A DNA stretch of 64,000 nt. It comes from Stenotrophomonas maltophilia. GTDB lineage: Bacteria > Pseudomonadota > Gammaproteobacteria > Xanthomonadales > Xanthomonadaceae. Shown piece after piece: positions 1 through 64,000 of this stretch. Below the pieces are notes generated by a model. The model was not told the origin of the DNA, did no database searches, and saw only the letters and a list, made by a program, of their open reading frames with translations. A program made the position numbers and the translations under genes. Position 1 is the stretch's first letter, and every line of letters begins with the position of its first letter. The stretch lies in NCBI RefSeq assembly GCF_039555535.1, contig NZ_CP154630.1, forward strand, positions 2,059,001-2,123,000, read 5' to 3'.

Positions 1-497
1 TCGCGCGCCTGCTCGAAGCGGCCCGCACGCAGGCGCGCGTAGCCAAGATCGCCCAGGTAGTCGGTGTTCAAGGGCTGCAGCTGCGTCGCCCGGGCCAGCG
101 CCTCTTCACTGCCGCTGTCGTCGTCACGGCGGGCAGCGATCAGGCCCAACCCGTGCGCGGCCGCTGCGGCCTGCGGACTGCTGGAAAGTTCCCGGTACAG
201 GGCGATGGCAGCGTCGGCCTGGCCGGTCTCGCGCAGGGCGTCGGCCTGCAGCAGGCGCAGCGCCGGCGGATCGCCGTAGCGCTGGCGGAAGGCATCGACG
301 TGGGCCAGCGAGGCATACCAGGCACCCTGCTGCTGCATGCGCCCGATCAGTTCCAGGTAGGCATTGCGGCTGTCCTGCGGTGCCGGTTCGGGCGCAGCCA
401 GGCTGGGGGCGCGCAGGTACTTCGGCGTGGTCGACGCACAACCACTGGCGACGGCGGCGAGGGCAAGCAACAGGCAGGAGGTGCGCAGGGCAGGCAT
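1..497 (-). CDS. TadD-like TPR lipoprotein of the Tad pilus locus (partial, 3' end outside window)
   Basis: The reading frame starts at 497 and runs off the left edge, so only the N-terminal 165 residues are seen. They begin MPALRTSCLLLALAAVASGC: a hydrophobic signal followed by a lipobox (ASGC), so this should be a lipoprotein. The rest is alanine- and leucine-rich helical sequence with tetratricopeptide character (for example LRLLQADALRETGQADAAI). In Tad loci TadD is a TPR lipoprotein, thought to help assemble or stabilise the outer-membrane secretin. The start codon shares its A with the stop of the tadC gene (TGATG), so the two are translationally coupled. The Tad role is inferred mainly from position and architecture. 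Confidence 0.75.
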   Translation of the reverse strand, partial: MPALRTSCLLLALAAVASGCASTTPKYLRAPSLAAPEPAPQDSRNAYLELIGRMQQQGAWYASLAHVDAFRQRYGDPPALRLLQADALRETGQADAAIALYRELSSSPQAAAAAHGLGLIAARRDDDSGSEEALARATQLQPLNTDYLGDLGYARLRAGRFEQAR

Positions 498-1432
498 CAG
501 GGCGATCCCATCTTGGACATGGTGGTGGCCAGCGCGACCAGCGCCGGTCCGGCAAGAACCAGCATCAGCGCTGGCAGCAGGGTCAGCATCATCACCACGG
601 TCATCTTCACCGAGAGCTTGCCGACCTTTTCCTTCAGGGTGTTGCGGCGCTGTTCCCGCAACCGGATGCTGAACTGCCGCAGCGGTTCCTGCACCGCGCC
701 GCCATGTGCGTGCACCTGCAGGATCAACTGCATCAGGCTGGTCAGGTCGTCATCCGCATAGACCTCACTCAGGCGACGCAGGGACTGCGCGCGGGTACGG
801 CCATGGGTGTAGGCGACGTTGGCCTCCTGCAGCTCGCCGCCGAGCACCGGCAACGCATCGCGCAGCTTGTCGCCCAGCGTCTGCAGGCTCTGGTCCATGC
901 TGAAGCCCACGCCTTGCAGCAGGCGCAGCAGGTCGATCAGCAGGGGCAGCTCGTTGTCGACCGCGCGCCGGCGGCGCTTCACCCACGAAGAGAGGATGAA
1001 CTTCGGCAGCAGCAGGCCTGCCGCGAGCGCACCGATCACGACCATCATCCTGGCCAGCCCCTGGGCACTGCTGAACGCCAGGGCCAGCGCCAGCACCAGT
1101 ACGCCCAGCAGCAGTCGCACGCCAAGATAGATGGCGGTGCCACGTCGTGTGTTCCAGCCTGCCAGGTCCAGCAGCAGCCGGTCTTCATTGGCCAGCAGCG
1201 CGGATTCCAGGCGGCCGCCACTGAGCGCGCGCCCGAAGCGTTCCAGCCAACCCAGCGAATCACGGCGCGCGGCCTCCGGGTCGCGTGCTTCATCCCGCGG
1301 TTGCAGCGCGGTCTTCAAGGTGGCCGAGGTGCGCTGTTCGCGGTGGCTGCGTATCCATCCGGCGATGCCCAGCAGGGCAACACCGGCGGCCAGCACCAGC
1401 AGGGACAGGGCAAACCAGGTGCTTGCGCTCAT
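497..1432 (-). CDS. tadC: TadC, inner-membrane platform protein of the Tad/Flp pilus
   Basis: A 311-residue membrane protein of the type II secretion F (GspF/TadC) family. It starts MSASTWFALSLLVLAAG, giving an N-terminal membrane segment. Two or more hydrophobic segments follow (around residues 110-145), and another pair sits near the C-terminus after KLSVKMTVVMMLTL. A middle cytoplasmic part contains the family-like phrases DLLRLLQGVGFSMDQSLQTL and LIDLL. TadB and TadC are thought to form the inner-membrane platform on which the CpaF ATPase works. The start at 1432 has a GGAGG Shine-Dalgarno; an upstream in-frame start would run into tadB and was not used. It lies between tadB and the tadD-like gene. 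Confidence 0.9.
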   Translation of the reverse strand: MSASTWFALSLLVLAAGVALLGIAGWIRSHREQRTSATLKTALQPRDEARDPEAARRDSLGWLERFGRALSGGRLESALLANEDRLLLDLAGWNTRRGTAIYLGVRLLLGVLVLALALAFSSAQGLARMMVVIGALAAGLLLPKFILSSWVKRRRRAVDNELPLLIDLLRLLQGVGFSMDQSLQTLGDKLRDALPVLGGELQEANVAYTHGRTRAQSLRRLSEVYADDDLTSLMQLILQVHAHGGAVQEPLRQFSIRLREQRRNTLKEKVGKLSVKMTVVMMLTLLPALMLVLAGPALVALATTMSKMGSP

Positions 1433-1460
1433 CGGGCACCTCCGTGGTGGATTCCGGTGG

Positions 1461-2417
1461 TCATAGCGACTTGGCCAGGCGATAGAGCAGGAAGGCGCCA
1501 AACAGCTCCAGCCCGAGCGCGATCAGCAGGATCTTGTGACCCAGCGGATCGTGCAGCACCGGCTGGAAGAACTCAGGGCTGGAAATCGCCATCAGCACCG
1601 CGCTGGCCGGTGGCAGCAGGCCGAGCACCCAGGCCGACATGCGCGTTTCCGACGTGGTCGCGGCCAGCTCCTGCTGGGCCTGCTCCAGGTCGCGCATGAA
1701 ATCGCCCATGCGCTGCAGGATCTGATCGGAGCGCCCGCCGATGCGCACGCTGACGCCGATCACCACGGACAGTACCTTGAGCACGTCCATCCGGTAGGGT
1801 TGCGCCGCCAGGCTCAAGGCACGGTCCAGGTCCATGCCGCTGCGTGCGTAGCGCACGGTGGTGTCCAGCAGTCCGCGCAGCGGCGCGCTGGTCTGCATCG
1901 ACGCCACCTGGAACGCCGCCTGCAGGCTGTTGCCGAGTGCGGTCAACCGCACCAGGTTGTCGAGGAAGTCGGGCAGCTGGTGCAGCAGCTGTGCACGCAG
2001 TTTCGTGGTGCGGCGCATGACCCACAGCCAGCAGCCCAACAGGTACAGCAGCAGGGTCAGGGGGAACATCCACGCCGTGCCGAGCCTCAGCATCGCCACG
2101 ACCGAGAGCACCAGCCCCGGCACCAGCAGCATGAGGGGCAGCTTCCAGCCCGTCTGCAGGCCCGCACGTTGCAGCAGGCCATCCAGCGGCAGCACCCGGC
2201 GCCCGGCACTTGCAGGTCGCGCCGGGTCGTTGGCGGCGGCCACCGATGCCCCGGCCGGTGCTCCGCCACTGGCACCTCCGCGAGCCAGCTGCTGCTCGGC
2301 GTGCTGCAGCGAGGCCTGGCGCTGTTCGCGGTTGCTGGCGGTGCCCCACAGCCACACCGCAAGCGCCAGCAGCACCGAGATGATGCTCAGTACACCCAGC
2401 AGCAGGCCCGTGCCCAT
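1461..2417 (-). CDS. tadB: TadB, inner-membrane platform protein of the Tad/Flp pilus
   Basis: A 318-residue protein beginning MGTGLLLGVLSIISVLLALA, one clear membrane helix. A variable linker rich in Ala, Gly and Arg follows, then two membrane segments (about residues 95-140) and a GspF-type cytoplasmic domain with LLHQLPDFLDNLVRLTALG and ERI/GGRSDQILQRMGDF-like motifs. The C-terminal membrane pair ends in LFGAFLLYRLAKSL. It is homologous in layout to the neighbouring TadC, as is usual for the duplicated platform proteins of Tad systems. Two bases separate it from the cpaF stop, and tadC starts 28 bases downstream, so all belong to one transcript. Confidence 0.9.
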   Translation of the reverse strand: MGTGLLLGVLSIISVLLALAVWLWGTASNREQRQASLQHAEQQLARGGASGGAPAGASVAAANDPARPASAGRRVLPLDGLLQRAGLQTGWKLPLMLLVPGLVLSVVAMLRLGTAWMFPLTLLLYLLGCWLWVMRRTTKLRAQLLHQLPDFLDNLVRLTALGNSLQAAFQVASMQTSAPLRGLLDTTVRYARSGMDLDRALSLAAQPYRMDVLKVLSVVIGVSVRIGGRSDQILQRMGDFMRDLEQAQQELAATTSETRMSAWVLGLLPPASAVLMAISSPEFFQPVLHDPLGHKILLIALGLELFGAFLLYRLAKSL

Positions 2418-2419
2418 GC

Positions 2420-3753
<1,334 letters not shown>

Positions 3754-3769
<16 letters not shown>

Positions 3770-4965
3770 TGCGATCCACCCAGGGCAAGGGAGAGTCTTT
3801 CCCGCAGGCCATGGGCCTGGACCGGGCAGGCAGCCGGATCCAGGCGCGAGACGAGCGGGGCGAGGGCACGCAGGTAGGGGTCGCGCGGTGCGTCCTGCAG
3901 CAGCAGATGCCCCTGGCTGGCCGCCAGGCGCACGCGCGGGCGCTCGGGCAGCGTGGCCAGCAGTGGCACTTCGAATCGGCGCGCGATCTGCTCGGGGCTC
4001 ATGCCGCTGCTGTCGTCGTGGCGGTTGATCACCAGTTGCAGCCGCTTCTCCCGTTCGCGCTGGCCGGCCAGGTGCTTCAAGGCCTGGTCGAGCGAAACCA
4101 GCGTGGCGATCGAAGCGTCCGTGACCAGCCAGATCTCGTCGGCCTGGTCCAGCAGCAGGGGCGGCATCTGCCGCAGCGGGCAGCCACCGGCATCGCACAG
4201 CACGCTGGCGAACACGCTGCGCAGGCGCTGCAGCAGTGCGCCCGGGTCCGACGGCGGCACGGCATCACTGCCGCTGGCGCGGTCGAGCAGCACCAGGCCG
4301 GTGTCATGGCGGGCCATCGCCGTCCGGGCCAGGGTGGCGTCGATGCGGCTGGCGTTGCGCAGTGCATCTTCGTAGTGGAAGCGGCTGTCCAGGTTGAGGT
4401 ACAGCGCCAGGTCGCCGGACGGCTGCGCCAGTTCCATCAACAGGCCGTCCTGCTGCAGGGCCTCGCCCTGGGCCAATGCGCGGGTCTGCTGGGCCAGTAC
4501 CGAAAGATGCGCGGCAAGGGTGCTGGTGCCGACCCCGGCACGCACGCCCAGCAGGACGATCAGGCGCGCCTTGTGCGCGTGCTGGGCGGTGGCGGCTGGA
4601 CGTGGCGACAGGGCACGACGCAATGCAGCCTCGATGCCGATGTTGTCGCTGTCCAGGTCCAGCACATCGCGCAGGCCGGCACGCAGCGCGATCACCACGC
4701 CTTCGACCTGGGCGGCGCTGGTGGCGCCGACGGCGACCAGGGGCAGGTCGGGTTGGGTCTGCTGCAGCTGTTGCGCCAGCAGGCTGGAGGCCGCGGCGTG
4801 TTCCGGGCGGAAGTCGAGCAGCACCAGGCTCTGTGGCCCGCGCTGCAGGTCCTGTGCGGAGGTCGGCATGCTGCTGTCCTGCCAGTGCAGGGTGGTGGTC
4901 GGCGGCAGTTTCGCCGCCAGCCGGGGCAGCAGTTCGCGATCCATTCCGTACAGGACCAGATTCAT
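3754..4965 (-). CDS. cpaE: CpaE/TadZ-like ParA-fold protein, polar localisation of the Tad machine
   Basis: A 403-residue protein. An N-terminal receiver-like domain (about residues 1-110; MNLVLYGMDRELLPRL and VLLDFRPEH) is followed by a MinD/ParA-type P-loop domain. The P-loop region reads GVRAGVGTSTLAAHLS, a degenerate Walker A lacking the usual signature lysine, as is common in TadZ/CpaE. CpaE/TadZ proteins position the Tad apparatus, often at a pole, and probably have little ATPase activity. The start at 4965 has an AAGGA ribosome site; a start 45 bases upstream (MPYATAQ) is possible. It lies between the secretin and the ATPase, the standard order. Confidence 0.88.
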
Positions 4966-5038
4966 CGGCGGTCCTTGCGGATGCAGCGGCTGGGCGGTGG
5001 CGTAGGGCATGGGCGTGGTATCGCAGGCATCATGGGAA

Positions 5039-6394
5039 TCAGCGTGAGAAGCCAGGTACCGGATCCTGGCTGATCGGGCCAAGCAGCCACGCCCCCCACT
5101 CGGGAAGGTTCGGCCTGGCTTCGCGTTCGCCAGGCAACGGCAGCTCGGTATTGCGCGCCAGCGGCTGCACCAGCCGCGGCGTGACGATGATCACCAGCTC
5201 CTTGTCCTGTCGCTTGTAGTCGAAGTTGCGGAAGAACGAACCGATGATCGGCAGGTCGCCAAGCAAGGGAATCTTGCCGACGTTGGAGACGACATTGGAG
5301 CTGACCAGGCCACCGATCACGAAGCTCTCGCCGTCACCCAGTTCGACCGTGGTGTCGGCACGGCGCGTGGTGATCGATGGAATCTGCACGCCGTTGAGGG
5401 CAATGGCGTTGCTGTAGTCCAGATCACTGGCTTCCGGTGCGACCTTCAGCGCGATGCGGTTGGGGGCCAGCACCGTCGGGGTCACGGTCAGGCCGATGCC
5501 GAACGGCTTGTAGGTGATGGTGGTGGTGCCCAGGCCCTGCGGTTCCAGGATCGGCAGTTCGCCGCCTGCCAGGAAGCTGGCGCTCTGGCCGGACAATGCA
5601 ACCAGGGTAGGTTCGGCCAGCACGCGCGCCATGCCGTTGCTCTGCAGCAGGTCGACATCGGCGTTCCACAGGCCCTTGGTCGAGCCGAACACCAGCCGGA
5701 ACGCCGAGGAAATGGGCGACTCGGACTCATTGCCGGAGTTGCCTTCCTTCATGCCGGGCAGGATGCCGGTATTGCCCGGCAGCTGGCCGCCCGGGCGGGC
5801 GAAGCCGTAGGCGAAGTTGCCATTGCGGTTCTGGAAGCTGATGCCGATCTGCTTCAACGCGGTCTTGTTGAATTCGACCACCTTGACCTCGACCTGGACC
5901 ACGCCGCCGCTGCTGACCGTCGAGGCGTCGGCAAGCAGCCCGTCCTTGCCCAGCGCCATGGCGGCGGTCTTCTGTTCCTGCATGTGCGAGAGCACGCTGT
6001 CGGTGCTTCCCTGCAGCAGGCCCTGGTTGTCCTGCTGGGTGAACACCAGCCCATTCGAGCCCGCGTCTGCCGCGCCCTGCACGGCACTCTGTACGCGCAC
6101 CTGCAGGCGTTGCGGCTCGGCCTGCTTGCGGTGCCACAGCAGGAGGGTGGTCGTACCCGGCGCCTTCCCGACCAGCAGCGCCTGGCGCTGCCCACGCAGC
6201 ATCACGATGTCGGCGACGCCCGGATCGGCGATGGCCACCCGTTCCAGGTCGGCCGGGAGGGTCCATGGGCGCTGCTCACGCGCCTGCAGCACGAGATCGT
6301 CGGCGGCCACGCTTGTCGCCGGAGCCAGCAGCACCAGCAGCAGGGCCAGCCAGCGCTGGCGAGGGGAGGGGCGTGGGCGGAGGCGTTCGGTCAT
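5039..6394 (-). CDS. cpaC: CpaC/RcpA, outer-membrane secretin of the Tad/Flp pilus
   Basis: A 451-residue secretin that forms the outer-membrane channel for the Flp pilus. A Sec signal peptide (MTERLRPRPSPRQRW then a hydrophobic stretch ending SVAAD) precedes a BON/pilus N-terminal domain (LPADLERVAIADPGVADI). The bacterial secretin core is unmistakable: VQVEVKVVEFNKTALKQIG, then ARVLAEPTLVALSGQSA, GIGLTVTPTV and VELGDGESFVIGGLV. It ends with the conserved IPLLGDLPIIGSFFR and KELVIIVTPRLV. It sits 18 bases downstream of cpaB in the same operon. Confidence 0.95.
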   Translation of the reverse strand: MTERLRPRPSPRQRWLALLLVLLAPATSVAADDLVLQAREQRPWTLPADLERVAIADPGVADIVMLRGQRQALLVGKAPGTTTLLLWHRKQAEPQRLQVRVQSAVQGAADAGSNGLVFTQQDNQGLLQGSTDSVLSHMQEQKTAAMALGKDGLLADASTVSSGGVVQVEVKVVEFNKTALKQIGISFQNRNGNFAYGFARPGGQLPGNTGILPGMKEGNSGNESESPISSAFRLVFGSTKGLWNADVDLLQSNGMARVLAEPTLVALSGQSASFLAGGELPILEPQGLGTTTITYKPFGIGLTVTPTVLAPNRIALKVAPEASDLDYSNAIALNGVQIPSITTRRADTTVELGDGESFVIGGLVSSNVVSNVGKIPLLGDLPIIGSFFRNFDYKRQDKELVIIVTPRLVQPLARNTELPLPGEREARPNLPEWGAWLLGPISQDPVPGFSR

Positions 6395-6412
6395 GGATGC
6401 GCTCGATGCAGG

Positions 6413-7450
6413 TCAAAGGGAACCACGGGGGGCGGAGCTGTCGCCACGGATGATCTCGATGCCCGACGCACGCGGTGCGCTGCGCCGAGTCGGCGGCGCA
6501 CGCGCCGGGATCCCCGGGGTGCTGCGGGCCGGCGTGTTGCCGCGGCCGGCCAGGGCGTCACCATCGATGCCGGCGAAGGCATGGTTCTCCGGCCGCTGCA
6601 GCGCGAGCTGCTGTTCGGCATCGAGTCCACGCAAAGGATCGATCACGCCACGCGCCTGTGGAAACAGTGCAAGGTCGGGTTGCCCCGTATCAGCCGGGTT
6701 GCGCAGGGCCAGGAACAGCTTTCCCTGCTGCGCACCCAGCAGCAGCCGGTTGGCATCGGCCACCGGCACTGCCAGCACCGCGCTGCGTGCCGGCTGGGTG
6801 GCCTCGTTGCCCGAGCCATGGCTGCTGCCATTGCCGGTGATGTCCGCGGCGCGGGGGTCGTTGCGGGTATCGCCTTCGTTGCCGGCGACGGCATCGCCGG
6901 TGACCGGAGCGATGTCCTGTTGGCCGTAGCTGAGCACGCGCAGCCGTGACAGCAGCAGGCGGGTCTGCGCGGCCTCTGCCGGACCGCTGGCGTTGGGCTG
7001 GGCATCGCGCAGGTTGAGGAAGACATCGACGAAATCACCCGGCAGGATGCGGTTTCCGGCGCCGACCAGTTCATCCACCGGAACGGCCAGTGCGCGTTCG
7101 CCCGGGCGCAGCTGCAGCGAGAATCCCTGTGCCAGGGCGTTGCTGCTGATGGCGGTGCCCTCGGCAATGTCCTGCACTGGTACCTTGCCGACTACGGCAG
7201 AGATGCTGGTGGCTGCACCGGCTACTGCCGTGGTTCGCTGCGCCAGGCGCAGGCCGTTGGCGGTGATCGGTTCACCGGCAGGCAGCCGGGCCACGGCTTC
7301 GACCACGGTGATCGCCTGGGCTTCGCTGTGCGCGACGGGCGCGGCCGTCGCTGGCGCGGCCGGTTTGCGCCCGATCATCAGGGCGATCACTGCCAGCAGC
7401 ACGGCCAGCCCGATCAGGGCGACGGCAGCGATGCGGGTCAACTTGAGCAT
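6413..7450 (-). CDS. cpaB: CpaB/RcpC, periplasmic SAF-domain Tad pilus assembly protein
   Basis: A 345-residue protein with one N-terminal membrane anchor (IAAVALIGLAVLLAVIALMI) and a SAF domain just after it (VARLPAGEPITANGLRL). The RcpC/CpaB domain follows (LRPGERALAVPVDELVGAG and ILPGDFVDVFL). These proteins sit at the periplasmic face and stabilise the secretin. The C-terminal ~90 residues are rich in Pro, Arg and Ala and look disordered. It lies between the tadE-like gene and the secretin gene. Starts further upstream are not supported, because MLKLTRIAAV gives the expected anchor directly. Confidence 0.92.
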   Translation of the reverse strand: MLKLTRIAAVALIGLAVLLAVIALMIGRKPAAPATAAPVAHSEAQAITVVEAVARLPAGEPITANGLRLAQRTTAVAGAATSISAVVGKVPVQDIAEGTAISSNALAQGFSLQLRPGERALAVPVDELVGAGNRILPGDFVDVFLNLRDAQPNASGPAEAAQTRLLLSRLRVLSYGQQDIAPVTGDAVAGNEGDTRNDPRAADITGNGSSHGSGNEATQPARSAVLAVPVADANRLLLGAQQGKLFLALRNPADTGQPDLALFPQARGVIDPLRGLDAEQQLALQRPENHAFAGIDGDALAGRGNTPARSTPGIPARAPPTRRSAPRASGIEIIRGDSSAPRGSL

Positions 7451-7473
7451 GGAACCGTCTCCTGTACCGATCG

Positions 7474-7950
7474 TCAGTTGCCGCTGCCGAGGTCGAGCTG
7501 GGCGACCGCGACACTACGGATGGGAGCCTGCATCACCCACTTGTAAAGCGTGGCGGTGCCCGGCAGGAAGGGATGGCTGGCGTAGTCATAGCTGACCGTC
7601 ACCGTCATGCACTGGGCAGTGGCCAGGCCGGCGCAGGGGGCCTGCGCGGAGACCACGATGGCGTTGCTGCCGCCATTGCTGCAGTCGACACCCTGTCCAG
7701 AGAATTTCAACAGCCACTGCATCGAACTGCGGGCTGCGAGGCAGGCTGCAGTACGCCGTTCATTGGCGCTGCCATAGCGCAATGAAGCGCGAGCGCCCTC
7801 GGCCGAGGCCGTCGCCAACGTCTGTTGCGCGGCCATGATCATCACGCCGGAGAATGTGAACAGCAGCAGTGGCAGTAGGCCCAGCATCAGCATCAGGGCA
7901 AATTCGATGCTGGCCACGCCGCGTTGAAGCCGTGGATTGTGGATGCTCAT
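7474..7950 (-). CDS. TadE-like minor pseudopilin
   Basis: A 158-residue protein starting MSIHNPRLQRGVASIEFALM. The RGVASIEFALMLML stretch is the TadE-type signature: a short positively charged leader, glycine, conserved glutamate at +5-like spacing and a hydrophobic helix. The remaining 110 residues form a small extracytoplasmic domain with four or more cysteines, which may form disulfides. TadE-family pseudopilins are cut by the CpaA/TadV peptidase and are needed for pilus biogenesis. The start at 7950 overlaps the cpaA stop (ATGA). The very long upstream extension of this frame lies inside cpaA and is not coding. Confidence 0.85.
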   Translation of the reverse strand: MSIHNPRLQRGVASIEFALMLMLGLLPLLLFTFSGVMIMAAQQTLATASAEGARASLRYGSANERRTAACLAARSSMQWLLKFSGQGVDCSNGGSNAIVVSAQAPCAGLATAQCMTVTVSYDYASHPFLPGTATLYKWVMQAPIRSVAVAQLDLGSGN

Positions 7951-8492
7951 GCCACACCTCCATAGACGCTTGCCAGAACCCAGCCGATGCCGGCGATGGC
8001 CAGGTAGGCTGCATAGGGAATGCCCTGTCGTCCCTGGCGGGCGGCCTGCATGTCGCGCAGGGCGGGGTGCGATTGCCATTGGCTGCTGGCGCGGTTGACC
8101 TGCATCTGAAGGCCCGTGGGTAGCATCACGCCCAAACGGCGGCCAATAATGATCACTGCCGCGTGCAGGCCGGCCGCGAGACTTGCCACCACCCAGATCG
8201 GCAGCAGGGCCTTCCAGCCCAGCATCAGGCCCAGTACCGCGAAGAACTTGACGTCGCCGGCGCCCATCCAGCGGATGGCATAGAACGGCAGCAGGGCCAC
8301 CAGGCCGAGCGCCGCGCCCGCTGCGTGGTCAAGCCACGGCTGGCGCGGCGCGCTGAACTGTCCCGCGATGATCAATGCGATGGCAATGGCGGATGCAGAC
8401 AACAGCCAGGCATTGGGCACCCGGCGGGCATACAGGTCGCTGATCGCGATCCGCAGGCACACGCCGATGGCCAATAGTCCCAGCAACGTCAT
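7947..8492 (-). CDS. cpaA: CpaA/TadV, A24-family prepilin peptidase
   Basis: A 181-residue membrane protein with about six hydrophobic segments, matching the small TadV/CpaA class that lacks the methylase domain of PilD. Two aspartates of the A24 aspartyl protease family are visible: ISDLYARRVPNAWLL near residue 18 and WMGAGDVKFFAVLGLMLG near residue 77 (the GxGD motif). It cleaves the Flp and TadE-like pilin leaders at the membrane. It starts 89 bases downstream of flp and overlaps the tadE-like gene by four bases. The C-terminal 40 residues are less hydrophobic than usual for the family. Confidence 0.92.
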   Translation of the reverse strand: MTLLGLLAIGVCLRIAISDLYARRVPNAWLLSASAIAIALIIAGQFSAPRQPWLDHAAGAALGLVALLPFYAIRWMGAGDVKFFAVLGLMLGWKALLPIWVVASLAAGLHAAVIIIGRRLGVMLPTGLQMQVNRASSQWQSHPALRDMQAARQGRQGIPYAAYLAIAGIGWVLASVYGGVA

Positions 8493-8581
8493 CGCACACT
8501 CCGTCGTCCGTCATTGGACAGTCTGCAGTTGCCACCGGGCACATCCCAGCACCGCTGCAGGGACGTGCGATGCACGCAGGC

Positions 8582-8782
8582 TCAGCCGCCGGTCGCAGGT
8601 GCCGACCCGGAGGCCTTGGTGGCAAGGTCGGAGAGGTTCTTGAACAGCGTCTCGAAGAACCCCTTGATCTCCTTGTTGCCGACCGCGATCAGGATGCCGG
8701 CGATGACGGCGGCCAGCAGCCCGTACTCGAGCGCGGTGACGCCATCTTCTTCCTTCAGGAACTTGCGGATGGATGCGTTCAT
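8582..8782 (-). CDS. flp: Flp-type major pilin
   Basis: A 66-residue Flp/Fap pilin, the main subunit of the Tad pilus. The start at 8782 (MNASIRKFLKEEDGVTALEY) has a GGGAG ribosome site. The leader should be cut after Gly14, leaving VTALEYGLLAAVIAGILIAV: the glutamate at +5, the adjacent tyrosine and the hydrophobic helix are the Flp signature. The C-terminal part (IKGFFETLFKNLSDLATKAS) is amphipathic. It is the promoter-proximal gene of the operon. A longer upstream frame of 157 codons has no pilin features before the methionine and is rejected. Confidence 0.95.
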   Translation of the reverse strand: MNASIRKFLKEEDGVTALEYGLLAAVIAGILIAVGNKEIKGFFETLFKNLSDLATKASGSAPATGG

Positions 8783-9475
8783 GGCCTTGTCTCCCTCTAC
8801 TTGTTGTCTGCAGATGCAGGACACCTGTTGGGCGGTGGCCCGGCTCCGCCGGGATCGTCCGTGGGCCCCGCACATCCTGGCGGGGTGGCATGGCGGGAAT
8901 GCCCCGCCGTGCTCATTCTGGGTAATCGGCCCCGGGGAAAATGCCGGCCGCAACGTCGCGACCACGCGGCGCTGCGCCGGTGGTCGAACTGTTCCGCGAT
9001 ACGGTCGTGGCCATGCGCTCCCCCAGGTGTGGTCGTTTTGAAGCGACCGGATCACCGTGTCATCGACTTTGCCTGAATGGCGGTTGGCTGCAACTGGAAC
9101 CTATATGCAAATTCGGCAGAAACGCGCCGACCCTTAGACTTTCAGGCTGTTTCTGTGACGTATATCCGTTCGCTGGCAAAACGATTCATCGACGTGCAGA
9201 TAATGTGATGTCGCAAATGGCGCATGCGAAAATCGTGCCACTGGCGACCACATTTTCTTCATCTGTGTATCTATTTTCTTCAATGCAGGGTTCGGGTTTA
9301 CCTTCGATGATTATCGGGCATACTCGGTTCCAGGTTGCTGCTTTCAATCGGGTTGGTCGTGCGGCACCGGCCGCAGCGATCCCGGCAATGGCGAAGGTTC
9401 CTGGAGGAATGGTGTGGCCCTGTCAGGCAGTGGGGGCCGCAGCGTGTTGCGGATCAACGGGGGGACGACACTGTC
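8783..9475. other. Long intergenic region between flp and the AraC-type gene
   Basis: About 690 bases without a convincing gene, separating the divergent flp operon and regulator. The flp-proximal part is GC-rich with small hairpins (CCCGGC-TCC-GCCGGG at 8839-8853 and GGCGGG/CCCGCC around 8892-8908) and probably forms the pilin mRNA leader. The part from about 9060 to 9360 is clearly more AT-rich than anything nearby (runs such as CATTTTCTTCATCTGTG) and is the likely site of both promoters. Frames crossing it have no coding character. Confidence 0.6.
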
Positions 9476-10456
9476 ATGGTCGATGGTGGGGTAGAAGACA
9501 GCGACGACAGCGGCCTGCGATCGATTGATCTGGCGACGCTGAGTGGCGTGCTTCGTGTATGCGATGTCGAACTGCTGCTGCTCGATGGCAACGGGCCGCG
9601 GGCGGCCTTTGTTTCGCGCGTGCATGAGGAAGCCCTGTTCTGCAGCATCAGTTGCGGCTTCCATTGCCGTGGCCGCTTCATGCTGCCACCTGACTGGGCG
9701 ATGCTAGGGTATCTGCACGCGACCGATGAAACACTGAGTTGGTGCCACGGGGTGCCGCTTACACCGGGGATGGCGCTGACGGTGATGCCCGAAGGCATCA
9801 GCGAGTTCACGCTGAGCCCAGGTACGCACATGACCCTGATGCTGGTGCCGGTCGCACGGGTGCAACGCAAGTTGACCGAACTGAGCCTGCGCAGCACGCC
9901 GCCCGCGGGCCAGGCGCTTTCACTGTTCAATCTGGCGAACGATTCGGCACCACTTGCCCATCATTATCAGCAGCTGCATCTTCAGCTCGGCCAGGGTGCT
10001 GGCCTGCAGCCGGAAGAAACCGAACGATTGCTGCACGAGCACGTGCAGGCCCTGCTCGGTGCAGGCGCCGCCGATCGCCCTGGTTGCAGCCGCGCGCGGC
10101 GCACGCATTATCTGATCGCGCAGCGGGCGGAGAACTTCATGCGGCTCAACCTGCGCCGCAATATCTACATGAACGAGATATGCGACGCGGCGGGTGTCAG
10201 CGAACGCGGCCTGCGCTATGCCTTCGAGGATCTGTTCGGAACCTCGCCCAACCGCTATCTGTCCATGCTGCGCCTCTGTGCTGCCTGTCGCAGCCTGTCG
10301 ATGGCCGATTCCAGCCGCCGTTCGGTGAAGGCGATCGCCCTCAGCTGCGGCCTCTGGGATCTCTCCCGCTTTGCCGACAATTACCGCAAGGTCTTCGGCG
10401 AACTGCCGCGCGATACGCTGATGCGCGCTCCCGCGCAGATCGGCCAGCCGGCCTGA
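9476..10456 (+). CDS. AraC-family transcriptional regulator
   Basis: A 326-residue regulator. The C-terminal ~110 residues hold a two-helix-turn-helix AraC domain: AENFMRLNLRRNIYMNEICD then AGVSERGLRYAFEDLFGTSP (first HTH) and RSVKAIALSCGLWDLSRFAD followed by YRKVFGELPRDTL (second HTH and family tail). The N-terminal ~200 residues are a cupin-like AraC ligand domain (ISCGFHCRGRFMLPPDW, VMPEGISEFTLSPG). ATG at 9476 has a GGGGGA ribosome site; the upstream frame is less likely. It sits between the Tad pilus and the autotransporter, so control of adhesion is a reasonable guess. No ligand or target can be read from sequence. Confidence 0.85.
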   Translation: MVDGGVEDSDDSGLRSIDLATLSGVLRVCDVELLLLDGNGPRAAFVSRVHEEALFCSISCGFHCRGRFMLPPDWAMLGYLHATDETLSWCHGVPLTPGMALTVMPEGISEFTLSPGTHMTLMLVPVARVQRKLTELSLRSTPPAGQALSLFNLANDSAPLAHHYQQLHLQLGQGAGLQPEETERLLHEHVQALLGAGAADRPGCSRARRTHYLIAQRAENFMRLNLRRNIYMNEICDAAGVSERGLRYAFEDLFGTSPNRYLSMLRLCAACRSLSMADSSRRSVKAIALSCGLWDLSRFADNYRKVFGELPRDTLMRAPAQIGQPA

Positions 10457-10691
10457 ATCAAGCGCCGCAAGGGTTTCGGGGTGGTTTCTGCCGGAATTGC
10501 CCATGCGCTTGCCGATATCGTTGCCGCTTCTGCATAACCCGCTGCCGATTCCGGCCGTGGATTTGCCGGAATGCGCGATTGCCGTGCCGGAATGAAGTGC
10601 GCAGCCGCCGCCGCGAGCGCTGAAATGTCAATCACCTGCCAAACGGCAAGTCCACTGACATTCCAGTTGTTCGCCTACGGGGGAAGTGCTC

Positions 10692-13600
10692 ATGAATCGC
10701 ATCTACCGGCGTGTATGGAACCGCCAGCTCAATGCTCTGGTCGTGGCCTCCGAACTGGCCACCGGCGACAGCGGTGGCAGTGCCGCGCGGGATCCGCGCG
10801 CCTTCCTGCTGATGCCCACCACGCTCGCCCTGGCCCTGCTGTGTGCACTGGCCAGTGGCCACGCAGGGGCCTCCGAATCCAATCAGTCGCTGCGTGATCT
10901 GCAGGCACTTGCAGCCAAGTACACCCAGCCCATGCCGGTCAAGGTCGATGCCGAGGTGGCCCTTGCGGCTGCCGCAAGCCAGGCCCAGAGCAGCCCGGCA
11001 ATCAGCGCGGATGCGCGCGTCGGCCTGCAGTTGAGCACCGCGGCGCTGCCGGTGGTGCGTGACGTGCTGCCGGCCACCGTGCAGGTGAAGCTGGCCGCGA
11101 ACACGGCGCCGAAGCAGGTCGCCGTCCCGGGGCTTGCTGCGGATGTCCACGCGAAAGCCAACATCGGCCTCGGCGGTGCGCAGGTGGCATCCATCGATAC
11201 CGGTGCAAAAGCGGCCGCCGGCATCAGCGGCGCGCCGGCTGGTGCACTGCGGGGCCTGAAGGCTTCTGTAGATGGCGCGCTGGATTCGAAGCTGAAAGTG
11301 GCGGGCCATCAGATCGACGCCCAGGGCCAGGCGAAGGCGACGGCGGCGATCACGCTGCCCGCCAAGGAGGAACTGCCGGGAGAAACCCACGATCGGGCGA
11401 TCACTGCCGCATTCGATGCCGGTGCAGCCGGCAAGGTGCGCGTGCAGGCGCCGGATGGCCAGGAAGTGGTTGCCGATCGCAATCTGAAGCTGGCGGGCCA
11501 GGCAATGGTTGCGGCGCAGAACAGCGCATTGGGTGTCGGGGGGCTGGTGGGCGGCGTGGTCGGCGCCGCGGGCAACGCCGTCGGTGGCGCGCTCAACGGC
11601 ACGGTCGGTACGGTCGGTGGCGCGGTCGGCGGAGCCCTCAACGGCACCGTTGGCAGTGTGGGCGGCGCCGTGGGCGGCACGCTCAACAACACTGTGGGCG
11701 CCGTGGGTGGCGCACTGAATGGAGCTGTGGGCACGGTCGGCAGCGCGGTGGGCGGAGCCCTGAACGGCACCGTCGGCAGTGTGGGTGGTGCCGTAGGCGG
11801 CACGCTCAACAACACTGTAGGCGCCGTGGGTGGCGCACTGAATGGCGCCGTAGGCACCGTCGGCGGTGCGGTGGGGGGAGCCCTCAACGGCACCGTCGGC
11901 AGTGTGGGCGGCGCCGTAGGCGGCACGCTCAACAACACGGTAGGCGCCGTGGGTGGCGCACTGAATGGCGCCGTCGGCACGGTCGGTAGCGTCGGTGGTG
12001 CAGTTGGCGGAGCGCTCAATGGCACCGTCGGCAGTGTGGGCGGTGCGGTGGGTGGCACGCTCAATAACACCGTAGGCGCCGTCGGCGGCGCACTGAACGG
12101 CGCCGTCGGCACCGTCGGTGGTGCAGTTGGCGGAGCGCTCAATGGCACCGTCGGCAGCGTGGGTGGCGCCGTGGGCGGCACGCTCAACAACACGGTGGGC
12201 GCCGTGGGTGGCGCACTGAATGGCGCTGTGGGCACGGTTGGCAGCGCGGTGGGCGGAGCCCTCAACGGCACCGTCGGCAGTGTGGGTGGTGCCGTAGGCG
12301 GCACGCTCAACAACACTGTAGGCGCCGTGGGTGGCGCACTGAATGGCGCCGTAGGCACCGTCGGCGGTGCGGTGGGTGGAGCCCTCAACGGCACTGTCGG
12401 CAGCGTAGGCGGCACGCTCAACAACACTGTGGGCGCCGTAGGTGGCGCATTGAATGGTGCGGCAGGCACTGTCGGCGCGGTCGGAGGCGCTGTTGGCGGA
12501 GCTCTCAATGGCACCGTCGGCAGTGTGGGCGGCGCAGTGGGCGGCACGCTCAACAACACGGTCGGTTCCGTCGGCGGCCTGCTTAATGGCGCCACCGGTT
12601 CCGGCACGGGCCTGGGGGGCCTGCTGGGCAATACGCTCGGCAACGTCGGCAGCGCCGTGGGCAACCTGCTCAACGGCAACCTCAATGGCACCCTTGGCAA
12701 TCTGGGCAGCGCGGTCGGTGGCCTGGTCGGTGGCACGCTGAGCGGCCTGGGCCTGACCAAGCCCTCCGCGATTCCCCCCACCAGCCCGAAGGCCCCTGCC
12801 GCGGCGGATCCGAATGCGGGCCTGATCATCGGCACCGGTGGCCTGGTCGGCAATGTCGGCCAGCTGATCGGGCCGACCACCACCAGCCTGTTCGGCGGCA
12901 ACGGCTACCTGAGCAACGGCAACCTCAAGCTCAGCAATGCCAACGTGATGCAGACCTACTCGACGGTCAACGTGCTGGGCCTGCCGGTAGTGAACCTGTC
13001 GCCGGTCGGCAGCACCCTCAACGGGCTGGGTGGTGCCGTTACCGGTGGCAGCTCGCACCTGACCCTGATCGGTGGCGTGACCTCCGACAGCTACATCTAC
13101 AACATCAACAACGGCAATCCGGGCGGCCTGCTGGGCCTGCTGCTGCCGAAGGATTCGCCTGCCTGGGCCGCCAAGTGCCTGGACGTCGCCCTGGCCGACA
13201 TCTCGTGCTGGGCGGTCAACGCCGCGCAGGACTACCAGGTGCTGATGGGCGACGGTGCGTTCGCCAACGGTTCGAAGGAAGTGGTGATCGGTGCCAACGC
13301 ACGTCACGAGCTGCCGAAGGTTGATGCCAACGTTGCCTTCCCGGGTGATGGGGTCAACGACCCGAGCAACCCGACCGGTGTGCCGACCGCCGACTACGCT
13401 GCACGCATGGGCCATTCGGTGATCGTGGGTGACAGTGCCGTGGGTACCGCCAACGGCCAGACCCTGCTGGGTGCTGAGGCCACCTCCAACCAGGCCAACT
13501 CGGTGGCACTGGGCTACCGTTCGGCCGCACTGCGCGGCGCGCAGGCCAGCTACACCGCGTATGGCCTCACTGCGCCGCAGGTCTCGGCCGGTGAAGTGTC

Positions 13601-16238
13601 AGTGGGCACCGCCGGTGGCGGCGAGCGCCAGATCACCAACGTGGCTGCCGGCAGTGTCAACACCGATGCGGTCAACGTGGCCCAGTTGAAGGGTGCGATC
13701 AGCCTGATCAACGGCGTGGCCGATGCCGCGGTGACCTACGACCTGGATGCCGGTGGCAATCCGAACTACCGCCGGGTCACCCTCGGCGCCGGTACCGGCA
13801 CCACCACCATCGGCAACCTGGCCGGCGGCGCGATCACCGCAGGCAGCCTGGAGGCGGTCAACGGTGGCCAGCTGGCTGGTACCAATGCAGCCATCGCCAG
13901 CTTCTTCGGTGGCCGCGCGGCGTTCGACCCGGCCAGTGGTGTCTTCACCGCACCGCTGTTCGAGATCAGCAGCATCTCCACCGGTGGTGCCATCGCCAAG
14001 GGCCTGTATGAGAACGCCACCGATGCCTTCGCCGCTGTCGATGGCTCGCTGGTCAACCTCAACACGCAGATCACCGACATCCGTAACGGTGGCACCAAGT
14101 ACCTGCGGGTGAACTCGACCGGTATCGAGGCCCTGGCCAGTGGCACCGACTCGATTGCAGTCGGCACCAATGCCCGCGCCACCGCCGCCAACAGCATCGC
14201 GGTCGGTGCCGGCAGCCTGGCCGATCGTGCCAACAGTGTCTCCATCGGCGCGGCCGGTGCCGAGCGCCAGGTCACCAACATGGCCGCCGGTACAGCGGCG
14301 ACCGATGCGGTCAACGTGGGCCAGTTGCAGGCTTCCGAGCAGGGCGCCCTGCGCTACGACCTCAACGGCGACGGCAGCGTCAACTACGCCAGCGCCACGC
14401 TGGGCCAGACCGGCACCGCGACCACGCTGCGCAACCTCGGCCCGGGCCAGGTCAGTGCCACCAGCAGTGAAGCCATCAACGGTGCACAGCTGTTCGCCGC
14501 CAACCAGGCCGTGGCCACCCACCTCGGTGGTGGTGCAGCGGTCAACGCCAGCGGCGTGCTGACCGCACCGACCTACTCGATCAACAACGTGGCCGCCAAC
14601 GGCACGATCACCAAGGGCAACTACAACGACGTCGGCACCGCCTTCGACGCGGTCAGCAATTCGCTGGCCAACGTCGCCGACCAGACCGGCGAGATCGACA
14701 AGCTGGCGGTGAAGTACGACGTCGATGGCAGTGGCAACGTGATCAACAGTGTCTCGCTGAAGGGCACCGGCACCGGTGCGGTGAAGGTGACCAACGTGGC
14801 CGCGGGCAGCATCCTGGCCGGCAGCAGTGATGCCATCACCGGCGACCAGCTGTTCAGCACGAACAGCACCATCGCCAACTACTTCGGTGGCACCACCGCC
14901 TACAACGGCACCACCAACGTGTGGACCGCACCGAAGTTCAGCATCTCCAGCATCGCCACCGATGGCACCTTCACCAGCGGTGATTACAACAACGTCACCG
15001 CCGCATTCACCGCCGTGGATGGCTCGCTGAAGGTCCTCAACCAGCGCATCACCAATGGTGGCGGTGGCAGTGCCTACCTGGCGGTGAACTCGACGGCAGC
15101 GGCTGCAACGGCGGCCGGCGCGGAGGCGGTGGCGGTCGGCCCGCAGGCGAGTGCCGCAGGTGCCAACAGCGTGGCGGTCGGCAATGGCGCCAGTGCCAGC
15201 GCGGGCAACAGCGTGGCGCTGGGTGCCGGTTCGGTGGCCAGCGTCGGTGCGCAGGCAGGCTACACCGGTGCCTATGGGCAGACCGGTGCCAGCAACTCGG
15301 CAGGTGAGGTGTCGGTGGGCAGCACCGGCAGCGAGCGCAAGATCACCCATGTTGCTGATGGCTCCGACGACCACGATGCGACCAATGTCGGGCAGCTGAA
15401 GAACGGCGTGAACTACGCCATCGACCAGTCCAAGTCCTACACCGACCAGAAGATCCAGAACATCACCAATGTGGCCGGCAGCTTCCGCGCCAACAACACC
15501 AACAACCTGGCCGATCCGTCGGCCAGTGGTGCCAACTCGGCCGCCGGTGGCGCGGGTTCCGCCGCGGCGGGTGCCAACTCGACCGCGCTGGGCAATGGCT
15601 CGCAGGCACAGGCCGACAACTCGGTGGCGCTGGGTGCGGGCTCGGTGGCGAACCGTGCCAATACGGTGTCGGTGGGTGCCAGCGGTGCGGAACGCCAGGT
15701 GGTCAACGTGGCCGATGGCACGCAAGCGACCGATGCGGTCAATGTACGGCAGCTGCAGGCGTCGCAGCAGGGCACCCTCCGCTATGACACCACCACCAAC
15801 GGTGCCACCAACTTCAACAGCGTGACCCTTGGCAGCACCACCAGTGGCCCGACCACGGTGCGCAATGTCGCCGCCGGCACCGCCGGCACCGACGCGGTCA
15901 ACGTGGACCAGTTGAAGTCGGGCATGGCACAGACCCTGGATTGGTCGAAGGCCTACACCGACGAGCGCATGGGTGGCTTCGAGCGCGACCTGCGCAAGAC
16001 CGACAACCGCGCCTCGGCCGGTATCGCTTCGGCGATGGCCACCGCAGCCCTGCCGCAGCCCAGCGAAGCGGGCCGCAGCATGGCCTCGGTCGCAGCCGGC
16101 AGCTACAACGGTGAGTCGGGCGTGGCGATCGGTATCTCCGGAGTCTCCGAAGGTGGTCGCTGGATCTACAAGTTCAGCGGCTCCACCAACAGCCGTGGCG
16201 AGGCCGGCGTGGCCGTCGGTGCCGGCATCCAGTGGTGA
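10692..16238 (+). CDS. Giant YadA-like trimeric autotransporter adhesin with tandem repeats
   Basis: A protein of 1848 residues, exported to the outer membrane and displayed as a trimer. It starts MNRIYRRVWNRQLNALVV, an extended signal peptide region typical of large autotransporters, with the hydrophobic core only at about residues 35-55. Residues ~60-310 are Ala/Val-rich and not recognised. Residues ~313-636 are eight copies of a 41-residue Gly/Val/Asn repeat. From about residue 900 come YadA head repeats (NSVALG, NSIAVGAGS, GERQITNVAAG necks), repeated in several blocks with ATDAVNVGQL-type necks. The last ~95 residues are the YadA anchor barrel (KTDNRASAGIASAMATAALP) ending in a terminal tryptophan. 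The start has GGGGGA upstream. The downstream OmpA-like gene is probably co-transcribed. Confidence 0.93.
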   Translation: MNRIYRRVWNRQLNALVVASELATGDSGGSAARDPRAFLLMPTTLALALLCALASGHAGASESNQSLRDLQALAAKYTQPMPVKVDAEVALAAAASQAQSSPAISADARVGLQLSTAALPVVRDVLPATVQVKLAANTAPKQVAVPGLAADVHAKANIGLGGAQVASIDTGAKAAAGISGAPAGALRGLKASVDGALDSKLKVAGHQIDAQGQAKATAAITLPAKEELPGETHDRAITAAFDAGAAGKVRVQAPDGQEVVADRNLKLAGQAMVAAQNSALGVGGLVGGVVGAAGNAVGGALNGTVGTVGGAVGGALNGTVGSVGGAVGGTLNNTVGAVGGALNGAVGTVGSAVGGALNGTVGSVGGAVGGTLNNTVGAVGGALNGAVGTVGGAVGGALNGTVGSVGGAVGGTLNNTVGAVGGALNGAVGTVGSVGGAVGGALNGTVGSVGGAVGGTLNNTVGAVGGALNGAVGTVGGAVGGALNGTVGSVGGAVGGTLNNTVGAVGGALNGAVGTVGSAVGGALNGTVGSVGGAVGGTLNNTVGAVGGALNGAVGTVGGAVGGALNGTVGSVGGTLNNTVGAVGGALNGAAGTVGAVGGAVGGALNGTVGSVGGAVGGTLNNTVGSVGGLLNGATGSGTGLGGLLGNTLGNVGSAVGNLLNGNLNGTLGNLGSAVGGLVGGTLSGLGLTKPSAIPPTSPKAPAAADPNAGLIIGTGGLVGNVGQLIGPTTTSLFGGNGYLSNGNLKLSNANVMQTYSTVNVLGLPVVNLSPVGSTLNGLGGAVTGGSSHLTLIGGVTSDSYIYNINNGNPGGLLGLLLPKDSPAWAAKCLDVALADISCWAVNAAQDYQVLMGDGAFANGSKEVVIGANARHELPKVDANVAFPGDGVNDPSNPTGVPTADYAARMGHSVIVGDSAVGTANGQTLLGAEATSNQANSVALGYRSAALRGAQASYTAYGLTAPQVSAGEVSVGTAGGGERQITNVAAGSVNTDAVNVAQLKGAISLINGVADAAVTYDLDAGGNPNYRRVTLGAGTGTTTIGNLAGGAITAGSLEAVNGGQLAGTNAAIASFFGGRAAFDPASGVFTAPLFEISSISTGGAIAKGLYENATDAFAAVDGSLVNLNTQITDIRNGGTKYLRVNSTGIEALASGTDSIAVGTNARATAANSIAVGAGSLADRANSVSIGAAGAERQVTNMAAGTAATDAVNVGQLQASEQGALRYDLNGDGSVNYASATLGQTGTATTLRNLGPGQVSATSSEAINGAQLFAANQAVATHLGGGAAVNASGVLTAPTYSINNVAANGTITKGNYNDVGTAFDAVSNSLANVADQTGEIDKLAVKYDVDGSGNVINSVSLKGTGTGAVKVTNVAAGSILAGSSDAITGDQLFSTNSTIANYFGGTTAYNGTTNVWTAPKFSISSIATDGTFTSGDYNNVTAAFTAVDGSLKVLNQRITNGGGGSAYLAVNSTAAAATAAGAEAVAVGPQASAAGANSVAVGNGASASAGNSVALGAGSVASVGAQAGYTGAYGQTGASNSAGEVSVGSTGSERKITHVADGSDDHDATNVGQLKNGVNYAIDQSKSYTDQKIQNITNVAGSFRANNTNNLADPSASGANSAAGGAGSAAAGANSTALGNGSQAQADNSVALGAGSVANRANTVSVGASGAERQVVNVADGTQATDAVNVRQLQASQQGTLRYDTTTNGATNFNSVTLGSTTSGPTTVRNVAAGTAGTDAVNVDQLKSGMAQTLDWSKAYTDERMGGFERDLRKTDNRASAGIASAMATAALPQPSEAGRSMASVAAGSYNGESGVAIGISGVSEGGRWIYKFSGSTNSRGEAGVAVGAGIQW
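11628..12600 (+). repeat. Coding tandem repeat, eight ~123-bp units in the adhesin
   Basis: Units begin at 11628, 11751, 11874, 12006, 12129, 12252, 12375 and 12495. Spacing is 123 bases except 132 (three extra codons) and 120 (a four-residue deletion partly offset). Each unit encodes GGALNGTVGS, then VGGAVGGTLNNTVGA, then VGGALNGAVGT and a short link alternating SAV and GAV. All changes are multiples of three, so the frame is preserved. A degenerate copy lies just before (from about 11560) and decaying copies lie after (to ~12760). Confidence 0.95.
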
Positions 16239-16299
16239 TCCCCGCCGCCGGGTCGCAGGTGCGGCCCGGCATCGCGGAAACGTCTACAGGGGGAACGAC

Positions 16300-17136
16300 A
16301 TGAAACAGCATCGCATCGCCCGCACCGGCCAGCTGGCCGCTACGCTGGGCCTGATCCTGGGAATGGGGCTGCTGGCCGCGTGCCGCAGCCATGCGCCGGC
16401 CGCCGACGGTCCGGCCGAAGCCACCGCCGTCCACTTCCCGGACGCCTCCAAGGCCTCGCTGAAGGAGGGCATCTATCCCGATGTCGCCGACCTGCGCCGC
16501 TTCGCGCCGGGCATGAGCAAGCGCCAGCTCTACACCTTGTTGGGCACGCCGCATTTCAACGAAGGCATGTGGGGCGTGCGCGAGTGGAACTACCTGTTCA
16601 ACTTCCGGACGGCGCAGGGTGCCGAATACTTCACCTGCCAGTTCCAGGTGCGATTCGACAGCAAGGGCATCGCCCAGGGCGGCTACTGGAAGCCGGAATC
16701 GTGCGCGGCCGTGCTCGAGCCGCCGCGGCCGCCAGCACCGCCGCCGCCGGCACCGTTACCGGAACAGCCGCTACGACTGTCTGCCGATGCGCTGTTCGGG
16801 TTTGACAGCGCCGTGCTCAGCGCAGAAGGCCAGCAGGCGGTGCAGGTGGTGTTGGCGCAGGTGCGCGAGGCCGCGCAGGTGCAGTCGATCCGGGTGACCG
16901 GGTACACCGATCGCATCGGCAGCGCCAGTTACAACCAGACGCTGTCGCAGCGCCGCGCCGAGGCCGTACGGAATGCCCTGGTGCAGGGCGGGGTGCCCGC
17001 CACCGCGATCAGTGCCGAAGGGCGGGGTGCGGCCGAGCCGATCGTGCAGTGCGAGCAACGCAACCGTCGCGAGCTGATCGCGTGCCTGGCCCCGAACCGG
17101 CGCGTGCAGATCGCCGGGATGGCCCAGCCGCGCTGA
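16300..17136 (+). CDS. Lipoprotein with BamE-like and OmpA-like domains
   Basis: A 278-residue protein. The signal MKQHRIARTGQLAATLG and hydrophobic core end in LLAAC, so Cys28 is the likely lipidated residue. Residues ~60-125 resemble the SmpA/OmlA (BamE) fold (PGMSKRQLYTLLGTPHFNEG and WNYLFNFR). A Pro/Ala linker (PPRPPAPPPPAPLPEQP) follows, then an OmpA C-terminal peptidoglycan-binding domain (LFGFDSAVLSAEGQQAV, VTGYTDRIGSASYNQTLSQR, NRRVQIAG). The start at 16300 has a GGGGGA site, 61 bases after the adhesin stop, so the two are probably one transcript. Such a protein could tie the adhesin anchor to the cell wall; that role is inferred from position. Confidence 0.88.
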   Translation: MKQHRIARTGQLAATLGLILGMGLLAACRSHAPAADGPAEATAVHFPDASKASLKEGIYPDVADLRRFAPGMSKRQLYTLLGTPHFNEGMWGVREWNYLFNFRTAQGAEYFTCQFQVRFDSKGIAQGGYWKPESCAAVLEPPRPPAPPPPAPLPEQPLRLSADALFGFDSAVLSAEGQQAVQVVLAQVREAAQVQSIRVTGYTDRIGSASYNQTLSQRRAEAVRNALVQGGVPATAISAEGRGAAEPIVQCEQRNRRELIACLAPNRRVQIAGMAQPR

Positions 17137-17181
17137 CAGTCCCGCGCCGGGGAGTGTCCCGGTATACCGAGTCCCCCCTGA

Positions 17182-17232
17182 CCGCCGGCAGGACGTGGTT
17201 ACGTCTCCCCCGTCGACCACGCCTGCCGGCGG
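17182..17232. repeat. Long inverted repeat, possible terminator
   Basis: CCGCCGGCAGG at 17182-17192 pairs with CCTGCCGGCGG at 17222-17232, extended inwards by CGTGGT/ACCACG with one unpaired base. No T-tract follows. It lies between the OmpA-like gene and the small gene at 17247 and could end the adhesin transcript. Confidence 0.6.
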
Positions 17233-17246
17233 CTCAGGTTTTCTCC

Positions 17247-17549
17247 ATGGTGCACGCGATGAATGCCCAATTCCTGCCTCTTTCCATGAAGACGGAAGCC
17301 ACACTGAGTGTGTATGGCCAGCTCGGCAACCATGCCGTGGTGCGCATTCCCGGGCGGCGCCTGCCAGGGCTGATCCTGCAGGCCGATACCGTGGCCGGGT
17401 TCCTGGCGCAGTTGCAAGAGGCCCAGGCATGCCTGCGCAGCGGGCGCGCACAGCGCACCGACGCCGAGCTGGACATGCTTATCGACGTGTTGCAGCAGTG
17501 GTATGCGCTGATCGAATCGCGCCTGGCCGACGCCGGCGAGGCGCTGTAG
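17247..17549 (+). CDS. Small conserved-looking protein of unknown function
   Basis: About 100 residues starting MVHAMNAQFLPLSM; later methionines at 17259 and 17286 are equally possible starts, and no strong ribosome site decides. The core reads QLGNHAVVRIPGRRLPGLIL followed by QADTVAGFLAQLQEAQ and a helical C-terminus with WYALIESRL. The AVVRIPGRRxPG pattern resembles a small DUF6959-like family from memory, but this is not certain. There is no signal peptide, membrane segment or metal motif. It is followed at once by a long perfect palindrome that probably terminates it. Confidence 0.6.
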   Translation: MVHAMNAQFLPLSMKTEATLSVYGQLGNHAVVRIPGRRLPGLILQADTVAGFLAQLQEAQACLRSGRAQRTDAELDMLIDVLQQWYALIESRLADAGEAL

Positions 17550-17553
17550 AAGA

Positions 17554-17629
17554 AAAAGGGGACGGAGGGGATTAAGTCGTTTCCGGCACGGCTGGGGCAT
17601 TGACGACTTAATCCCCTCCGTCCCCTTTT
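17554..17629. terminator. Perfect 27-bp inverted repeat, likely bidirectional terminator
   Basis: Arms at 17554-17580 and 17603-17629 are exact reverse complements around a 22-base loop. The core is GACGGAGGGGATTAAGTCG, flanked by A-run and T-run ends (AAAA...TTTT). It separates the convergent gene at 17247 and the methyltransferase, and the end runs would serve both strands. A near-identical single arm recurs at 19785-19813, so this is also a dispersed repeat. Confidence 0.8.
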
Positions 17630-17634
17630 CTGTG

Positions 17635-18462
17635 TCATGCGCGTGCGCGGATCAACCAGCAGGCAGCGTCCACGCGGACCCGATCGCCCTCGATGAATGG
17701 CGTGAATGCTGCCAGCGCCTTGTCGCGGAGTGCAGCGGCGCGTTCTCCGGGCAGGTCTCGCAGGGCAAGACCCAGTGCACCGAGCTGCCCCACATAGGTC
17801 GGCAGTTCATTGCGGGCGAGGGAGCAGGGCAGGGCCACCGCAGTCACTTCGACGTCCTTCCAGCCGGCGGCCTGCAGCAGGTGGTGGATGCGTTCATCGT
17901 CGGCGAAGGCGAACTGCCCGGGTGCGCCAGGTCTCCGCGGTGGCAGATCCAGCTCATCACCGATGGCCCGCTCGGCGGTCGTCATGAACGGGTTTTCCTC
18001 TGCGCTGCGCCAGGCGATGAAGCGCAGGCCCGAATTCGGCCTGGCTGCACGATGCTGGTTGGCGAACGCGGCCCCGGTATCCTCGAAGAACATCACCCCC
18101 AACCGCGACTGGATCCAGTCGAAGTGCCCAGAGGGCAGAGGGTGCTGTTGCGCGTCTGCGACGATGAAGTCAGCGTCCAGCCCCGCCGTTTCCGCGCGCT
18201 TGCGCGCCATTGCCAGCATCGGTGCGGAGATGTCCACGCCGGTGCAGTGGGCGGCCGGACGTGCCGCGCCGGCGGCAAGCAGGCTCGCGCCCGTGCCGCA
18301 TCCGATGTCGAGCAGTTGCGTGACGGTTTCTGGCAACTCGGCGACCAGCAGGTCGGCCATCGGCTGGAACAGGCCATCGAGGATGGCCTGCTGGGCGACC
18401 CAGATCTGGCCGCTGGGGCCATTCCAGAGGGTGTTCTGATCAACGGGGGATGTGCTGGCCAT
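17635..18462 (-). CDS. Class I SAM-dependent methyltransferase
   Basis: A 275-residue protein with a Rossmann methyltransferase domain. Motif I is LLDIGCGTGASLLAAG (about residues 49-64), followed by the acidic residue VDIS (motif II) and DFIVADAQQHPLPSG (motif III). Motif IV is seen as FDWIQSRLGVMFF. The C-terminal half resembles Methyltransf_11/UbiE-type enzymes; the substrate cannot be told. It is divergent from a MerR regulator, and the shared gap contains a MerR-type operator, so its expression is probably set by that regulator. Initiation at MASTSPVDQNTLW fits the family. Confidence 0.85.
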   Translation of the reverse strand: MASTSPVDQNTLWNGPSGQIWVAQQAILDGLFQPMADLLVAELPETVTQLLDIGCGTGASLLAAGAARPAAHCTGVDISAPMLAMARKRAETAGLDADFIVADAQQHPLPSGHFDWIQSRLGVMFFEDTGAAFANQHRAARPNSGLRFIAWRSAEENPFMTTAERAIGDELDLPPRRPGAPGQFAFADDERIHHLLQAAGWKDVEVTAVALPCSLARNELPTYVGQLGALGLALRDLPGERAAALRDKALAAFTPFIEGDRVRVDAACWLIRARA

Positions 18463-18499
18463 GGCCTTGCCTTGTCCGGAAGTGGCCCATAGGTTGCTG

Positions 18500-18522
18500 C
18501 TTGAAGACGACTTGAGGTCAAG
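18500..18522. promoter_or_regulatory. Putative MerR-type operator
   Basis: On the minus strand it reads CTTGACCTCAAGTCGTCTTC followed by AAG. It contains a TTGACC -35-like element and the half-site pair CTCAAGT/CTTCAAG that resembles the classical SoxR/MerR-family spacer dyad (CCTCAAGTTAACTTGAGG). It lies between the methyltransferase and MerR genes, in the orientation to drive the methyltransferase. Confidence 0.55.
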
Positions 18523-18525
18523 CCC

Positions 18526-18927
18526 ATGCGTGAACTGGATATCGGCGAGGTGGTGAAGCGCAGCGGGGTGCCGGCCTCGACCCTGCGCTACTACGAGCAG
18601 CTGGGGCTGTTGCAGGCGCTGGGGCGCCGTGGCCTGCGACGGCAGTATGACGAGCAGGTGCTGGAACGGCTGGCACTGATAGGGCTGGGCCAGGCCGCTG
18701 GGCTGTCGTTGCAGCAGATCGGGCTGTCATTGCCACGGCAGGGCTGTATCACCCTGGATCGCGAGGCGCTGCTGGCGCAGGCCGAGGTGCTGCAACGGCA
18801 GATCACGCAGCTGCAGCGGGTACGGCGGCATCTGCAGCGGGCTGCGGCATGCCCGCAGGCAGAGGATGCCCGGAAGTGCGGTTCGTTCCGGAAACTGTTG
18901 CGCGCGCAGCAGCGAATGGGTGGGTGA
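18526..18927 (+). CDS. MerR-family transcriptional regulator
   Basis: A 133-residue regulator. The N-terminal winged helix is typical: IGEVVKRSGVPASTLRYYEQ then LGLLQALGRRGLRRQYDEQV. A long dimerisation helix follows (LLAQAEVLQRQITQLQRVRR). Cysteines occur at QGCITLD in the middle and at AACPQAEDARKCGSF near the C-terminus. They could sense a metal or oxidant, but the pattern does not match SoxR, CueR or ZntR closely. It is divergent from the methyltransferase gene with 63 bases between start codons. MerR proteins usually act from an operator in such a gap, and a candidate is present. Confidence 0.88.
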   Translation: MRELDIGEVVKRSGVPASTLRYYEQLGLLQALGRRGLRRQYDEQVLERLALIGLGQAAGLSLQQIGLSLPRQGCITLDREALLAQAEVLQRQITQLQRVRRHLQRAAACPQAEDARKCGSFRKLLRAQQRMGG

Positions 18928-18936
18928 GAGGAGGGC

Positions 18937-18996
18937 ATCCACGCATGGCGTGGATCTACTGCACCACGGCTTCGGCAGATCCACGCCATGCGTGTA
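18937..18996. repeat. SMAG/REP element pair (ATCCACGC type)
   Basis: ATCCACGCATGGCGTGGAT followed by CTAC at 18937-18959 (read on the minus strand it begins GTAG), then a second copy, AGATCCACGCCATGCGTG, at 18977-18996 without the GTAG. It lies between the convergent MerR and mgtC-like genes. Confidence 0.75.
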
Positions 18997-19000
18997 TGAA

Positions 19001-19717
19001 TCAATCGCGGGTGCTGACTTCCCACGTGGCATGCAGCACGCCCGGTACGTGCTCCATCCGCGCCAGCACCACATCCAGCTCGTCGGCACTCACAGCGGTA
19101 CTGACCAGCACGGCGATCACATCGGAGGGCGCGTCGGCATGCTCGACCACCTGCACGTCGCCTACCGGGTACTGTGCCGCTTCCAGCGCGTCGACCAGCC
19201 GTTCGCGCACCCGCGGCACGGCTTCGGCATCCACGCTCAGTCGCACTTCATAGGTGGCTTCGGTGGCGGCCTCGTTGATCGGAATGCGGTTGATCGCGTT
19301 TACCAGCGGCCGCAGCAGGGTATTGCCGGCGATGATCAGTACGGTCAGCAGCACGCCTTCGGCCAGCATGTCCGCACCGGTGCAGCTGCCCACCGCCGCC
19401 GAGCACCACAGGGTGGCGGCGGTGTTGAGGCCGCGCACGTTCATGCCTTCCTTCATGATCACGCCAGCGCCGAGGAAGCCGACGCCGGAGACCACGTAGG
19501 AGATCACCCGCACGGCTTCGGCGCTGCCGGCGATGCGCATGCCCAGGTCGACGAAGGCGGCCGCGCCTACGGCCACCAGTACGTTGGTGCGCAGGCCGGC
19601 GGTGCGCTGCCGGTATTGGCGCTCGGCACCGATCAACGTGCCCAGGACGAAGGCGGCCAGCAGGCTGACCACGGTGTCGGCGAAGGGACCGGCCTGGAAG
19701 GTTTCAATGAAGCGCAT
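19001..19717 (-). CDS. MgtC/SapB-family membrane protein
   Basis: A 238-residue protein. The N-terminal ~150 residues contain about five membrane segments and the MgtC signature: LGTLIGAERQYRQRTAGLRT, then YVVSGVGFLGAGVIMKEG and VRGLNTAATLWCSAAVG. The C-terminal ~85 residues are soluble with an ACT-like look (EVRLSVDAEAVPRVRERLV), as in longer MgtC relatives. MgtC proteins are tied to growth at low magnesium and, in pathogens, to survival in phagocytes; many family members, including this one, have no proven role. No Mg-responsive leader was seen upstream. It stands alone between two repeat elements. Confidence 0.88.
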   Translation of the reverse strand: MRFIETFQAGPFADTVVSLLAAFVLGTLIGAERQYRQRTAGLRTNVLVAVGAAAFVDLGMRIAGSAEAVRVISYVVSGVGFLGAGVIMKEGMNVRGLNTAATLWCSAAVGSCTGADMLAEGVLLTVLIIAGNTLLRPLVNAINRIPINEAATEATYEVRLSVDAEAVPRVRERLVDALEAAQYPVGDVQVVEHADAPSDVIAVLVSTAVSADELDVVLARMEHVPGVLHATWEVSTRD

Positions 19718-19745
19718 GGCCGGAGTCTACCCGGTCGAGGTGACA

Positions 19746-19813
19746 GTAGATCCACGCCATGCCTGGATTTCGAAAGTGCCAGAAACGACTTGATCCCCTC
19801 CGTCCCCTTCTTT
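19746..19813. repeat. SMAG element plus half-copy of the 27-bp repeat
   Basis: GTAGATCCACGCCATGCC at 19746 starts a single SMAG unit ending at 19768 with one stem mismatch. From 19785 to 19813 follows one arm of the palindrome seen at 17603-17629 (A-to-G change at TTAATC, then CCCCTCCGTCCCC), ending in a TTCTTT tract. The second arm is absent. Confidence 0.7.
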
Positions 19814-19819
19814 GCGGGG

Positions 19820-21592
19820 TCAGTCGGTGTCCTCCACCCGCTCGCCCATCAGCTCGCGCTGGCGCTTGTCCAGTTCTTCGGCGTAGCGCTTGCGCACGAA
19901 GGCTTCGGAGACGACGCCCAGCACCTGGCCGTCGGCGCCGACCACCGCCAGCTCGTCGGCCTGGGTCTGGTCGAAGCGCTGCATCACGCTGACCACGTCG
20001 GAGGACGGTGCCAGCGAGACGTCACGGTTCTCGGCCAGTTCGCCGATCAGGGCTTCCGGCTTCACGCCATCGCCGTAGACCCGTGGAATCTGCACGATGC
20101 CGGCATAGTGGCCCTCGCTGTCGATCAGGATCACCCGGGTGCCCGAGCCCAGTGGAAAGCGTTGGCGGAAGGAGGCCACATCGAGATCGGCCGGGGCGGT
20201 GGCCACGCCCTTGCGCATCAGGCGCCCGGCATTGAGGTTCTGCACCCAGCCGACGTCGCGGGCGCTCTTGATGGTCTCGCCGCGCAGGTGCATGCGCCAG
20301 GTCGAGAACGAGTAGCCGAACCATTGCCGCACCAGTGTGCTGGACACCAGCACGGCGCTCATCACCACGCTGGTCAGCAGGAAGTCGTGAGTACCTTCCA
20401 GCACCAGCATGGCCATGGTCATTGGCGCACCAACGACGGCGGCGGCCAGTGCGGCCATGCCGGCCAGCGCGGCGGAGGTGGCATCGATCACCGGCACGCC
20501 GGTGGCCATGCCCAGCAGGCCGGCGAACAACGCGCCGACCAGGGTGCCCATGAACAGCGAAGCGAAGAACAGGCCGCCACGGAAGCCGAAGCCCAGCGAG
20601 ATGCCAGAGGCCAGGCACTTCAGGGTCAGCAGGCCGCCGATCCAGATCAGCGGGAGATGCGTGGTCAGGTCCAGGTGCAGCGCGCCGTGGCCGGACGACA
20701 GCACCTGCGGGCTGGCCAGTGCCAATGGAATCAGCAGCAGGCCGCCGACCACCGGCCGGCCCCACGCGGGCAGCGGGCTGCGCTTGACCGTGCCTTCGAT
20801 CGAAGCGATCAGGCGCATGATGGCAATGCCGACCATCGCGCAGCAGCAGCCGAGCAGGCCGTAGATGGCGTAGTCGGCGGCGCGCACGTCGATGGTCGAG
20901 GCAGCGGGCAGCAGATAGGCCTCGATCCCGGCCTGGTCGGCCACGAACGCGCCGGCCAGTGCGGCCACCGCCACCGGCGCCAACGCGGCCGGGGTGTAGG
21001 CGCCGATGACGATCTCGAACGCATAGAACGCACCGGCCAGCGGCGCACCAAACGCAGCGGCGATGGCGCCGGCGGCACCGGCACCGACCAGGATGCGCAC
21101 GTCGTTCCGGCGCAGGCGCATCACCCGGCCCAACTGAGAGCCGCTGCCTGCGCCCATCTGCGTATACGAAGCCTCCAGGCCGACCGACGCGCCGCAGCCG
21201 TTGGACAGCAGGGTCTGGGTCAGCACGATCAGGTTGTCGCGCATCGACATGCGGCCACCGTGCAGGGCATTGGCTTCGACCGCGTCGAGCAGGGGCCGTT
21301 TCAGCCGCGTCGCCGCCAGGCTGACCAGGCCGACCAGCAGGCCACCCAGCGGCAGCACCAGCAGCGCTGTCCAGGTCAGCGCGGGCAGGGAGCTCAGGCG
21401 CATCCCTTCATCCAGCCCGTACAGGGAGCCTTGCAACCAACGTGCAATGCCGGACTGCAGCAGGGTCAGGTAGCCGGCGATCAGGCCGACCAGCAGCGCC
21501 AGCGCGATGAACCACAGGTCGCTACCGCGCAGCCGCAGGCGCAGGCCCTGGAAGGCCAGATGCAGGCGCGATGGCGAAACAGGCGAAGACAT
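19820..21592 (-). CDS. ClC-family chloride channel/antiporter with CBS domains
   Basis: A 590-residue protein. Residues ~1-430 form the ClC membrane domain with 10-12 hydrophobic segments. GCGASVGLEASYTQMGAG carries the gating glutamate in its ClC context, and FRGGLFFASLFMGTLVGALF matches the GxFxP-like anion-site helix. The classical GSGIP loop is not obvious. Residues ~440-580 hold a pair of CBS motifs (VILIDSEGHYAGIV and LAVVGADGQVLGVV), which bind adenine nucleotides and regulate ClC proteins. MSSPVSPSRL at 21592 was chosen; a GTG 42 bases upstream is possible, and neither has a clear ribosome site. Whether it is a channel or an H+/Cl- exchanger cannot be decided. Confidence 0.9.
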   Translation of the reverse strand: MSSPVSPSRLHLAFQGLRLRLRGSDLWFIALALLVGLIAGYLTLLQSGIARWLQGSLYGLDEGMRLSSLPALTWTALLVLPLGGLLVGLVSLAATRLKRPLLDAVEANALHGGRMSMRDNLIVLTQTLLSNGCGASVGLEASYTQMGAGSGSQLGRVMRLRRNDVRILVGAGAAGAIAAAFGAPLAGAFYAFEIVIGAYTPAALAPVAVAALAGAFVADQAGIEAYLLPAASTIDVRAADYAIYGLLGCCCAMVGIAIMRLIASIEGTVKRSPLPAWGRPVVGGLLLIPLALASPQVLSSGHGALHLDLTTHLPLIWIGGLLTLKCLASGISLGFGFRGGLFFASLFMGTLVGALFAGLLGMATGVPVIDATSAALAGMAALAAAVVGAPMTMAMLVLEGTHDFLLTSVVMSAVLVSSTLVRQWFGYSFSTWRMHLRGETIKSARDVGWVQNLNAGRLMRKGVATAPADLDVASFRQRFPLGSGTRVILIDSEGHYAGIVQIPRVYGDGVKPEALIGELAENRDVSLAPSSDVVSVMQRFDQTQADELAVVGADGQVLGVVSEAFVRKRYAEELDKRQRELMGERVEDTD

Positions 21593-21654
21593 GGTGGCGG
21601 CATGATACGCCGCCACCGTGAGCGCCACCGTCACCGCATCGGGCGGCTACCGGC

Positions 21655-23736
21655 TCAGAAGCGGTAGCGGCCCTGCACGTAGAAGGTGCGCGGCGCGGCC
21701 ACCATGCGGCCGGCGTTGCCATCGACGTTGCGGGTGTACCAGCGCTTGTCGGCCAGGTTGTTCACGCCCAGTGCGATCTCGCTGTCACCCAGGCCCGGCA
21801 CCTGCCAGGCCACCTGCGCGTTCCACAGGCGCACGCCCGGCACGCGGCCCACGCGCGCATCAGCGGTTTCTTCCCAGGTGTTGGCGGCATCGGAGAACTG
21901 GCCGCTCTGGTGGGTGCTGGAGACATTGAAGGTCCAGCCGGCCAGCGCGTAGCGGGCGCCCACGCTGTCGGTGTCGCGCGAGTAGAACGGCACGTCCAGG
22001 CCACGGTTGTCGCCCGACTGCTGGATCGCCTTGGTCCAGGTGTAGTTGGCGTACAGCTCCAGACCGGCCAGCGCGCTGTCCTCGGCGAAGTGGTACTCCA
22101 GTGCGCTCTCCACGCCCTTGTGGTCGGTGGCACCAATGTTCTGGAAGGTGGGCGGGGTGATCCCCGGCACCTGCAGGATCTGGTTGTCGAAGCGCATCTT
22201 GAACACGGTCACTTCCGCGCGAAGTGCACCGTCCTGCCAGCGTGCGCCCAGTTCGGTGGTCTTTGCCACCTCCGGGTTCAGCGGATTGCTGGCGGTCTGC
22301 GAATTCAGCTGGATGTTCTGCACCGGTCCGAACGAGGTGGTGTAGTTGCCAAACACAGTCAGCTGCGGGGTCAGCAGGTAGGCGACGTTGATCGAGGGCA
22401 GCGCCTTGTCGTTGCGGCTGCTGAAGGTCGCCGTGCCACCGGCCTGGCGGCGGTCCATGTCGATCCATTCCATGCGCACGCCGGGCGTGATCCGCCACTG
22501 GCCGATCGCGATGCGGTCGTCGATGTAGAAGGCGTGCGCGTCGGTGGCGTTGTCGAAGCGGGTGGTGGCACTGGCCGCGCCGGTGCGGCGGGTTACGGTG
22601 TAGCTGCGGTCGTTGCCGCGCTCGCGCAGGAAGCGGTAGCCGGCGGTGATGTCATGCACCGTGCTGCCCAAGTGCAGGCGCTGGGTGTAGCGCGGCTCGA
22701 TGCCAAGCACGCGGTAGTCTCGCGGCTGCACGGTCAGCTGGGTGTTGGCCGCGTTTATCAGCGAGCTGGCGCGGGTGCTTTCGTTGTAATAGGCCAGCAC
22801 CTCGAACTCGCTGTTGGCCGACAACGTGTTGGTGTAGCCCAGGTCGATGCCGGTGCGATGGCCCTTCCAGAAGTCGGTCGGCCGGGTGTTCTGGAACGGG
22901 TCGGTCTTGTACTGCGCGCGGGTCAGGCCGCCCGGGGTCAGTGAGCGAACGTCGTAGTAGGACAGCTTGGCTCGCAGCTCCTGCTGTCCGTCGATGGCAT
23001 AGGCGAACTTCAGCGCGAGATCGTTGAAGCGGTCATCGCTGCCCTGGCGCCAGCCGCGGCCATCCTGGCCGGAGTAGAGCAGGGCGGCGCCCAGCCCGTT
23101 GTCGCCGGTGCCGCCGAGGAAGGCGTTGTACTGGGTGCTGTCACCGCCGCCGTGGTCGTAGGCGGTGTAACGCACCCCGGCTTCGCCGTGCAGGCCGGTC
23201 CCGGTGGGAATGGCGCGGGTGCTGAAGTTGATGATGCCGCCCACGTTCTGCGGCCCGTAGCGCACCGCGCCGCCGCCACGCACCACGTCGATCGACTCGA
23301 TGTTGGACAGGCTGGTCGGTGCGAACGACAGCTGCGGTTGGCCATACGGCGCTACCGCAAGCGGCACGCCGTCCAGCAGTACGGTCGAGCGCGGCGAGTA
23401 GCGGCCGGTGAGGCCACGCACGCCGATGTTCAGCGACACCGAGCTGCCGGCGGTGCCGGCGTTGTCGGTGACCTGCACGCCGGGGATGCGTCGCATCGCA
23501 TCACCGATGCTCGCCGCGCCGCTGGCCTCGATGCGCTGGCGGTCGACTACGGTGCGTGCGCCGGCGAAGCTCCTGACGCTGTCATGCAGGCCGGTGCCCA
23601 GCCAGTTGCCGGAGACCTGGATGCTGTCCAGCGTGGTGGCGCTGTCCTGGGCGGAGGCGGTAGCGGCCGGCAGCAGGCACAGGGCAAGGGCGGCGGCCAG
23701 CGGCAGGCGGGCCGGTTGCATGGCGTGGGTGGGCAT
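21655..23736 (-). CDS. FecA-like TonB-dependent receptor (ferric citrate/siderophore type)
   Basis: A 693-residue outer-membrane receptor. A signal peptide ends near ATASAQD and is followed directly by the plug, with no N-terminal signalling domain. The plug shows RTVVDRQRIEASGAASIGD, then IESIDVVRGGGAVRYGPQNV and GGIINFSTRAIP, a close match to FecA-type receptors. The barrel ends in AAPRTFYVQGRYRF with the terminal phenylalanine typical of TonB receptors. An upstream A/T-rich stretch resembles a Fur box, consistent with iron control. There is no fecI/fecR pair beside it, so direct Fur regulation is more likely than surface signalling. The alternative start MQPARLPL is 12 bases inside. The exact ligand is unknown. 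Confidence 0.85.
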   Translation of the reverse strand: MPTHAMQPARLPLAAALALCLLPAATASAQDSATTLDSIQVSGNWLGTGLHDSVRSFAGARTVVDRQRIEASGAASIGDAMRRIPGVQVTDNAGTAGSSVSLNIGVRGLTGRYSPRSTVLLDGVPLAVAPYGQPQLSFAPTSLSNIESIDVVRGGGAVRYGPQNVGGIINFSTRAIPTGTGLHGEAGVRYTAYDHGGGDSTQYNAFLGGTGDNGLGAALLYSGQDGRGWRQGSDDRFNDLALKFAYAIDGQQELRAKLSYYDVRSLTPGGLTRAQYKTDPFQNTRPTDFWKGHRTGIDLGYTNTLSANSEFEVLAYYNESTRASSLINAANTQLTVQPRDYRVLGIEPRYTQRLHLGSTVHDITAGYRFLRERGNDRSYTVTRRTGAASATTRFDNATDAHAFYIDDRIAIGQWRITPGVRMEWIDMDRRQAGGTATFSSRNDKALPSINVAYLLTPQLTVFGNYTTSFGPVQNIQLNSQTASNPLNPEVAKTTELGARWQDGALRAEVTVFKMRFDNQILQVPGITPPTFQNIGATDHKGVESALEYHFAEDSALAGLELYANYTWTKAIQQSGDNRGLDVPFYSRDTDSVGARYALAGWTFNVSSTHQSGQFSDAANTWEETADARVGRVPGVRLWNAQVAWQVPGLGDSEIALGVNNLADKRWYTRNVDGNAGRMVAAPRTFYVQGRYRF

Positions 23737-23757
23737 CGGTGCGGGCTGTGGAAGGTG

Positions 23758-23778
23758 GTAAATGAGAACCGCTTATTG
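23758..23778. promoter_or_regulatory. Putative Fur box
   Basis: GTAAATGAGAACCGCTTAT resembles the Fur consensus (AATGAGAA half-site, then TTATT). It lies about 25 bases upstream of the FecA-like receptor start and about 95 bases upstream of the divergent peptidase gene. Confidence 0.45.
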
Positions 23779-23871
23779 CTGATTCCATTCGCCAATGGAA
23801 TGCGCCGCCGGTTCACGCTGTTCCCCCGGTGGTAGAGTGGGCGATTGCTTCCTGACTCGCTGAGATCCGCC

Positions 23872-24792
23872 ATGTCCCAAGCCGCCTTCTACCCCGTCGG
23901 AATCCCTGGCCAGCCGTGGGGAGCGGCGGAACGGGAGGCGTGGCGTGGCCGCCAGCAGCGCCTGCGCCGCTACGACGAGGAGGTGCTGCCGCGCATCGAG
24001 GCGCTGGCCTCCCGCTTCGAGAAGGTGGCCTATGGCCAGCTCGACTACGCTGGCGAGACCTACACCCTGTTCGCCCTGCGCAGCCGCGACTGGAACCCGG
24101 CGTTGCCGGCCGCGCTGGTTACAGGTGGCGTGCATGGGTATGAAACCAGCGGCGTGATGGGCGCGCTGGAGTTCCTTGAGAAGCATGGCACCGACTATGC
24201 AGGCAAGGCCAACCTGCTGGTGGCGCCGTGCGTGAACCCGTGGGGCTTCGAGCGCATCAACCGCTGGAACTTCGATGCGATCGATCCGAACCGCAATTTC
24301 CGCGCCGATGGCCCGGCCCGCGAATCGACCGCTGTCATCGAGCTGATCGCGCCTTACAAAGGCCAGTTCGTGCTGCATATCGACCTGCACGAAACCACCG
24401 ACAGCGACGAGAGCGAGTTCCGCCCGGCGCTGGCCGCACGTGACGGCAAGCCGTTCGAGCCGGGCCTGATTCCCGATGGCTTCTATCTGGTGGATGACAG
24501 CGAGAACCCGCAGGCGGCGTTCCAGCAGGCGGTGATCGCCGCGGTGGAAAAGGTGACCCATATCGCCCCGGCCGACGACAAGGGCGAGATCATCGGTTCG
24601 CCGGTGGTGGCCCACGGCGTGATCGAATACCCGCTGGTGAAGCTGGGCCTGTGCGCTGGCATCACCGGTGCGAAGTACACCACCACCACCGAGGTCTACC
24701 CGGACAGCCCGCGCGCCACCCCGCAGCAGTGCAACGACGCCCAGGTGGCAGCGGTGTGCTCGGCGCTGGATTACGCGCTCGCCCATCGTTGA
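23872..24792 (+). CDS. M14-family zinc carboxypeptidase/deacylase
   Basis: A 306-residue enzyme of the M14/AstE-AspA zinc hydrolase superfamily. Zinc ligands are visible as GGVHGYETSG (His88, Glu91) and LHIDLHETTD (His169 or His173). NPWGFERINRWNFDAIDPNR and NFRAD supply the Asn-Arg substrate-binding motif of carboxypeptidases. A catalytic glutamate is likely in TTTTEVYP. No signal peptide is present, so it is probably cytoplasmic and acts on small N-acyl or peptide substrates. MSQAAFYPVG at 23872 is preferred over an upstream in-frame start. It is divergent from the FecA-like receptor. Confidence 0.85.
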   Translation: MSQAAFYPVGIPGQPWGAAEREAWRGRQQRLRRYDEEVLPRIEALASRFEKVAYGQLDYAGETYTLFALRSRDWNPALPAALVTGGVHGYETSGVMGALEFLEKHGTDYAGKANLLVAPCVNPWGFERINRWNFDAIDPNRNFRADGPARESTAVIELIAPYKGQFVLHIDLHETTDSDESEFRPALAARDGKPFEPGLIPDGFYLVDDSENPQAAFQQAVIAAVEKVTHIAPADDKGEIIGSPVVAHGVIEYPLVKLGLCAGITGAKYTTTTEVYPDSPRATPQQCNDAQVAAVCSALDYALAHR

Positions 24793-24795
24793 TCG

Positions 24796-24859
24796 GTAGT
24801 GCCGGCCGCTGGCCGGCAACCGCGGGACACCGGGATTGCCGGCCAGCGGCCGGCACTAC
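24796..24859. repeat. SMAG/REP dimer (GCCGGCCGCTGGCCGGC type)
   Basis: Two palindromic units face each other: GTAGTGCCGGCCGCTGGCC at 24796, and the reverse copy ending in CTAC at 24859. It fills the gap between the convergent peptidase and LysR genes and can fold into a long hairpin that would block transcription from both sides. Confidence 0.85.
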
Positions 24860-24860
24860 C

Positions 24861-25712
24861 TCATCCAAGCGCGTCGGCCCACCACAGGGCGGCTGGCCCC
24901 GGCGGCGTATCGCGACGCCACAACAGATCGCTGTGGATGCGCCGTGGCCAGCCGGGCAGGGTCAGTTCCACCAGCTGCCCGCGGTCGTAGCGCCGTACCA
25001 GCGCGCGTGGCAGCTCGGCCCAGCCGATGCCGTCCTCGGCCATCTCCATCACCATCAGGTAGTCGGTGGCGGTCCATGCCAGGCCCGTGGCCGCGCGGGT
25101 GTGGTCGACCTCCGCGCTCAACCGCACCTGCCGGTGCCGTGCCAGCTGGGAAGCCGCGCGCCGGCCGGCGTCGGCCAGCAGATGGCCGCGCGCCACATAC
25201 ACCGACAGTTCGCTGTGGTGCGCCAACGGTCGCGCCACCAGTCCGTCCGGATAGCTTTCCTGGCGTGGCAGCAGGCCCAGCGCGGCGCGACCACTGCCGA
25301 CCAGTTCCAGCACGTCATCGCCTTCGGCATCCAGCCATTCCAGTTCGATCTCGGGGAACGCTTCGGCAAAGCGCTGCAACACGCGCTGCTCCGGATCGAG
25401 CTGGTAGACGTCGGAGAACACCACGGTCAGCCGCGCTTCGACCGGGGCGGCCAAGCGAACGCTCAACTGCTGCAGGCGCGCATCGGCGGCAAGGATCTCC
25501 TGTGCGTGGCCCAGTACCTGGCGCCCGGCCTCGGTCAGCTGCGGGTAGCGCCCGCTGCGATCAAACAGGCTCACGCCCAGGTCGGCCTCCAGGTGGGCGA
25601 TGGCGGTGCTGACCGTCGATTGGGTCTTGCGCAGGCGGCGCGCGGCTGCCGAGAACGAGCCCAGTGCGGCCGCTTCGACGAACGCCTGCAGGGATTCAGG
25701 GGAGTAGGGCAT
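24861..25712 (-). CDS. LysR-family transcriptional regulator
   Basis: A 283-residue regulator. The N-terminal HTH reads SLQAFVEAAALGSFSAAARR then LRKTQSTVSTAIAHLEADLG and VSLFDRSGRYPQLTEAGRQV, textbook LysR. The remaining ~200 residues form the periplasmic-binding-like co-inducer domain (LTVVFSDVYQLDPEQRVL, RAALGLLPRQ). The start at 25712 (MPYSPESL) gives the standard spacing to the HTH and has AGGAG upstream; MDSIDRSD ten codons earlier is possible. It is divergent from the MdtJI-type pair, with 160 bases between starts, and is the obvious candidate to control that pair. Confidence 0.9.
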   Translation of the reverse strand: MPYSPESLQAFVEAAALGSFSAAARRLRKTQSTVSTAIAHLEADLGVSLFDRSGRYPQLTEAGRQVLGHAQEILAADARLQQLSVRLAAPVEARLTVVFSDVYQLDPEQRVLQRFAEAFPEIELEWLDAEGDDVLELVGSGRAALGLLPRQESYPDGLVARPLAHHSELSVYVARGHLLADAGRRAASQLARHRQVRLSAEVDHTRAATGLAWTATDYLMVMEMAEDGIGWAELPRALVRRYDRGQLVELTLPGWPRRIHSDLLWRRDTPPGPAALWWADALG

Positions 25713-25809
25713 TGATCCATCGCTCCTGTCGATGGAATCCATTTTGAATCGACCGTAAAAGGCGATGATACTGGCCGCTGTCGCCCCTGTCTGCGGGGTG
25801 TTCCGGATC

Positions 25810-25830
25810 ATCCACGCATGGCGTGGGTCC
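25810..25830. repeat. Degenerate single SMAG element
   Basis: ATCCACGCATGGCGTGGGTCC matches the ATCCACGC-type stem with changes at one end and no GTAG. It lies between the LysR gene and the efflux pair. Confidence 0.5.
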
Positions 25831-25872
25831 AATGAGGGCGGGGCGCTGTCCCCGTCCCGCAAGGAGTTTCAC

Positions 25873-26226
25873 ATGTCCCGTACTGTTCCCGCCCGTGGCG
25901 CGCTGGTCGCCTGGGCCTGCCTGACCGTGGCGATCGTTGCCGAAGTGGTCGGCACCTCGTTCATGGCCCATGCCGCCCGCGACGGTGGCTGGACCGGCTA
26001 CCTGATCATGGCCGGCGCGCTGGCGCTGTCCTACTACTTCCTGGCGCTGTCGGTGCGCCGCATCGCGGTCGGTGTCGCCTACGCGGTGTGGGAAGGCCTG
26101 GGCCTGACTCTGCTGACCGTGGTCGGCCTCACCGTGTTCGGCGAGAGCCTGTCGCTTCAGCAGCTGGCCGGTCTGGTGCTGGCGGTGGTCGGCATCGTCT
26201 GTGTCACCCTCGGGGAGGCGCACTGA
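25873..26226 (+). CDS. MdtJ-like small multidrug resistance (SMR) subunit
   Basis: A 117-residue protein with four membrane helices. It follows E. coli MdtJ closely: TVAIVAEVVGTSFMAHAA contains the essential membrane-buried glutamate of helix 1, ALSYYFLALSVRRIAVGVAY and AVWEGLGLTLLTVVG match helices 2-3, and FGESLSLQQLAGLVLAVVG matches helix 4. In E. coli MdtJ and MdtI together export spermidine. The ribosome site AAGGAG decides the start at 25873. The stop overlaps the start of the next gene (TGATG), so the two subunits are made together. The substrate here is not proven. Confidence 0.88.
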   Translation: MSRTVPARGALVAWACLTVAIVAEVVGTSFMAHAARDGGWTGYLIMAGALALSYYFLALSVRRIAVGVAYAVWEGLGLTLLTVVGLTVFGESLSLQQLAGLVLAVVGIVCVTLGEAH

Positions 26227-26549
26227 TGAATACCCTGGCCCTGTTTTTCGTGATCTGTTCGGCCTTGATCGACGTCGCCGCCAACATGATGGTGGCCAGG
26301 TCGGAAGGCTTCCGCCGCTGGCGCTGGGGTGTCGGCGCGATCGTCATGGTCTGGGTCGCCTTCGCACTGCTGGGCCAGGCGGTGCGCTACATGGACCTGG
26401 CCACCGCCTATGCGATGTGGGGTGCAATCGGCGTGATCGGTACCGCCACCTGCGGCCGCCTGCTGTTCGGCAACCGCCTGCGCCCGATCGGCTGGGTTGG
26501 CATCGCCCTGGTCACGGCGGCGGTACTGCTCCTCAGCACCGCCAAGTAG
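26226..26549 (+). CDS. MdtI-like SMR subunit, partner of the upstream gene
   Basis: A 107-residue, four-helix SMR protein aligned by eye with MdtI: SEGFRRWRWGVGAI, LLGQAVRYMDLATAYAMWGA and LLFGNRLRPIGWVGIALV are typical. At the position of the essential helix-1 glutamate it reads CSALIDVAANMM, with aspartate instead. The charge is kept but the side chain is shorter. This may reflect asymmetric heterodimer function with the upstream subunit, which keeps glutamate. It starts inside the upstream stop codon and has no independent promoter in view. Confidence 0.85.
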   Translation: MNTLALFFVICSALIDVAANMMVARSEGFRRWRWGVGAIVMVWVAFALLGQAVRYMDLATAYAMWGAIGVIGTATCGRLLFGNRLRPIGWVGIALVTAAVLLLSTAK

Positions 26550-26645
26550 CAGCATGCCCGGTCGCGAGCGGGGCGGCGATGATGCAGCGATTTGCGAAGT
26601 CGCCCGTGCTCATCGACACTGCGGTTTTCCACATGGAGTGCCCGC

Positions 26646-27026
26646 ATGTTCAGCCACATCACCGTAGGAACGAACGACATGGATGCCGCACGTCGCTTCT
26701 ACGACGCCCTGTTCGCTGCGATGGACGCGCGTGCGGGCGTATTCGACGAGAAGGGACGGCTGCTGTACTTCAAGGATGGGCGGATGTTCGGTGTAACCGC
26801 GCCGATCGATGGGCAGCCAGCGTGCCATGCCAACGGTGGCACCATCGGTTTCAGTCTGGGCAGTGCAGAGGCCGTGCGTGCCTGGCAGGAAGCTGGAGTG
26901 GCTCACGGTGGTACCGCCATCGAAGATCCGCCCGGCATCCGCAACATGTCCGGTCGGCAGGTGTTCCTGGCCTATCTGCGTGACCCGGGTGGCAACAAGC
27001 TGTGTGCGGTGCATGTAATGTCGTGA
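26646..27026 (+). CDS. VOC-family (glyoxalase-like) protein
   Basis: A 126-residue protein with the vicinal oxygen chelate fold: MFSHITVGTNDMDAARRFYD at the start, an internal second half with GGTIGFSLGSAEAVRAWQEA, and YLRDPGGNKLCAVHV at the end. Possible metal ligands are His4 and late acidic/His residues. Related proteins include lactoylglutathione lyases, fosfomycin-resistance enzymes and many of unknown role; this one cannot be assigned to any. The start at 26646 has GGAG ten bases upstream. It stands alone and is followed by a strong GC hairpin. Confidence 0.82.
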   Translation: MFSHITVGTNDMDAARRFYDALFAAMDARAGVFDEKGRLLYFKDGRMFGVTAPIDGQPACHANGGTIGFSLGSAEAVRAWQEAGVAHGGTAIEDPPGIRNMSGRQVFLAYLRDPGGNKLCAVHVMS

Positions 27027-27061
27027 TCGGACAGGATGCGCGTGGCCGCGCCGCAGGCGGT

Positions 27062-27102
27062 GCGCGCGGCCCGCGCAAGCCAAGGGTGCGCGGGCCGCGC
27101 GC
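27062..27102. terminator. GC-rich 16-bp perfect hairpin
   Basis: GCGCGCGGCCCGCGCA at 27062-27077 pairs with TGCGCGGGCCGCGCGC at 27087-27102 around a nine-base loop. There is no T-tract. It lies 35 bases after the VOC gene stop and before the betT promoter region. Confidence 0.55.
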
Positions 27103-27224
27103 GCGTGATACCACGGAATGAGCGGACGGGCCTGCGACCGCAGGCCGCAACTTCATGCTCTGTCCACTGCGGTTCAGCCAGAATCGGTCGGCTAATTCCC
27201 TGATCTACCGGAGAACGCCGCCCC

Positions 27225-29204
27225 ATGGATGTACTGGAGCCGCAACAATCCCCGGTGCGCACCCTTCGGCCTGTGTTCGCCTTCGCGGCGATCGTTGTCG
27301 TGGCGTTCGCGCTGTTCGTCAGCCTGTTTCCACTCGGTGCGGGCCGCCTTCTGCTGAAGGCGCAGGACTGGGCCGCACTGAATGTCGGCTGGTACTACCT
27401 GCTGGCGATGACCCTCTACCTGGTGTTCGTGGTCGGAGTGGCGCTGTCCAAGTACGGCGGCATCAAGCTGGGTGCTGACCATGACGAGCCGGAGTTCAGC
27501 TACCTCTCGTGGGCCGGCATGCTGTTCGCGGCCGGCATCAGCATCACCCTGTTCTTCTTCTGCGTCTCCGAACCGCTGACCCACTACCTGCAGCCGCCGC
27601 AGGGCGATCCGGCTGCGGGCGAGGCCGGTGCACGGCAGGCCATGCAGCTGTTGTTCCTGCATTGGGGCCTGCACGGCTGGGGCGTGTTCGCACTGGCAGC
27701 GATGGCGATGGCCTATTTCGCCTATCGCCACAACCTGCCACTGGCGCTGCGCTCGGCGCTGTACCCGCTGATCGGCAAGCGCATCAACGGCCCGATCGGC
27801 TACACCGTGGATGCGCTGGGCATCGTCGCCACCGTGTTCGGCATCGGCGCCGACATGGGCTTCGGGGTGCTGCACCTCAATGCCGGGCTGGCGCACCTGT
27901 TCAACATCCCGCATTCCAACCTGGTGCAGATCATCCTGGTGGTGGCGATGATGGGCGCGGCGGTGGCCGTGGCCGTCTCCGGCGTGGAGAAGGGCGTGCG
28001 CTGGATGGCCAACATCAACATGCTGCTGGCGATCGCGCTGGTGCTGTTCATGCTGTTCGCCGGGCCGACGCAGTACCTGTTCAGCACCTTGATGCAGAAC
28101 CTGGGCGACTACCTGGGCAGCGTGGTCGGCAAGAGTTTCGATGTGTATGCCTACGGCGGCCGCCCCGAATGGCTGGGCGGCTGGACGGTGTTCTACTGGG
28201 CATGGTGGATCGGCTGGGCACCGTTCGTGGGCTTGTTCATCGCACGCATCTCACGGGGCCGCACCATCCGCGAATTCGTGTTCGGCGTGCTGCTGATCCC
28301 GCTGGGCTTCACCCTGGCCTGGCTGTCGATCTTCGGCAACAGCGCGCTGGACCAGGTGCTGCACCACGGCCAGCAGCAGTTGGCACAGCTGGCGGTTGAT
28401 GATCCACCGACGGTGCTCTACGCGTTGTTGGATGGCTACCCGTGGAGTCGCACGGTGATCGCGGTGACGGTGCTGGTCAGCTTCATCTTCTTCGTGACCT
28501 CGGCCGACTCGGGCGCGGTGGTGTTGTCCACGTTGTCGTCGCATGGCGGCGCACCCGAGGACGACGGCCCACGTTGGCTGCGGGTGTTCTGGGGCACCGT
28601 GATCGCGGTGCTGACGGCGGGCCTGCTGCTGGCCGGCAGCATCGACGCACTGAAATCGGCGGTGGTACTGGCGTCGTTGCCGTTCTCGGCGATCCTGTTG
28701 TTGATGATGTGGGGGCTGACCCGCGCCTTCAGTGACGAGTCGCATCGCAAGCGCGCGCTGCAGTACCGGCCGTCACCGCTGATCGGAGACGATCGCCACC
28801 ACCAGGGCTGGCGCCAGCGCCTGAGCCAGGCCATGCACTTCCCGGTGCGCGACCAGGTCTACCGTTTCATGGATGACACGGTGAAGCCGGCGATGGAGGC
28901 GGTGGCCGAGCAGCTGCGCGGGCAGGGCTGGGACGTGGCCACGCGCTTTGAGGCCGGCGACATGGAGTTGACGGTGAACCACGGCGAGCAGCAGGACTTC
29001 CTGTACCGGGTGATCCTGAGTGGCTACCTGACGCCGTCGTTCGCCGCGCAGCAGCTGCGCAACCAGCGCTACTACCGCGCCGAGGTGCACCTGTTCGAAG
29101 GCAGCCAGGATTACGACCTGGTCGGCTACAGCCGCAAGCAGATCATCAACGACATCATCAGCCAGTACGAACGACACCTGCAGTTCCTGCACCTGAGCCG
29201 GTGA
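27225..29204 (+). CDS. betT: BetT-type choline/betaine transporter (BCCT family) with C-terminal domain
   Basis: A 659-residue transporter. Residues ~15-520 form twelve membrane segments of the BCCT family. The substrate cage and signature are seen as WTVFYWAWWIGWAPFVGLFI and ARISRGRTIREF, with VFGIGADMGFGVLHLNAGL in the glycine-rich helix. The C-terminal ~140 residues are soluble (VRDQVYRFMDDTVKPAMEAV, FLYRVILSGY), as in BetT-type choline transporters rather than short BetP/OpuD types. Such transporters take up choline with protons, for osmoprotection or catabolism. betA, betB and betI are not nearby. CGGAGA upstream supports the start. Confidence 0.88.
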   Translation: MDVLEPQQSPVRTLRPVFAFAAIVVVAFALFVSLFPLGAGRLLLKAQDWAALNVGWYYLLAMTLYLVFVVGVALSKYGGIKLGADHDEPEFSYLSWAGMLFAAGISITLFFFCVSEPLTHYLQPPQGDPAAGEAGARQAMQLLFLHWGLHGWGVFALAAMAMAYFAYRHNLPLALRSALYPLIGKRINGPIGYTVDALGIVATVFGIGADMGFGVLHLNAGLAHLFNIPHSNLVQIILVVAMMGAAVAVAVSGVEKGVRWMANINMLLAIALVLFMLFAGPTQYLFSTLMQNLGDYLGSVVGKSFDVYAYGGRPEWLGGWTVFYWAWWIGWAPFVGLFIARISRGRTIREFVFGVLLIPLGFTLAWLSIFGNSALDQVLHHGQQQLAQLAVDDPPTVLYALLDGYPWSRTVIAVTVLVSFIFFVTSADSGAVVLSTLSSHGGAPEDDGPRWLRVFWGTVIAVLTAGLLLAGSIDALKSAVVLASLPFSAILLLMMWGLTRAFSDESHRKRALQYRPSPLIGDDRHHQGWRQRLSQAMHFPVRDQVYRFMDDTVKPAMEAVAEQLRGQGWDVATRFEAGDMELTVNHGEQQDFLYRVILSGYLTPSFAAQQLRNQRYYRAEVHLFEGSQDYDLVGYSRKQIINDIISQYERHLQFLHLSR

Positions 29205-29207
29205 TGC

Positions 29208-29238
29208 GGTCGGTGCGGACCGTGGGTCCGCACCGACC
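29208..29238. terminator. Perfect 14-bp hairpin after betT
   Basis: GGTCGGTGCGGACC, loop GTG, GGTCCGCACCGACC. It starts four bases after the betT stop and lies directly beside a SMAG dimer. A related hairpin (GTGCGGACC-GTT-GGTCCGCAC) occurs at 32060-32080, also beside a SMAG dimer. Confidence 0.7.
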
Positions 29239-29239
29239 T

Positions 29240-29303
29240 GTAGAGCCGAGCCCATGCTCGGCTGCGCGGTGCCGAAGAGCAGCCGAGCATGGCTCGGCTC
29301 TAC
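29240..29303. repeat. SMAG/REP dimer (GAGCCGAGC type)
   Basis: GTAGAGCCGAGCCCATGCTC begins the unit at 29240, and the inverted copy ends in CTCGGCTCTAC at 29303. It lies between the convergent betT and TonB receptor genes. Confidence 0.85.
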
Positions 29304-29311
29304 AGTGGCAA

Positions 29312-31939
29312 TCAGAACCGGTAACGCGCTCCCAGCGAGACGAACTGCCCGCGCAGGTTGTACTGGCTGATGTCGAAGCCGTTGGAACCGCCAGCCGGAT
29401 CGAACGGCGGGTCCCTGTCGGTCAGGTTCAGCACCGACAGCGACAGCGTGGTGTTGGGAATCCCTTCGTACGCCACGTACAGGTCCAGCTGGTGATAGGG
29501 CTTGACGCGGTCGCGCAGGCCCGGATTGCTGGTCGCGGTCGCCACGCGCTGGTCGTAGCCGCTCACGTACTGCAGGCTCAGCGTGCTGCTCCAGTCACCG
29601 ACCGCCCAGTTCAGCGATGTGGTGCCGCGGGTACGGGGTAGCGCACCGTGACGGTTATTGCCGGCGCCGTCATACGGTGCCTGCCCGGCCACCAGCGGCT
29701 GCTTGAAGCTGAGCAGGTGGGTCCAGCTGCCGGCCACGGTGAAGTTGCCCCAGCCCTCGGTGCGGAAGGTGTGGTTGGCGTCCAGGTCCAGCCCCGAAGT
29801 GGTCAGTTCCCCCTGGTTGGCGTACTGGTTGGTGATGAACTGGATGCGCCCCTGCGCATCACGTTGTACACGACCGGGGAACAGCGTCGGGTTGTCGACG
29901 ATGAACTGCGCACTGTCAGGCTTGACCAGGTTGTCCTGCACGATGCGGTACCAGTCCAGGCCGATGCTGGTATCGCCATCCGGCGACCACACCGCCCCCA
30001 CATTGAAGTTGCGCGAGCGCTCGGCCTTCAGGTCCGGGTTGCCGGTGCGGATGTTGGTTACGCCACGGCTGCCGCCGGGCTGCAGCGGATCCAGCGGATC
30101 GATCACCGAGCCATAGCTGACGGTCTGGCCGGGCGCGATCTCCGGCAACGAAGGTGCGCGGAACCCGCGCGAGAACGAACCACGCAGCAGCAGGCTGTCC
30201 AACGGCTGCCAGCGCAGCGCCACCTTCGGCGAGAACGCCTTGCCGAAGTCGTCGTAGTGGTCGCCACGGCCGGCCACCTGCAGTTCCAGCGTGCGGTGCA
30301 GCGGCACGCTCAGCTCGGCGTAGGCAGCACTGACCTGGCGCTCGCCGTTGACCACGTTGATCGCCGGGCGCAGTTCGGTGCCCGACAGCACCTGGGCGCT
30401 GGTGCGCGCATCCAATGATTCTTTGCGGAACTCCGCGCCCCAGGCGAAGCCGACTGAACCGGCCGGCAGCTCCCACAGCGAGGTCGAGGCCTTCACGTTC
30501 AACGCGTGCAGTTTGTACCAGCCCGGGCGCTTGGTCTGCAGGCGCAGGGCATCCAGCGCGCCCGGCGTGCTGGACGGGTTGAGGAAGTTGTAGCTGCCGT
30601 CGCGCAGGATCTGCTCGAACGCATAGCGGTTGACGAAGTTGTCGACGTATTCGCGCTGCGCGCTCTGCGAGGTCAGCGCCGCCACTTCCCAGTCCCAGCG
30701 CTCGCCACTGCCGCGCACGCCGGCCAGGGCACGGTAGAACACCTGAGTGTTGTCCTTCAGGCGCGGGCCGAGGTCGAAGAAGGTGTACTCGAACGGCAGC
30801 GGCGTGCTGCCCGGATTGTTGGGGTGGCCGACCGGCAGCACTGCCGGCACGTCGATGAGCGTGCCGGTGGCCGGGTTGTAGGCACGCAGGCCCGGGCCGA
30901 CGGTCAGCGGCGCGCTGAAGATCTGGTCGGCCTTGTTGTGGCTGTACAGCACATCGGCGAAGGCCTCGACGCTGTCATTGAAGCGGTAAGTCGCGCTCAA
31001 CGACGCCTGCAGGCGCTCGGCGCCGGGTTGCAGGGTCTTGAATGGCTGCGCGTTGAAGGCGCAGGCCTGGCCGGGCAGGGTGCTGCCGAAGTCGCTGTAC
31101 GGGCGCAGCTGGCTGCCATCAGGGCAGTTGCCGAACGGTTGCGGCGCGCGCGGGTTGGACAGCCAGTTGCCACCGGCGGTGGACCAGCCGGCCAGGCGGC
31201 CGCCGGGCTTGTCTCGGAAATCGCCGCTGCGGGTGTAGGCGCGCTGATCGGCGTCGAGGCGGTCGCGCTTGAGCAGGTCCAGCCCGAACAGCACGTTCCA
31301 GCCCTGCTGTTCCAGGTCGCCGAAGCCGGCCAGCAGGTTGGCCTTGCGTTCGTCCAGGCCGCCCTGGGTGGCGGTACCGAAGCCGCCGCCCACTTCCACG
31401 CCCTGGAAGTTCCTGCGCAGGATGATGTTGATGACACCGGCGATGGCGTCGGAGCCATACACCGCCGAGGCGCCGTCCTTCAGCACTTCGATGCGTTCCA
31501 CCGCGCTGATCGGCAGCGCGTTGAGGTCGACGAAGGTATCCTGGGTATTGAGCGCGAAGCCGAAGTTGGACACGCGGTAGCCGTTGACCAGCACCAGTGT
31601 GTTCTTCGGCGACAGGCCACGCAGGCCGATCGAGGCCGAGCCGGCGGCGAAGCTGCCGGTGTACTGCTCGTCGAAGCTGTTGCCGGCATTGGCCGACAGG
31701 TTGCGCAGCACGTCGGTAAGGGTGGAGCGGCCGGTCTGCTCGATCTGTTCGCGGCTGACGATCTGCACCGGGTTCGGCCCGGCGGTATCGCTGCGCTTGA
31801 TGTTGGAGCCGGTCACCAGCACGGTGCCGAGGGTGGTGCTGTCCTTGCCGGTGTCGGCGGTTTCAGCGGCGCCGGCAGCGCCGGCGGTAAGGCCCAGCGC
31901 GATGGCGCCGGCAAGCAGGTTCAGGGTGGTGCGGTACAT
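29312..31939 (-). CDS. TonB-dependent receptor, ligand unknown
   Basis: A receptor of 875 residues. A signal peptide (NLLAGAIALGLTAGAAGAAE) is followed by a TonB-box-like stretch (TLGTVLVTGSNIKRSD) and a plug with PVQIVSREQIEQTGRSTLTD, ALPISAVERIEVLKDGASAV and YGSDAIAGVINIILRRNFQG. The barrel ends YNLRGQFVSLGARYRF. The GSNIKRSD-type TonB box and the LxxVERIEVLKDGASA signature belong to the large receptor class common in xanthomonads. Members of that class take up carbohydrates and other nutrients as well as iron. No Fur-like box or partner gene gives a ligand clue. MYRTTLNLL at 31939 was chosen over an upstream methionine because it starts the signal peptide. Confidence 0.85.
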   Translation of the reverse strand: MYRTTLNLLAGAIALGLTAGAAGAAETADTGKDSTTLGTVLVTGSNIKRSDTAGPNPVQIVSREQIEQTGRSTLTDVLRNLSANAGNSFDEQYTGSFAAGSASIGLRGLSPKNTLVLVNGYRVSNFGFALNTQDTFVDLNALPISAVERIEVLKDGASAVYGSDAIAGVINIILRRNFQGVEVGGGFGTATQGGLDERKANLLAGFGDLEQQGWNVLFGLDLLKRDRLDADQRAYTRSGDFRDKPGGRLAGWSTAGGNWLSNPRAPQPFGNCPDGSQLRPYSDFGSTLPGQACAFNAQPFKTLQPGAERLQASLSATYRFNDSVEAFADVLYSHNKADQIFSAPLTVGPGLRAYNPATGTLIDVPAVLPVGHPNNPGSTPLPFEYTFFDLGPRLKDNTQVFYRALAGVRGSGERWDWEVAALTSQSAQREYVDNFVNRYAFEQILRDGSYNFLNPSSTPGALDALRLQTKRPGWYKLHALNVKASTSLWELPAGSVGFAWGAEFRKESLDARTSAQVLSGTELRPAINVVNGERQVSAAYAELSVPLHRTLELQVAGRGDHYDDFGKAFSPKVALRWQPLDSLLLRGSFSRGFRAPSLPEIAPGQTVSYGSVIDPLDPLQPGGSRGVTNIRTGNPDLKAERSRNFNVGAVWSPDGDTSIGLDWYRIVQDNLVKPDSAQFIVDNPTLFPGRVQRDAQGRIQFITNQYANQGELTTSGLDLDANHTFRTEGWGNFTVAGSWTHLLSFKQPLVAGQAPYDGAGNNRHGALPRTRGTTSLNWAVGDWSSTLSLQYVSGYDQRVATATSNPGLRDRVKPYHQLDLYVAYEGIPNTTLSLSVLNLTDRDPPFDPAGGSNGFDISQYNLRGQFVSLGARYRF

Positions 31940-32059
31940 GGAAGCGACAACGCCGAACGGGGGAGGAGCCGTCAGTACCGCATGCAGGTACATGCACCTT
32001 CCAATGACGAAAGCGCATTCAGTTATACATCACAGGTTCTTAACGAACCAGCTCGGTGG

Positions 32060-32080
32060 GTGCGGACCGTTGGTCCGCAC
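32060..32080. repeat. Short perfect hairpin GTGCGGACC/GGTCCGCAC
   Basis: Nine-base arms with a GTT loop, a shorter relative of the hairpin at 29208-29238. It lies in the gap between the TonB receptor promoter side and the oxidoreductase end. Confidence 0.55.
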
Positions 32081-32086
32081 GCCCCT

Positions 32087-32153
32087 GTAGAGCCGAGCCT
32101 ACGCTCGGCTCCACACACTGGCCGGAAAGCAGCCGAGCATGGCTCGGCTCTAC
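32087..32153. repeat. SMAG/REP dimer (GAGCCGAGC type)
   Basis: GTAGAGCCGAGCCTACGCTC begins at 32087 and the inverted copy ends in CTCTAC at 32153. It lies just downstream of the oxidoreductase gene. Confidence 0.82.
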
Positions 32154-32172
32154 AGAACGCAATGTCAGACGA

Positions 32173-33150
32173 TCACGGCCGCAGCAGCACCTTGCCATTG
32201 CGTCCCGACCCAGCACCGGCCTTCGCTGCCTGGGCGATATCGTCCAGCGCGAAGATCTGCTCCACCGGCAGGGTCAATTCACCCTGCGCCGCACGCTTTA
32301 GCAGTTCGCCAACCAGCCGGCGCTTGTCCTCCACCGCCATCGCCTGACTGACCTTGCTGCCCCAGAAGCCCTTCACCGTGGCTTCCTTGTAGATCAGGCC
32401 GCCAGCGGGAATGCGCATGGGTTCGCCGCTCATCACACCGAACGACACCAGCGTGCCGTGGTGCCCGAGCAGGTCGACCAGGTCACCGCTGGCGTCGCCG
32501 CCGATGGAATCCACCGCGGCTGCGGCCTGCGTTTCGCCGGTGGCTTCACGAACGCGATCCTTCCAGCCTTCTACCGAGGTGTCGAATACATGATCGATGC
32601 CGAGCGCCTGCAACTGCACCACGGCGGCGGCGTTGCGCACCAGGTTGGCCACATGCACGCCACGCGCCTTTGCCAACATCGCCAGCGACTTGCCGACCGC
32701 GCCGTTGGCGGTGTTCTGCACGACCCATTGCCCCGCTTCGACATGCAGGAATTCCAGCAGCATCAGCGCACTCAGCGGCATCGCGATCAGCTGCGCGGCC
32801 ATTTCGTCGGGGATCGCCTCCGGCATCGGAATCACCATGCGTGCCGGTGCAATGAACGCCTCGGCCCAGGTGCCGTGTACCGAGGCGGCGGCAACCCGCT
32901 GGCCGATCTGCAGGCCGTCGACGCCATCGCCGAGTGCATCGACCACGCCCAGTGCTTCACTGCCACCGATCGCCGGCAGCGTCGGCTTGTAGCCATACAG
33001 GCCACGCACGGTCAGCAGGTCGTGGTTGTGGATCGAGGCCAGCACGGTGCGGATACGCACCTCGCCGGGGCCGGGCTCGGGCAGGGCGGCATTGGCAATG
33101 GTGAGGACGTCGGCCGGGTTGCCGAAGGAGGAGTACTGGGCGGCGCGCAT
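32173..33150 (-). CDS. Medium-chain dehydrogenase/reductase, quinone oxidoreductase type
   Basis: A 325-residue MDR-family enzyme. The N-terminal catalytic domain starts MRAAQYSSFGNPADVLTIA and contains IGGSEALGVVDALGDGVDGL. The NADPH-binding Rossmann motif is seen as QNTANGAVGKSLAMLAKARG. The catalytic-zinc cysteine and histidine of alcohol dehydrogenases are missing, so it is more likely a zinc-free quinone oxidoreductase or enoyl reductase. ATG at 33150 matches family length; the long upstream frame is not coding. It is divergent from the ribonucleotide reductase operon with 433 bases between starts. Its physiological substrate cannot be told. Confidence 0.85.
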   Translation of the reverse strand: MRAAQYSSFGNPADVLTIANAALPEPGPGEVRIRTVLASIHNHDLLTVRGLYGYKPTLPAIGGSEALGVVDALGDGVDGLQIGQRVAAASVHGTWAEAFIAPARMVIPMPEAIPDEMAAQLIAMPLSALMLLEFLHVEAGQWVVQNTANGAVGKSLAMLAKARGVHVANLVRNAAAVVQLQALGIDHVFDTSVEGWKDRVREATGETQAAAAVDSIGGDASGDLVDLLGHHGTLVSFGVMSGEPMRIPAGGLIYKEATVKGFWGSKVSQAMAVEDKRRLVGELLKRAAQGELTLPVEQIFALDDIAQAAKAGAGSGRNGKVLLRP

Positions 33151-33583
33151 GGGCGGTGTTCCGGTGAAAGTTGATGTTGTACCGAACTGGGGACGCAGGG
33201 GATGTCGACAAGGCGTCGCCGCTGCAACACGGCATCCTGCGACTGATCGTCGCGACATGTGTTGATTACCGCATCTTGTGTTGACGGCTCGGGATATCCC
33301 CACTATGTTGTGGCCGTCACTCCCGGTCAGCCGCCGCCGCCGGACATGCAGCAAACGTCCCGCGGCCCGCCCCTGAAGGCTTGCCGTGTCGACGCGGCCG
33401 CTATCGCGCGGACCCAGATCGCCCCCACGGCCCGGATACCGGCCGCAGGCGCAGGCCATTGCCGACGACCTGGTGTTCCCGCGCTATGGCATCCCACCCC
33501 GACCGCCCCGTGCGCCGGTATCGCGTGCAGGGCCGCCACGGCATCGACCGCCAACGCGCGTGCGAGCCTGGAGTTCCACCACC
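33151..33583. other. Gap between the oxidoreductase and nrdA, with a long nrdA leader
   Basis: About 430 bases without a convincing gene. Two candidate NrdR boxes lie at 33266-33313. From there to the nrdA start is a GC-rich leader of about 270 bases whose in-frame extension gives a low-complexity Pro/Arg sequence unlike any RNR N-terminus. No known riboswitch was recognised. Confidence 0.55.
33266..33313. promoter_or_regulatory. Two candidate NrdR boxes upstream of nrdA
   Basis: Box 1 is TTACCGCATCTTGTGT at 33266-33281; box 2 is CCCCACTATGTTGTGG at 33298-33313. Against the consensus ACACTATATCTTGTGT they match at 11 and 10 of 16 positions, with right halves best conserved. They are 32 bases apart start to start, the three-turn spacing known for NrdR box pairs. 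NrdR represses RNR genes when deoxynucleotides are plentiful. Confidence 0.6.
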
Positions 33584-35962
33584 ATGACCGACAGTACCTT
33601 CCGCGTGGCCGATCTGGCCGGCGCTGGCGACGCCTTGCGCGCCGGTGGCGAGCGTGTGCCGACCTGGATCACCAAGGAGGCCGGCAACCGCCGCCTGCCG
33701 TTCGACGCCGAGCGCCTGCAACGCAGCATCGATACCGTGCACGCCGAGTTCCCGCAGCTGGATGTGAGCGACTACCGCCGCGTGGTGCAGGCGATGGTCG
33801 AGCGCAAGCCCAGCCTCAGTGCTGATGACCTGGTCGACCTGCTGATCCGCGAGGCCGAGTCGCGCGTGGACCTGGTCGCGCCGGAGTGGGAACAGTTTGC
33901 CGCGCGCATCTACCTGCGGCGGCTGTACAAGCGCGCCAGCCGCAACCGCTTCTACGATGTCAGCCTGAAGTACGGCTCCTACGTGGGCCTGCAGGAGAGC
34001 CTGGCTGACCGCGGCATCTACAGCAACGACATCCTGCGCTGCTATTCCAAGGAAGAACTGCAGCAGGCCGGCGAGATGATCGACCCGGAGCGCGACCGCC
34101 TGTTCGCCTACAACGGCCTGTACCTGCTGGCCACGCGCTACCTGGCCAGCGATCGCAGCCGTGAGGTCTACGAACTGCCGCAGGAGCGCTGGCTGACCAT
34201 TGCGCTGTACCTGATGCAGGAAGAGGGCGGGGCTGGTGAGAGCGGCCGCGTACGCCGCATGCAGCTGGTCGGCGAGGCGTACTGGGCGCTGTCCAACCTG
34301 TACATGACGGTGGCCACGCCGACCCTGGCCAACGCCGGCAAGGTGGGCGGCCAGCTGTCCAGCTGCTTCATCGACACGGTGGATGACAGCCTGCAGGGCA
34401 TCTATGACTCCAATACCGATATCGCCCGTGTTTCGAAGCATGGCGGCGGAGTGGGTGCGTACCTCGGCTACGTGCGCAGCAGCGGTGCGCCGATCCGTGG
34501 CGTGCCCAATTCGTCCGGGGGCGTGGTGCCGTGGATCAAGCAGCTCAACAACACCGCCGTATCGGTGGACCAGCTCGGCCAGCGCAAGGGCGCGGTGGCG
34601 GTGTACCTGGATATCTGGCACCGCGATATCGAAGCCTTCCTCGATCTGCGCCTGAACAATGGCGACCAGCGCCTGCGTGCGCACGATGTGTTCACCTCGG
34701 TGTGCGTGCCGGACCTGCTCATGGAGGCGGTCGAGCGCCGTGCCGACTGGTACCTGTTCGATCCGCACGAAGTGAAGAGCGCCAAGGGCTGGTACCTGCA
34801 GGACTTCTACGATGAGAAGCGCGGATCGGGCAGCTTCCGTGACCGCTATGCGGAACTGGTGGCCGACGAGCGCATCAGCCGCCGCACGGTGAAGGCGATC
34901 GACCTGTTCAAGCGGATCATGCTCAGCCAGCTGGAGACCGGCAACCCGTTCCTGTTCTACCGCGACGAGGTCAATCGCAGGAATCCGAACAAGCACGCGG
35001 GCATGATCTATTCCAGCAACCTGTGCACCGAGATCCTGCAGAACATGAGCCCGACGCGGATGATCCAGGAGATCGTCAGCGGCGATCAGATCGTCACCAC
35101 CCGGCGTGCCGGTGACTTCGTGGTCTGCAACCTGTCCTCGATCAATCTCGGTCGTGCGATCAGTGCGCCGGATGACCTGCTGGCCTCCGATGTGCTGGAG
35201 CGGCTGATCCCGATCCAGGTGCGCATGCTCGACAACGTGATCGACCTCAACGCGCTGCCGGTGCCGCAGGCCACGATCACCAACCGCAAGTACCGCGCCA
35301 TCGGCCTGGGCACGTTCGGCTGGCACCACCTGCTGGCGCAGCAGGCGATCCAGTGGGAATCGCCGGACGCCGAGGCGTTGGCCGACCGCCTGTACGAGCG
35401 CATCAACTTCCTGACCATCCAGGCCAGCGCACAGCTGGCCAAAGAAAAGGGCAGCTACCCGATGTTCGCCGGCAGCGACTGGCACAACGGCCGCTATTTC
35501 CGTGACCGCGACTATAGCGGTGCCGCCTGGGACGGCCTCGCCCGCGAGGTGGCTACACACGGCCTGCGCAATGGCTGGCTGCTGGCGGTGGCGCCGAACA
35601 TGAGCACCGCGCAGATTGCGGGTTCCACGGCTTCGATCGACCCGATCTACAGCGCGTTCTACTACGAGGAAAAGAAGGACTTCCGGCGGCCGGTGGCCGC
35701 ACCGGGCCTGTCGCTGGAAACCTGGCCGTACTACGAGAAGGGCGCCTACAAGGTCGACCAGTTCGCCAGCGTGCGCCAGAACGCGCGCCGCCAGCGCCAT
35801 GTCGACCAGTCGATCAGCTTCAACCTGTACGTGCCCAGCACCATTCGCGCCAGCACGTTGTTGGAGCTGCATCTGACGGCATGGCGTGAGGGTCTGAAGA
35901 CCACCTACTACGTGCGCTCCAACGACATCGACATCAGCGAATGCGAGTGGTGCGCCAGCTGA
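33584..35962 (+). CDS. nrdA: Class I ribonucleotide reductase, catalytic (alpha) subunit
   Basis: A 792-residue R1 subunit reducing ribonucleoside diphosphates. An N-terminal ATP-cone-like regulatory domain is present (ITKEAGNRRLPFDAERLQRS). The active site is complete: GGQLSSCFIDTVDD holds the first redox cysteine, SNLCTEI the thiyl-radical cysteine with its Asn and Glu, and VVCNLSSINLG the second redox cysteine. MSTAQIAGSTASIDPIYSAF matches the phosphate-binding loop. The C-terminus ends CEWCAS (Cys787, Cys790), the swinging dithiol that takes electrons from thioredoxin-like proteins. ATG at 33584 has GGAG upstream. nrdB follows after 109 bases containing a repeat element; flavodoxin and thioredoxin genes come next. 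Confidence 0.95.
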   Translation: MTDSTFRVADLAGAGDALRAGGERVPTWITKEAGNRRLPFDAERLQRSIDTVHAEFPQLDVSDYRRVVQAMVERKPSLSADDLVDLLIREAESRVDLVAPEWEQFAARIYLRRLYKRASRNRFYDVSLKYGSYVGLQESLADRGIYSNDILRCYSKEELQQAGEMIDPERDRLFAYNGLYLLATRYLASDRSREVYELPQERWLTIALYLMQEEGGAGESGRVRRMQLVGEAYWALSNLYMTVATPTLANAGKVGGQLSSCFIDTVDDSLQGIYDSNTDIARVSKHGGGVGAYLGYVRSSGAPIRGVPNSSGGVVPWIKQLNNTAVSVDQLGQRKGAVAVYLDIWHRDIEAFLDLRLNNGDQRLRAHDVFTSVCVPDLLMEAVERRADWYLFDPHEVKSAKGWYLQDFYDEKRGSGSFRDRYAELVADERISRRTVKAIDLFKRIMLSQLETGNPFLFYRDEVNRRNPNKHAGMIYSSNLCTEILQNMSPTRMIQEIVSGDQIVTTRRAGDFVVCNLSSINLGRAISAPDDLLASDVLERLIPIQVRMLDNVIDLNALPVPQATITNRKYRAIGLGTFGWHHLLAQQAIQWESPDAEALADRLYERINFLTIQASAQLAKEKGSYPMFAGSDWHNGRYFRDRDYSGAAWDGLAREVATHGLRNGWLLAVAPNMSTAQIAGSTASIDPIYSAFYYEEKKDFRRPVAAPGLSLETWPYYEKGAYKVDQFASVRQNARRQRHVDQSISFNLYVPSTIRASTLLELHLTAWREGLKTTYYVRSNDIDISECEWCAS

Positions 35963-35975
35963 TCGCGGCCGCCCT

Positions 35976-36037
35976 GTAGAGCCGAGCCCACGCTCGGCTC
36001 AGACGCGAAGAGCAGCCGAGGATGGGCTCGGCTCTAC
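35976..36037. repeat. SMAG/REP dimer between nrdA and nrdB
   Basis: GTAGAGCCGAGCCCACGCTC starts at 35976 and the inverted copy ends in CTCTAC at 36037. Unlike most copies here it lies inside an operon, 14 bases after the nrdA stop, where a hairpin could set the ratio of the two subunits or protect the nrdA mRNA. Confidence 0.85.
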
Positions 36038-36071
36038 ATCCGCAATGCACGTAATGCGAAGGCAAACGACC

Positions 36072-37112
36072 ATGGCAACCCCGCTCGACCGCATCAAGAT
36101 CCTCGAACCGCGCCACCCGAACCGCAGCACCGGCATCATCAATGGCCGCACCAGCGGCATCCTGAACTGGAACGACATTCCGTACCCCTCGTTCTATCGG
36201 GCCTACAAGGAGTTGTCGACCAACTTCTGGATTCCCGACGAGGTGGACATGAAGCTGGATGCGCGCCAGTACGGCGAGCTGTCCGGGCGCGAGAAGAACG
36301 CTTACGACTCGATCATCGGCCTGCTGGCCACGCTGGATTCGCCACAGACGCGCTTCATCTACAACGTGGCCGAGTACATCACCGACCCGGCGGCGCATGC
36401 CAACGCGGCGATCATCGGCCAGCAGGAGGTGATCCACAACGAGAGCTACAGCTACGTGCTGGCCTCGATCACCGACCTGCCGAACCAGAACCGCATCTTC
36501 GAGATCGCCCGCACGCACCCGACCATCATCAAGCGCAACGCGCCGATCATGGGGGCGTATGACGATTTCATGCGCGAAAAGACCGCCGAGACCCTGCTGA
36601 AGTCGCTGATCCAGTCGTCGATCCTGGAGGGCATCAACTTCTATTCCGGGTTTGCCTACTTCTACAACATGGTGCGGCAGAACCGCATGACCGGCACCGG
36701 CAAGATCATCAGCTTCATCAACCGTGACGAGCTGGCCCACACCAAGTTCATCAGCGAGCTGATCCGCGCCATCATCGGCGAGAACCCGGAGCTGCAGACC
36801 AATGAACTGACCGCGTACGTGCACCAGGCGTTCGAGCATGCGATCGAACTGGAGACGCAGTGGTCCTCGGAAGTACTGGACGGCATCGACGGCATCGATG
36901 TCGAGGAGATGACGCGCTACGTGAAGTACCGGGCCAACAAGATGGCCGGCATGCTGGGCATCGAGCGCCTGTATAGCGACACCACCGACAACGTGATGCC
37001 CTGGATCAAGGCCTACGCCGACAACTTCACCGAGACCAAGACCGACTTCTTCGAGATGCGCAATGCAAGCTACAAGAAGACCAACGTCGACAACGGGTTC
37101 GACGACCTCTGA
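36072..37112 (+). CDS. nrdB: Class I ribonucleotide reductase, radical (beta) subunit
   Basis: A 346-residue R2 subunit that stores the radical for NrdA. All metal ligands can be placed: Asp89 (ATLDSPQTR), Glu119 and His122 (QQEVIHNESYSY), Glu186 (SSILEGINFYSG), Glu220 and His223 (INRDELAHTKF). The radical tyrosine is Tyr126, seven residues after Glu119 as in E. coli. This is therefore a tyrosyl-radical enzyme, not a metal-free DOPA (class Ie) or tyrosine-less Mn/Fe (class Ic) type. The C-terminus NVDNGFDDL should dock into NrdA. ATG at 36072 has a GAAGG site. The next gene, a flavodoxin, overlaps it. Confidence 0.95.
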   Translation: MATPLDRIKILEPRHPNRSTGIINGRTSGILNWNDIPYPSFYRAYKELSTNFWIPDEVDMKLDARQYGELSGREKNAYDSIIGLLATLDSPQTRFIYNVAEYITDPAAHANAAIIGQQEVIHNESYSYVLASITDLPNQNRIFEIARTHPTIIKRNAPIMGAYDDFMREKTAETLLKSLIQSSILEGINFYSGFAYFYNMVRQNRMTGTGKIISFINRDELAHTKFISELIRAIIGENPELQTNELTAYVHQAFEHAIELETQWSSEVLDGIDGIDVEEMTRYVKYRANKMAGMLGIERLYSDTTDNVMPWIKAYADNFTETKTDFFEMRNASYKKTNVDNGFDDL

Positions 37113-37605
37113 GCCCAGCGCCGCGCTGAGCATCCTGGTGGTGGTTGCCTCGTTGAGCGGCAACACCCGCGAACTCGGCCGGCTGATTGCCAAACGCTGC
37201 CGCGCTGCCGGCCATACGGTGCACTGGCAGGAGGCCGACGACCTGCGCCAGGCACCGCCGCTGGCGGCCGATGAGGCCGACCTGGTGCTGCTGGGCTGCT
37301 GGACCGACAACGCCGGGCGTACGCCAGCGGAGATGAAGGCGTGGGTGGCCGGTATTGTCGAGCGCGGCGAGCGGCCACGGCAGCTGGCGGTGTTCGGCAC
37401 CGGCGAAACGCAGTGGGGGCAGGAATACTACTGCGGTGCCGTGCACCGGCTGATCCACTATTTCCGCAGCGACTACCCGCCGCTGGAGATCGAACAGATG
37501 CCGCATGGCGTTCGCCACGCCGAGGCCATCAGTGCCTGGACCGATGCGGTCCTGGCCCACTACTGGAGCAACACCGATGCAGATCATCGACGCCACCACG
37601 CCTGA
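37063..37605 (+). CDS. NrdI-like flavodoxin of the ribonucleotide reductase operon
   Basis: Up to 180 residues with a flavodoxin fold. The FMN phosphate loop is SILVVVASLSGNTRELGRL, and the isoalloxazine-contact region is seen in GCWTDNAGRTPAEM and GTGETQWGQEYYCGAV. The second stretch recalls the GNRNFGEAWG loop of NrdI. NrdI proteins supply an oxidant to assemble the Mn2-tyrosyl cofactor of class Ib R2; this protein is longer than typical NrdI, so the assignment is by context and fold. The ATG at 37063 overlaps nrdB by 50 bases; the fold itself starts only near residue 22, so the true start is uncertain. It overlaps the thioredoxin gene by 29 bases. Confidence 0.75.
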   Translation: MQATRRPTSTTGSTTSEPSAALSILVVVASLSGNTRELGRLIAKRCRAAGHTVHWQEADDLRQAPPLAADEADLVLLGCWTDNAGRTPAEMKAWVAGIVERGERPRQLAVFGTGETQWGQEYYCGAVHRLIHYFRSDYPPLEIEQMPHGVRHAEAISAWTDAVLAHYWSNTDADHRRHHA

Positions 37606-37903
37606 GCAGTTCCAGCAGCTGCTGGCCGAGCACCCGCGGGTGCTGGTGGATTTCCACAAGGACCAGTGCCCGGGCTGCCGGATGCTGGAAATGTCCCTGC
37701 ACCGGGTAGCCACCAGCAGTGCAGGCCAGGGTACCACCCTGCTGCGCGTGCAGCTGGAGGTGCTCGGCGAGGCGTTCTTCCGTGAGCTGGGGCTGCGGCA
37801 GACACCGACGCTATCGCTGTTCCGTGATGGTGACGAACGCACGCGACTGGCCGGGTTCCAGTCGCCGCAGCAGATCGAGGTCGCGATCGCGTTGTATCTG
37901 TGA
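37577..37903 (+). CDS. Thioredoxin-like protein, probable electron donor to the reductase
   Basis: A 108-residue thioredoxin-fold protein. The active site is VDFHKDQCPGCRMLEMSL: Cys31 and Cys34 with Pro-Gly between them, where thioredoxin 1 has Gly-Pro. The cis-proline is seen in LRQTPTLSLFRDG. It has no signal peptide and should work in the cytoplasm. As last gene of nrdA-nrdB-flavodoxin-thioredoxin it is the natural donor for the NrdA C-terminal dithiol, the role of NrdH in class Ib operons. The start at 37577 has GGAG nine bases upstream. Confidence 0.85.
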   Translation: MQIIDATTPEQFQQLLAEHPRVLVDFHKDQCPGCRMLEMSLHRVATSSAGQGTTLLRVQLEVLGEAFFRELGLRQTPTLSLFRDGDERTRLAGFQSPQQIEVAIALYL

Positions 37904-37922
37904 GGCCCGGGTGGTTGCATCG

Positions 37923-38066
37923 GTAGCGCCGGGCCATGCCCGGCAGCCTTTCGCGGGATCCTGATCTCTGTAGAGCCGAGCCATGCTCGGCTGCTGTTCG
38001 CGCGGTGCGCGATGAGTCGAGCATGGCTCGACTCTACAAGCGCATCCACGCATGGCGTGGATCTAC
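37923..38066. repeat. Cluster of four SMAG/REP units of three stem types
   Basis: GTAGCGCCGGGCCATGCC at 37923 (single), a GAGCCGAGC-type dimer from GTAG at 37970 to CTAC at 38037, and an ATCCACGC-type unit at 38044-38066 ending in CTAC. It fills the gap between the convergent RNR operon and mntH. Confidence 0.85.
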
Positions 38067-38091
38067 CGGGGCAGGGGCCGTCCATTTGGCG

Positions 38092-39423
38092 TCACCCGCC
38101 GCTGAAGGTATCCACCAGCAGCTTCACGTTCAGCACCACGATCACCAGCGCGATCACCCAGGCAATCGCACCCAGCCAGCGCGGCGCCACCAGCGCACCC
38201 ATCGTCACCTTGTCGGTCACGATCCGCACCAGCGGGATGATCGCAAACGGCAGCTGCATCGACAGCACCACCTGGCTCAGCACCAGCAGCTTCACCGCGC
38301 CCTGGTCGCCGAACAGCATGATCACCACCACCACCGGAATGATCGCCAGCGCCCGCGTGATCAGCCGCCGCAGCCACGGCGGCAGGCGCAGGTGCAGGAA
38401 GCCTTCCATCACGATCTGCCCGGCCAGCGTAGCGGTCACCGTTGAATTCAGGCCCGACGCCAGCAGCGCCACCGCGAACAACGTCGCCGCCGCGCCCACC
38501 CCCAGCATAGGCGCCAGCAGCTGGTGCGCCTGCTCGATGTCTTCCACATCGAAGCGGCCATTGGCATGGAACACCGCCGCCGCCAGGATCAGGATGCTGG
38601 CGTTGATGAACAGTGCCAGGGTCAGCGCGAGGGTGCTGTCGGTCACCGCCCAGCGCAGCGCGCTGCGACGGCCCTCATCGGTGCGCGGGTAGGCGCGGGT
38701 CTGCACGATGGACGAATGCAGGTACAGGTTATGCGGCATCACCGTGGCGCCGATGATGCCGATGGCGATGTACAGCGCGTGCGGATCGGTCACCACCTGG
38801 GCGCGCGGAATGAACCCGCCCAGCACCGCCATCACCGGTGGTGCGGCCAATGCGATCTGCACCATGAAGCAGCCGAAGATCACCATCAGCAGCGCGATTA
38901 CGAACGCTTCCAGTGCGCGGAAGCCGCGGTTCATCAACAGCAGTACCAGAAGCGTGTCCAGCGCGGTGATCACTGCGCCCCAGAGCAGGGGCAGGTCGAA
39001 CAGCAGCTTCAGCGCGATCGCAGTGCCGATCACCTCGGCCAGGTCGCAGGCGATGATGGCCGCCTCGCACAGCGCCCACAGTGCCAGGTTCACCGGCTTG
39101 GGGTAACGCGCGCGGCAGGCCTGCGCCAGGTCCATGCCGGTGGCGATGCCCAGCCGCGCCGACAGCGCCTGCAGGATCACCGCCATCAGGTTGGAAATGA
39201 GGATGACAGACAGCAGCAGGTAGCCGAAGCGCGAGCCGCCGGCCAGATCGGTGGCCCAGTTGCCCGGGTCCATGTAGCCGACCGAAATCATGTAGCCCGG
39301 GCCGAGGAAGGCCAGCAGGCGGAACCACCAGTGCCCCTTGTCGGGTACCGCCACCGAGGCATTGAGCGCGCCCAGGCTGGCCGGGGTGGGGGCCGAAGGG
39401 TCGCGGGGCGCCAGGGTGTTCAT
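38092..39423 (-). CDS. mntH: MntH, Nramp-family manganese/proton symporter
   Basis: A 443-residue inner-membrane protein with eleven predicted membrane segments. The Nramp signatures are intact: [15 protein letters not shown] in helix 1 (metal-binding Asp and Asn) and [15 protein letters not shown] in helix 6 (metal-binding Met, proton-relay His). It imports Mn2+ (less well Fe2+) with protons. ATG at 39423 was chosen; the longer frame would start inside the divergent regulatory region. The MntR-box-like palindrome lies 8-27 bases upstream, over the ribosome site and probable promoter start region. It is divergent from mntR, a common arrangement. Confidence 0.95.
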
Positions 39424-39430
39424 GGGTCCG

Positions 39431-39450
39431 AATATAGCTCCTGCTATAGT
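39431..39450. promoter_or_regulatory. Candidate MntR box at mntH/mntR
   Basis: AATATAGC-TCCT-GCTATAGT. The arms TATAGC/GCTATA with a four-base centre match the E. coli MntR box layout AACATAGCnnnnGCTATGTT. It sits just upstream of mntH and about 90 bases before mntR, so it can repress mntH and perhaps autoregulate mntR. Confidence 0.75.
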
Positions 39451-39540
39451 CATTAGCAATGTGAAACAATCGTCTTTATCGCGTTACTGGTCCAGAATTC
39501 AGTTTCAAACCCGGAGTAGACCGGAAGAACAGGCGCAGGC

Positions 39541-40011
39541 GTGGGCAAGACCGACGATTCGACATCGCTGAAAAGCACCCCCTTGATCGAGGCCGAGCGC
39601 CAGGTCGAGAGCTTCCGCCAAGTGCGCGAGGCGCACCGGATGGAGCTGGTGGAGGACTATGTCGAGCTGATCTCGGACCTGCTGGCCGACGGTGGCGAGG
39701 CCCGCCAGGTCGATATCGCCACCCGCCTGGGCGTGGCCCAGCCCACCGTGGCGAAGATGCTGCGGCGGTTGGCTCGTGATGGCTGGGTGGTGCAGCGGCC
39801 GTACCGCGGCGTGTTCCTGACCCCGGAAGGCGAGGCGCTGGCGCATGCCAGCCGCCAGCGGCACCAGACCGTGGAGCGTTTCCTGCTGGCACTGGGCGTG
39901 GACCCTGATACGGCACGGCGTGATGCGGAGGGTATCGAGCACCATGTGAGCGAGCAGACGCTGGCGCTGTTCGAGGCGTTCGTGCGCAAGGCCGAGGGTG
40001 AGGCGCCGTAA
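39541..40011 (+). CDS. mntR: MntR, manganese-responsive DtxR-family repressor
   Basis: A 156-residue regulator closely similar to E. coli MntR over its whole length: [20 protein letters not shown], then [40 protein letters not shown] (the HTH) and [20 protein letters not shown]. The last stretch carries the Glu and His metal ligands of the MntR dimerisation domain. With Mn2+ bound it represses uptake genes. The start is GTG at 39541 with only a weak ribosome site. It is divergent from mntH and followed within three bases by repeat elements. Confidence 0.95.
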
Positions 40012-40013
40012 CG

Positions 40014-40129
40014 GTAGCGCCGGGCCATGCCCGGCGGCCGTTCGCGCGATCCCGGTTTTTGTAGAGCCGAGCCATGCTCGGCTGCCGTTTGCACGGTGAT
40101 GGAATGCGTCGAGCATGGCTCGACGCTAC
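40014..40129. repeat. Cluster of three SMAG/REP units
   Basis: A single GTAGCGCCGGGCCATGCC unit at 40014 and a GAGCCGAGC-type dimer from GTAG at 40061 to CTAC at 40129. The final CTAC contains, on the minus strand, the TAG stop codon of the thioredoxin-fold gene (40128-40126), so the repeat forms the end of that gene. Confidence 0.85.
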
Positions 40130-40674
40130 AGGTCAGGCGGGCAGCGGGCCTGTACCTGCGCGCACGCCCGTTTCGCCCATTCCTTCAACACCGGCTGCAA
40201 CCCTTCGTAACGCCGCCCCTGCCAGCCGTTGGCCAGCACCTTGCCGTCGGCATCGATCAGCACCAGATTCGGCGGTGCCAGCCCAGCCAGGGCCTGCAGC
40301 GCCGGCATGCGCGCGGCGCGGCGCGGGTCCAGCACCGGCCACGGCATGTCCTGCGCGTGCATGTAGCGGCGCAGCGCGCTCTCGCTCTCATCCAGGCTGA
40401 CGTACACCACTTCGGTATCGGCGCCGGCCTCGCGCAACGCGTCGCGTACGCTGCGCAGTGTGGGTACGAAGGCATGGCACGGCGCACACCAGTCGGCGCC
40501 GAAGTACAGCGCCACCAGCTTCGGCGGCGGCGTCCACTGCATCGGCCGCAGCGAGCGCTGTTCCGGCCGCATCAGCGAGGCCGAGACCTGCGCGTGCAGG
40601 TCCGCAGCCATCGCCGGCGCGCCCAGCAGCAGGGCACAGGCCAGCAACAACGCTCGTAGTGGCTCAGAACGCAT
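40126..40674 (-). CDS. Periplasmic thioredoxin-fold protein co-transcribed with a TonB receptor
   Basis: A 182-residue protein. A signal peptide (PLRALLLACALLLGAPAMAA) sends it to the periplasm. The thioredoxin domain has YFGADWCAPCHAFVPTLR (Cys63, Cys66) and the cis-proline region APPNLVLIDADGKVL. Related to TlpA/tryparedoxin-like proteins (WCAPC is a common active site). Two more cysteines near the C-terminus (CAQVQARC) may form a disulfide. The start at 40674 lies within the last codons of the receptor gene (11-base overlap), so both are one operon, presumably under the MntR-box promoter. Its role is unknown; a receptor plug with a CxxC pair is an attractive partner. Confidence 0.85.
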   Translation of the reverse strand: MRSEPLRALLLACALLLGAPAMAADLHAQVSASLMRPEQRSLRPMQWTPPPKLVALYFGADWCAPCHAFVPTLRSVRDALREAGADTEVVYVSLDESESALRRYMHAQDMPWPVLDPRRAARMPALQALAGLAPPNLVLIDADGKVLANGWQGRRYEGLQPVLKEWAKRACAQVQARCPPDL

Positions 40675-42823
40675 AACGCCGGTTGACGTACCACGAGCGC
40701 GCGAAACGCGGCCCGTAGACATAGTCGCTGTCACGCAGCGCGCCTACCTCCAGATCCTTCTGGCGCTGATCGAACACGTTCTTGACGCCCGCGGCCACCG
40801 ACACTTCCTGCTGCGCCTGCGCGCCCAGATGGCGGTGCCAGCGCGCACCAAGATCAGTGACCAGGAACGAACGCGTACGGTGCAGCTCGCCCAGCCGGTT
40901 GTTCAGTACCGACATCGGGCCGGTATGGCGCAGCGCGACGAAGGTCTCCCACGGCTCGGCCGGCATCCAGCTGAGCTGGGCCAGGCCGGTCCAGCGCGGG
41001 GTCTTCAGGTAATCGCGGCTTTCGATGACGGTGTCGCCACCATCGCCGGTATCGTCGAAGATGCGTTGCGGTTCGCGGAAGCGCGAGCGATACCACGAAG
41101 CACCGGCGGTCAGGCGCCACTGCGGCGAGGGTTGCCAGCCCAGGTTGGTTTCCGCGCCCAGCACGTTCGAGCCGGAGGCGTTGTAGCGCAGCTGGCTCAG
41201 CTGGCCGTCATCGCCGCGCTGGATCTCGCCCAGCGCGAAGGTATCGCGGATGCGTGCATAGGACGCAGTGGCATCCCAGCTCCACACCGGATTGGCCGGG
41301 TCCGACCGCCAATCGAAGCCGAACAGGGTGGTCAACGCGCGCTCTTCCTTCAGACCATCGGTATTGCGCACGCGCACCTGTTCGCCGCCGAGCGTATCGA
41401 CGTGCACATCCTCGACGAAGATCTCCGGTGCACGGAAGCCGGTGGCAATGCCCGCCCGCCATTTCAGGTTTGGCGTGGCCTGCCAGGCCAGCGCGATGCG
41501 CGGCGAGAACACCGCGTTGTCCAACTCCGAGCTCTTGTCCACGCGTGCACCCAGCACCACGTCGACGTTGTCGCGCAGGCTCCACTCGTCCTGGATGAAG
41601 GCGCCCAGGTTGTGGAAGGTGGCATCCTCCAGCACGGCAAGACGCTGGCCGTCACCGGTGCGATTGTCGTCGCGCAGCGCCTCGTGCTTGTACTGCACGC
41701 CGAAGGCCAGCGCGTGCGCACCCAACCGCCAGTTCAACTGGCTGTCGATGTAGTGCAGCGGGTTGTGCGTGCGGCCGTACTGGCGCCACGAACGCGAGGC
41801 CGCGCTGCCGGCCACGTTGCGGTCCAGTTGCGAAGGGTCATAGCCGGGCGTGGACGGATCGGTGGCCACGTCACCCAGGCCGCCGTAGAAGCTGTCGCGA
41901 TCGATGTCGGCGAAGGCGTAGGCCAGGCGGAAATCAACGTCGGCATTGATTTGCTGGTCCCATGACACGCTGCCGTGCCGGTACTTCGTATCCAGCGACT
42001 CGGCGATGTTGGCCAGGTATTCCGGTTGATCCAGTCGGTTGCCGCCGCGGCGGGTTTCATCGGTCACCTGCAGGTCCAGGCGCAGCCGCGCGCCGGGACT
42101 GGGTGCATACCAGGCCTGCAGCCCGCCCACCTTGAGGTTCTTGCGGGTGATCTCGGTATAGCCGTCGCCGTTGTAGTCGATGCCGTTGTTCCAGTTGCGC
42201 TGGGCAATCACTGAAAGCCCGGCGTCGGCGTCCTTCGCCACCAGGTCCAGGCGCACGTCGGCATTCTTCTGCGGCGTGCCCTTCAGCACGTCCACACCGG
42301 CCTGCACATGGCCGCCGCTGCGTGCAGGCAGCGGCGGAATCAGGTTGATCACACCGGCGACCGCGCCCGGGCCGTACAGCGCCGAGCCACCGCCCTTGAC
42401 CACTTCGATGCGGTCGACGAAGCCGGCCGGAATCTGTTCCAGGCCATAGACGCTGCCCAGCGTGGACAGCAGCGGAATGCCATCGAACAGCAGCTGGTTG
42501 TAGGCGCCGGGCAGGCCCAGCAGCTGAACTTCGCTGGTGTTGCAGTTCTGGCAGTTGCTCTCCACGCGCAGGCCGTTGATCAGCTCGGCGGCACGCGAGA
42601 AGTCGGTGGCCGCGCGCAGCGCGATGTCTTCCTTGCGCAGCACTTCGGTGCGGATCGGGACATCGGAGAGCAGGCGTTCGCTGCGGGTGGCGGTGCTGAC
42701 CTTGACCTGCACGCGGTCCAGCTCGGTCGGCTTGGGTGTAGCAGCCAGCGCGGGCAGAGGCAGGGTCAGGGCGATGGCGGCGGCCAAGGGCAGCCGACGG
42801 AAGAGGGGATTGGCAACGGGCAT
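40664..42823 (-). CDS. TonB-dependent receptor under a candidate MntR box (manganese uptake?)
   Basis: A 719-residue outer-membrane receptor. Signal peptide RRLPLAAAIALTLPLPALAA, TonB-box-like ELDRVQVKVSTATR, plug with VPIRTEVLRKEDIALRAATD, ELINGLRVESNCQNCNTSEV and PAGFVDRIEVVKGGGSALYG. The barrel ends FARSWYVNRRYAF. A cysteine pair (NCQNCN) sits in the plug. By sequence alone it looks like a siderophore or heme receptor of the CirA/FepA kind. The perfect MntR-like box 74-93 bases upstream and the neighbouring mntH/mntR argue for manganese, the role proposed for the MnoT receptor of Burkholderia. AAGGA supports the start at 42823. Confidence 0.85.
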   Translation of the reverse strand: MPVANPLFRRLPLAAAIALTLPLPALAATPKPTELDRVQVKVSTATRSERLLSDVPIRTEVLRKEDIALRAATDFSRAAELINGLRVESNCQNCNTSEVQLLGLPGAYNQLLFDGIPLLSTLGSVYGLEQIPAGFVDRIEVVKGGGSALYGPGAVAGVINLIPPLPARSGGHVQAGVDVLKGTPQKNADVRLDLVAKDADAGLSVIAQRNWNNGIDYNGDGYTEITRKNLKVGGLQAWYAPSPGARLRLDLQVTDETRRGGNRLDQPEYLANIAESLDTKYRHGSVSWDQQINADVDFRLAYAFADIDRDSFYGGLGDVATDPSTPGYDPSQLDRNVAGSAASRSWRQYGRTHNPLHYIDSQLNWRLGAHALAFGVQYKHEALRDDNRTGDGQRLAVLEDATFHNLGAFIQDEWSLRDNVDVVLGARVDKSSELDNAVFSPRIALAWQATPNLKWRAGIATGFRAPEIFVEDVHVDTLGGEQVRVRNTDGLKEERALTTLFGFDWRSDPANPVWSWDATASYARIRDTFALGEIQRGDDGQLSQLRYNASGSNVLGAETNLGWQPSPQWRLTAGASWYRSRFREPQRIFDDTGDGGDTVIESRDYLKTPRWTGLAQLSWMPAEPWETFVALRHTGPMSVLNNRLGELHRTRSFLVTDLGARWHRHLGAQAQQEVSVAAGVKNVFDQRQKDLEVGALRDSDYVYGPRFARSWYVNRRYAF

Positions 42824-42896
42824 GGGGGCGTCGTCCTTGGGGGAAGAAATGCGGCGAGGGCGACCTGGCTGACGCATATGAAAGCAGTAGCTTATC

Positions 42897-42916
42897 AACA
42901 TAGCAATTGCTATATA
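42897..42916. promoter_or_regulatory. Candidate MntR box at the TonB receptor operon
   Basis: AACATAGC-AATT-GCTATATA, with a perfect 14-base core ATAGCAATTGCTAT (42900-42913). The left half is identical to the E. coli MntR box and the centre has the same four-base spacing. It shares arms and spacing with the site at 39431-39450. Confidence 0.78.
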
Positions 42917-43039
42917 ACGAAGCCGTAGCCATTCCGTGTGGGGCGGCGGTCGAGTCAGATCATGGGGGTGTTATAACATTACACAAAGCAGCGACAACCC
43001 TGCCGGTGGTCATGTCGTTCTGGGGCGCTGCAGAGGGTG

Positions 43040-43078
43040 GGGGTCAGAGCCCGTTCCTGCGGAAAGGGATCCGACCCC
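43040..43078. terminator. Imperfect hairpin beside the desT-like gene end
   Basis: GGGGTCAGAGCCCGTTCC, loop TGC, GGAAAGGGATCCGACCCC: arms pair except for a few G-T or mismatched positions. It lies 16 bases downstream of the regulator gene at 43094 and may end its transcript. Confidence 0.5.
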
Positions 43079-43093
43079 GGGCGCCGGCCTCGA

Positions 43094-43780
43094 TCAGCCG
43101 CGGCGGAAGGCGGCGGGGCTTCGGGCGCCGACGATGATCATGCGGATCATCGTGGAGATCTGTTCGACCAGTTCCGGATCCTTCTCCGGCGGCAGGTCCA
43201 TGGCGGTGGCGCCCATCGCGAACACCAGCCGGGTGATGGCCTTGGCCACCAGTTCCGGGGCGTGCAGCACCGCGCCATCCAGCGCGGCCAGGCGCACCAG
43301 GTCGTGCTGCAGTTCTTCTTCGAAATAGTGCAGCTCGCGTTCGACGGCGTGCTTGAAGTCGTCCGAGCCGACCGCGCCTTCGCGCAGCAGCACGTGCAGC
43401 AGCTTGTCGTCGGCGCGCAGCTGCTCCATGAAGGTCTCCACGGAAACGCGCACCACGCTGGTGGCGGTGGAGGTGGCGCGCTGGCGGGCCTCGCCGATGA
43501 TGGTGCGCAGCGAGCGGCCGGCCGCATCGATCAGCGCCACGGCCAGTTCGTCCATGTCGCGGAACTGCCGGTAGAAGCTGTTGGGCGCGATGCCGGCCTC
43601 ACGTGCCACTTCGCGCAGGCTGAGCGTGGACAGGCTGCGGTGCGGCCCGATCAGTTTCAGGGCGGCGGCAAGCAGATCCTCGCGGCTCACCGTACGGCGG
43701 GCCGGGCTGTTGGCATCTTCGGGCGTCGACAAGGCGGTGGCGGCGGCCATGGGGGTTCCGGTGGGGCGAGGCTGAATCAT
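43094..43780 (-). CDS. DesT/FabR-like TetR-family repressor of fatty acid desaturation
   Basis: A 228-residue TetR-family regulator. The HTH reads LSTLSLREVAREAGIAPNSF then YRQFRDMDELAVALIDAAGR, very close to FabR/DesT repressors (the GIAPNSFYRQF phrase). The ligand domain is helical and would bind acyl-CoA in those relatives, sensing the ratio of unsaturated to saturated chains. It is divergent from a ferredoxin reductase-desaturase pair, the same set as P. aeruginosa desT-desCB. ATG at 43780 was used; 43750 (MAAATAL) is equally plausible. The gap contains a double palindrome that is probably its operator. Confidence 0.85.
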   Translation of the reverse strand: MIQPRPTGTPMAAATALSTPEDANSPARRTVSREDLLAAALKLIGPHRSLSTLSLREVAREAGIAPNSFYRQFRDMDELAVALIDAAGRSLRTIIGEARQRATSTATSVVRVSVETFMEQLRADDKLLHVLLREGAVGSDDFKHAVERELHYFEEELQHDLVRLAALDGAVLHAPELVAKAITRLVFAMGATAMDLPPEKDPELVEQISTMIRMIIVGARSPAAFRRG

Positions 43781-43797
43781 ACCCAATCCGGTTCATT

Positions 43798-43821
43798 ATA
43801 CACATGTATACACAGGTGTAT
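43798..43821. promoter_or_regulatory. Double palindromic operator for the DesT-like repressor
   Basis: Two adjoining perfect dyads sharing two bases: ATACA-CA-TGTAT (43798-43809) and ATACAC-AG-GTGTAT (43808-43821). They lie 21-45 bases upstream of the reductase start and just upstream of the repressor start, so one bound repressor could control both directions. Confidence 0.65.
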
Positions 43822-43842
43822 GTGCGCCCGTATAGTGCGCCC

Positions 43843-44913
43843 ATGAGCGCTGTCGTCCGTCCGTCCCTGTTCTCTCCGTACCGCTGGGTCTCGCCGTCGC
43901 TGTTCGATTTCTGGGCGGGCCAGCTCAATCCCCTGTGGACACTGCGCGAGCCAATGGCCCGCCTGGTCCGGCGCGAGCCGGCCGGCGAGGGCGCGGCGAC
44001 CCTGGTCCTGCGCACCAACCGGCACTGGGCTGGCATGCGCGCCGGCCAGCACGTCACCCTGGGCGTCGAGATGGAAGGACGCCTGTGGCAGCGCAGCTAC
44101 AGCCCCACCGCGTTGGGGCCGCGCGAGCTGGCCATCACCGTCAAGGCGGTAGACGGCGGCCGGGTCAGCCAGCATCTGGTCCACCATGCGCGGCCGGGCG
44201 AACTGTTCCGCCTCGATGCCGCCTTCGGCGAGTTCCATATGCCGGCCGCCGCCCCAGTGCTGCTGCTGGCCGCCGGCAGTGGCATCACGCCGATGCGCAG
44301 CCTGCTGCGTGAGGCCTGCCAGCGCCCGCTGGCGGCGCCGGTGGACGTGTTCTACTGGGAGCGCACCGCGGCCCATCTGCAGTTCCGTGATGAACTGCAG
44401 GCGCTGGCCGCGGCGCAGCCGAACCTGCGCGTGCATCTGCTGACCACCCGCGACGGCGAGGTGCCGGCCGCGCGCATCGATACCCACGATCTGCAGGTCG
44501 CGGGCGATGACACGCCGCTGGCGCAGCGCCACGTGCTGGCCTGCGGCCCGGATGGGTTCGTCGCCGCTGCACGTTCGCGGCTGGCGCAGCAGGTCGCCGG
44601 CTTCCAGGCCGAAGCCTTCACCCCGCCGGCGCCGCTGGGCGATGCCAGCAGCGAAGGCGAGGTGTCGCTGACGCTTGCGCGCAGTGGCCGCCAGTTGAGC
44701 GTGCCGCGTGGCCGCTCGCTGCTGGAAAGCCTGGAAGCGCATGGCATCAAGCCCAGGCACGGTTGCCGCATGGGCATCTGCAACACCTGCACCTGTGATC
44801 GCGTCAGTGGCGCTACCCGCCACCTGCGCACCGGCGACCTGCAGTCCGACTCGGCACAGCCGGTGCGGATATGCGTGAGCGCACCGACCACCGACCTGAC
44901 CCTGGATCTCTGA
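43843..44913 (+). CDS. desC: Ferredoxin-type oxidoreductase, electron donor to the desaturase (DesC-like)
   Basis: A 356-residue three-domain flavoprotein. An FAD domain (LWQRSYSPTALGPRELAITV) and NAD(P)H domain (APVLLLAAGSGITPMRSLLR, HVLACGPDGFV) are followed by a C-terminal [2Fe-2S] ferredoxin domain with CRMGICNTC (three cysteines) and a fourth in RICVSAP. It moves electrons from NADPH through FAD and the iron-sulfur centre to the desaturase coded next to it. MSAVVRPSLF at 43843 is preferred to an upstream methionine lying inside the operator. The next gene starts 11 bases after its stop with AGGA, so they form one operon. Confidence 0.9.
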   Translation: MSAVVRPSLFSPYRWVSPSLFDFWAGQLNPLWTLREPMARLVRREPAGEGAATLVLRTNRHWAGMRAGQHVTLGVEMEGRLWQRSYSPTALGPRELAITVKAVDGGRVSQHLVHHARPGELFRLDAAFGEFHMPAAAPVLLLAAGSGITPMRSLLREACQRPLAAPVDVFYWERTAAHLQFRDELQALAAAQPNLRVHLLTTRDGEVPAARIDTHDLQVAGDDTPLAQRHVLACGPDGFVAAARSRLAQQVAGFQAEAFTPPAPLGDASSEGEVSLTLARSGRQLSVPRGRSLLESLEAHGIKPRHGCRMGICNTCTCDRVSGATRHLRTGDLQSDSAQPVRICVSAPTTDLTLDL

Positions 44914-44924
44914 GGACGCCTGCC

Positions 44925-46073
44925 ATGACCCGCGCTACCGACCGTGCCTTGAGTACTGCCGAGATGCATGCCTTCGGCGAGGAGCTCGACGCGATCCGCG
45001 ACCGTGTGATCGGCAGCCTTGGCGCCTCCGATACCCGTTACATCCGCCGCGTGGCCGCCGCCGTGCGCTGGTTCGGCGTGGGTGGCCGTGGCCTGCTGTT
45101 CCTGGCGGCGTTCTCGCCGCTGTTCTGGATGCCGCTGCTGTGGCCGGCCGCGATCACCGGCACGCTGCTGCTGGCGTTGTCCAAGATCCTGGAAAACATG
45201 GAGCTGGGCCACAACGTGATGCACGGCCAGTTCGACTGGACCGGCGACCCCAAGCTCAATGGCAACACCTACGAGTGGGACATCGTTGCCACCGCCGACA
45301 ACTGGCGCAAGACCCACAATTTCCGCCACCACACCTACACCAACGTGCGCGGCATGGACGATGACATCGGCTACGGCCTGCTGCGCATCTTCCCGGAACA
45401 GCGCTGGAAGCCGTTCTACCTGCTGCAGCCGATCATCGCGCCGATCTTCGCGCTGCTGTTCCAGTGGGGCGTGGCCGCGCAGGACCTGCGCCTGGGCCGT
45501 TGGCTGAAGGGGCGCATGAGTGCGCGTGCAATGTGGCTGCAGACCCGCCCGGTGGCACGGAAAATGGCCCGCCAGGTGCTGAAGGACTACGTGTTCTTCC
45601 CGCTGCTTGCCGGCCCGTTCTTCCTCACCGTGATGCTGGGCAACATGGTGGCCAACGGCCTGCGCAACATCTGGACCTACGTGATCATCTTCTGCGGCCA
45701 CTTCACCGCCGAATCGGAAACGTTCCCGAAGGAGTGCCTGCGCAATGAATCGCGTGGCCACTGGTACCTGCGCCAGTTGCGTGGTTCGTCCAACATCAGC
45801 GGCGGCTTCCTGATCAACGTGCTGTCGGGCAACCTCAGCCACCAGATCGAGCACCACTTCTACCCGGACCTGCCGGCCAACCGCTATGCGGCCATTGCCA
45901 AGGAAGTGAAGGACATCTGCCACCGTTACGGCCAGCATTACAACAACGGCTCGTTGCCGCGCCAGTTCGGCCAGGTGGTCTGGCGCATCCTGCGCCACGC
46001 GTTCCCGAGCAAGCCGCGCCGCCTGCCGATGTCGGACATCATGTCCGCACCGGCGTCGGCCAACGCGGGCTGA
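44925..46073 (+). CDS. desB: Membrane acyl-CoA fatty acid desaturase (DesB-like)
   Basis: A 382-residue di-iron desaturase in the inner membrane. Three histidine boxes are complete: HNVMH (His96-), HNFRHH (His131-) and HQIEHH (His306-), the last in the HxxHH form followed by FYPDLPANRY. Four hydrophobic segments surround them (LLFLAAFSPLFWMPLLW and others). DesB-type enzymes insert a double bond into saturated acyl-CoA made from exogenous fatty acids, fed by the DesC reductase. It is the second gene of the operon controlled by the divergent repressor. The regiochemistry cannot be read from sequence. Confidence 0.92.
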   Translation: MTRATDRALSTAEMHAFGEELDAIRDRVIGSLGASDTRYIRRVAAAVRWFGVGGRGLLFLAAFSPLFWMPLLWPAAITGTLLLALSKILENMELGHNVMHGQFDWTGDPKLNGNTYEWDIVATADNWRKTHNFRHHTYTNVRGMDDDIGYGLLRIFPEQRWKPFYLLQPIIAPIFALLFQWGVAAQDLRLGRWLKGRMSARAMWLQTRPVARKMARQVLKDYVFFPLLAGPFFLTVMLGNMVANGLRNIWTYVIIFCGHFTAESETFPKECLRNESRGHWYLRQLRGSSNISGGFLINVLSGNLSHQIEHHFYPDLPANRYAAIAKEVKDICHRYGQHYNNGSLPRQFGQVVWRILRHAFPSKPRRLPMSDIMSAPASANAG

Positions 46074-46078
46074 TCGAC

Positions 46079-46414
46079 TCAGCCCGCCTTCGCCAGGGCC
46101 GCCTGTTCGCGGTCCAGGCGGCGCAGGAACACCTGCATTTCCTTGCGTGCCTGCTGGTCACCCTTGCTGCCGGCCACGCTCAGCCCGCGTTGCCACGCCT
46201 CGCGCGCCGCCTGCGGTTGGCCACCGGCAAGCCAGGCTTTGCCGAGCAGTTTCCAGGCGGCCGAGTACTGCGGATCAAGCACCACGCAGCGGCCCAGGTG
46301 GGTGGCCGCGCGGACCGGGTTGCCGGCATCCAGCCAGCCCTTGCCCAGGCCGAAGCGCAGCAGCGCGCCGTCCTTGCCGTTGGCAAGCATGCATTCCAGG
46401 GCTTCGATGTTCAT
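46079..46414 (-). CDS. Small TPR-repeat protein
   Basis: A 111-residue protein made of two to three tetratricopeptide helices pairs: [40 protein letters not shown] and AWLAGGQPQAAREAWQRGLS. It ends in a charged helix (MQVFLRRLDREQAALAKAG). There is no signal peptide. Its start shares a base with the stop of the flavin reductase (TGATG), so it is the last gene of the sodA operon. Similar small TPR proteins occur beside many oxidative-stress genes, but the partner is unknown. Confidence 0.8.
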   Translation of the reverse strand: MNIEALECMLANGKDGALLRFGLGKGWLDAGNPVRAATHLGRCVVLDPQYSAAWKLLGKAWLAGGQPQAAREAWQRGLSVAGSKGDQQARKEMQVFLRRLDREQAALAKAG

Positions 46415-46989
46415 CAGCGCACCTCGACCAGCAGTTCGGTGGGGCCTGGCTGGAAGCGGCCGCGATGGAACAGCAGCGGCGCGCCGCCGTTCTCGTGCGC
46501 CTCGATGATGCGTCCGGCCAGCAGCAGGTGATCGCCCACCGGCCACATCGCGTGGCGGGTACAGGTGAGATGGGCGACCGCACCGGCGATGCGTGGTGCG
46601 GCGTCCTCGTCATCATCCAGCAATGCCAGGCCGTCGAAGCGGTTGCGGACCTGCGGATCGGCGAAGCGCCGGGCCAGCGCTTCCTGGTCGGCTGCCAGCA
46701 CGTTGATTGCAAAGCGGGTGGCGCGCTGGAAGGTGGACAGGCTCTGTGCGTGCAACGCCAGGTTCCACAGCACCAGTGGCGGCTGCAATGACACCGGCAC
46801 GAACGAATTGATGGTCAGGCCGACCGGCTTGCCCTGTGCATCGCGCGCGCAGACGATGGCCACCCCGGTGGGGAAGTGACCGAGCAGCCGCCGCAGTGCA
46901 CGCGGCGGCATCTCGACCGACGGCACCGGCGCCGGGGCGGGGAAGACCCCCGCCCACGGCCCGGCGTACGGCAGTGTCTCGCCGCTCAT
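46414..46989 (-). CDS. Flavin reductase-like domain protein
   Basis: A 191-residue FMN-binding split-barrel protein of the flavin reductase family. Typical phrases are [40 protein letters not shown] and [20 protein letters not shown]. Such enzymes reduce FMN or FAD with NAD(P)H and often supply monooxygenases; none is coded nearby. It overlaps sodA by four bases (ATGA) and the TPR gene by one, so it is produced with superoxide dismutase. A role in reducing flavin or iron centres under oxidative stress is a guess. Confidence 0.88.
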
Positions 46990-47615
46990 GAGGCCCGGGC
47001 CTGGCGGTAGCGCCGGCCGACCTCGGCCCAGTTGATGATGTTGAAGAACGCACCGATGTAGTCGGGGCGGCGGTTCTGGTAGTGCAGGTAGTAGGCGTGT
47101 TCCCAGACATCCAGTGCGAGGATCGGGGTGTTGCCGGACAGGCCAACGGCTGCACCCATCAATGGGCTGTCCTGGTTGGCGCTGCTTTCCACCTGCAGGC
47201 GGCCATCGCGATCGCTGGTCAGCCAGGCCCAGCCGCTGCCGAAACGGGTCTGCGCGGCCTTGGTGAAGGCGTCCTTGAAGGCATCGAAACCGCCGAGGTC
47301 GCGGTCGATGGCCGCTGCCAGTTCATCGTCGGGTGCGCCACCGCTGGCGCTGAGCACGGTCCAGAACAGGCTGTGGTTGGCGTGGCCGCCGCCGTTGTTG
47401 CGGATCGCGCCGCGCTGCGCTTCGGGCACGGTATCGAGCTGGGCGATCAGTGCCTCGACCGGCTGATCGGCGAGGCCGGCCTGTTCGATGGCGGCATTGA
47501 GGTTGTTGACATAGGTCTGGTGGTGCTTGCTGTGGTGGATCTCCATCGTGCGCGCATCGAAGTGCGGCTCGAGGGCGTCGTAGGCGTAGGGGAGCGGGGG
47601 AAGCGAGTACGACAT
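46986..47615 (-). CDS. sodA: Manganese superoxide dismutase
   Basis: A 209-residue Fe/Mn-family dismutase. Metal ligands are His in [20 protein letters not shown], His in [11 protein letters not shown], and Asp and His in [20 protein letters not shown]. The residues that separate Mn from Fe enzymes are of Mn type: [20 protein letters not shown] closely matches E. coli SodA, with the glutamine in the second shell. It removes superoxide in the cytoplasm. [10 protein letters not shown] at 47615 has GGAGA upstream. It heads the operon sodA-flavin reductase-TPR. The nearest manganese uptake genes lie about 4-9 kb to the left. Confidence 0.95.
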
Positions 47616-47757
47616 CGAAGCAATCTCCGTGGGGAAGGCCAGGGGGCTGGCCGTGGGGAGATCGTTATCGCACCTCAACATTGGTTGAGGTCAAGGGTCA
47701 TGGATGGAAGGCGTGCGCTCCCGGCGCTTTGACTGTTCAGCGAGGGCGCGGGCGGAT

Positions 47758-47839
47758 GTGCGTAGCCGGGACACGCCGTGAACCCATCCATGGGGGCTCG
47801 ATGGCGCCATCCATGGCGCCAACGGTCCCGGCTACGCAC
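47758..47839. repeat. Long composite palindrome
   Basis: GTGCGTAGCCGGGAC at 47758-47772 pairs exactly with GTCCCGGCTACGCAC at 47825-47839. Inside it lie smaller dyads (CCATCCATGG and GGCGCCATCCATGGCGCC). The outer arm contains CGTAGCCGGGAC, so it may be a larger GTAG-headed relative of the SMAG family. Confidence 0.7.
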
Positions 47840-47916
47840 ACCCCCCCACGCTGGATAGCTCCCTGCGCCGGCGCGGAGACGGAGTCAAAGGCAAGAGCAG
47901 GAGCAAAAGCGGAATG

Positions 47917-47979
47917 GTAGTGCCGGCCGCTGGCCGGCATACAGGCAGGGTCGGGTTGCCGGCCAGCGGCCGGCACTAC
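47917..47979. repeat. SMAG/REP dimer (GCCGGCCGCTGGCCGGC type)
   Basis: GTAGTGCCGGCCGCTGGCC starts at 47917; the inverted copy ends CTAC at 47979. It is almost the same as the dimer at 24796-24859 and lies just after the thioredoxin-fold lipoprotein gene. Confidence 0.85.
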
Positions 47980-47996
47980 CAGAACCCGAGCCTTCA

Positions 47997-49517
47997 TCAA
48001 CTCAACCAATCCTTGCAGGCACCATCCACCTGGTCACCGCAGGCCTGCTGCATCCGCTGCTGCAACCGCGCCAGCGTCTCCGCACCTTGGTGCTTGCCGC
48101 TCCACGCCTTCAACTGCCCGGCCAGGCGCTCGAAGCGTTGGCGGGTGCGCTGGTGGTAGCCCGACGGCTGTGCCTCCAGTTCGGCGATCAGCGAGGCGGT
48201 CGCCTGCTCGATGCGTGGTGCATCGTCCGGTGCCAGCTTCAGCAGGCCTTCCACATACAGCACGCCCCACTGCACGCGGGTTGCCGGGCCCTGCGCGCCG
48301 TCGTAGGCGCGCTTCAGCCACTCCAGCGCACCGGCGGTGTCGCCGCGCTGCTCGGCCAGTTCGGCCAGTTCGGGCATGTAGTAATAGGGCTGCTCGCTGC
48401 GCTTCAGTTCCGCCAGCAACAGCGACTCGGCACCGGCGTCGTCACCGACCTGGCGCAGTGCGTAGACCGCGCTGCTGATCGTGGCCTGGCGCGCATGCGC
48501 ATCAGTGGAGGCCGCGTCTGCAGCAGCCACGCGCTGCTTGACCCGATCAACCAGCGCGGCGGGCAGTACACCCTTCGGCTGCTGCTGGCGGGCAAGGGAT
48601 ACTTCGGTCAGCGCACGCGACAATGCGTCGTCGGCGCGGTCGCCGCGCTCGGCGTCTGCGCGCTCCAGCGCGACGAGCAGCTGCTGCCCCAGCGTGTTGC
48701 TGGTGGCCGGCCCTGCACTGGCCTGCTTGACCAGCTGCGCGCCTGCATAGCCCAGCAACTCACGGTTGCGGCGGACTTCGGCCGGCTGCGCCAGCACGGC
48801 CTGCAACAGTTCACGCACCTCGGTGGGCGGTGCATCCGGCTTTTCCGCAGTAGCCAGTGCCAGCAGGGCTAAGCGGCGCTGCAGGGCGGCATCCGGTGCG
48901 GTCCTGGCAAGCTGGCGCAGCACGTCGGCACTCTTGCGCTCGCCGGCCAGGCGATTGGCGTCCACTTCCCAGCCGTAGTCGCCCAGCACCTGCCAATCCT
49001 CGGCGGCCAGCCTGTCCGGCGTGGCGAGCGCGGTGGCCAGCGTAGCGGCGACCGCGCTGCGACGGCCGGCGGCCACGGTCAGTGCACGGGTCAGTTCGGC
49101 GGCGTCGTTGCCACCGGCCACACGGGTGATTTCGTTACGCTCCGGGTCGAGCACGATCAGGGTCGGGTAACCACGCACGCCGAAGCGCTCGCCCCAGGCC
49201 TGCGCACCTTCCTCGTCGCCATCCAGATAGACCGGCACGAACTTGCCGGTCAGCGCGATGAAGGCGGGGTCCTTGAACAGGCCGGCCTTGAGCTGGTTGC
49301 ACGGCGGGCACCAGACCGCGCCCCAGTACAGCAGCACCGGCTTGCCGCTGTCGGCGGCCTCAGCGAAGGCATCGTCCACATCGCCCTGGCGCCAGGCGAT
49401 GGCGGTGGCTGGCGCGGGTGCCTCGGCCGAGTTGGCGGTGGAAACCGGGGCCGGGGTACAGGCGCTCAGCGCCGAAGCCAGCAGCAACACGGAAAGCGCG
49501 ACGCGCATCGGCAGCAT
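47997..49517 (-). CDS. Thioredoxin-fold lipoprotein with long helical C-terminal domain
   Basis: About 506 residues. A signal with lipobox SALSAC (Cys20 lipidated) puts it in the cell envelope. Residues ~40-160 are a thioredoxin domain: VLLYWGAVWCPPCNQLKAGL holds Cys70 and Cys73, and FGVRGYPTLIVLDPERNEI the cis-proline. The remaining ~340 residues are helical repeats, TPR/SEL1-like (LAELAEQRGDTAGALEWLKR), of unknown role. The two-part form suggests a periplasmic reductase or disulfide carrier held by a protein-binding scaffold. The start could be 49517 or 49508; both give the same signal. It appears monocistronic. Confidence 0.85.
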   Translation of the reverse strand: MLPMRVALSVLLLASALSACTPAPVSTANSAEAPAPATAIAWRQGDVDDAFAEAADSGKPVLLYWGAVWCPPCNQLKAGLFKDPAFIALTGKFVPVYLDGDEEGAQAWGERFGVRGYPTLIVLDPERNEITRVAGGNDAAELTRALTVAAGRRSAVAATLATALATPDRLAAEDWQVLGDYGWEVDANRLAGERKSADVLRQLARTAPDAALQRRLALLALATAEKPDAPPTEVRELLQAVLAQPAEVRRNRELLGYAGAQLVKQASAGPATSNTLGQQLLVALERADAERGDRADDALSRALTEVSLARQQQPKGVLPAALVDRVKQRVAAADAASTDAHARQATISSAVYALRQVGDDAGAESLLLAELKRSEQPYYYMPELAELAEQRGDTAGALEWLKRAYDGAQGPATRVQWGVLYVEGLLKLAPDDAPRIEQATASLIAELEAQPSGYHQRTRQRFERLAGQLKAWSGKHQGAETLARLQQRMQQACGDQVDGACKDWLS

Positions 49518-49636
49518 CTCGAAGGGCAGGGTGACAGGCCATTGTAGGAACGACCGGGGAGCCTGCTGATTCAGTTTGCTCATGACGGGCGTGCTGCAGG
49601 GCATGACGCCCACCGGGCATTACCGGGCGGATGCCT

Positions 49637-50086
49637 TCAGGCCGCTGCCCGCATCATCTGCTGATACACCAGCCCATTGAACTCGCCGACATCGCCGTCC
49701 CGCACGAAGCCGTAGCGCCGGTAGGTTGGCACTGCATTGAGCGAGGCGCGCACGGTCAGGACCGGCTCGCGCACCAGCGGCAGCACCGCCTCGAACAAGG
49801 CATGGCCGATGCCCTGGCCCTGGCAGGTGGGATCGACGAACAGCATCGCAAGATGCCGGCCTTCCTTCAGTTCGATCACACCGACGATACGGTTTTCGTG
49901 TTCGGCCACCAGGATGTGGTTGTCGCCCAGCAGGCGTGTGCCGAAGGCATCTGCCGCAGCGATACTGCCGAAGGTGGCAACGCCGGTTGCACTGAGCGAG
50001 GGCGCGACCGCCGCGTTGAATGCGGCCAGGCACACCGCGCTGATCGCGGGCAGGTCATCGGCGTGGGCAGGGCGGATCTTCGGCAT
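49637..50086 (-). CDS. GNAT-family N-acetyltransferase
   Basis: A 149-residue acetyl-CoA-dependent transferase. The GNAT core is clear: IRPAHADDLPAISAVCLAAF at the start, IVGVIELKEGRHLAMLFVDP (strands 3-4) and the acetyl-CoA-binding loop CQGQGIGHALFEAVLP (Q/RxxGxG/A form), then ASLNAVPTYRRYGFVRDGDV. The substrate is unknown. ATG at 50086 has GGAAGAA upstream. A very long upstream extension of the frame crosses the next gene on the other strand and is not coding. It is divergent from the luciferase-like gene. Confidence 0.9.
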   Translation of the reverse strand: MPKIRPAHADDLPAISAVCLAAFNAAVAPSLSATGVATFGSIAAADAFGTRLLGDNHILVAEHENRIVGVIELKEGRHLAMLFVDPTCQGQGIGHALFEAVLPLVREPVLTVRASLNAVPTYRRYGFVRDGDVGEFNGLVYQQMMRAAA

Positions 50087-50152
50087 GCAGTGTTCTTCCC
50101 GTGGTGGGCGGCGCGTCATCGTTGCCGCATGCCTGCACGCTAAGCTGCGGGC

Positions 50153-51088
50153 ATGAGTGATTTCAATCCCGCTTACGCTGCCCTGTTTCCGCAACAGGGC
50201 CTGAGCCTGGGCCTGATGACGCCCGTGGCAGCACACGGGCTGGCCGATCTGGGCGAAGCCAGGCGCATCGCGCGGCTGGCCGATGACCTCGGCTTTGCCG
50301 CGCTGTGGACGCGCGACGTGCCGTTGATGGTGCCGCAGGGACCAGATGCGGCAGCCAGCGCGCTGGACGATCCGTTCCTGTGGTTGGGCATGCTGGCTGC
50401 CGCAACCGAACGCATCGCCGTTGGCAGCGCAGCCATTGTGCTGCCGTTGCGCCATCCGCTGCAGGCGGCGAAGTCGGCGTTGAGCCTGGACCGGATCAGC
50501 GACGGACGCTTCGTGCTGGGCCTGGGGTCGGGCGATCGGCTGGAAGAGTTCGCGGCATTCGGCGAAGACCTGGAGGGCAGGGCGGCGACGTTCCGTGAGC
50601 GTTGGTCGCTGTTGCGTGCCGCGCTGTCCCCCGATGCGGAGGAACGGGCTTCGGTGCGGCAGGCCACCGGCGGCTTCGATGTATTGCCAGCGCCAACCAC
50701 GCGCATTCCGATGCTGGTGGTGGGTACCGCGCGACAGAGCCTGCAGTGGATCGCGCGCGAGGCTGAAGGCTGGGCCACCTATCACCGCGAAGAGGCCGCG
50801 CAGGAGGGACGCATCGGCCTGTGGCAACAGGCGCAGGCGCTGCAGGGCGGACCGGCCAAGTCGTTCGTGCAGTCGATGCTGCTGGATCTGCAGGCCGATC
50901 CGCAGGCGCCGCCCGAGCCGTTGCCGCTGGGGCTGAAGGTCGGCCGCGTCGGCCTGCGCGACTACCTGCACCGCGTGCACGCGCAGGGCGTGGCGCACGT
51001 GATGTTCAACCTGGTCGACAACGGGCGGCCGATGGACGCGGTGCTGCGCGAGATTGGAGAGCACGTGCTGCCGCATATGCTCCGGTAG
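50153..51088 (+). CDS. Luciferase-like (LLM class) flavin-dependent oxidoreductase
   Basis: A 311-residue TIM-barrel protein of the bacterial luciferase family. Typical signatures are LADLGEARRIARLADDLGFA, LWTRDVPLM, AATERIAVGSAAIVLPLRHP, SLDRISDGRFVLGLGSGDRL and MLVVGTARQSLQWIAREAEG. It should use reduced FMN and oxygen or F420-like chemistry; the substrate is unknown. No flavin reductase is adjacent. The stop codon TAG at 51086-51088 is part of the GTAG of a repeat element. It is divergent from the GNAT gene. Confidence 0.88.
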   Translation: MSDFNPAYAALFPQQGLSLGLMTPVAAHGLADLGEARRIARLADDLGFAALWTRDVPLMVPQGPDAAASALDDPFLWLGMLAAATERIAVGSAAIVLPLRHPLQAAKSALSLDRISDGRFVLGLGSGDRLEEFAAFGEDLEGRAATFRERWSLLRAALSPDAEERASVRQATGGFDVLPAPTTRIPMLVVGTARQSLQWIAREAEGWATYHREEAAQEGRIGLWQQAQALQGGPAKSFVQSMLLDLQADPQAPPEPLPLGLKVGRVGLRDYLHRVHAQGVAHVMFNLVDNGRPMDAVLREIGEHVLPHMLR

Positions 51089-51152
51089 GTGTCCACCTTG
51101 GTGGACACGCTCTATCGCTGCCACCGCTGCGCTCGCCGGGCATGGCCCGGCG
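51085..51152. repeat. SMAG-like hairpin carrying the upstream gene's stop codon, plus a second stem
   Basis: GTAGGTGTCCACC-TT-GGTGGACAC at 51085-51108, a perfect nine-base stem headed by GTAG. The last three bases of GTAG are the stop of the luciferase-like gene. A second REP-like stem, GCCGGGCATGGCCCGGCGCC, follows at 51133-51152 without GTAG. Confidence 0.7.
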
Positions 51153-51224
51153 CCACCCGCCGGTGTCCGGAATGTTCGCATCTGCGTACCATTCGCATTT
51201 GATATCCCGATGCCGGAGCCCCGT

Positions 51225-51554
51225 GTGACCCAACGTTCCCCCATGCACCCGACCGGACGCCTGTTTGCCGCGGTCGCTTTCATCGAAGCCGTGACCTGGG
51301 CCGGCCTGCTCATCGGCATGTGGATGAAGTATGGCCCCATGGCCAACGTGGCGCTGGTGAAGTTGTTCGGGCCTCTGCACGGCGTGGCCTTCCTGGTGTA
51401 CGTGGCAGTCACCCTGTTCGCAGCGGTGCGCCTGCGCTGGCCGTGGTGGGCCAGCGCCCTGGCACTGCTGGCAGCGATCCCGCCGCTGGTGACGCTGCCA
51501 CTGGAATGGTGGTTCAAGCGTCGCGGCCTGCTGGGCCTGCGTGCAATGCGCTGA
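51225..51554 (+). CDS. Small membrane protein of the DUF3817 type
   Basis: A 109-residue protein with three membrane helices: LFAAVAFIEAVTWAGLLIGM, LHGVAFLVYVAVTLFAAVRL and WWASALALLAAIPPLVTLPL. The order, the FIEAVTWAGLLIGMWMKY phrase and the KLFGPLHG motif fit the DUF3817 family, whose role is unknown. GTG at 51225 is preceded by GGAG at ideal distance; ATG at 51210 and 51243 are alternatives. It precedes the siderophore operon but is separated from it by 153 bases with a putative iron-regulated promoter. Confidence 0.78.
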   Translation: MTQRSPMHPTGRLFAAVAFIEAVTWAGLLIGMWMKYGPMANVALVKLFGPLHGVAFLVYVAVTLFAAVRLRWPWWASALALLAAIPPLVTLPLEWWFKRRGLLGLRAMR

Positions 51555-51589
51555 ACCCACTGTTGCGCGCCCATTCAAGAGAATGGGTA

Positions 51590-51620
51590 TCAAATGCAAA
51601 TACGAGACGTTATCATTTGA
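51590..51620. promoter_or_regulatory. Putative Fur-controlled promoter of the siderophore operon
   Basis: TCAAATG at 51590-51596 and CATTTGA at 51614-51620 are perfect inverted repeats flanking an A/T-rich centre that includes GTTATCATTTG, a Fur half-site-like stretch. It is 88 bases upstream of the first siderophore gene. It fits iron control but matches the Fur 19-mer only partly. Confidence 0.45.
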
Positions 51621-51707
51621 AAGTGGCGTCCGGTCCTGAGCAGGGCCGGTGCCGGGTGGGGCGCGCAGGTGCGCCCGGCCATCCTTTCCTGTTACGGCTG
51701 GTGTTTC

Positions 51708-52904
51708 ATGCACGCACGTCCCGTCGTTCCCGGCTTGCCGGCGCTGGTGTTGGCTGCCCTGATCGGCACCATGGCGATGATGTCCTTCGTCGCCGTGATC
51801 GGTCCGGTGGTCCGCATGCTTGGCCTGTCCGAGTGGCATGCCGGCCTGTCGGTTACCGCCGCAGGCGTGCTGTGGATGCTGGCTGCACGCCCGTGGGGGC
51901 AGCTCAGCGACCGCATCGGCCGCAAACGGGTGTTGATGCTGGCGATGAGTGCCTACACCGTGGTCTACATCGCACTGGCCGTGTTCATCGACGTTGCCCT
52001 GCAGGCGGTGCCGCCGGTGCTGGTATCGGTACTGGTGCTGGTGGGCGCGCGCGGCCTGATCGGCCTGTTCTACGCTGCGGTGCCGCCCACCGCTGCGGCG
52101 CTGATCGCCGACAAGGCGCCAACTGGACAGCGCGCCAGCTTCCTCGCGCGGCTGGGCAGCGCAAACGCATTGGGCATGGTGCTGGGCCCGGCCGCCGCGG
52201 GCTGGCTGGCCTATACGAATCTCTCACTGGCGCTGTATGTGGCTGCACTGCTGCCATTGGTGGCGTTGGCGCTGCTGGCCTGGCGACTGCCGGCGACGCC
52301 CCCGGTGGCGGCTGGCAACGCACAGCGTCGCACGCCGATGAGCCGCCTCGACCGGCGCCTGCGCCTGCCGCAGCTGGCCGCCTTCATCGCGATGGTCTCG
52401 GTGACCATCGCGCAGGTCACGGTGGGCTTCTTCGCGATCGATCGCCTGGGCCTCGATGCGGCGGCCGGCGCACGCATGGCGGGCATTGCACTCACAGCGG
52501 TCGGGGTCGGCCTGATCCTGGCGCAGGCGCTGGTGATGAAGCTGGACGTGCGTCCGCGCCGCTGGATCGTTCTCGGTGCACTGATTTCCGGCATCGGTTT
52601 CGCATCGGTGGCAGGCGTTCAGCAGGCCTGGCAGTTGCCAGCGGCGTATGCGCTGGCGGCATTTGGCATGGGTTTCGTGTTCCCCTCGTTCCAGGCACTG
52701 GCCGCTGACGCGGTGGAAGCGCACGAGCAGGGGGCTGCCGCTGGCACCGTCGCTGCTGCGCAGGGACTGGGCATGGTGGCCGGGCCGATGCTCGGCACGC
52801 TGTTGTATCGCGGCGGGCCGAGCCTGCCTTACCTGCTGGTCGGCGCACTGCTGCTGTTGCTGTGCGCGCTGGCCGCAGCGCATCGGATGAAGGAGACCCC
52901 ATGA
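51708..52904 (+). CDS. MFS transporter, probable catecholate siderophore exporter
   Basis: A 398-residue major facilitator with twelve membrane segments. The MFS signature between helices 2 and 3 is GQLSDRIGRKRVLMLA, with a matching RLDRR loop at the centre. It is the first gene of the operon and overlaps entC by four bases (ATGA), so export of the siderophore is the likely job, as with EntS in E. coli, although the sequences are not obviously close. ATG at 51708 is preferred over an upstream in-frame start. Drug efflux remains an alternative. Confidence 0.82.
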   Translation: MHARPVVPGLPALVLAALIGTMAMMSFVAVIGPVVRMLGLSEWHAGLSVTAAGVLWMLAARPWGQLSDRIGRKRVLMLAMSAYTVVYIALAVFIDVALQAVPPVLVSVLVLVGARGLIGLFYAAVPPTAAALIADKAPTGQRASFLARLGSANALGMVLGPAAAGWLAYTNLSLALYVAALLPLVALALLAWRLPATPPVAAGNAQRRTPMSRLDRRLRLPQLAAFIAMVSVTIAQVTVGFFAIDRLGLDAAAGARMAGIALTAVGVGLILAQALVMKLDVRPRRWIVLGALISGIGFASVAGVQQAWQLPAAYALAAFGMGFVFPSFQALAADAVEAHEQGAAAGTVAAAQGLGMVAGPMLGTLLYRGGPSLPYLLVGALLLLLCALAAAHRMKETP

Positions 52905-54094
52905 ACGATTCCCTGATGCAGGGCGCGTGGCCGGAGGCTGCGCCAGCGCCGCTGGACAGCACCGACGACGCGTCGCTGTTCCTGCTGCAGCATGCTGGCC
53001 AGCACGTGCACGCACGCGGCTGCCGCGCCGCGCTGCCGGCCGGCGCACTGGCAACGTTGGCAGTGCGCGTTGCGGGCTTCTTCGCGCAGCAGCGCGGTGG
53101 ACCGGGCCTGCTGGTCGGTGCGGTGCCATTCGAGCCGCGTGCCGACGACGCGCTTTTCCAGCCCGAGCGCCTGCTGCCTGCACTGCCATTGCAGCCGCAG
53201 GCCGCGCCGCCGATGGACGGCGCCCTGCTGGCCGAGCCTGTGCCGCAGGACTATGCCGCTGCAGTCGCTGCGGCAGTGCAGGCCTTGCGTGCGCCCGAGC
53301 AGAACCTGCACAAGGTGGTGCTGGCGCGCAGCCTGCTGGCCCGCACCCGCCAGGCACTGTCTCCGGATGTGCTGCTGGCACGCCTTGGTGCGGATCCCTC
53401 GGTGGCAACCTACGCTGTGCCGTTACCGGTGGAGCCGGGTCAGGCGCCAGCCTGGCTGGTGGGGGCAACCCCGGAGCTGCTGCTGCGCAAGCGTGGCGCC
53501 GAGCTGCTGTCGCACCCGCTGGCGGGCTCCGCCCGGCGCAGCGCCGATGCCGCAGAGGACGAGCGTGCCGCGCAGGCGCTGCTGGCCTCGACCAAGGACC
53601 ATGACGAGCATCGCCATGTGGTCGAGGCCATCGTCGATGGCCTGGCGCCGTACTGCAGCCACGTCGATGCACAGCCGCGCCCGGTGCTGCATGCCACTGC
53701 CAGCATGTGGCACCTCGGTACCCGCATCCACGCCACCCTGAAGGATCCGCAGACGTCCGCCGCCGAACTGCTGGCCCGGCTGCACCCCACGCCAGCGGTC
53801 TGCGGGACGCCGCAGCTGGCGGCGCTGCAACGCATTCGCAAGCTGGAGCCGGTGCCACGCGGCTTCTATGCAGGGGCGGTGGGTTGGTTGGATGCACAAG
53901 GTGATGGCGACTGGTACGTGGCGATCCGCTGTGCGCGACTGCAGGGCACGCAGCTGCGCCTGTACGCCGGTGCAGGCATCGTCGCCGACTCGCAACCCGA
54001 GGCAGAGGTTGCCGAAACCGCAGCCAAGTTCGCTGCCCTGTTGAATGCGCTCGGCGTCCATGAGCCGGCGCCCGCCATCGAGCCTGCTGCATGA
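52901..54094 (+). CDS. entC: EntC, isochorismate synthase
   Basis: A 397-residue chorismate-using enzyme that converts chorismate to isochorismate, the first step to 2,3-dihydroxybenzoate. The conserved C-terminal part is clear: [80 protein letters not shown] and [20 protein letters not shown]. Active-site Lys, Glu and Mg-binding residues can be assigned by analogy to EntC. AAGGAG lies before the start, and both ends overlap neighbours by four bases. Confidence 0.93.
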
Positions 54095-55743
54095 ACGCTT
54101 CCCCTGATTCTTCCCGCCTGCCCCTGCAGCAGGTGTGGCCTGATGACCTGGCCGCCCATTACCGCGAGGCAGGGCATTGGCGCGGCGAGACCTTCCCGGC
54201 GTTCCTGCGTGAGCGCGCGGAGCGCTACGCCGACGACATCGCGGTGGTCGCCCGTGATGTCCGCCTGAGCTACGCGCAGCTATGGCACGAGGCCGGGCGC
54301 ATCGGCGCGGGCCTGCTGGCACTCGGCGTGCGGCCGGGCGAGCGGGTGCTGGTGCAGCTGGGCAACAGCGCGGGGTTCATCACTACGGTCTGTGGCCTGT
54401 TCCGTGCCGGGCTGGTGCCGGTGTACGCGTTGCCGGCGCACCGCATCACCGAGCTGGTGCACTTCGCCAGCAAGGCCGAAGCCAGTGCCTACATCACGAC
54501 CGACCTGCATGATGGCTTCGATCACCGTACGTTGGCGCGGGCGCTGCAGGCTGAAGTGCCAGCGATTCGCGAGGTGGTGATCGATGGCGATGCACAGGAG
54601 TTCACGGCGCTGGAGATGCTGCAGGGCGATCGCGGCCAATTGCCGGCCGATCCGGATCCGCAGTCGGTGGCGTTCCTGCAGATTTCCGGTGGCAGCACCG
54701 GGCTGTCCAAGCTGATTCCACGCACGCACGATGATTACATCTACTCGTTCCGTGCCAGCAACGCTATCTGCGGCATCGACCGCGACAGCGTGTATCTGGT
54801 CGCGCTGCCGGCCGCGCACAACTTCCCGATGAGTTCGCCGGGCTTCTTCGGTGCGTTGTACGCCGGTGCCCGCGTGGTGCTCAGCCCCGGCCCCGGACCG
54901 GATGCGGCCTTCCCGCTGATCGCACGGGAGCGGGTGACCTGCTGTGGCCTGGTGCCGCCGCTGGCGTTGCTGTGGGCGCAGGCCGCCGCCACCAGCAGGC
55001 ATGACCTGTCCAGCCTGCAGGTACTGCAGGTGGGCGGCGCCAAGCTGGTGCCGGAAGCCGCGCGGCGGGTGATCGACGGCCTCGGCTGTACCTTGCAGCA
55101 GGTATTCGGCATGGCCGAAGGGCTGGTGAACTACACCCGCCTGGATGATCCGGAAGAACTGATCGTGGCCTGCCAGGGGCGACCGATCAGTCCGGATGAT
55201 GAAGTGCGCGTGGTCGATGACCATGACCAGCCGGTGGCCGAAGGCGAGGTGGGGCATCTGCTCACCCGTGGCCCGTACACCATCCGTGGCTACCACAACG
55301 ATGCGGTGGCCAATGCGCGCTCGTTCACCGACGACGGCTTCTATCGCACCGGCGACCGCGTACAGCAGCTGCCCGGAGGCTACCTGGTGGTGCAGGGCCG
55401 TGCAGGTGACCACATCAACCGCGCCGGCGAGAAGATCTCCGCCGAGGAGATCGAGGACCACCTGCTGGCCCACCCCGGCGTGTTCGACGCCGCCGTGGTC
55501 TCCATTCCCGATGAGTATCTGGGCGAGCGCAGCTGTGCGTTCGTGATCGCGCAGGGCGAACCGTTCAAGGCCCCGGCGCTGAAATCCTGGATGCGCGGGC
55601 GCGGCTTGGCGGCGTTCAAGGTGCCGGACCAGATCGTGTTCGTCGACAGCTTCGATACCACTGCGGTCGGCAAGATCAGTCGCCGCGAACTGCGCGCGCA
55701 GCTGCGTGCGCGTCATCTGCAACAGACAGGAGGAACGCGCTGA
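54091..55743 (+). CDS. entE: EntE, 2,3-dihydroxybenzoate-AMP ligase
   Basis: A 550-residue stand-alone adenylation enzyme. It activates 2,3-dihydroxybenzoate with ATP and loads it on the aryl carrier protein. Motifs: [20 protein letters not shown] (P-loop), [60 protein letters not shown] and [20 protein letters not shown], with the catalytic lysine in [13 protein letters not shown]. The [13 protein letters not shown] stretch is typical of DHB-specific EntE. It overlaps entC (ATGA) and entB (TGATG). Confidence 0.95.
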
Positions 55744-56375
55744 TGGCGCTGCCCCGTATCACCGACTATCCCTTGCCGACTGCCGCCGAACTGCCGCAGG
55801 CGCGTGGACCATGGCGCCCGCAGCGCGATCGTGTCGCTTTGCTGGTGCACGACATGCAGCGCTACTTCCTGGCCGCGTTTGACGCTGGCAACGCCCCGCT
55901 GCGGCCGGCCGTGGACAATATCGCACGCCTGCTGGCGCACTGCCGCGCGCACGGTATTCCGGTGTTCTACACCGCCCAGCATGGCGACCAGGACCGCCGT
56001 GATCGCGGCTTGCAGGCTGACCTGTGGGGGCCAGGCATGCGCCGCAGTGCCGACCACGAGCCGATCATCGAAGCGCTGGCACCGCAGCCGGGGGAGCACG
56101 TGCTGATGAAGCACCGCTACAGCGCCTTCCAGCGCAGCAACCTGGAGACGCTGATGCGGGTACGTGGGCGCGACCAGCTGCTGGTGACCGGCGTGTACGC
56201 CCATATCGGCTGTACCGCGACCGTGGTCGAGGCCTTCCAGCGTGACATCGAGGCCTTCATCGCCGCCGATGCGGTGGCGGACTTCTCGCGCGCCGACCAC
56301 GATCAGGCGCTGCAATGGATCGCGCGCACCTGCGGCGTGCCGATGACCACCGACCAGCTGCTGGAGGTGCTGTGA
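55743..56375 (+). CDS. entB: EntB isochorismatase (without carrier domain)
   Basis: A 210-residue isochorismatase that turns isochorismate into 2,3-dihydro-2,3-dihydroxybenzoate. The EntB pattern is strong: ALLVHDMQRYFLAAFDAGN (catalytic Asp), HGIPVFYTAQHGDQDRRDRG, VLMKHRYSAFQRSNLETLMR and LLVTGVYAHIGCTATVVEAF. E. coli EntB carries a C-terminal aryl carrier domain of about 80 residues; here the protein stops before it, and the carrier is a separate overlapping gene. Both neighbours overlap by TGATG. Confidence 0.95.
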   Translation: MALPRITDYPLPTAAELPQARGPWRPQRDRVALLVHDMQRYFLAAFDAGNAPLRPAVDNIARLLAHCRAHGIPVFYTAQHGDQDRRDRGLQADLWGPGMRRSADHEPIIEALAPQPGEHVLMKHRYSAFQRSNLETLMRVRGRDQLLVTGVYAHIGCTATVVEAFQRDIEAFIAADAVADFSRADHDQALQWIARTCGVPMTTDQLLEVL

Positions 56376-56632
56376 TGACGGCCACCGGTGAGGTGCTGGA
56401 TCTGGAGCGGATGCGCGCCGACGTCGCGCGCGTGCTGGAGTGCAAGCCGGCCGAGATCGGTGACGACGATAACCTGATCGACCTGGACCTGGACTCGATG
56501 CGCATGCTCGGCCTGGTCCTGGCCTGGGGCAACACCGGCCTGCCGCTGGAGTTCTCACAGCTGGCCGAGCACACCACGCTGCGCCAGTGGTGGGGCGTGG
56601 TGCAGACGCTGCAGGCCGCACAGAGCGCATGA
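56375..56632 (+). CDS. Stand-alone aryl carrier protein for 2,3-dihydroxybenzoate
   Basis: An 85-residue acyl/aryl carrier protein. The phosphopantetheine site is IDLDLDSMRMLGLVLAWGNT, with Ser41. The sequence continues FSQLAEHTTLRQWWGVV, matching the carrier half of EntB (FxxLAExxTLxxWW). EntE charges it with dihydroxybenzoate, and EntF takes the aryl group from it. It overlaps entB (TGATG) and entF (ATGA), so synthesis is coupled. The phosphopantetheinyl transferase (EntD) is not in the window. Confidence 0.92.
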   Translation: MTATGEVLDLERMRADVARVLECKPAEIGDDDNLIDLDLDSMRMLGLVLAWGNTGLPLEFSQLAEHTTLRQWWGVVQTLQAAQSA

Positions 56633-59600
56633 ACGCCGTCGCGCTGGCCACGCCGGTGGCATTGACCGAGGCGCAGGCGGGATTGTGGTTCGCACAGCGG
56701 CTGGCACCGGACAACCCGTCGTTCAACACGGCACATGCGGTGTGGATCGATGGGCCATTGGATGTGGCTGCGTTCGTCGCAGCGGCAGACCAGGCCGCAG
56801 TTGAGGCAGAGGCCTTCGCGCTGCGCTTTGCCGAGGGCGACGACGGTCAGCCCCTGCAGTGGTACGACCCGGCACATGTGCCACGGCTTTCGGTGAGAGA
56901 TGTTTCCGCCGAAGCGGATCCCGCAGCTGCGGCGCGTGGCCTGATGCAGGCCGACCGGCTGAGCCCGGTGGATCCCACCCGCGACCGGATCAGCCAGCAG
57001 CTGCTGCTTGATCTGGGTAGGCAGCGCTGGGTCTGGTACCTGCGTGTGCACCATCTGGCCGCCGACGGCTACGGCATGGCGCTGTTCACGGATCGCATGT
57101 GCGCGTTGTATGCCGGCCGTACCGGTGAGCCGCTGCCGGGGCTGGCGGGCGTGCTGGCCGATGACGTCGCCTATCGTGCCGATCCGCGTCGCGCGCAGGC
57201 CGGGCAGTGGTGGCGCGAGCACATGCAGGGCGCACCGGCAGGCGTGGGCCTGGCCGGTACGCATGCGGCCAGTGACGACGCGGTGCGCTGGGTGCAGCCG
57301 CTCGATGCGGCGTTCCGTGGGCAGCTGCTGCAGGCCTCGGTGCGTTGGCTTCAGCCCTGGCCGGATGTACTGGCCGCGTTGTCAGCCGAGTACCTGCGAC
57401 GGATGAGCGCCGCCGATGAAGTGGTGCTGGGCGTGCCCTACATGGGACGCCTTGGCAACGCGTCGGCGCGGGTGCCGTCGATGGTGATGAATGTATTGCC
57501 GCTGCGCGTGGCCACCAGCGAGGGCAGTGTCGAGGCCTTCACCCGCGCACTGGGCCGGCAGCTCAGCCAGGGTCGCAAGCACGGCCGTTATCGAGGCGAG
57601 CAACTGCGCCGGGATCTGGGCCTGGTCGGCGCGCAGCAGCGTCTGCACGGTCCGATGGTGAATGTGCAGCCGTTCTACAGGCCACTGGCCCTGCCAGGCG
57701 TACAGGCGACACTGGAGGTGCTGTGCACCGGGCCGGTGGATGACCTGACGCTGGGCTTCCGTGGTGATGGCCAGAGCCTGCTGGATCTGGAGATCGAGGC
57801 CAATCCCGCGCTGTACAGTCGCGAGGATGTCGAGGCGCACGCGGCGCGGCTGCTGCATTTCGTGTCCGCGGCACTGCAGGCTGAAGACATCTCGGCCGTG
57901 CCGCTGGCCACCGTCGAAGAAGCGCAGCAGGTGGTGCATGAATTCAATGCCACCGCGCACGGGATGCCACCGACCACGTTGGTTGAACTGCTGCAGCAGG
58001 GCATGGACCGTGATCCGCACGCAACCGCGCTGGTCTTCGGTGTTTCCACGCTGGAGCATGCAACGCTGGAAGCGCGCAGCTTCGCGCTGGCGGCACAGCT
58101 GCGGACAATGGATGTCGGCCCGGGCAGCGTGGTGGCGGTGGCATTGCCGCGCTCGCTGGAGCTGGTGATCGCGCTGGTCGCGGTGCTGCGTGCCGGCGCC
58201 GCCTACCTGCCGTTGGACCTTGCCCATCCGGACGAGCGCCTGGCGCGTATTCTCGCCTCGGCACAGCCGGTATGCGTTCTGGCTGCGGCGGACGTAGCGG
58301 CACGCATGGCCGGCGTGCCAGTGCTTGCGCCGGAGCAGTGGACTGCGCTGAGTTTTGCCACACCGTGGGCCGATCCGGCACCTGACGATGCGGCCTACGT
58401 GATCTATACGTCCGGTTCGACCGGCGAGCCCAAGGGCGTGGTCGTCGAACACCGCGCCATCGTCAACCGCCTGCTGTGGATGCGCGAGCACTATGGATTC
58501 AAGGCAGACGACCGCGTGCTGCAGAAGACCCCGGCCACCTTCGACGTCTCGGTCTGGGAGTTCTTCCTGCCGCTGCTGTGCGGAGCCACGCTGGTGGTCG
58601 CCGGGCCGGACGCGCATCGCGACCCCACCGAACTGGCGCGGCTGATCCGCGAGCATGGCATCACCACGTCGCATTTCGTGCCATCGATGTTGGATGCCTT
58701 CCTCGCTGCACCGGCCTCCGAAGGGCTGCAGCTGCGACGGGTGTTCACCAGTGGCGAGGCGCTGGATGCTTCGTCCCGCGACCGCTTCCACGCGCGTGTG
58801 CACGCCGAGCTGCACAACCTGTATGGCCCGACCGAAGCTGCGGTGGACGTCAGCTACTGGCCGGCGTCGGCGCAGGATCGTTCGCGGCCGGTGCCGATCG
58901 GGTTCCCGGTCTGGAACACCCGCCTGTACGTGCTGGACGCCCGGATGCAGCCGGTGCCGGTGGGCGTGCCCGGTGACCTGTACCTGGGTGGCGTCCAGCT
59001 GGCGCGTGGCTATCTCGGTCGCGATGATCTGACTGCCGAACGTTTCATTGCAGATCCGTTCCGGGCGGGCGAGCGTATCTACCGCACCGGCGACGTAGCC
59101 CGTTGGCGCCGCGATGGTGCGGTCGAGTATCTCGGCCGCAGCGACCACCAGGTGAAACTGCGCGGCCTGCGCATCGAACTGGGCGAGATCGAGGCGGCAC
59201 TGCGCGAGCTGCCTGGCATGGAGCGGGTGGAAGTGCTGCTGCGCCAGGATGCTCCCGGCGAAGTGCGTCTGGTGGCGTATCTGCCGACCGCGCTTGCCGA
59301 TGCCGTAACGCTGCGCAGCCACCTGGCCACGCGCGTGCCGGACTATATGGTGCCCTCGGCGTTTGTCGGCGTGGACCACTGGCCGGTGACCGCCAACGGC
59401 AAGCTCGACCGCAACGCGTTGCCGAAGCCACCGCAACTTGAAGTTGCCGGCTTGGCGCCGCGCACGCCGTTGGAACAGGAGCTGGCGTTGTTGTTCGCCC
59501 AGGCGCTTGGGCGTGAGGCGCCGGTGGCAGTGGATGCAGATTTCTTCAGTCTCGGCGGTGATTCGCTGTCGGCGGTGCACCTGCTGCTGGCGATCGAGCA

Positions 59601-60519
59601 GCGCTGGCGCTGCGATCTGGGTCTGGGTGCATTGTTTGCGCAGCCCACCGTGGCCGCGCTGGCGGTTCGTATTGCCGAGCCTCCCGCGCTGGCCGATCAC
59701 GCACTGGGGCCGGTGATCGCATTGGCCGCAACCGACGCCGCCGGGCCCACGCCGCTGTTCGTGCTGCATCCGGCCGGGGGGATCGCCTGGAACTACCGCA
59801 CCCTGGCCCGGGCACTGCAGCCGGCACGCCCGGTGTACGGCCTGCAGTCGCCGGCACTGGACGCCCGGCAGCCGCTGCCGAGCAGCATCGAGGCGATGGC
59901 CAACGACTACGTGCAGCGCGTGGTCGCACTACAGCCGAAGGGGCCAGTGCATCTGGTGGGGTGGTCGGTAGGTGGCATCCTCGCCCAGGCGATGGCGGTG
60001 CGCCTGCATGAAGTCGGCCGCGACGTCGGCGAGCTGGTGCTGCTGGACGCGTATCCCAGCGAGTGCTGGCGGGCCGAACCGGAACCCGATCCCATCGCTG
60101 CATTGCGGGCATTGCTGGCGATTGCCGGCCACGATCCGGATGCGCATCCGGAACTCGACAGCCGTGAACGCATTCTGGGGTTCCTGCGCCGTGGCGGCAG
60201 TGCACTCGGCAGCCTGCCGGATGTGGTGCTCGATGGCGTGGTGCGCGCGGTGACCGGCACCAATCGACTGATCCGCGAACATATTCACCAACCGTTCGAC
60301 GGCACGCTGGTGCACGTCCGTGCTGGTCGGGATCATCAGGCGCGGCCACAGCTGCAATCGACGTTGTGGCGGACCCACGCGCGCAGGGTGCAGGCGCTGG
60401 AACTGCCGTTCCTGCACGCCGAACTGACCGGCCGCGATGCGGTGGCGCAGCTGGCGCCGTGGTTGTCGGCGCGGCTGCGCCAATGGGATGAGCAACAGGA
60501 GATCGCAACATGCAGTTGA
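56629..60519 (+). CDS. entF: EntF-type non-ribosomal peptide synthetase (C-A-T-TE), serine module
   Basis: A 1296-residue synthetase that joins dihydroxybenzoate and serine and cyclises the product. Condensation domain: residues ~10-430, with HHLAADG at 141-147. Adenylation domain: ~440-930, with YTSGSTGEPKGVVVEHRAIV near 592, FDVSVWEFFLPLLCGATLVV and LYGPTEAAVDVSYWPASAQD. The visible pocket residues (D-V-W, then His in SHFVPSMLDAF, then V-D) fit the serine code of E. coli EntF. Carrier domain: LGGDSLS with Ser979. Thioesterase: GWSVGG with Ser1113 and His1263. The architecture equals EntF, so a triserine-based enterobactin-like product is likely. Confidence 0.95.
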   Translation: MNAVALATPVALTEAQAGLWFAQRLAPDNPSFNTAHAVWIDGPLDVAAFVAAADQAAVEAEAFALRFAEGDDGQPLQWYDPAHVPRLSVRDVSAEADPAAAARGLMQADRLSPVDPTRDRISQQLLLDLGRQRWVWYLRVHHLAADGYGMALFTDRMCALYAGRTGEPLPGLAGVLADDVAYRADPRRAQAGQWWREHMQGAPAGVGLAGTHAASDDAVRWVQPLDAAFRGQLLQASVRWLQPWPDVLAALSAEYLRRMSAADEVVLGVPYMGRLGNASARVPSMVMNVLPLRVATSEGSVEAFTRALGRQLSQGRKHGRYRGEQLRRDLGLVGAQQRLHGPMVNVQPFYRPLALPGVQATLEVLCTGPVDDLTLGFRGDGQSLLDLEIEANPALYSREDVEAHAARLLHFVSAALQAEDISAVPLATVEEAQQVVHEFNATAHGMPPTTLVELLQQGMDRDPHATALVFGVSTLEHATLEARSFALAAQLRTMDVGPGSVVAVALPRSLELVIALVAVLRAGAAYLPLDLAHPDERLARILASAQPVCVLAAADVAARMAGVPVLAPEQWTALSFATPWADPAPDDAAYVIYTSGSTGEPKGVVVEHRAIVNRLLWMREHYGFKADDRVLQKTPATFDVSVWEFFLPLLCGATLVVAGPDAHRDPTELARLIREHGITTSHFVPSMLDAFLAAPASEGLQLRRVFTSGEALDASSRDRFHARVHAELHNLYGPTEAAVDVSYWPASAQDRSRPVPIGFPVWNTRLYVLDARMQPVPVGVPGDLYLGGVQLARGYLGRDDLTAERFIADPFRAGERIYRTGDVARWRRDGAVEYLGRSDHQVKLRGLRIELGEIEAALRELPGMERVEVLLRQDAPGEVRLVAYLPTALADAVTLRSHLATRVPDYMVPSAFVGVDHWPVTANGKLDRNALPKPPQLEVAGLAPRTPLEQELALLFAQALGREAPVAVDADFFSLGGDSLSAVHLLLAIEQRWRCDLGLGALFAQPTVAALAVRIAEPPALADHALGPVIALAATDAAGPTPLFVLHPAGGIAWNYRTLARALQPARPVYGLQSPALDARQPLPSSIEAMANDYVQRVVALQPKGPVHLVGWSVGGILAQAMAVRLHEVGRDVGELVLLDAYPSECWRAEPEPDPIAALRALLAIAGHDPDAHPELDSRERILGFLRRGGSALGSLPDVVLDGVVRAVTGTNRLIREHIHQPFDGTLVHVRAGRDHQARPQLQSTLWRTHARRVQALELPFLHAELTGRDAVAQLAPWLSARLRQWDEQQEIATCS

Positions 60520-61268
60520 CCGGTTTCGAGGGCCGCGTAGCGTTGGTTACGGGTGCATCCGGCGGCATTGGCGAGGCGTTGGTACGGCTGTTGGCCGAGG
60601 CCGGCTGCACCGTGGTAGCGACCGATCGCGAGGCACCGCGCGTGGTAGATACCCGGGTGAAGTCGCTCGCACTCGATGTAACCGACAGCGCCGCCGTGGA
60701 CGCCTTGGTGGATCAGGTCGAGTCCAGCATCGGGCCGATCATGCTGGCCGCCAGCGTGGCCGGCGTACTGCATGTGGGTGGCGTCACCGGGACCACCGAC
60801 GACGACTGGCGCCGGGTGTTTGCAGTCAATGCCGATGGCGTGTTCCATGTCGGAAGGGCGTTGGCGCGGGTGATGTCACCGCGTCGGCAGGGCGCGATTG
60901 TCACCGTCAGTTCGAATGCGGCCGGCGTGCCGAGGCACGGCATGGCCGCCTATGCGGCCTCCAAGGCCGCTGCCACGATGTTTACCCGCTGCCTCGGGCT
61001 GGAACTGGCGCCGCTGGGCATCCGCTGCAACATCGTTGCCCCGGGTTCAACACTGACCCGGATGCAGACCGGCATGTGGCTGGACGAGCATGGTGCCGAG
61101 CGGGTGATCGCCGGCAACCTTCAAACCTACAAGGCCGGCATTCCGCTGCGCAAGCTGGCCACCCCGGAGGACATCGCGCACTCGGTGATGTTCCTGCTCT
61201 CCGAACAGGCTGGGCATGTGGCGATGAGCGACCTGTATGTGGACGGCGGCGCCACCCTGCGTGGGTGA
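60510..61268 (+). CDS. entA: EntA, 2,3-dihydro-2,3-dihydroxybenzoate dehydrogenase
   Basis: A 252-residue short-chain dehydrogenase that uses NAD+ to make 2,3-dihydroxybenzoate. The cofactor loop is LVTGASGGIGEALVRLLAEA, followed by ALDVTDSAAVDALVDQVESS. The catalytic Ser is in IVTVSSNAAGVPRHGMAAYA, and Tyr and Lys in AYAASKAAATM. The phrase NAAGVPRHGMAAYAASKAAA closely follows E. coli EntA. It overlaps entF by ten bases and is the last gene of the operon; a SMAG dimer follows within ten bases and may act as terminator. Confidence 0.93.
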   Translation: MQLTGFEGRVALVTGASGGIGEALVRLLAEAGCTVVATDREAPRVVDTRVKSLALDVTDSAAVDALVDQVESSIGPIMLAASVAGVLHVGGVTGTTDDDWRRVFAVNADGVFHVGRALARVMSPRRQGAIVTVSSNAAGVPRHGMAAYAASKAAATMFTRCLGLELAPLGIRCNIVAPGSTLTRMQTGMWLDEHGAERVIAGNLQTYKAGIPLRKLATPEDIAHSVMFLLSEQAGHVAMSDLYVDGGATLRG

Positions 61269-61274
61269 GCTTTT

Positions 61275-61357
61275 GTAGAGCCGAGCCCATGCTCGGCTGT
61301 TCCTTCAGAGATACGGATGCCTGAAGGAAAAGCAGCCGAGCATGGGCTCGGCTCTAC
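61275..61357. repeat. SMAG/REP dimer at the operon end
   Basis: GTAGAGCCGAGCCCATGCTC starts at 61275; the inverted copy ends CTCGGCTCTAC at 61357. The inner part also pairs (TTCCTTCAG / CTGAAGGAA), so the whole block folds into one long hairpin. It lies between the convergent entA and phytase-like genes. Confidence 0.87.
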
Positions 61358-61381
61358 AGAGAGCGTGACATCGGTTCTCGG

Positions 61382-62839
61382 TCAGGGCAGCGTGAGGCGG
61401 TACACCAGCACGCGGTTGTCGTTGTCGTAGGGGCTGTCGCAGGCCTGGCCCTGCATGCGGCAATGGCGGGCGATGAAGTCGTTGTCGTTGCCGATCAGCA
61501 GCAGTACGTCGTTCGGGTGCCGTGGGTCCAGCGCCGGCAGCACGTCCATGGCTTCCCACTTCTCTGACAGCAGTCCGGCATGTGGGCCGCGCTTCGTGTC
61601 CAGGTCCAGCCCGGCACGGGCCAGCTGCGGGCGGTCCAGCAGGTTCAGCAGTTCGTCGCTGCGTGCTGGCATGATCTCCGGCTTCAGCGCGGTGTCGGTC
61701 GGGTGGGCCAGAACCGAGGGCGTGCCGGTTTCATAAGCACTTTCGGCCAGGTTGGCGGCATCGGCCACATCGACCAGCAGCACCGACTTGTAGACGATCG
61801 GGTCGTCGCCGTCCTTGCCCAGCCCGTTTCCGTCGCGCGCCAGCAGCAGGAAGCGATGACCGTCCAACGCACGCAGCTCGCTCTGCGCGGCGGTGCGGTC
61901 CAGCTTGCCCTTGCCATCGTGCGCGTAAGCGGGCAGGGCCATCACGTAATGGCCGATCGGCTGCTGTGGTGTCGGCGAGGCCGTCACGTCGTAGACCAGC
62001 ACGCGGGTGTTGATGCGACCGGCCGCGTTGCCCTGCGCGCTGTCCTGCAGGGTCGCGCTCTGCAGGGCCACGAACAGGCGGCTGCCGTCAGGCGACAGTC
62101 CCATGCCTTCCACGCCCTGGTTGTTGCGGCGGCCAGTCTGCGGTGGCGCCAGCGAACCGAATGCCGGCCGGCCTTCGCGCTGAGGACGGATGGCAGGCGG
62201 TGCCACGATCACGCCCTGCAGCTGGCCCTCTGCATCGAAGTAATAGACGTTGGCGGTGTACTCATCGCCGATGTAGAAGTGGCCATCGGCGGTGAACTGC
62301 AGTGATTCCGCATCCAGCGAGACCTTGCCTGCACCGGCGCCGCTGGTAGGCGAGGGCAGCACCACCTCGCGCTGGGTGATCGTATGGTCGCCCGGGTCGG
62401 CGCCGGTGAACGGCTGGCCGTTGAAGTCCTTCAGTACCACGCCCTTGTCGGGCGCCATCGTCAGCGTGCCAAGCTCGGGCTTGCCCGGGGAAACGTCGAT
62501 GCGCAGCTGCATGCGCTCGACGCGGCCGGTGTAGTCGTAGAACAGGCCAGCCCCGGGATCGTTGCGGCCGCGGTCGGGCAGGGTCCACAACACGCCTTCG
62601 TAGCCGTTGGCAGTGCGCTTCCAGGTGCCGGGCTGCACCGCCAGCGACGAGAACGATCCCAGCGTGTCACCCAGGAAGTCCACCGTGCCCGCCGACAGCC
62701 GCCCGGCGGCGACCAGGCCTTTGTCCACATAGCTGCGACCGCCCAGCTGCAGGGTACGCGGCGCTGCACCCGTTGCCTCATGCGGAGCGGAGTATCCGCT
62801 GGCGGAGAGAGTGGCCATCAGCAGGGCGGTCGTGAGCAT
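61382..62839 (-). CDS. Esterase-like protein of the phytase superfamily, exported
   Basis: A 485-residue protein with a signal peptide (MLTTALLMATLSASGYSAPH). The body looks like a six-bladed beta-propeller of the phytase-like family: DFLGDTLGSFSSLAVQPGTW, GVLWTLPDRGRNDPGAGLFY, SLDAESLQFTADGHFYIGDE, NNQGVEGMGLSPDGSRLFVA and VLLLIGNDNDFIARHCRMQG. Several acidic clusters could bind calcium. Members are thought to hydrolyse phosphate esters or sugars, but few are tested. The ATG at 62839 has GGAG upstream. It follows a TonB receptor gene by 21 bases, so the two are one unit, suggesting release and uptake of a phosphorylated substrate. Confidence 0.78.
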   Translation of the reverse strand: MLTTALLMATLSASGYSAPHEATGAAPRTLQLGGRSYVDKGLVAAGRLSAGTVDFLGDTLGSFSSLAVQPGTWKRTANGYEGVLWTLPDRGRNDPGAGLFYDYTGRVERMQLRIDVSPGKPELGTLTMAPDKGVVLKDFNGQPFTGADPGDHTITQREVVLPSPTSGAGAGKVSLDAESLQFTADGHFYIGDEYTANVYYFDAEGQLQGVIVAPPAIRPQREGRPAFGSLAPPQTGRRNNQGVEGMGLSPDGSRLFVALQSATLQDSAQGNAAGRINTRVLVYDVTASPTPQQPIGHYVMALPAYAHDGKGKLDRTAAQSELRALDGHRFLLLARDGNGLGKDGDDPIVYKSVLLVDVADAANLAESAYETGTPSVLAHPTDTALKPEIMPARSDELLNLLDRPQLARAGLDLDTKRGPHAGLLSEKWEAMDVLPALDPRHPNDVLLLIGNDNDFIARHCRMQGQACDSPYDNDNRVLVYRLTLP

Positions 62840-62860
62840 CAGTGGACTCCGTGCGGTCAA

Positions 62861-64000
62861 TCAGAAGCGAAGGTCGATCGTACCGAACACCTGGCGTGGT
62901 GCCGAGGCATGGAACACGTACAGCTTGCCGGCCGGGTCGCTCGGGGCGAACACGCTCGAATCCAGGTTGCTGGCATAGCGCTTGTTGGTCAGGTTGGTCA
63001 CGTTGAACGACACGCGCATGCCCTTGGCGAAGCCGACCTGGCCGAAGTCATAGCCACCGGCCAGATCGAACACGGTAAAGCCACCGAAGCCCTGGTCGTT
63101 GGTGTAGGTGTAGAAGCGCTCGCCGGTGTACTTGCCGCGCAGGCTGACGAACCAGCCGTTGTCGCGCCAGGTGATTTCGGTGGCCAGCAGCTGCTTGGGT
63201 GTATCGGTCTGGATCTTGCCCTTGATCTGCTGCTCGACGCCGGCCTGCACGTAGTTCGACGCATAGGTCGAGCGGTTCAGCGAGGCCGAGGTGTACCAGC
63301 TGAAGTGCTCGTTCGGGGTCCACAGCACGGTCAGCTCGGCACCACGGCTGTCGACGCCGCCCACGTTGTAGAAGCGGTTGCCGCAGGTCGGGCCGACCGG
63401 CTGCCGCGAGTCGCAGGGGTTGTACTGCAGCAGGCGGTTGTCGAAGCGCACGCTGTAGGCCGCGACCGAGGCCTGCAGGGTATCGGTGACGAAGCGGTAG
63501 CCGGCCTCCAGCGAGCGGGATTCTTCCGGCTTCAGGTTGCCCTGCGCGTTCCAGGTGGCCTGGCTGACTGCCTGCGGGCCCAGCTTGAAGCCGCCCTGGA
63601 ACATGGCGATGTTCTCGGCGTAGCTGGCGAATACTTCGTGATGCTCGGCCAGGCGGAAGTTGGCGCCGATGCTGGGCAGGAAGTTCTTGCTGGCCTTCAG
63701 TGAGCCGGTGGCGAACTGGTTGTTGGAGGTCGGCGAGATCGGCGCCTTCGCGTCGCCGGGCAGGGCCTGCGCATCGGAGGTGGCATGCGGGCTCTTTGCG
63801 CCGAACTCCAGGGTCAGGCGATCATCGAGCAGGCGCCAGGTGTCCTTCAGGAAGAACTGGTGGGTCTTCCAGCGCGTGCGCTGGGCGAACACGCCAACGT
63901 CGGAGGGCAGGGTGTTCATGCCGCTCAGGTCGCGCGGGCCGTCCACGGCGGTCTGGTAGCGCTCGGCGCTGCTGGTGTTGCGCTCGTACCAGACGCCGCC
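62861..64000 (-). CDS. TonB-dependent receptor, partial (5' end outside window)
   Basis: The open frame enters from the right edge and ends at 62861, leaving about 380 C-terminal residues. They are beta-barrel sequence: FGAKSPHATSDAQ, FLPSIGANFRLAEHHEVFAS, GNLKPEESRSLEAGYRFVTD, GVDSRGAELTVLWTPNEHFS, VFDLAGGYDFGQVG and NVTNLTNKRYASN, ending VFGTIDLRF with the terminal phenylalanine. The motifs are typical of TonB receptors with long extracellular loops. The plug and signal peptide are not visible. Coupling to a phytase-like protein 21 bases downstream suggests a phosphate- or sugar-linked ligand rather than the siderophore coded next door. Confidence 0.85.
   Translation of the reverse strand, partial: GGVWYERNTSSAERYQTAVDGPRDLSGMNTLPSDVGVFAQRTRWKTHQFFLKDTWRLLDDRLTLEFGAKSPHATSDAQALPGDAKAPISPTSNNQFATGSLKASKNFLPSIGANFRLAEHHEVFASYAENIAMFQGGFKLGPQAVSQATWNAQGNLKPEESRSLEAGYRFVTDTLQASVAAYSVRFDNRLLQYNPCDSRQPVGPTCGNRFYNVGGVDSRGAELTVLWTPNEHFSWYTSASLNRSTYASNYVQAGVEQQIKGKIQTDTPKQLLATEITWRDNGWFVSLRGKYTGERFYTYTNDQGFGGFTVFDLAGGYDFGQVGFAKGMRVSFNVTNLTNKRYASNLDSSVFAPSDPAGKLYVFHASAPRQVFGTIDLRF

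Follow-up and report, generated by a model that had tools for sequence, protein, structure and literature searches.

A predicted Zur operator beside the MntR box of a manganese-linked TonB-dependent receptor in Stenotrophomonas maltophilia

The locus analyzed here is probably a metal-starvation module, in which a TonB-dependent receptor (TBDR) scavenging Mn and Zn would be controlled by both MntR and Zur. This reading, which comes from sequence comparison, is based on an MntR box in the TBDR promoter and on a predicted Zur operator, TGTAATGTTATAACA (7-1-7; 42969-42983, minus strand), situated 52 bp upstream of that box. Because the predicted Zur site stands beside the MntR box, the receptor and its periplasmic thioredoxin-fold protein (pTFP) may serve both Mn and Zn shortage. 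The MntR half of the control is already published for strain Sm18; what is added to that account here is the predicted Zur operator, together with the Luteimonas loci linked to zigA/merC and the ABC operon of Cephaloticoccus.

In the window (the whole 64-kb stretch of DNA that was analyzed), mntH and mntR were divergent, as the earlier note had described, with 117 bp between them, and both genes passed curated family cut-offs. The NRAMP Mn(II) importer gene mntH (38092-39423, minus strand) matched the NCBIfam MntH subfamily (646.5 bits; cut-off, 430) and Pfam Nramp (433.6 bits), and mntR (39541-40011, plus strand), which encodes an E. coli-type Mn repressor, matched the NCBIfam MntR equivalog (248.8 bits; cut-off, 153). 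The CQNC-type TBDR (40664-42823, minus strand) gave Pfam matches to plug (68.1 bits) and barrel (116.7 bits), and its translation placed the codons of the CQNC plug motif at 42542-42553 (minus strand). The thioredoxin-fold partner suggested for this receptor proved to be real: pTFP (40126-40674, minus strand) adjoined the TBDR, with its gene overlapping the TBDR stop, matched Pfam Thioredoxin_8 (51.3 bits; cut-off, 27), and carried a CAPC motif in its translation (40477-40488, minus strand).

Both MntR-type palindromes that had been proposed were present and far above chance: AATATAGCTCCTGCTATAGT (39431-39450), 7 bp before the mntH start, and AACATAGCAATTGCTATATA (42897-42916), 73 bp before the TBDR start. 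The pattern AACATAGCN4GCTATRTW (≤3 mismatches) gave five strand-hits in the window vs. 0.16 expected; four were the mntH and TBDR palindromes, each read on both strands, and the fifth (51966, three mismatches) looks like chance. Throughout the 4.83-Mb genome, AACATAGCN4GCTATGTT (≤3 mismatches) was found at seven places (two in the backwards control), namely the mntH box, the TBDR box and five GC-rich sites that look like background. All 30 Stenotrophomonas promoters compared had the TBDR box within one mismatch. A genome search for further boxes also revealed a third, weaker MntR-like box, missed by the earlier note, in front of mntP at another genomic location (TGTATAGCGATGGCTATATC; five mismatches to the MntR box); between this box and mntP lies a Mn riboswitch (RF00080; 46.8 bits; gathering cut-off, 45). 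The two marks of the MntR regulon, an MntR equivalog in the genome and an MntR operator in the TBDR promoter, were both found.

The same locus was studied in S. maltophilia Sm18 by RNA-seq, reporter fusions and mntR deletion (Argueta-Zepeda et al. 2026, 12 May 2026; PMC13217887). As described there, the TBDR reporter was off at 80 nM Mn and went up in the mntR deletion, still fell with Mn in that deletion, and was silent unless Fe was also limiting; the receptor and pTFP deletions are described as being without a growth phenotype (PMC13217887). The same account places the Sm18 mntH box 10 bp before the start in an mntH-mntR intergenic region of 117 bp, notes synteny in Lysobacterales, Sphingomonadales and Opitutales, and models the cysteine site (PMC13217887); the word "Zur" does not occur in its main text. 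The earlier interpretation was upheld in part. MntR control of the TBDR-pTFP pair is supported by the boxes, the MntR match and the published Mn repression and derepression, whereas the published Fe need, the residual Mn effect and the Zur-type operator argue against MntR as the whole control, and the published deletions lend no support to Mn uptake through the receptor. Zur gives no account of the Fe need of the published reporter.

The predicted operator TGTAATGTTATAACA, which the earlier note had likewise missed, was exact in 28 of the 30 Stenotrophomonas promoters compared and one base off in the other two, so that its 15 bp were kept with at most one change in all 30, and the flanks diverged. 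It has two mismatches from the published Zur core TGTTATANTATAACA (7-1-7), with one imperfect half-site out of two. A PWM built on other Zur-type promoters (excluding ZnuD2 of L178-L180, where the match starts at the locus edge) gave the site the top rank in the window (20.4 vs. 7.2 for the next nonoverlapping site), and this rank was kept with each promoter family left out in turn. L126 and L148 yielded no zigA site, both loci being cut short. The published core (≤3 mismatches) gave eight sites in the 4.83-Mb genome, of which five precede zigA/merC, ZnuD1 (two sites), ZnuD2 and zrgA, one is in the TBDR promoter and two are unexplained. One of the latter, C1:1915143, lies before a small lipoprotein-like ORF with a weak COBRA match (17 bits; cut-off, 27); the other, C1:796150, lies inside an ORF.

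The full 20-bp E. coli Zur motif fits the TBDR site at 17/20 positions, and a scan with this motif alone did not set the site apart from background (12/14 strand-hits vs. 4/2 in the control). No zinc-gene tie was found for the best matches to that motif (two mismatches; C1:456301, 1310775, 3811195, 4264779 and 4353192), nearby ORFs being judged by eye except for one beside C1:4264779 (L051:3844-4590), which matched no Pfam family. A match before a CDF transporter (three mismatches) was absent from the 7-1-7 list and was not counted. The genome encodes only two FUR-family proteins, and the one 4-6 kb from ZnuD1 had Zur as its best NCBIfam match (125.3 bits; cut-off, 167). A literature search found no published test of Zur binding or Zn response for the TBDR promoter.

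Alternatively, as published, the pair could be a module for Mn alone, and the second promoter element might not be a Zur operator but, for instance, an extended -10 (TGTTATAAC) serving an upstream start site. The MntR link is older and wider, Mn repression is published (PMC13217887), and TGTTATAAC reads as an extended -10, although this is our own reading and a consensus scan of 42780-43100 found no sigma-70 promoter. We nevertheless consider this account rather unlikely, since a -10 element need not stay constant over 15 bp in 30 promoters, and zigA, ZnuD-like and zrgA genes also have this motif upstream, as does the receptor itself in loci without an MntR box. Both readings could hold if the Zur operator covered a -10 element, which is a usual layout for repressors.

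Receptor loci were tallied for 44 of 47 cases (the weak Bacteroidota matches L104-L106 were left out). mntR was next to the receptor in 16/16 Stenotrophomonas, 5/12 other Lysobacteraceae and 11/16 loci outside Lysobacteraceae, and pTFP was not found in six of the 16 distant loci. Among the 12 other Lysobacteraceae loci, eight had an MntR box and the remaining four had a Zur-like site. In Luteimonas panaciterrae and G410, the receptor was beside zigA, merC and a Zur-like site with a 20/20 fit to the E. coli Zur motif. Next to mntR, Cephaloticoccus has a receptor-SBP-ATPase-permease operon led by the receptor; the ATPases scored 394.8 and 383.0 bits with the Mn/Fe ABC model (cut-off, 393), and the SBP fitted zinc AztC (204.8) and Mn/Fe EfaA (204.0) equally, both below cut-off. 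A tree of 35 rows (11 near-identical Stenotrophomonas rows left out) placed the MntR-linked state in Sphingomonadaceae, Caulobacteraceae, Opitutaceae, Verrucomicrobiales and Lysobacteraceae and confined the Zur-only state to Lysobacteraceae, with deep Luteimonas forks open. The MntR-like box [TG]TAGCN4GCTA[AC] was present in 5 of 11 mntR-adjacent alphaproteobacterial and verrucomicrobial loci vs. 0.0 expected (shuffled sequences, here and for the Fur box, were sampled from a first-order Markov model and so keep dinucleotide counts only approximately) and absent in six; it is a lead only, because the pattern was chosen after viewing the sequences. With mntR adjacent in 11/16 loci outside Lysobacteraceae, the receptor-MntR link runs deep.

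It is improbable that the receptor is primarily a zinc receptor, with MntR control secondary in Stenotrophomonas. Such a role would suit the loci with zigA, merC and a Zur-like site by the receptor (L058/L078, L059 and L079), and also the cysteine pair, as Cys ligands are better for Zn than for Mn. However, the wide MntR-linked and narrow Zur-only states in the tree speak against it, as do the published reporter, which 80 nM Mn turns off (PMC13217887), and the TBDR itself, which had no match to the ZnuD model at E 0.001 (ZnuD was absent from the 23 NCBIfam families). An iron or siderophore receptor happening to sit under MntR is highly improbable: the closest solved structures by sequence are siderophore/colicin I-type receptors (CirA, 59.9 bits) and published expression needs Fe limitation (PMC13217887), but no Fur box was found in the promoter, the NCBIfam siderophore models were all far below cut-off, and the neighbors across phyla are mntR, Mn/Zn ABC importers and zigA. 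Fur was also rejected as the second input, the best Fur-box match in 42820-43093 having 10/19 mismatches (shuffle P = 0.96). Before sodA, there was no match to the E. coli SoxR-type consensus; a different perfect palindrome stands there.

In the Mn/Zn module that we favor, mntH would bring Mn(II) across the inner membrane, and TBDR and pTFP would form a two-gene outer-membrane/periplasm unit for scarce metal, most likely with Mn(II) or a Mn chelate as substrate and probably also a Zn form. Through the two palindromes, Mn-loaded MntR would repress both mntH and TBDR-pTFP, as shown by others in the closely related Sm18 (PMC13217887), and Zur would bind its operator upstream. With MntR and Zur on one promoter, full TBDR-pTFP expression would be expected to require a shortage of both metals, Mn and Zn. 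The plug cysteines may be metal ligands or a redox switch, and pTFP may hold them in the reduced state, as is likewise proposed in PMC13217887. Both cysteines were invariant across 43 aligned relatives (a list without L085, L096 and L103); this invariance is in part built in, since the CQNC motif was included in one of the search patterns. Family-wide, control of the receptor would lie with MntR in some loci, with Zur in others and with both in Stenotrophomonas. A more tentative possibility is that the CQNC receptor is a shared Mn/Zn importer (of bare ions, a common metallophore or a metal-binding host protein) re-plugged between Mn and Zn regulons, that the Stenotrophomonas promoter is of AND type, with MntR and Zur both having to release, and that pTFP is a dedicated reductase keeping the plug cysteines metal-competent.

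To our knowledge, very few examples of bacterial Mn passage through the outer membrane have been described. The conserved Zur-type operator offers a concrete second-regulator candidate for a promoter that is still Mn-responsive without MntR, and it suggests a reason for the absent deletion phenotype, Zn not having been varied in the published work. An exchange of MntR and Zur across the family, if true, would clearly exemplify the transfer of an uptake protein from one metal regulon to another.

The nearest known system is the Sm18 CQNC TBDR-pTFP (orf2357-orf2358), which, as described in PMC13217887, is like the window in gene order, in its 117-bp mntH-mntR spacing, in its CQNC and CAPC motifs and in pTFP position; MntR boxes before mntH, TBDR and mntP, together with the mntP riboswitch, are also shared. 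The window likewise contained a TBDR with plug, barrel and CQNC, an adjacent CAPC pTFP, an MntR box, and adjacent mntR and mntH. MnoT of Burkholderia thailandensis, likened here by its description, is also a TonB-dependent receptor tied to Mn scarcity (PMC8602904). It differs in having as its partner TseM, a secreted Mn-binding protein of a type VI system. ZnuD-type Zn receptors combine a TBDR with a Zur-type operator, as here, and two ZnuD-like receptors in the same genome share the motif, but the window TBDR differs from ZnuD in failing to match its model and in having an MntR box also in its promoter. Finally, SitABCD/MntABC-type Mn ABC importers occur with MntR, and in Cephaloticoccus an operon of this kind, adjacent to mntR, begins with a receptor of the family described here, whereas the Stenotrophomonas locus has mntH instead of an ABC importer.

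The receptor promoter carries two conserved sites, an MntR box and a predicted Zur operator. The locus comprises mntH (38092-39423, minus strand) and mntR (39541-40011, plus strand), both above curated NCBIfam cut-offs, a gene for a periplasmic thioredoxin-fold protein (pTFP; 40126-40674, minus strand) and the CQNC-type TonB-dependent receptor gene (40664-42823, minus strand). Among named organisms, the receptor was most similar to those of Stenotrophomonas (identity up to 98%), the genus to which we therefore assign the window. The MntR-type palindromes that the earlier note had claimed before mntH (39431-39450) and before the receptor (42897-42916) were both present. Both were matched on both strands by AACATAGCN4GCTATRTW with at most three mismatches (0.16 expected in the 64-kb window); one further match in the window was likely due to chance. 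In the 4.83-Mb genome, the symmetric pattern (≤3 mismatches) occurred at seven places (backwards control, two), namely these two palindromes and five GC-rich, background-like sites. The genome also has an MntR-like box, weaker than the other two, before mntP (L035 2296), upstream of its yybP-ykoY Mn riboswitch (RF00080; L035 2139-2228).

Directly adjoining mntH, at 33581-37903, are genes for both subunits (alpha, beta) of a ribonucleotide reductase, for a flavodoxin and for a thioredoxin-like protein. The flavodoxin scored 241.1 bits with PRK09271 (cut-off 104) and 153.8 with the RNR-associated TIGR01754, just under the cut-off of 163.8. A superoxide dismutase gene lies within 46986-47690, 4 kb past the receptor promoter, and was best fitted by the Mn-type model (297 bits, cut-off 363). 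It is preceded by a perfect palindrome, CCTCAACATTGGTTGAGG (47673-47690; 0.02 expected at ≤1 mismatch), and no match to the E. coli SoxR consensus was found before it.

Receptor promoters were aligned for 30 Stenotrophomonas loci, drawn from the 33 genomes with the receptor gene among 91 genus genomes searched. The MntR core was present with at most one mismatch in 30/30, and a second block, TGTAATGTTATAACA, was identical in 28 promoters and differed by a single base in two, with diverging flanks. The blocks were 48-59 bp apart, and this variable spacing makes them appear to be separate sites. The second block (42969-42983) is an inverted repeat of the 7-1-7 form. It differs at two positions from TGTTATANTATAACA, which forms the core of a Zur box published for proteobacteria, GAAATGTTATA-N-TATAACATTTC (PMC4219657). 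Other conserved stretches lie between the MntR box and the receptor start (42860-42895, around TGCTTTCATRTGC..CAGCCAGGTCGCC) and upstream of the Zur-type site (ATGACMWCCGGCA).

Within the whole genome, the Zur core was found at eight places with at most three mismatches (backwards control, three). Two-mismatch sites were in the zigA-merC intergenic region, the receptor promoter, the promoter of the receptor ZnuD1 and at C1:1915143; three-mismatch sites were at ZnuD1 (a second site), ZnuD2, zrgA and C1:796150 (within an ORF). The site at C1:1915143-1915157 stands ahead of a small lipoprotein-like ORF. ZnuD was the best family for both receptors, but their scores (447 and 174.6 bits) are below the cut-off of 950, so they are no more than ZnuD-like. 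The zrgA product scored 115.2 bits with ZrgA (cut-off 27.4), merC was identified by family search (MerC), and the zigA product was 71% identical to a GTPase of genome G410. That GTPase and the one of Luteimonas had ZigA as best family (549.9 and 512.6 bits, respectively; cut-off 600, loci incomplete).

A position matrix was built from the sites of zigA (28/30 loci), ZnuD2 (27 loci), ZnuD1, zrgA and Luteimonas zigA, with no receptor promoters. It scored the receptor-promoter site 20.4 vs. 7.2 for the next non-overlapping window site, and the site kept the top rank whichever family was omitted from the matrix (scores of 17.5 to 21.8). One ZnuD2 promoter contained a near-identical site (...GTTATAACATTACAC...). 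Two results count against Zur: the stricter 20-bp E. coli motif fits the site at 17/20 positions, with clear background in that scan, and the Zur candidate of the genome scored 125.3 bits, below the NCBIfam cut-off of 167, although the genome has only two FUR-family proteins. No Fur box was found in the receptor promoter. We infer that Zur binds the predicted operator and that the promoter responds to Zn.

The order-wide search placed the receptor in at least 13 of 398 genomes, a lower bound because scoring was limited to two candidates in each genome; eight of the 13 were Stenotrophomonas. A contig scan with two peptide patterns gave at least 47 receptor loci; CQNC conservation is partly built in, because one pattern contains CQNC. 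We retained 44 loci (16 Stenotrophomonas, 12 other Lysobacteraceae and 16 more distant). All 16 Stenotrophomonas loci had the MntR box and the Zur-type site. Among the other Lysobacteraceae, eight loci (Xanthomonas, Luteimonas) had the MntR box, one of them (L092) with an additional weak Zur-core match (three mismatches), and the remaining four (Luteimonas, Coralloluteibacterium) had a Zur-like site, weakest in L079 (three mismatches). The more distant loci had neither at the thresholds used, and mntR adjoined the receptor in 11 of them. In Luteimonas panaciterrae (L058/L078) and G410 (L059), zigA and merC adjoin the receptor, and the Zur-like site fits the E. coli Zur motif at 20/20 positions. 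Three Luteimonas carry zigA behind mntR, with a Zur-like site before zigA in two and a weaker one in the third. On a 35-row tree, the MntR state was spread across several phyla, the Zur-only state was confined to Lysobacteraceae and the dual state formed a single clade, Stenotrophomonas; the order of gains is not settled by this tree because the deep Luteimonas forks are not.

At two Cephaloticoccus loci (L086 and L096), the receptor lies between a divergent mntR and genes for a substrate-binding protein, an ATPase and ABC-3 permeases (two in L096); neither locus has a pTFP. For the ATPases, the Mn/Fe ABC model gave the best fit (394.8 and 383.0 bits; cut-off, 393). The substrate-binding protein was fitted alike by Zn and Mn models. 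Given this mntR/ABC operon context, Mn is the best guess for the metal taken up. The receptor gene of Cephaloticoccus primus (L096 5812-8105) is split over two overlapping reading frames. Beside the observed sites, their conservation and the gene neighborhoods, we propose that the receptor would take up Mn, and probably also Zn, under repression by both MntR and Zur, and that pTFP may serve its plug cysteines.

The same locus was described in S. maltophilia Sm18 by Argueta-Zepeda et al. (12 May 2026; PMC13217887). The main text of that paper does not contain "Zur", and it was the only paper with "CQNC" and "TonB" in the literature searched. Among the matches listed for Zur with MntR, TonB-dependent receptors or Stenotrophomonas, no title or abstract opening was on the receptor promoter (most subscription journals were outside the search). 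In Sm18, the receptor (orf2357, CQNC in the plug) and pTFP (CAPC) form a two-gene locus; deletion of either gave no growth phenotype. MntR boxes precede mntH, the receptor and mntP. The receptor reporter was active only with Mn and Fe both low, and our MntR and Zur proposal does not account for this Fe requirement. The reporter was silenced by 80 nM Mn, and mntR deletion raised its activity, which Mn still lowered (PMC13217887). The window matches this locus: the mntH-mntR gap is 117 bp in both, the MntR box is 73 bp upstream of the receptor start (75 in Sm18), and elsewhere in the genome mntP has an MntR-like box and a Mn riboswitch, as in Sm18. Thus, the earlier prediction of MntR control of the receptor was right, and the MntR module is already known from Sm18, where others showed the effects of MntR and Mn (PMC13217887).
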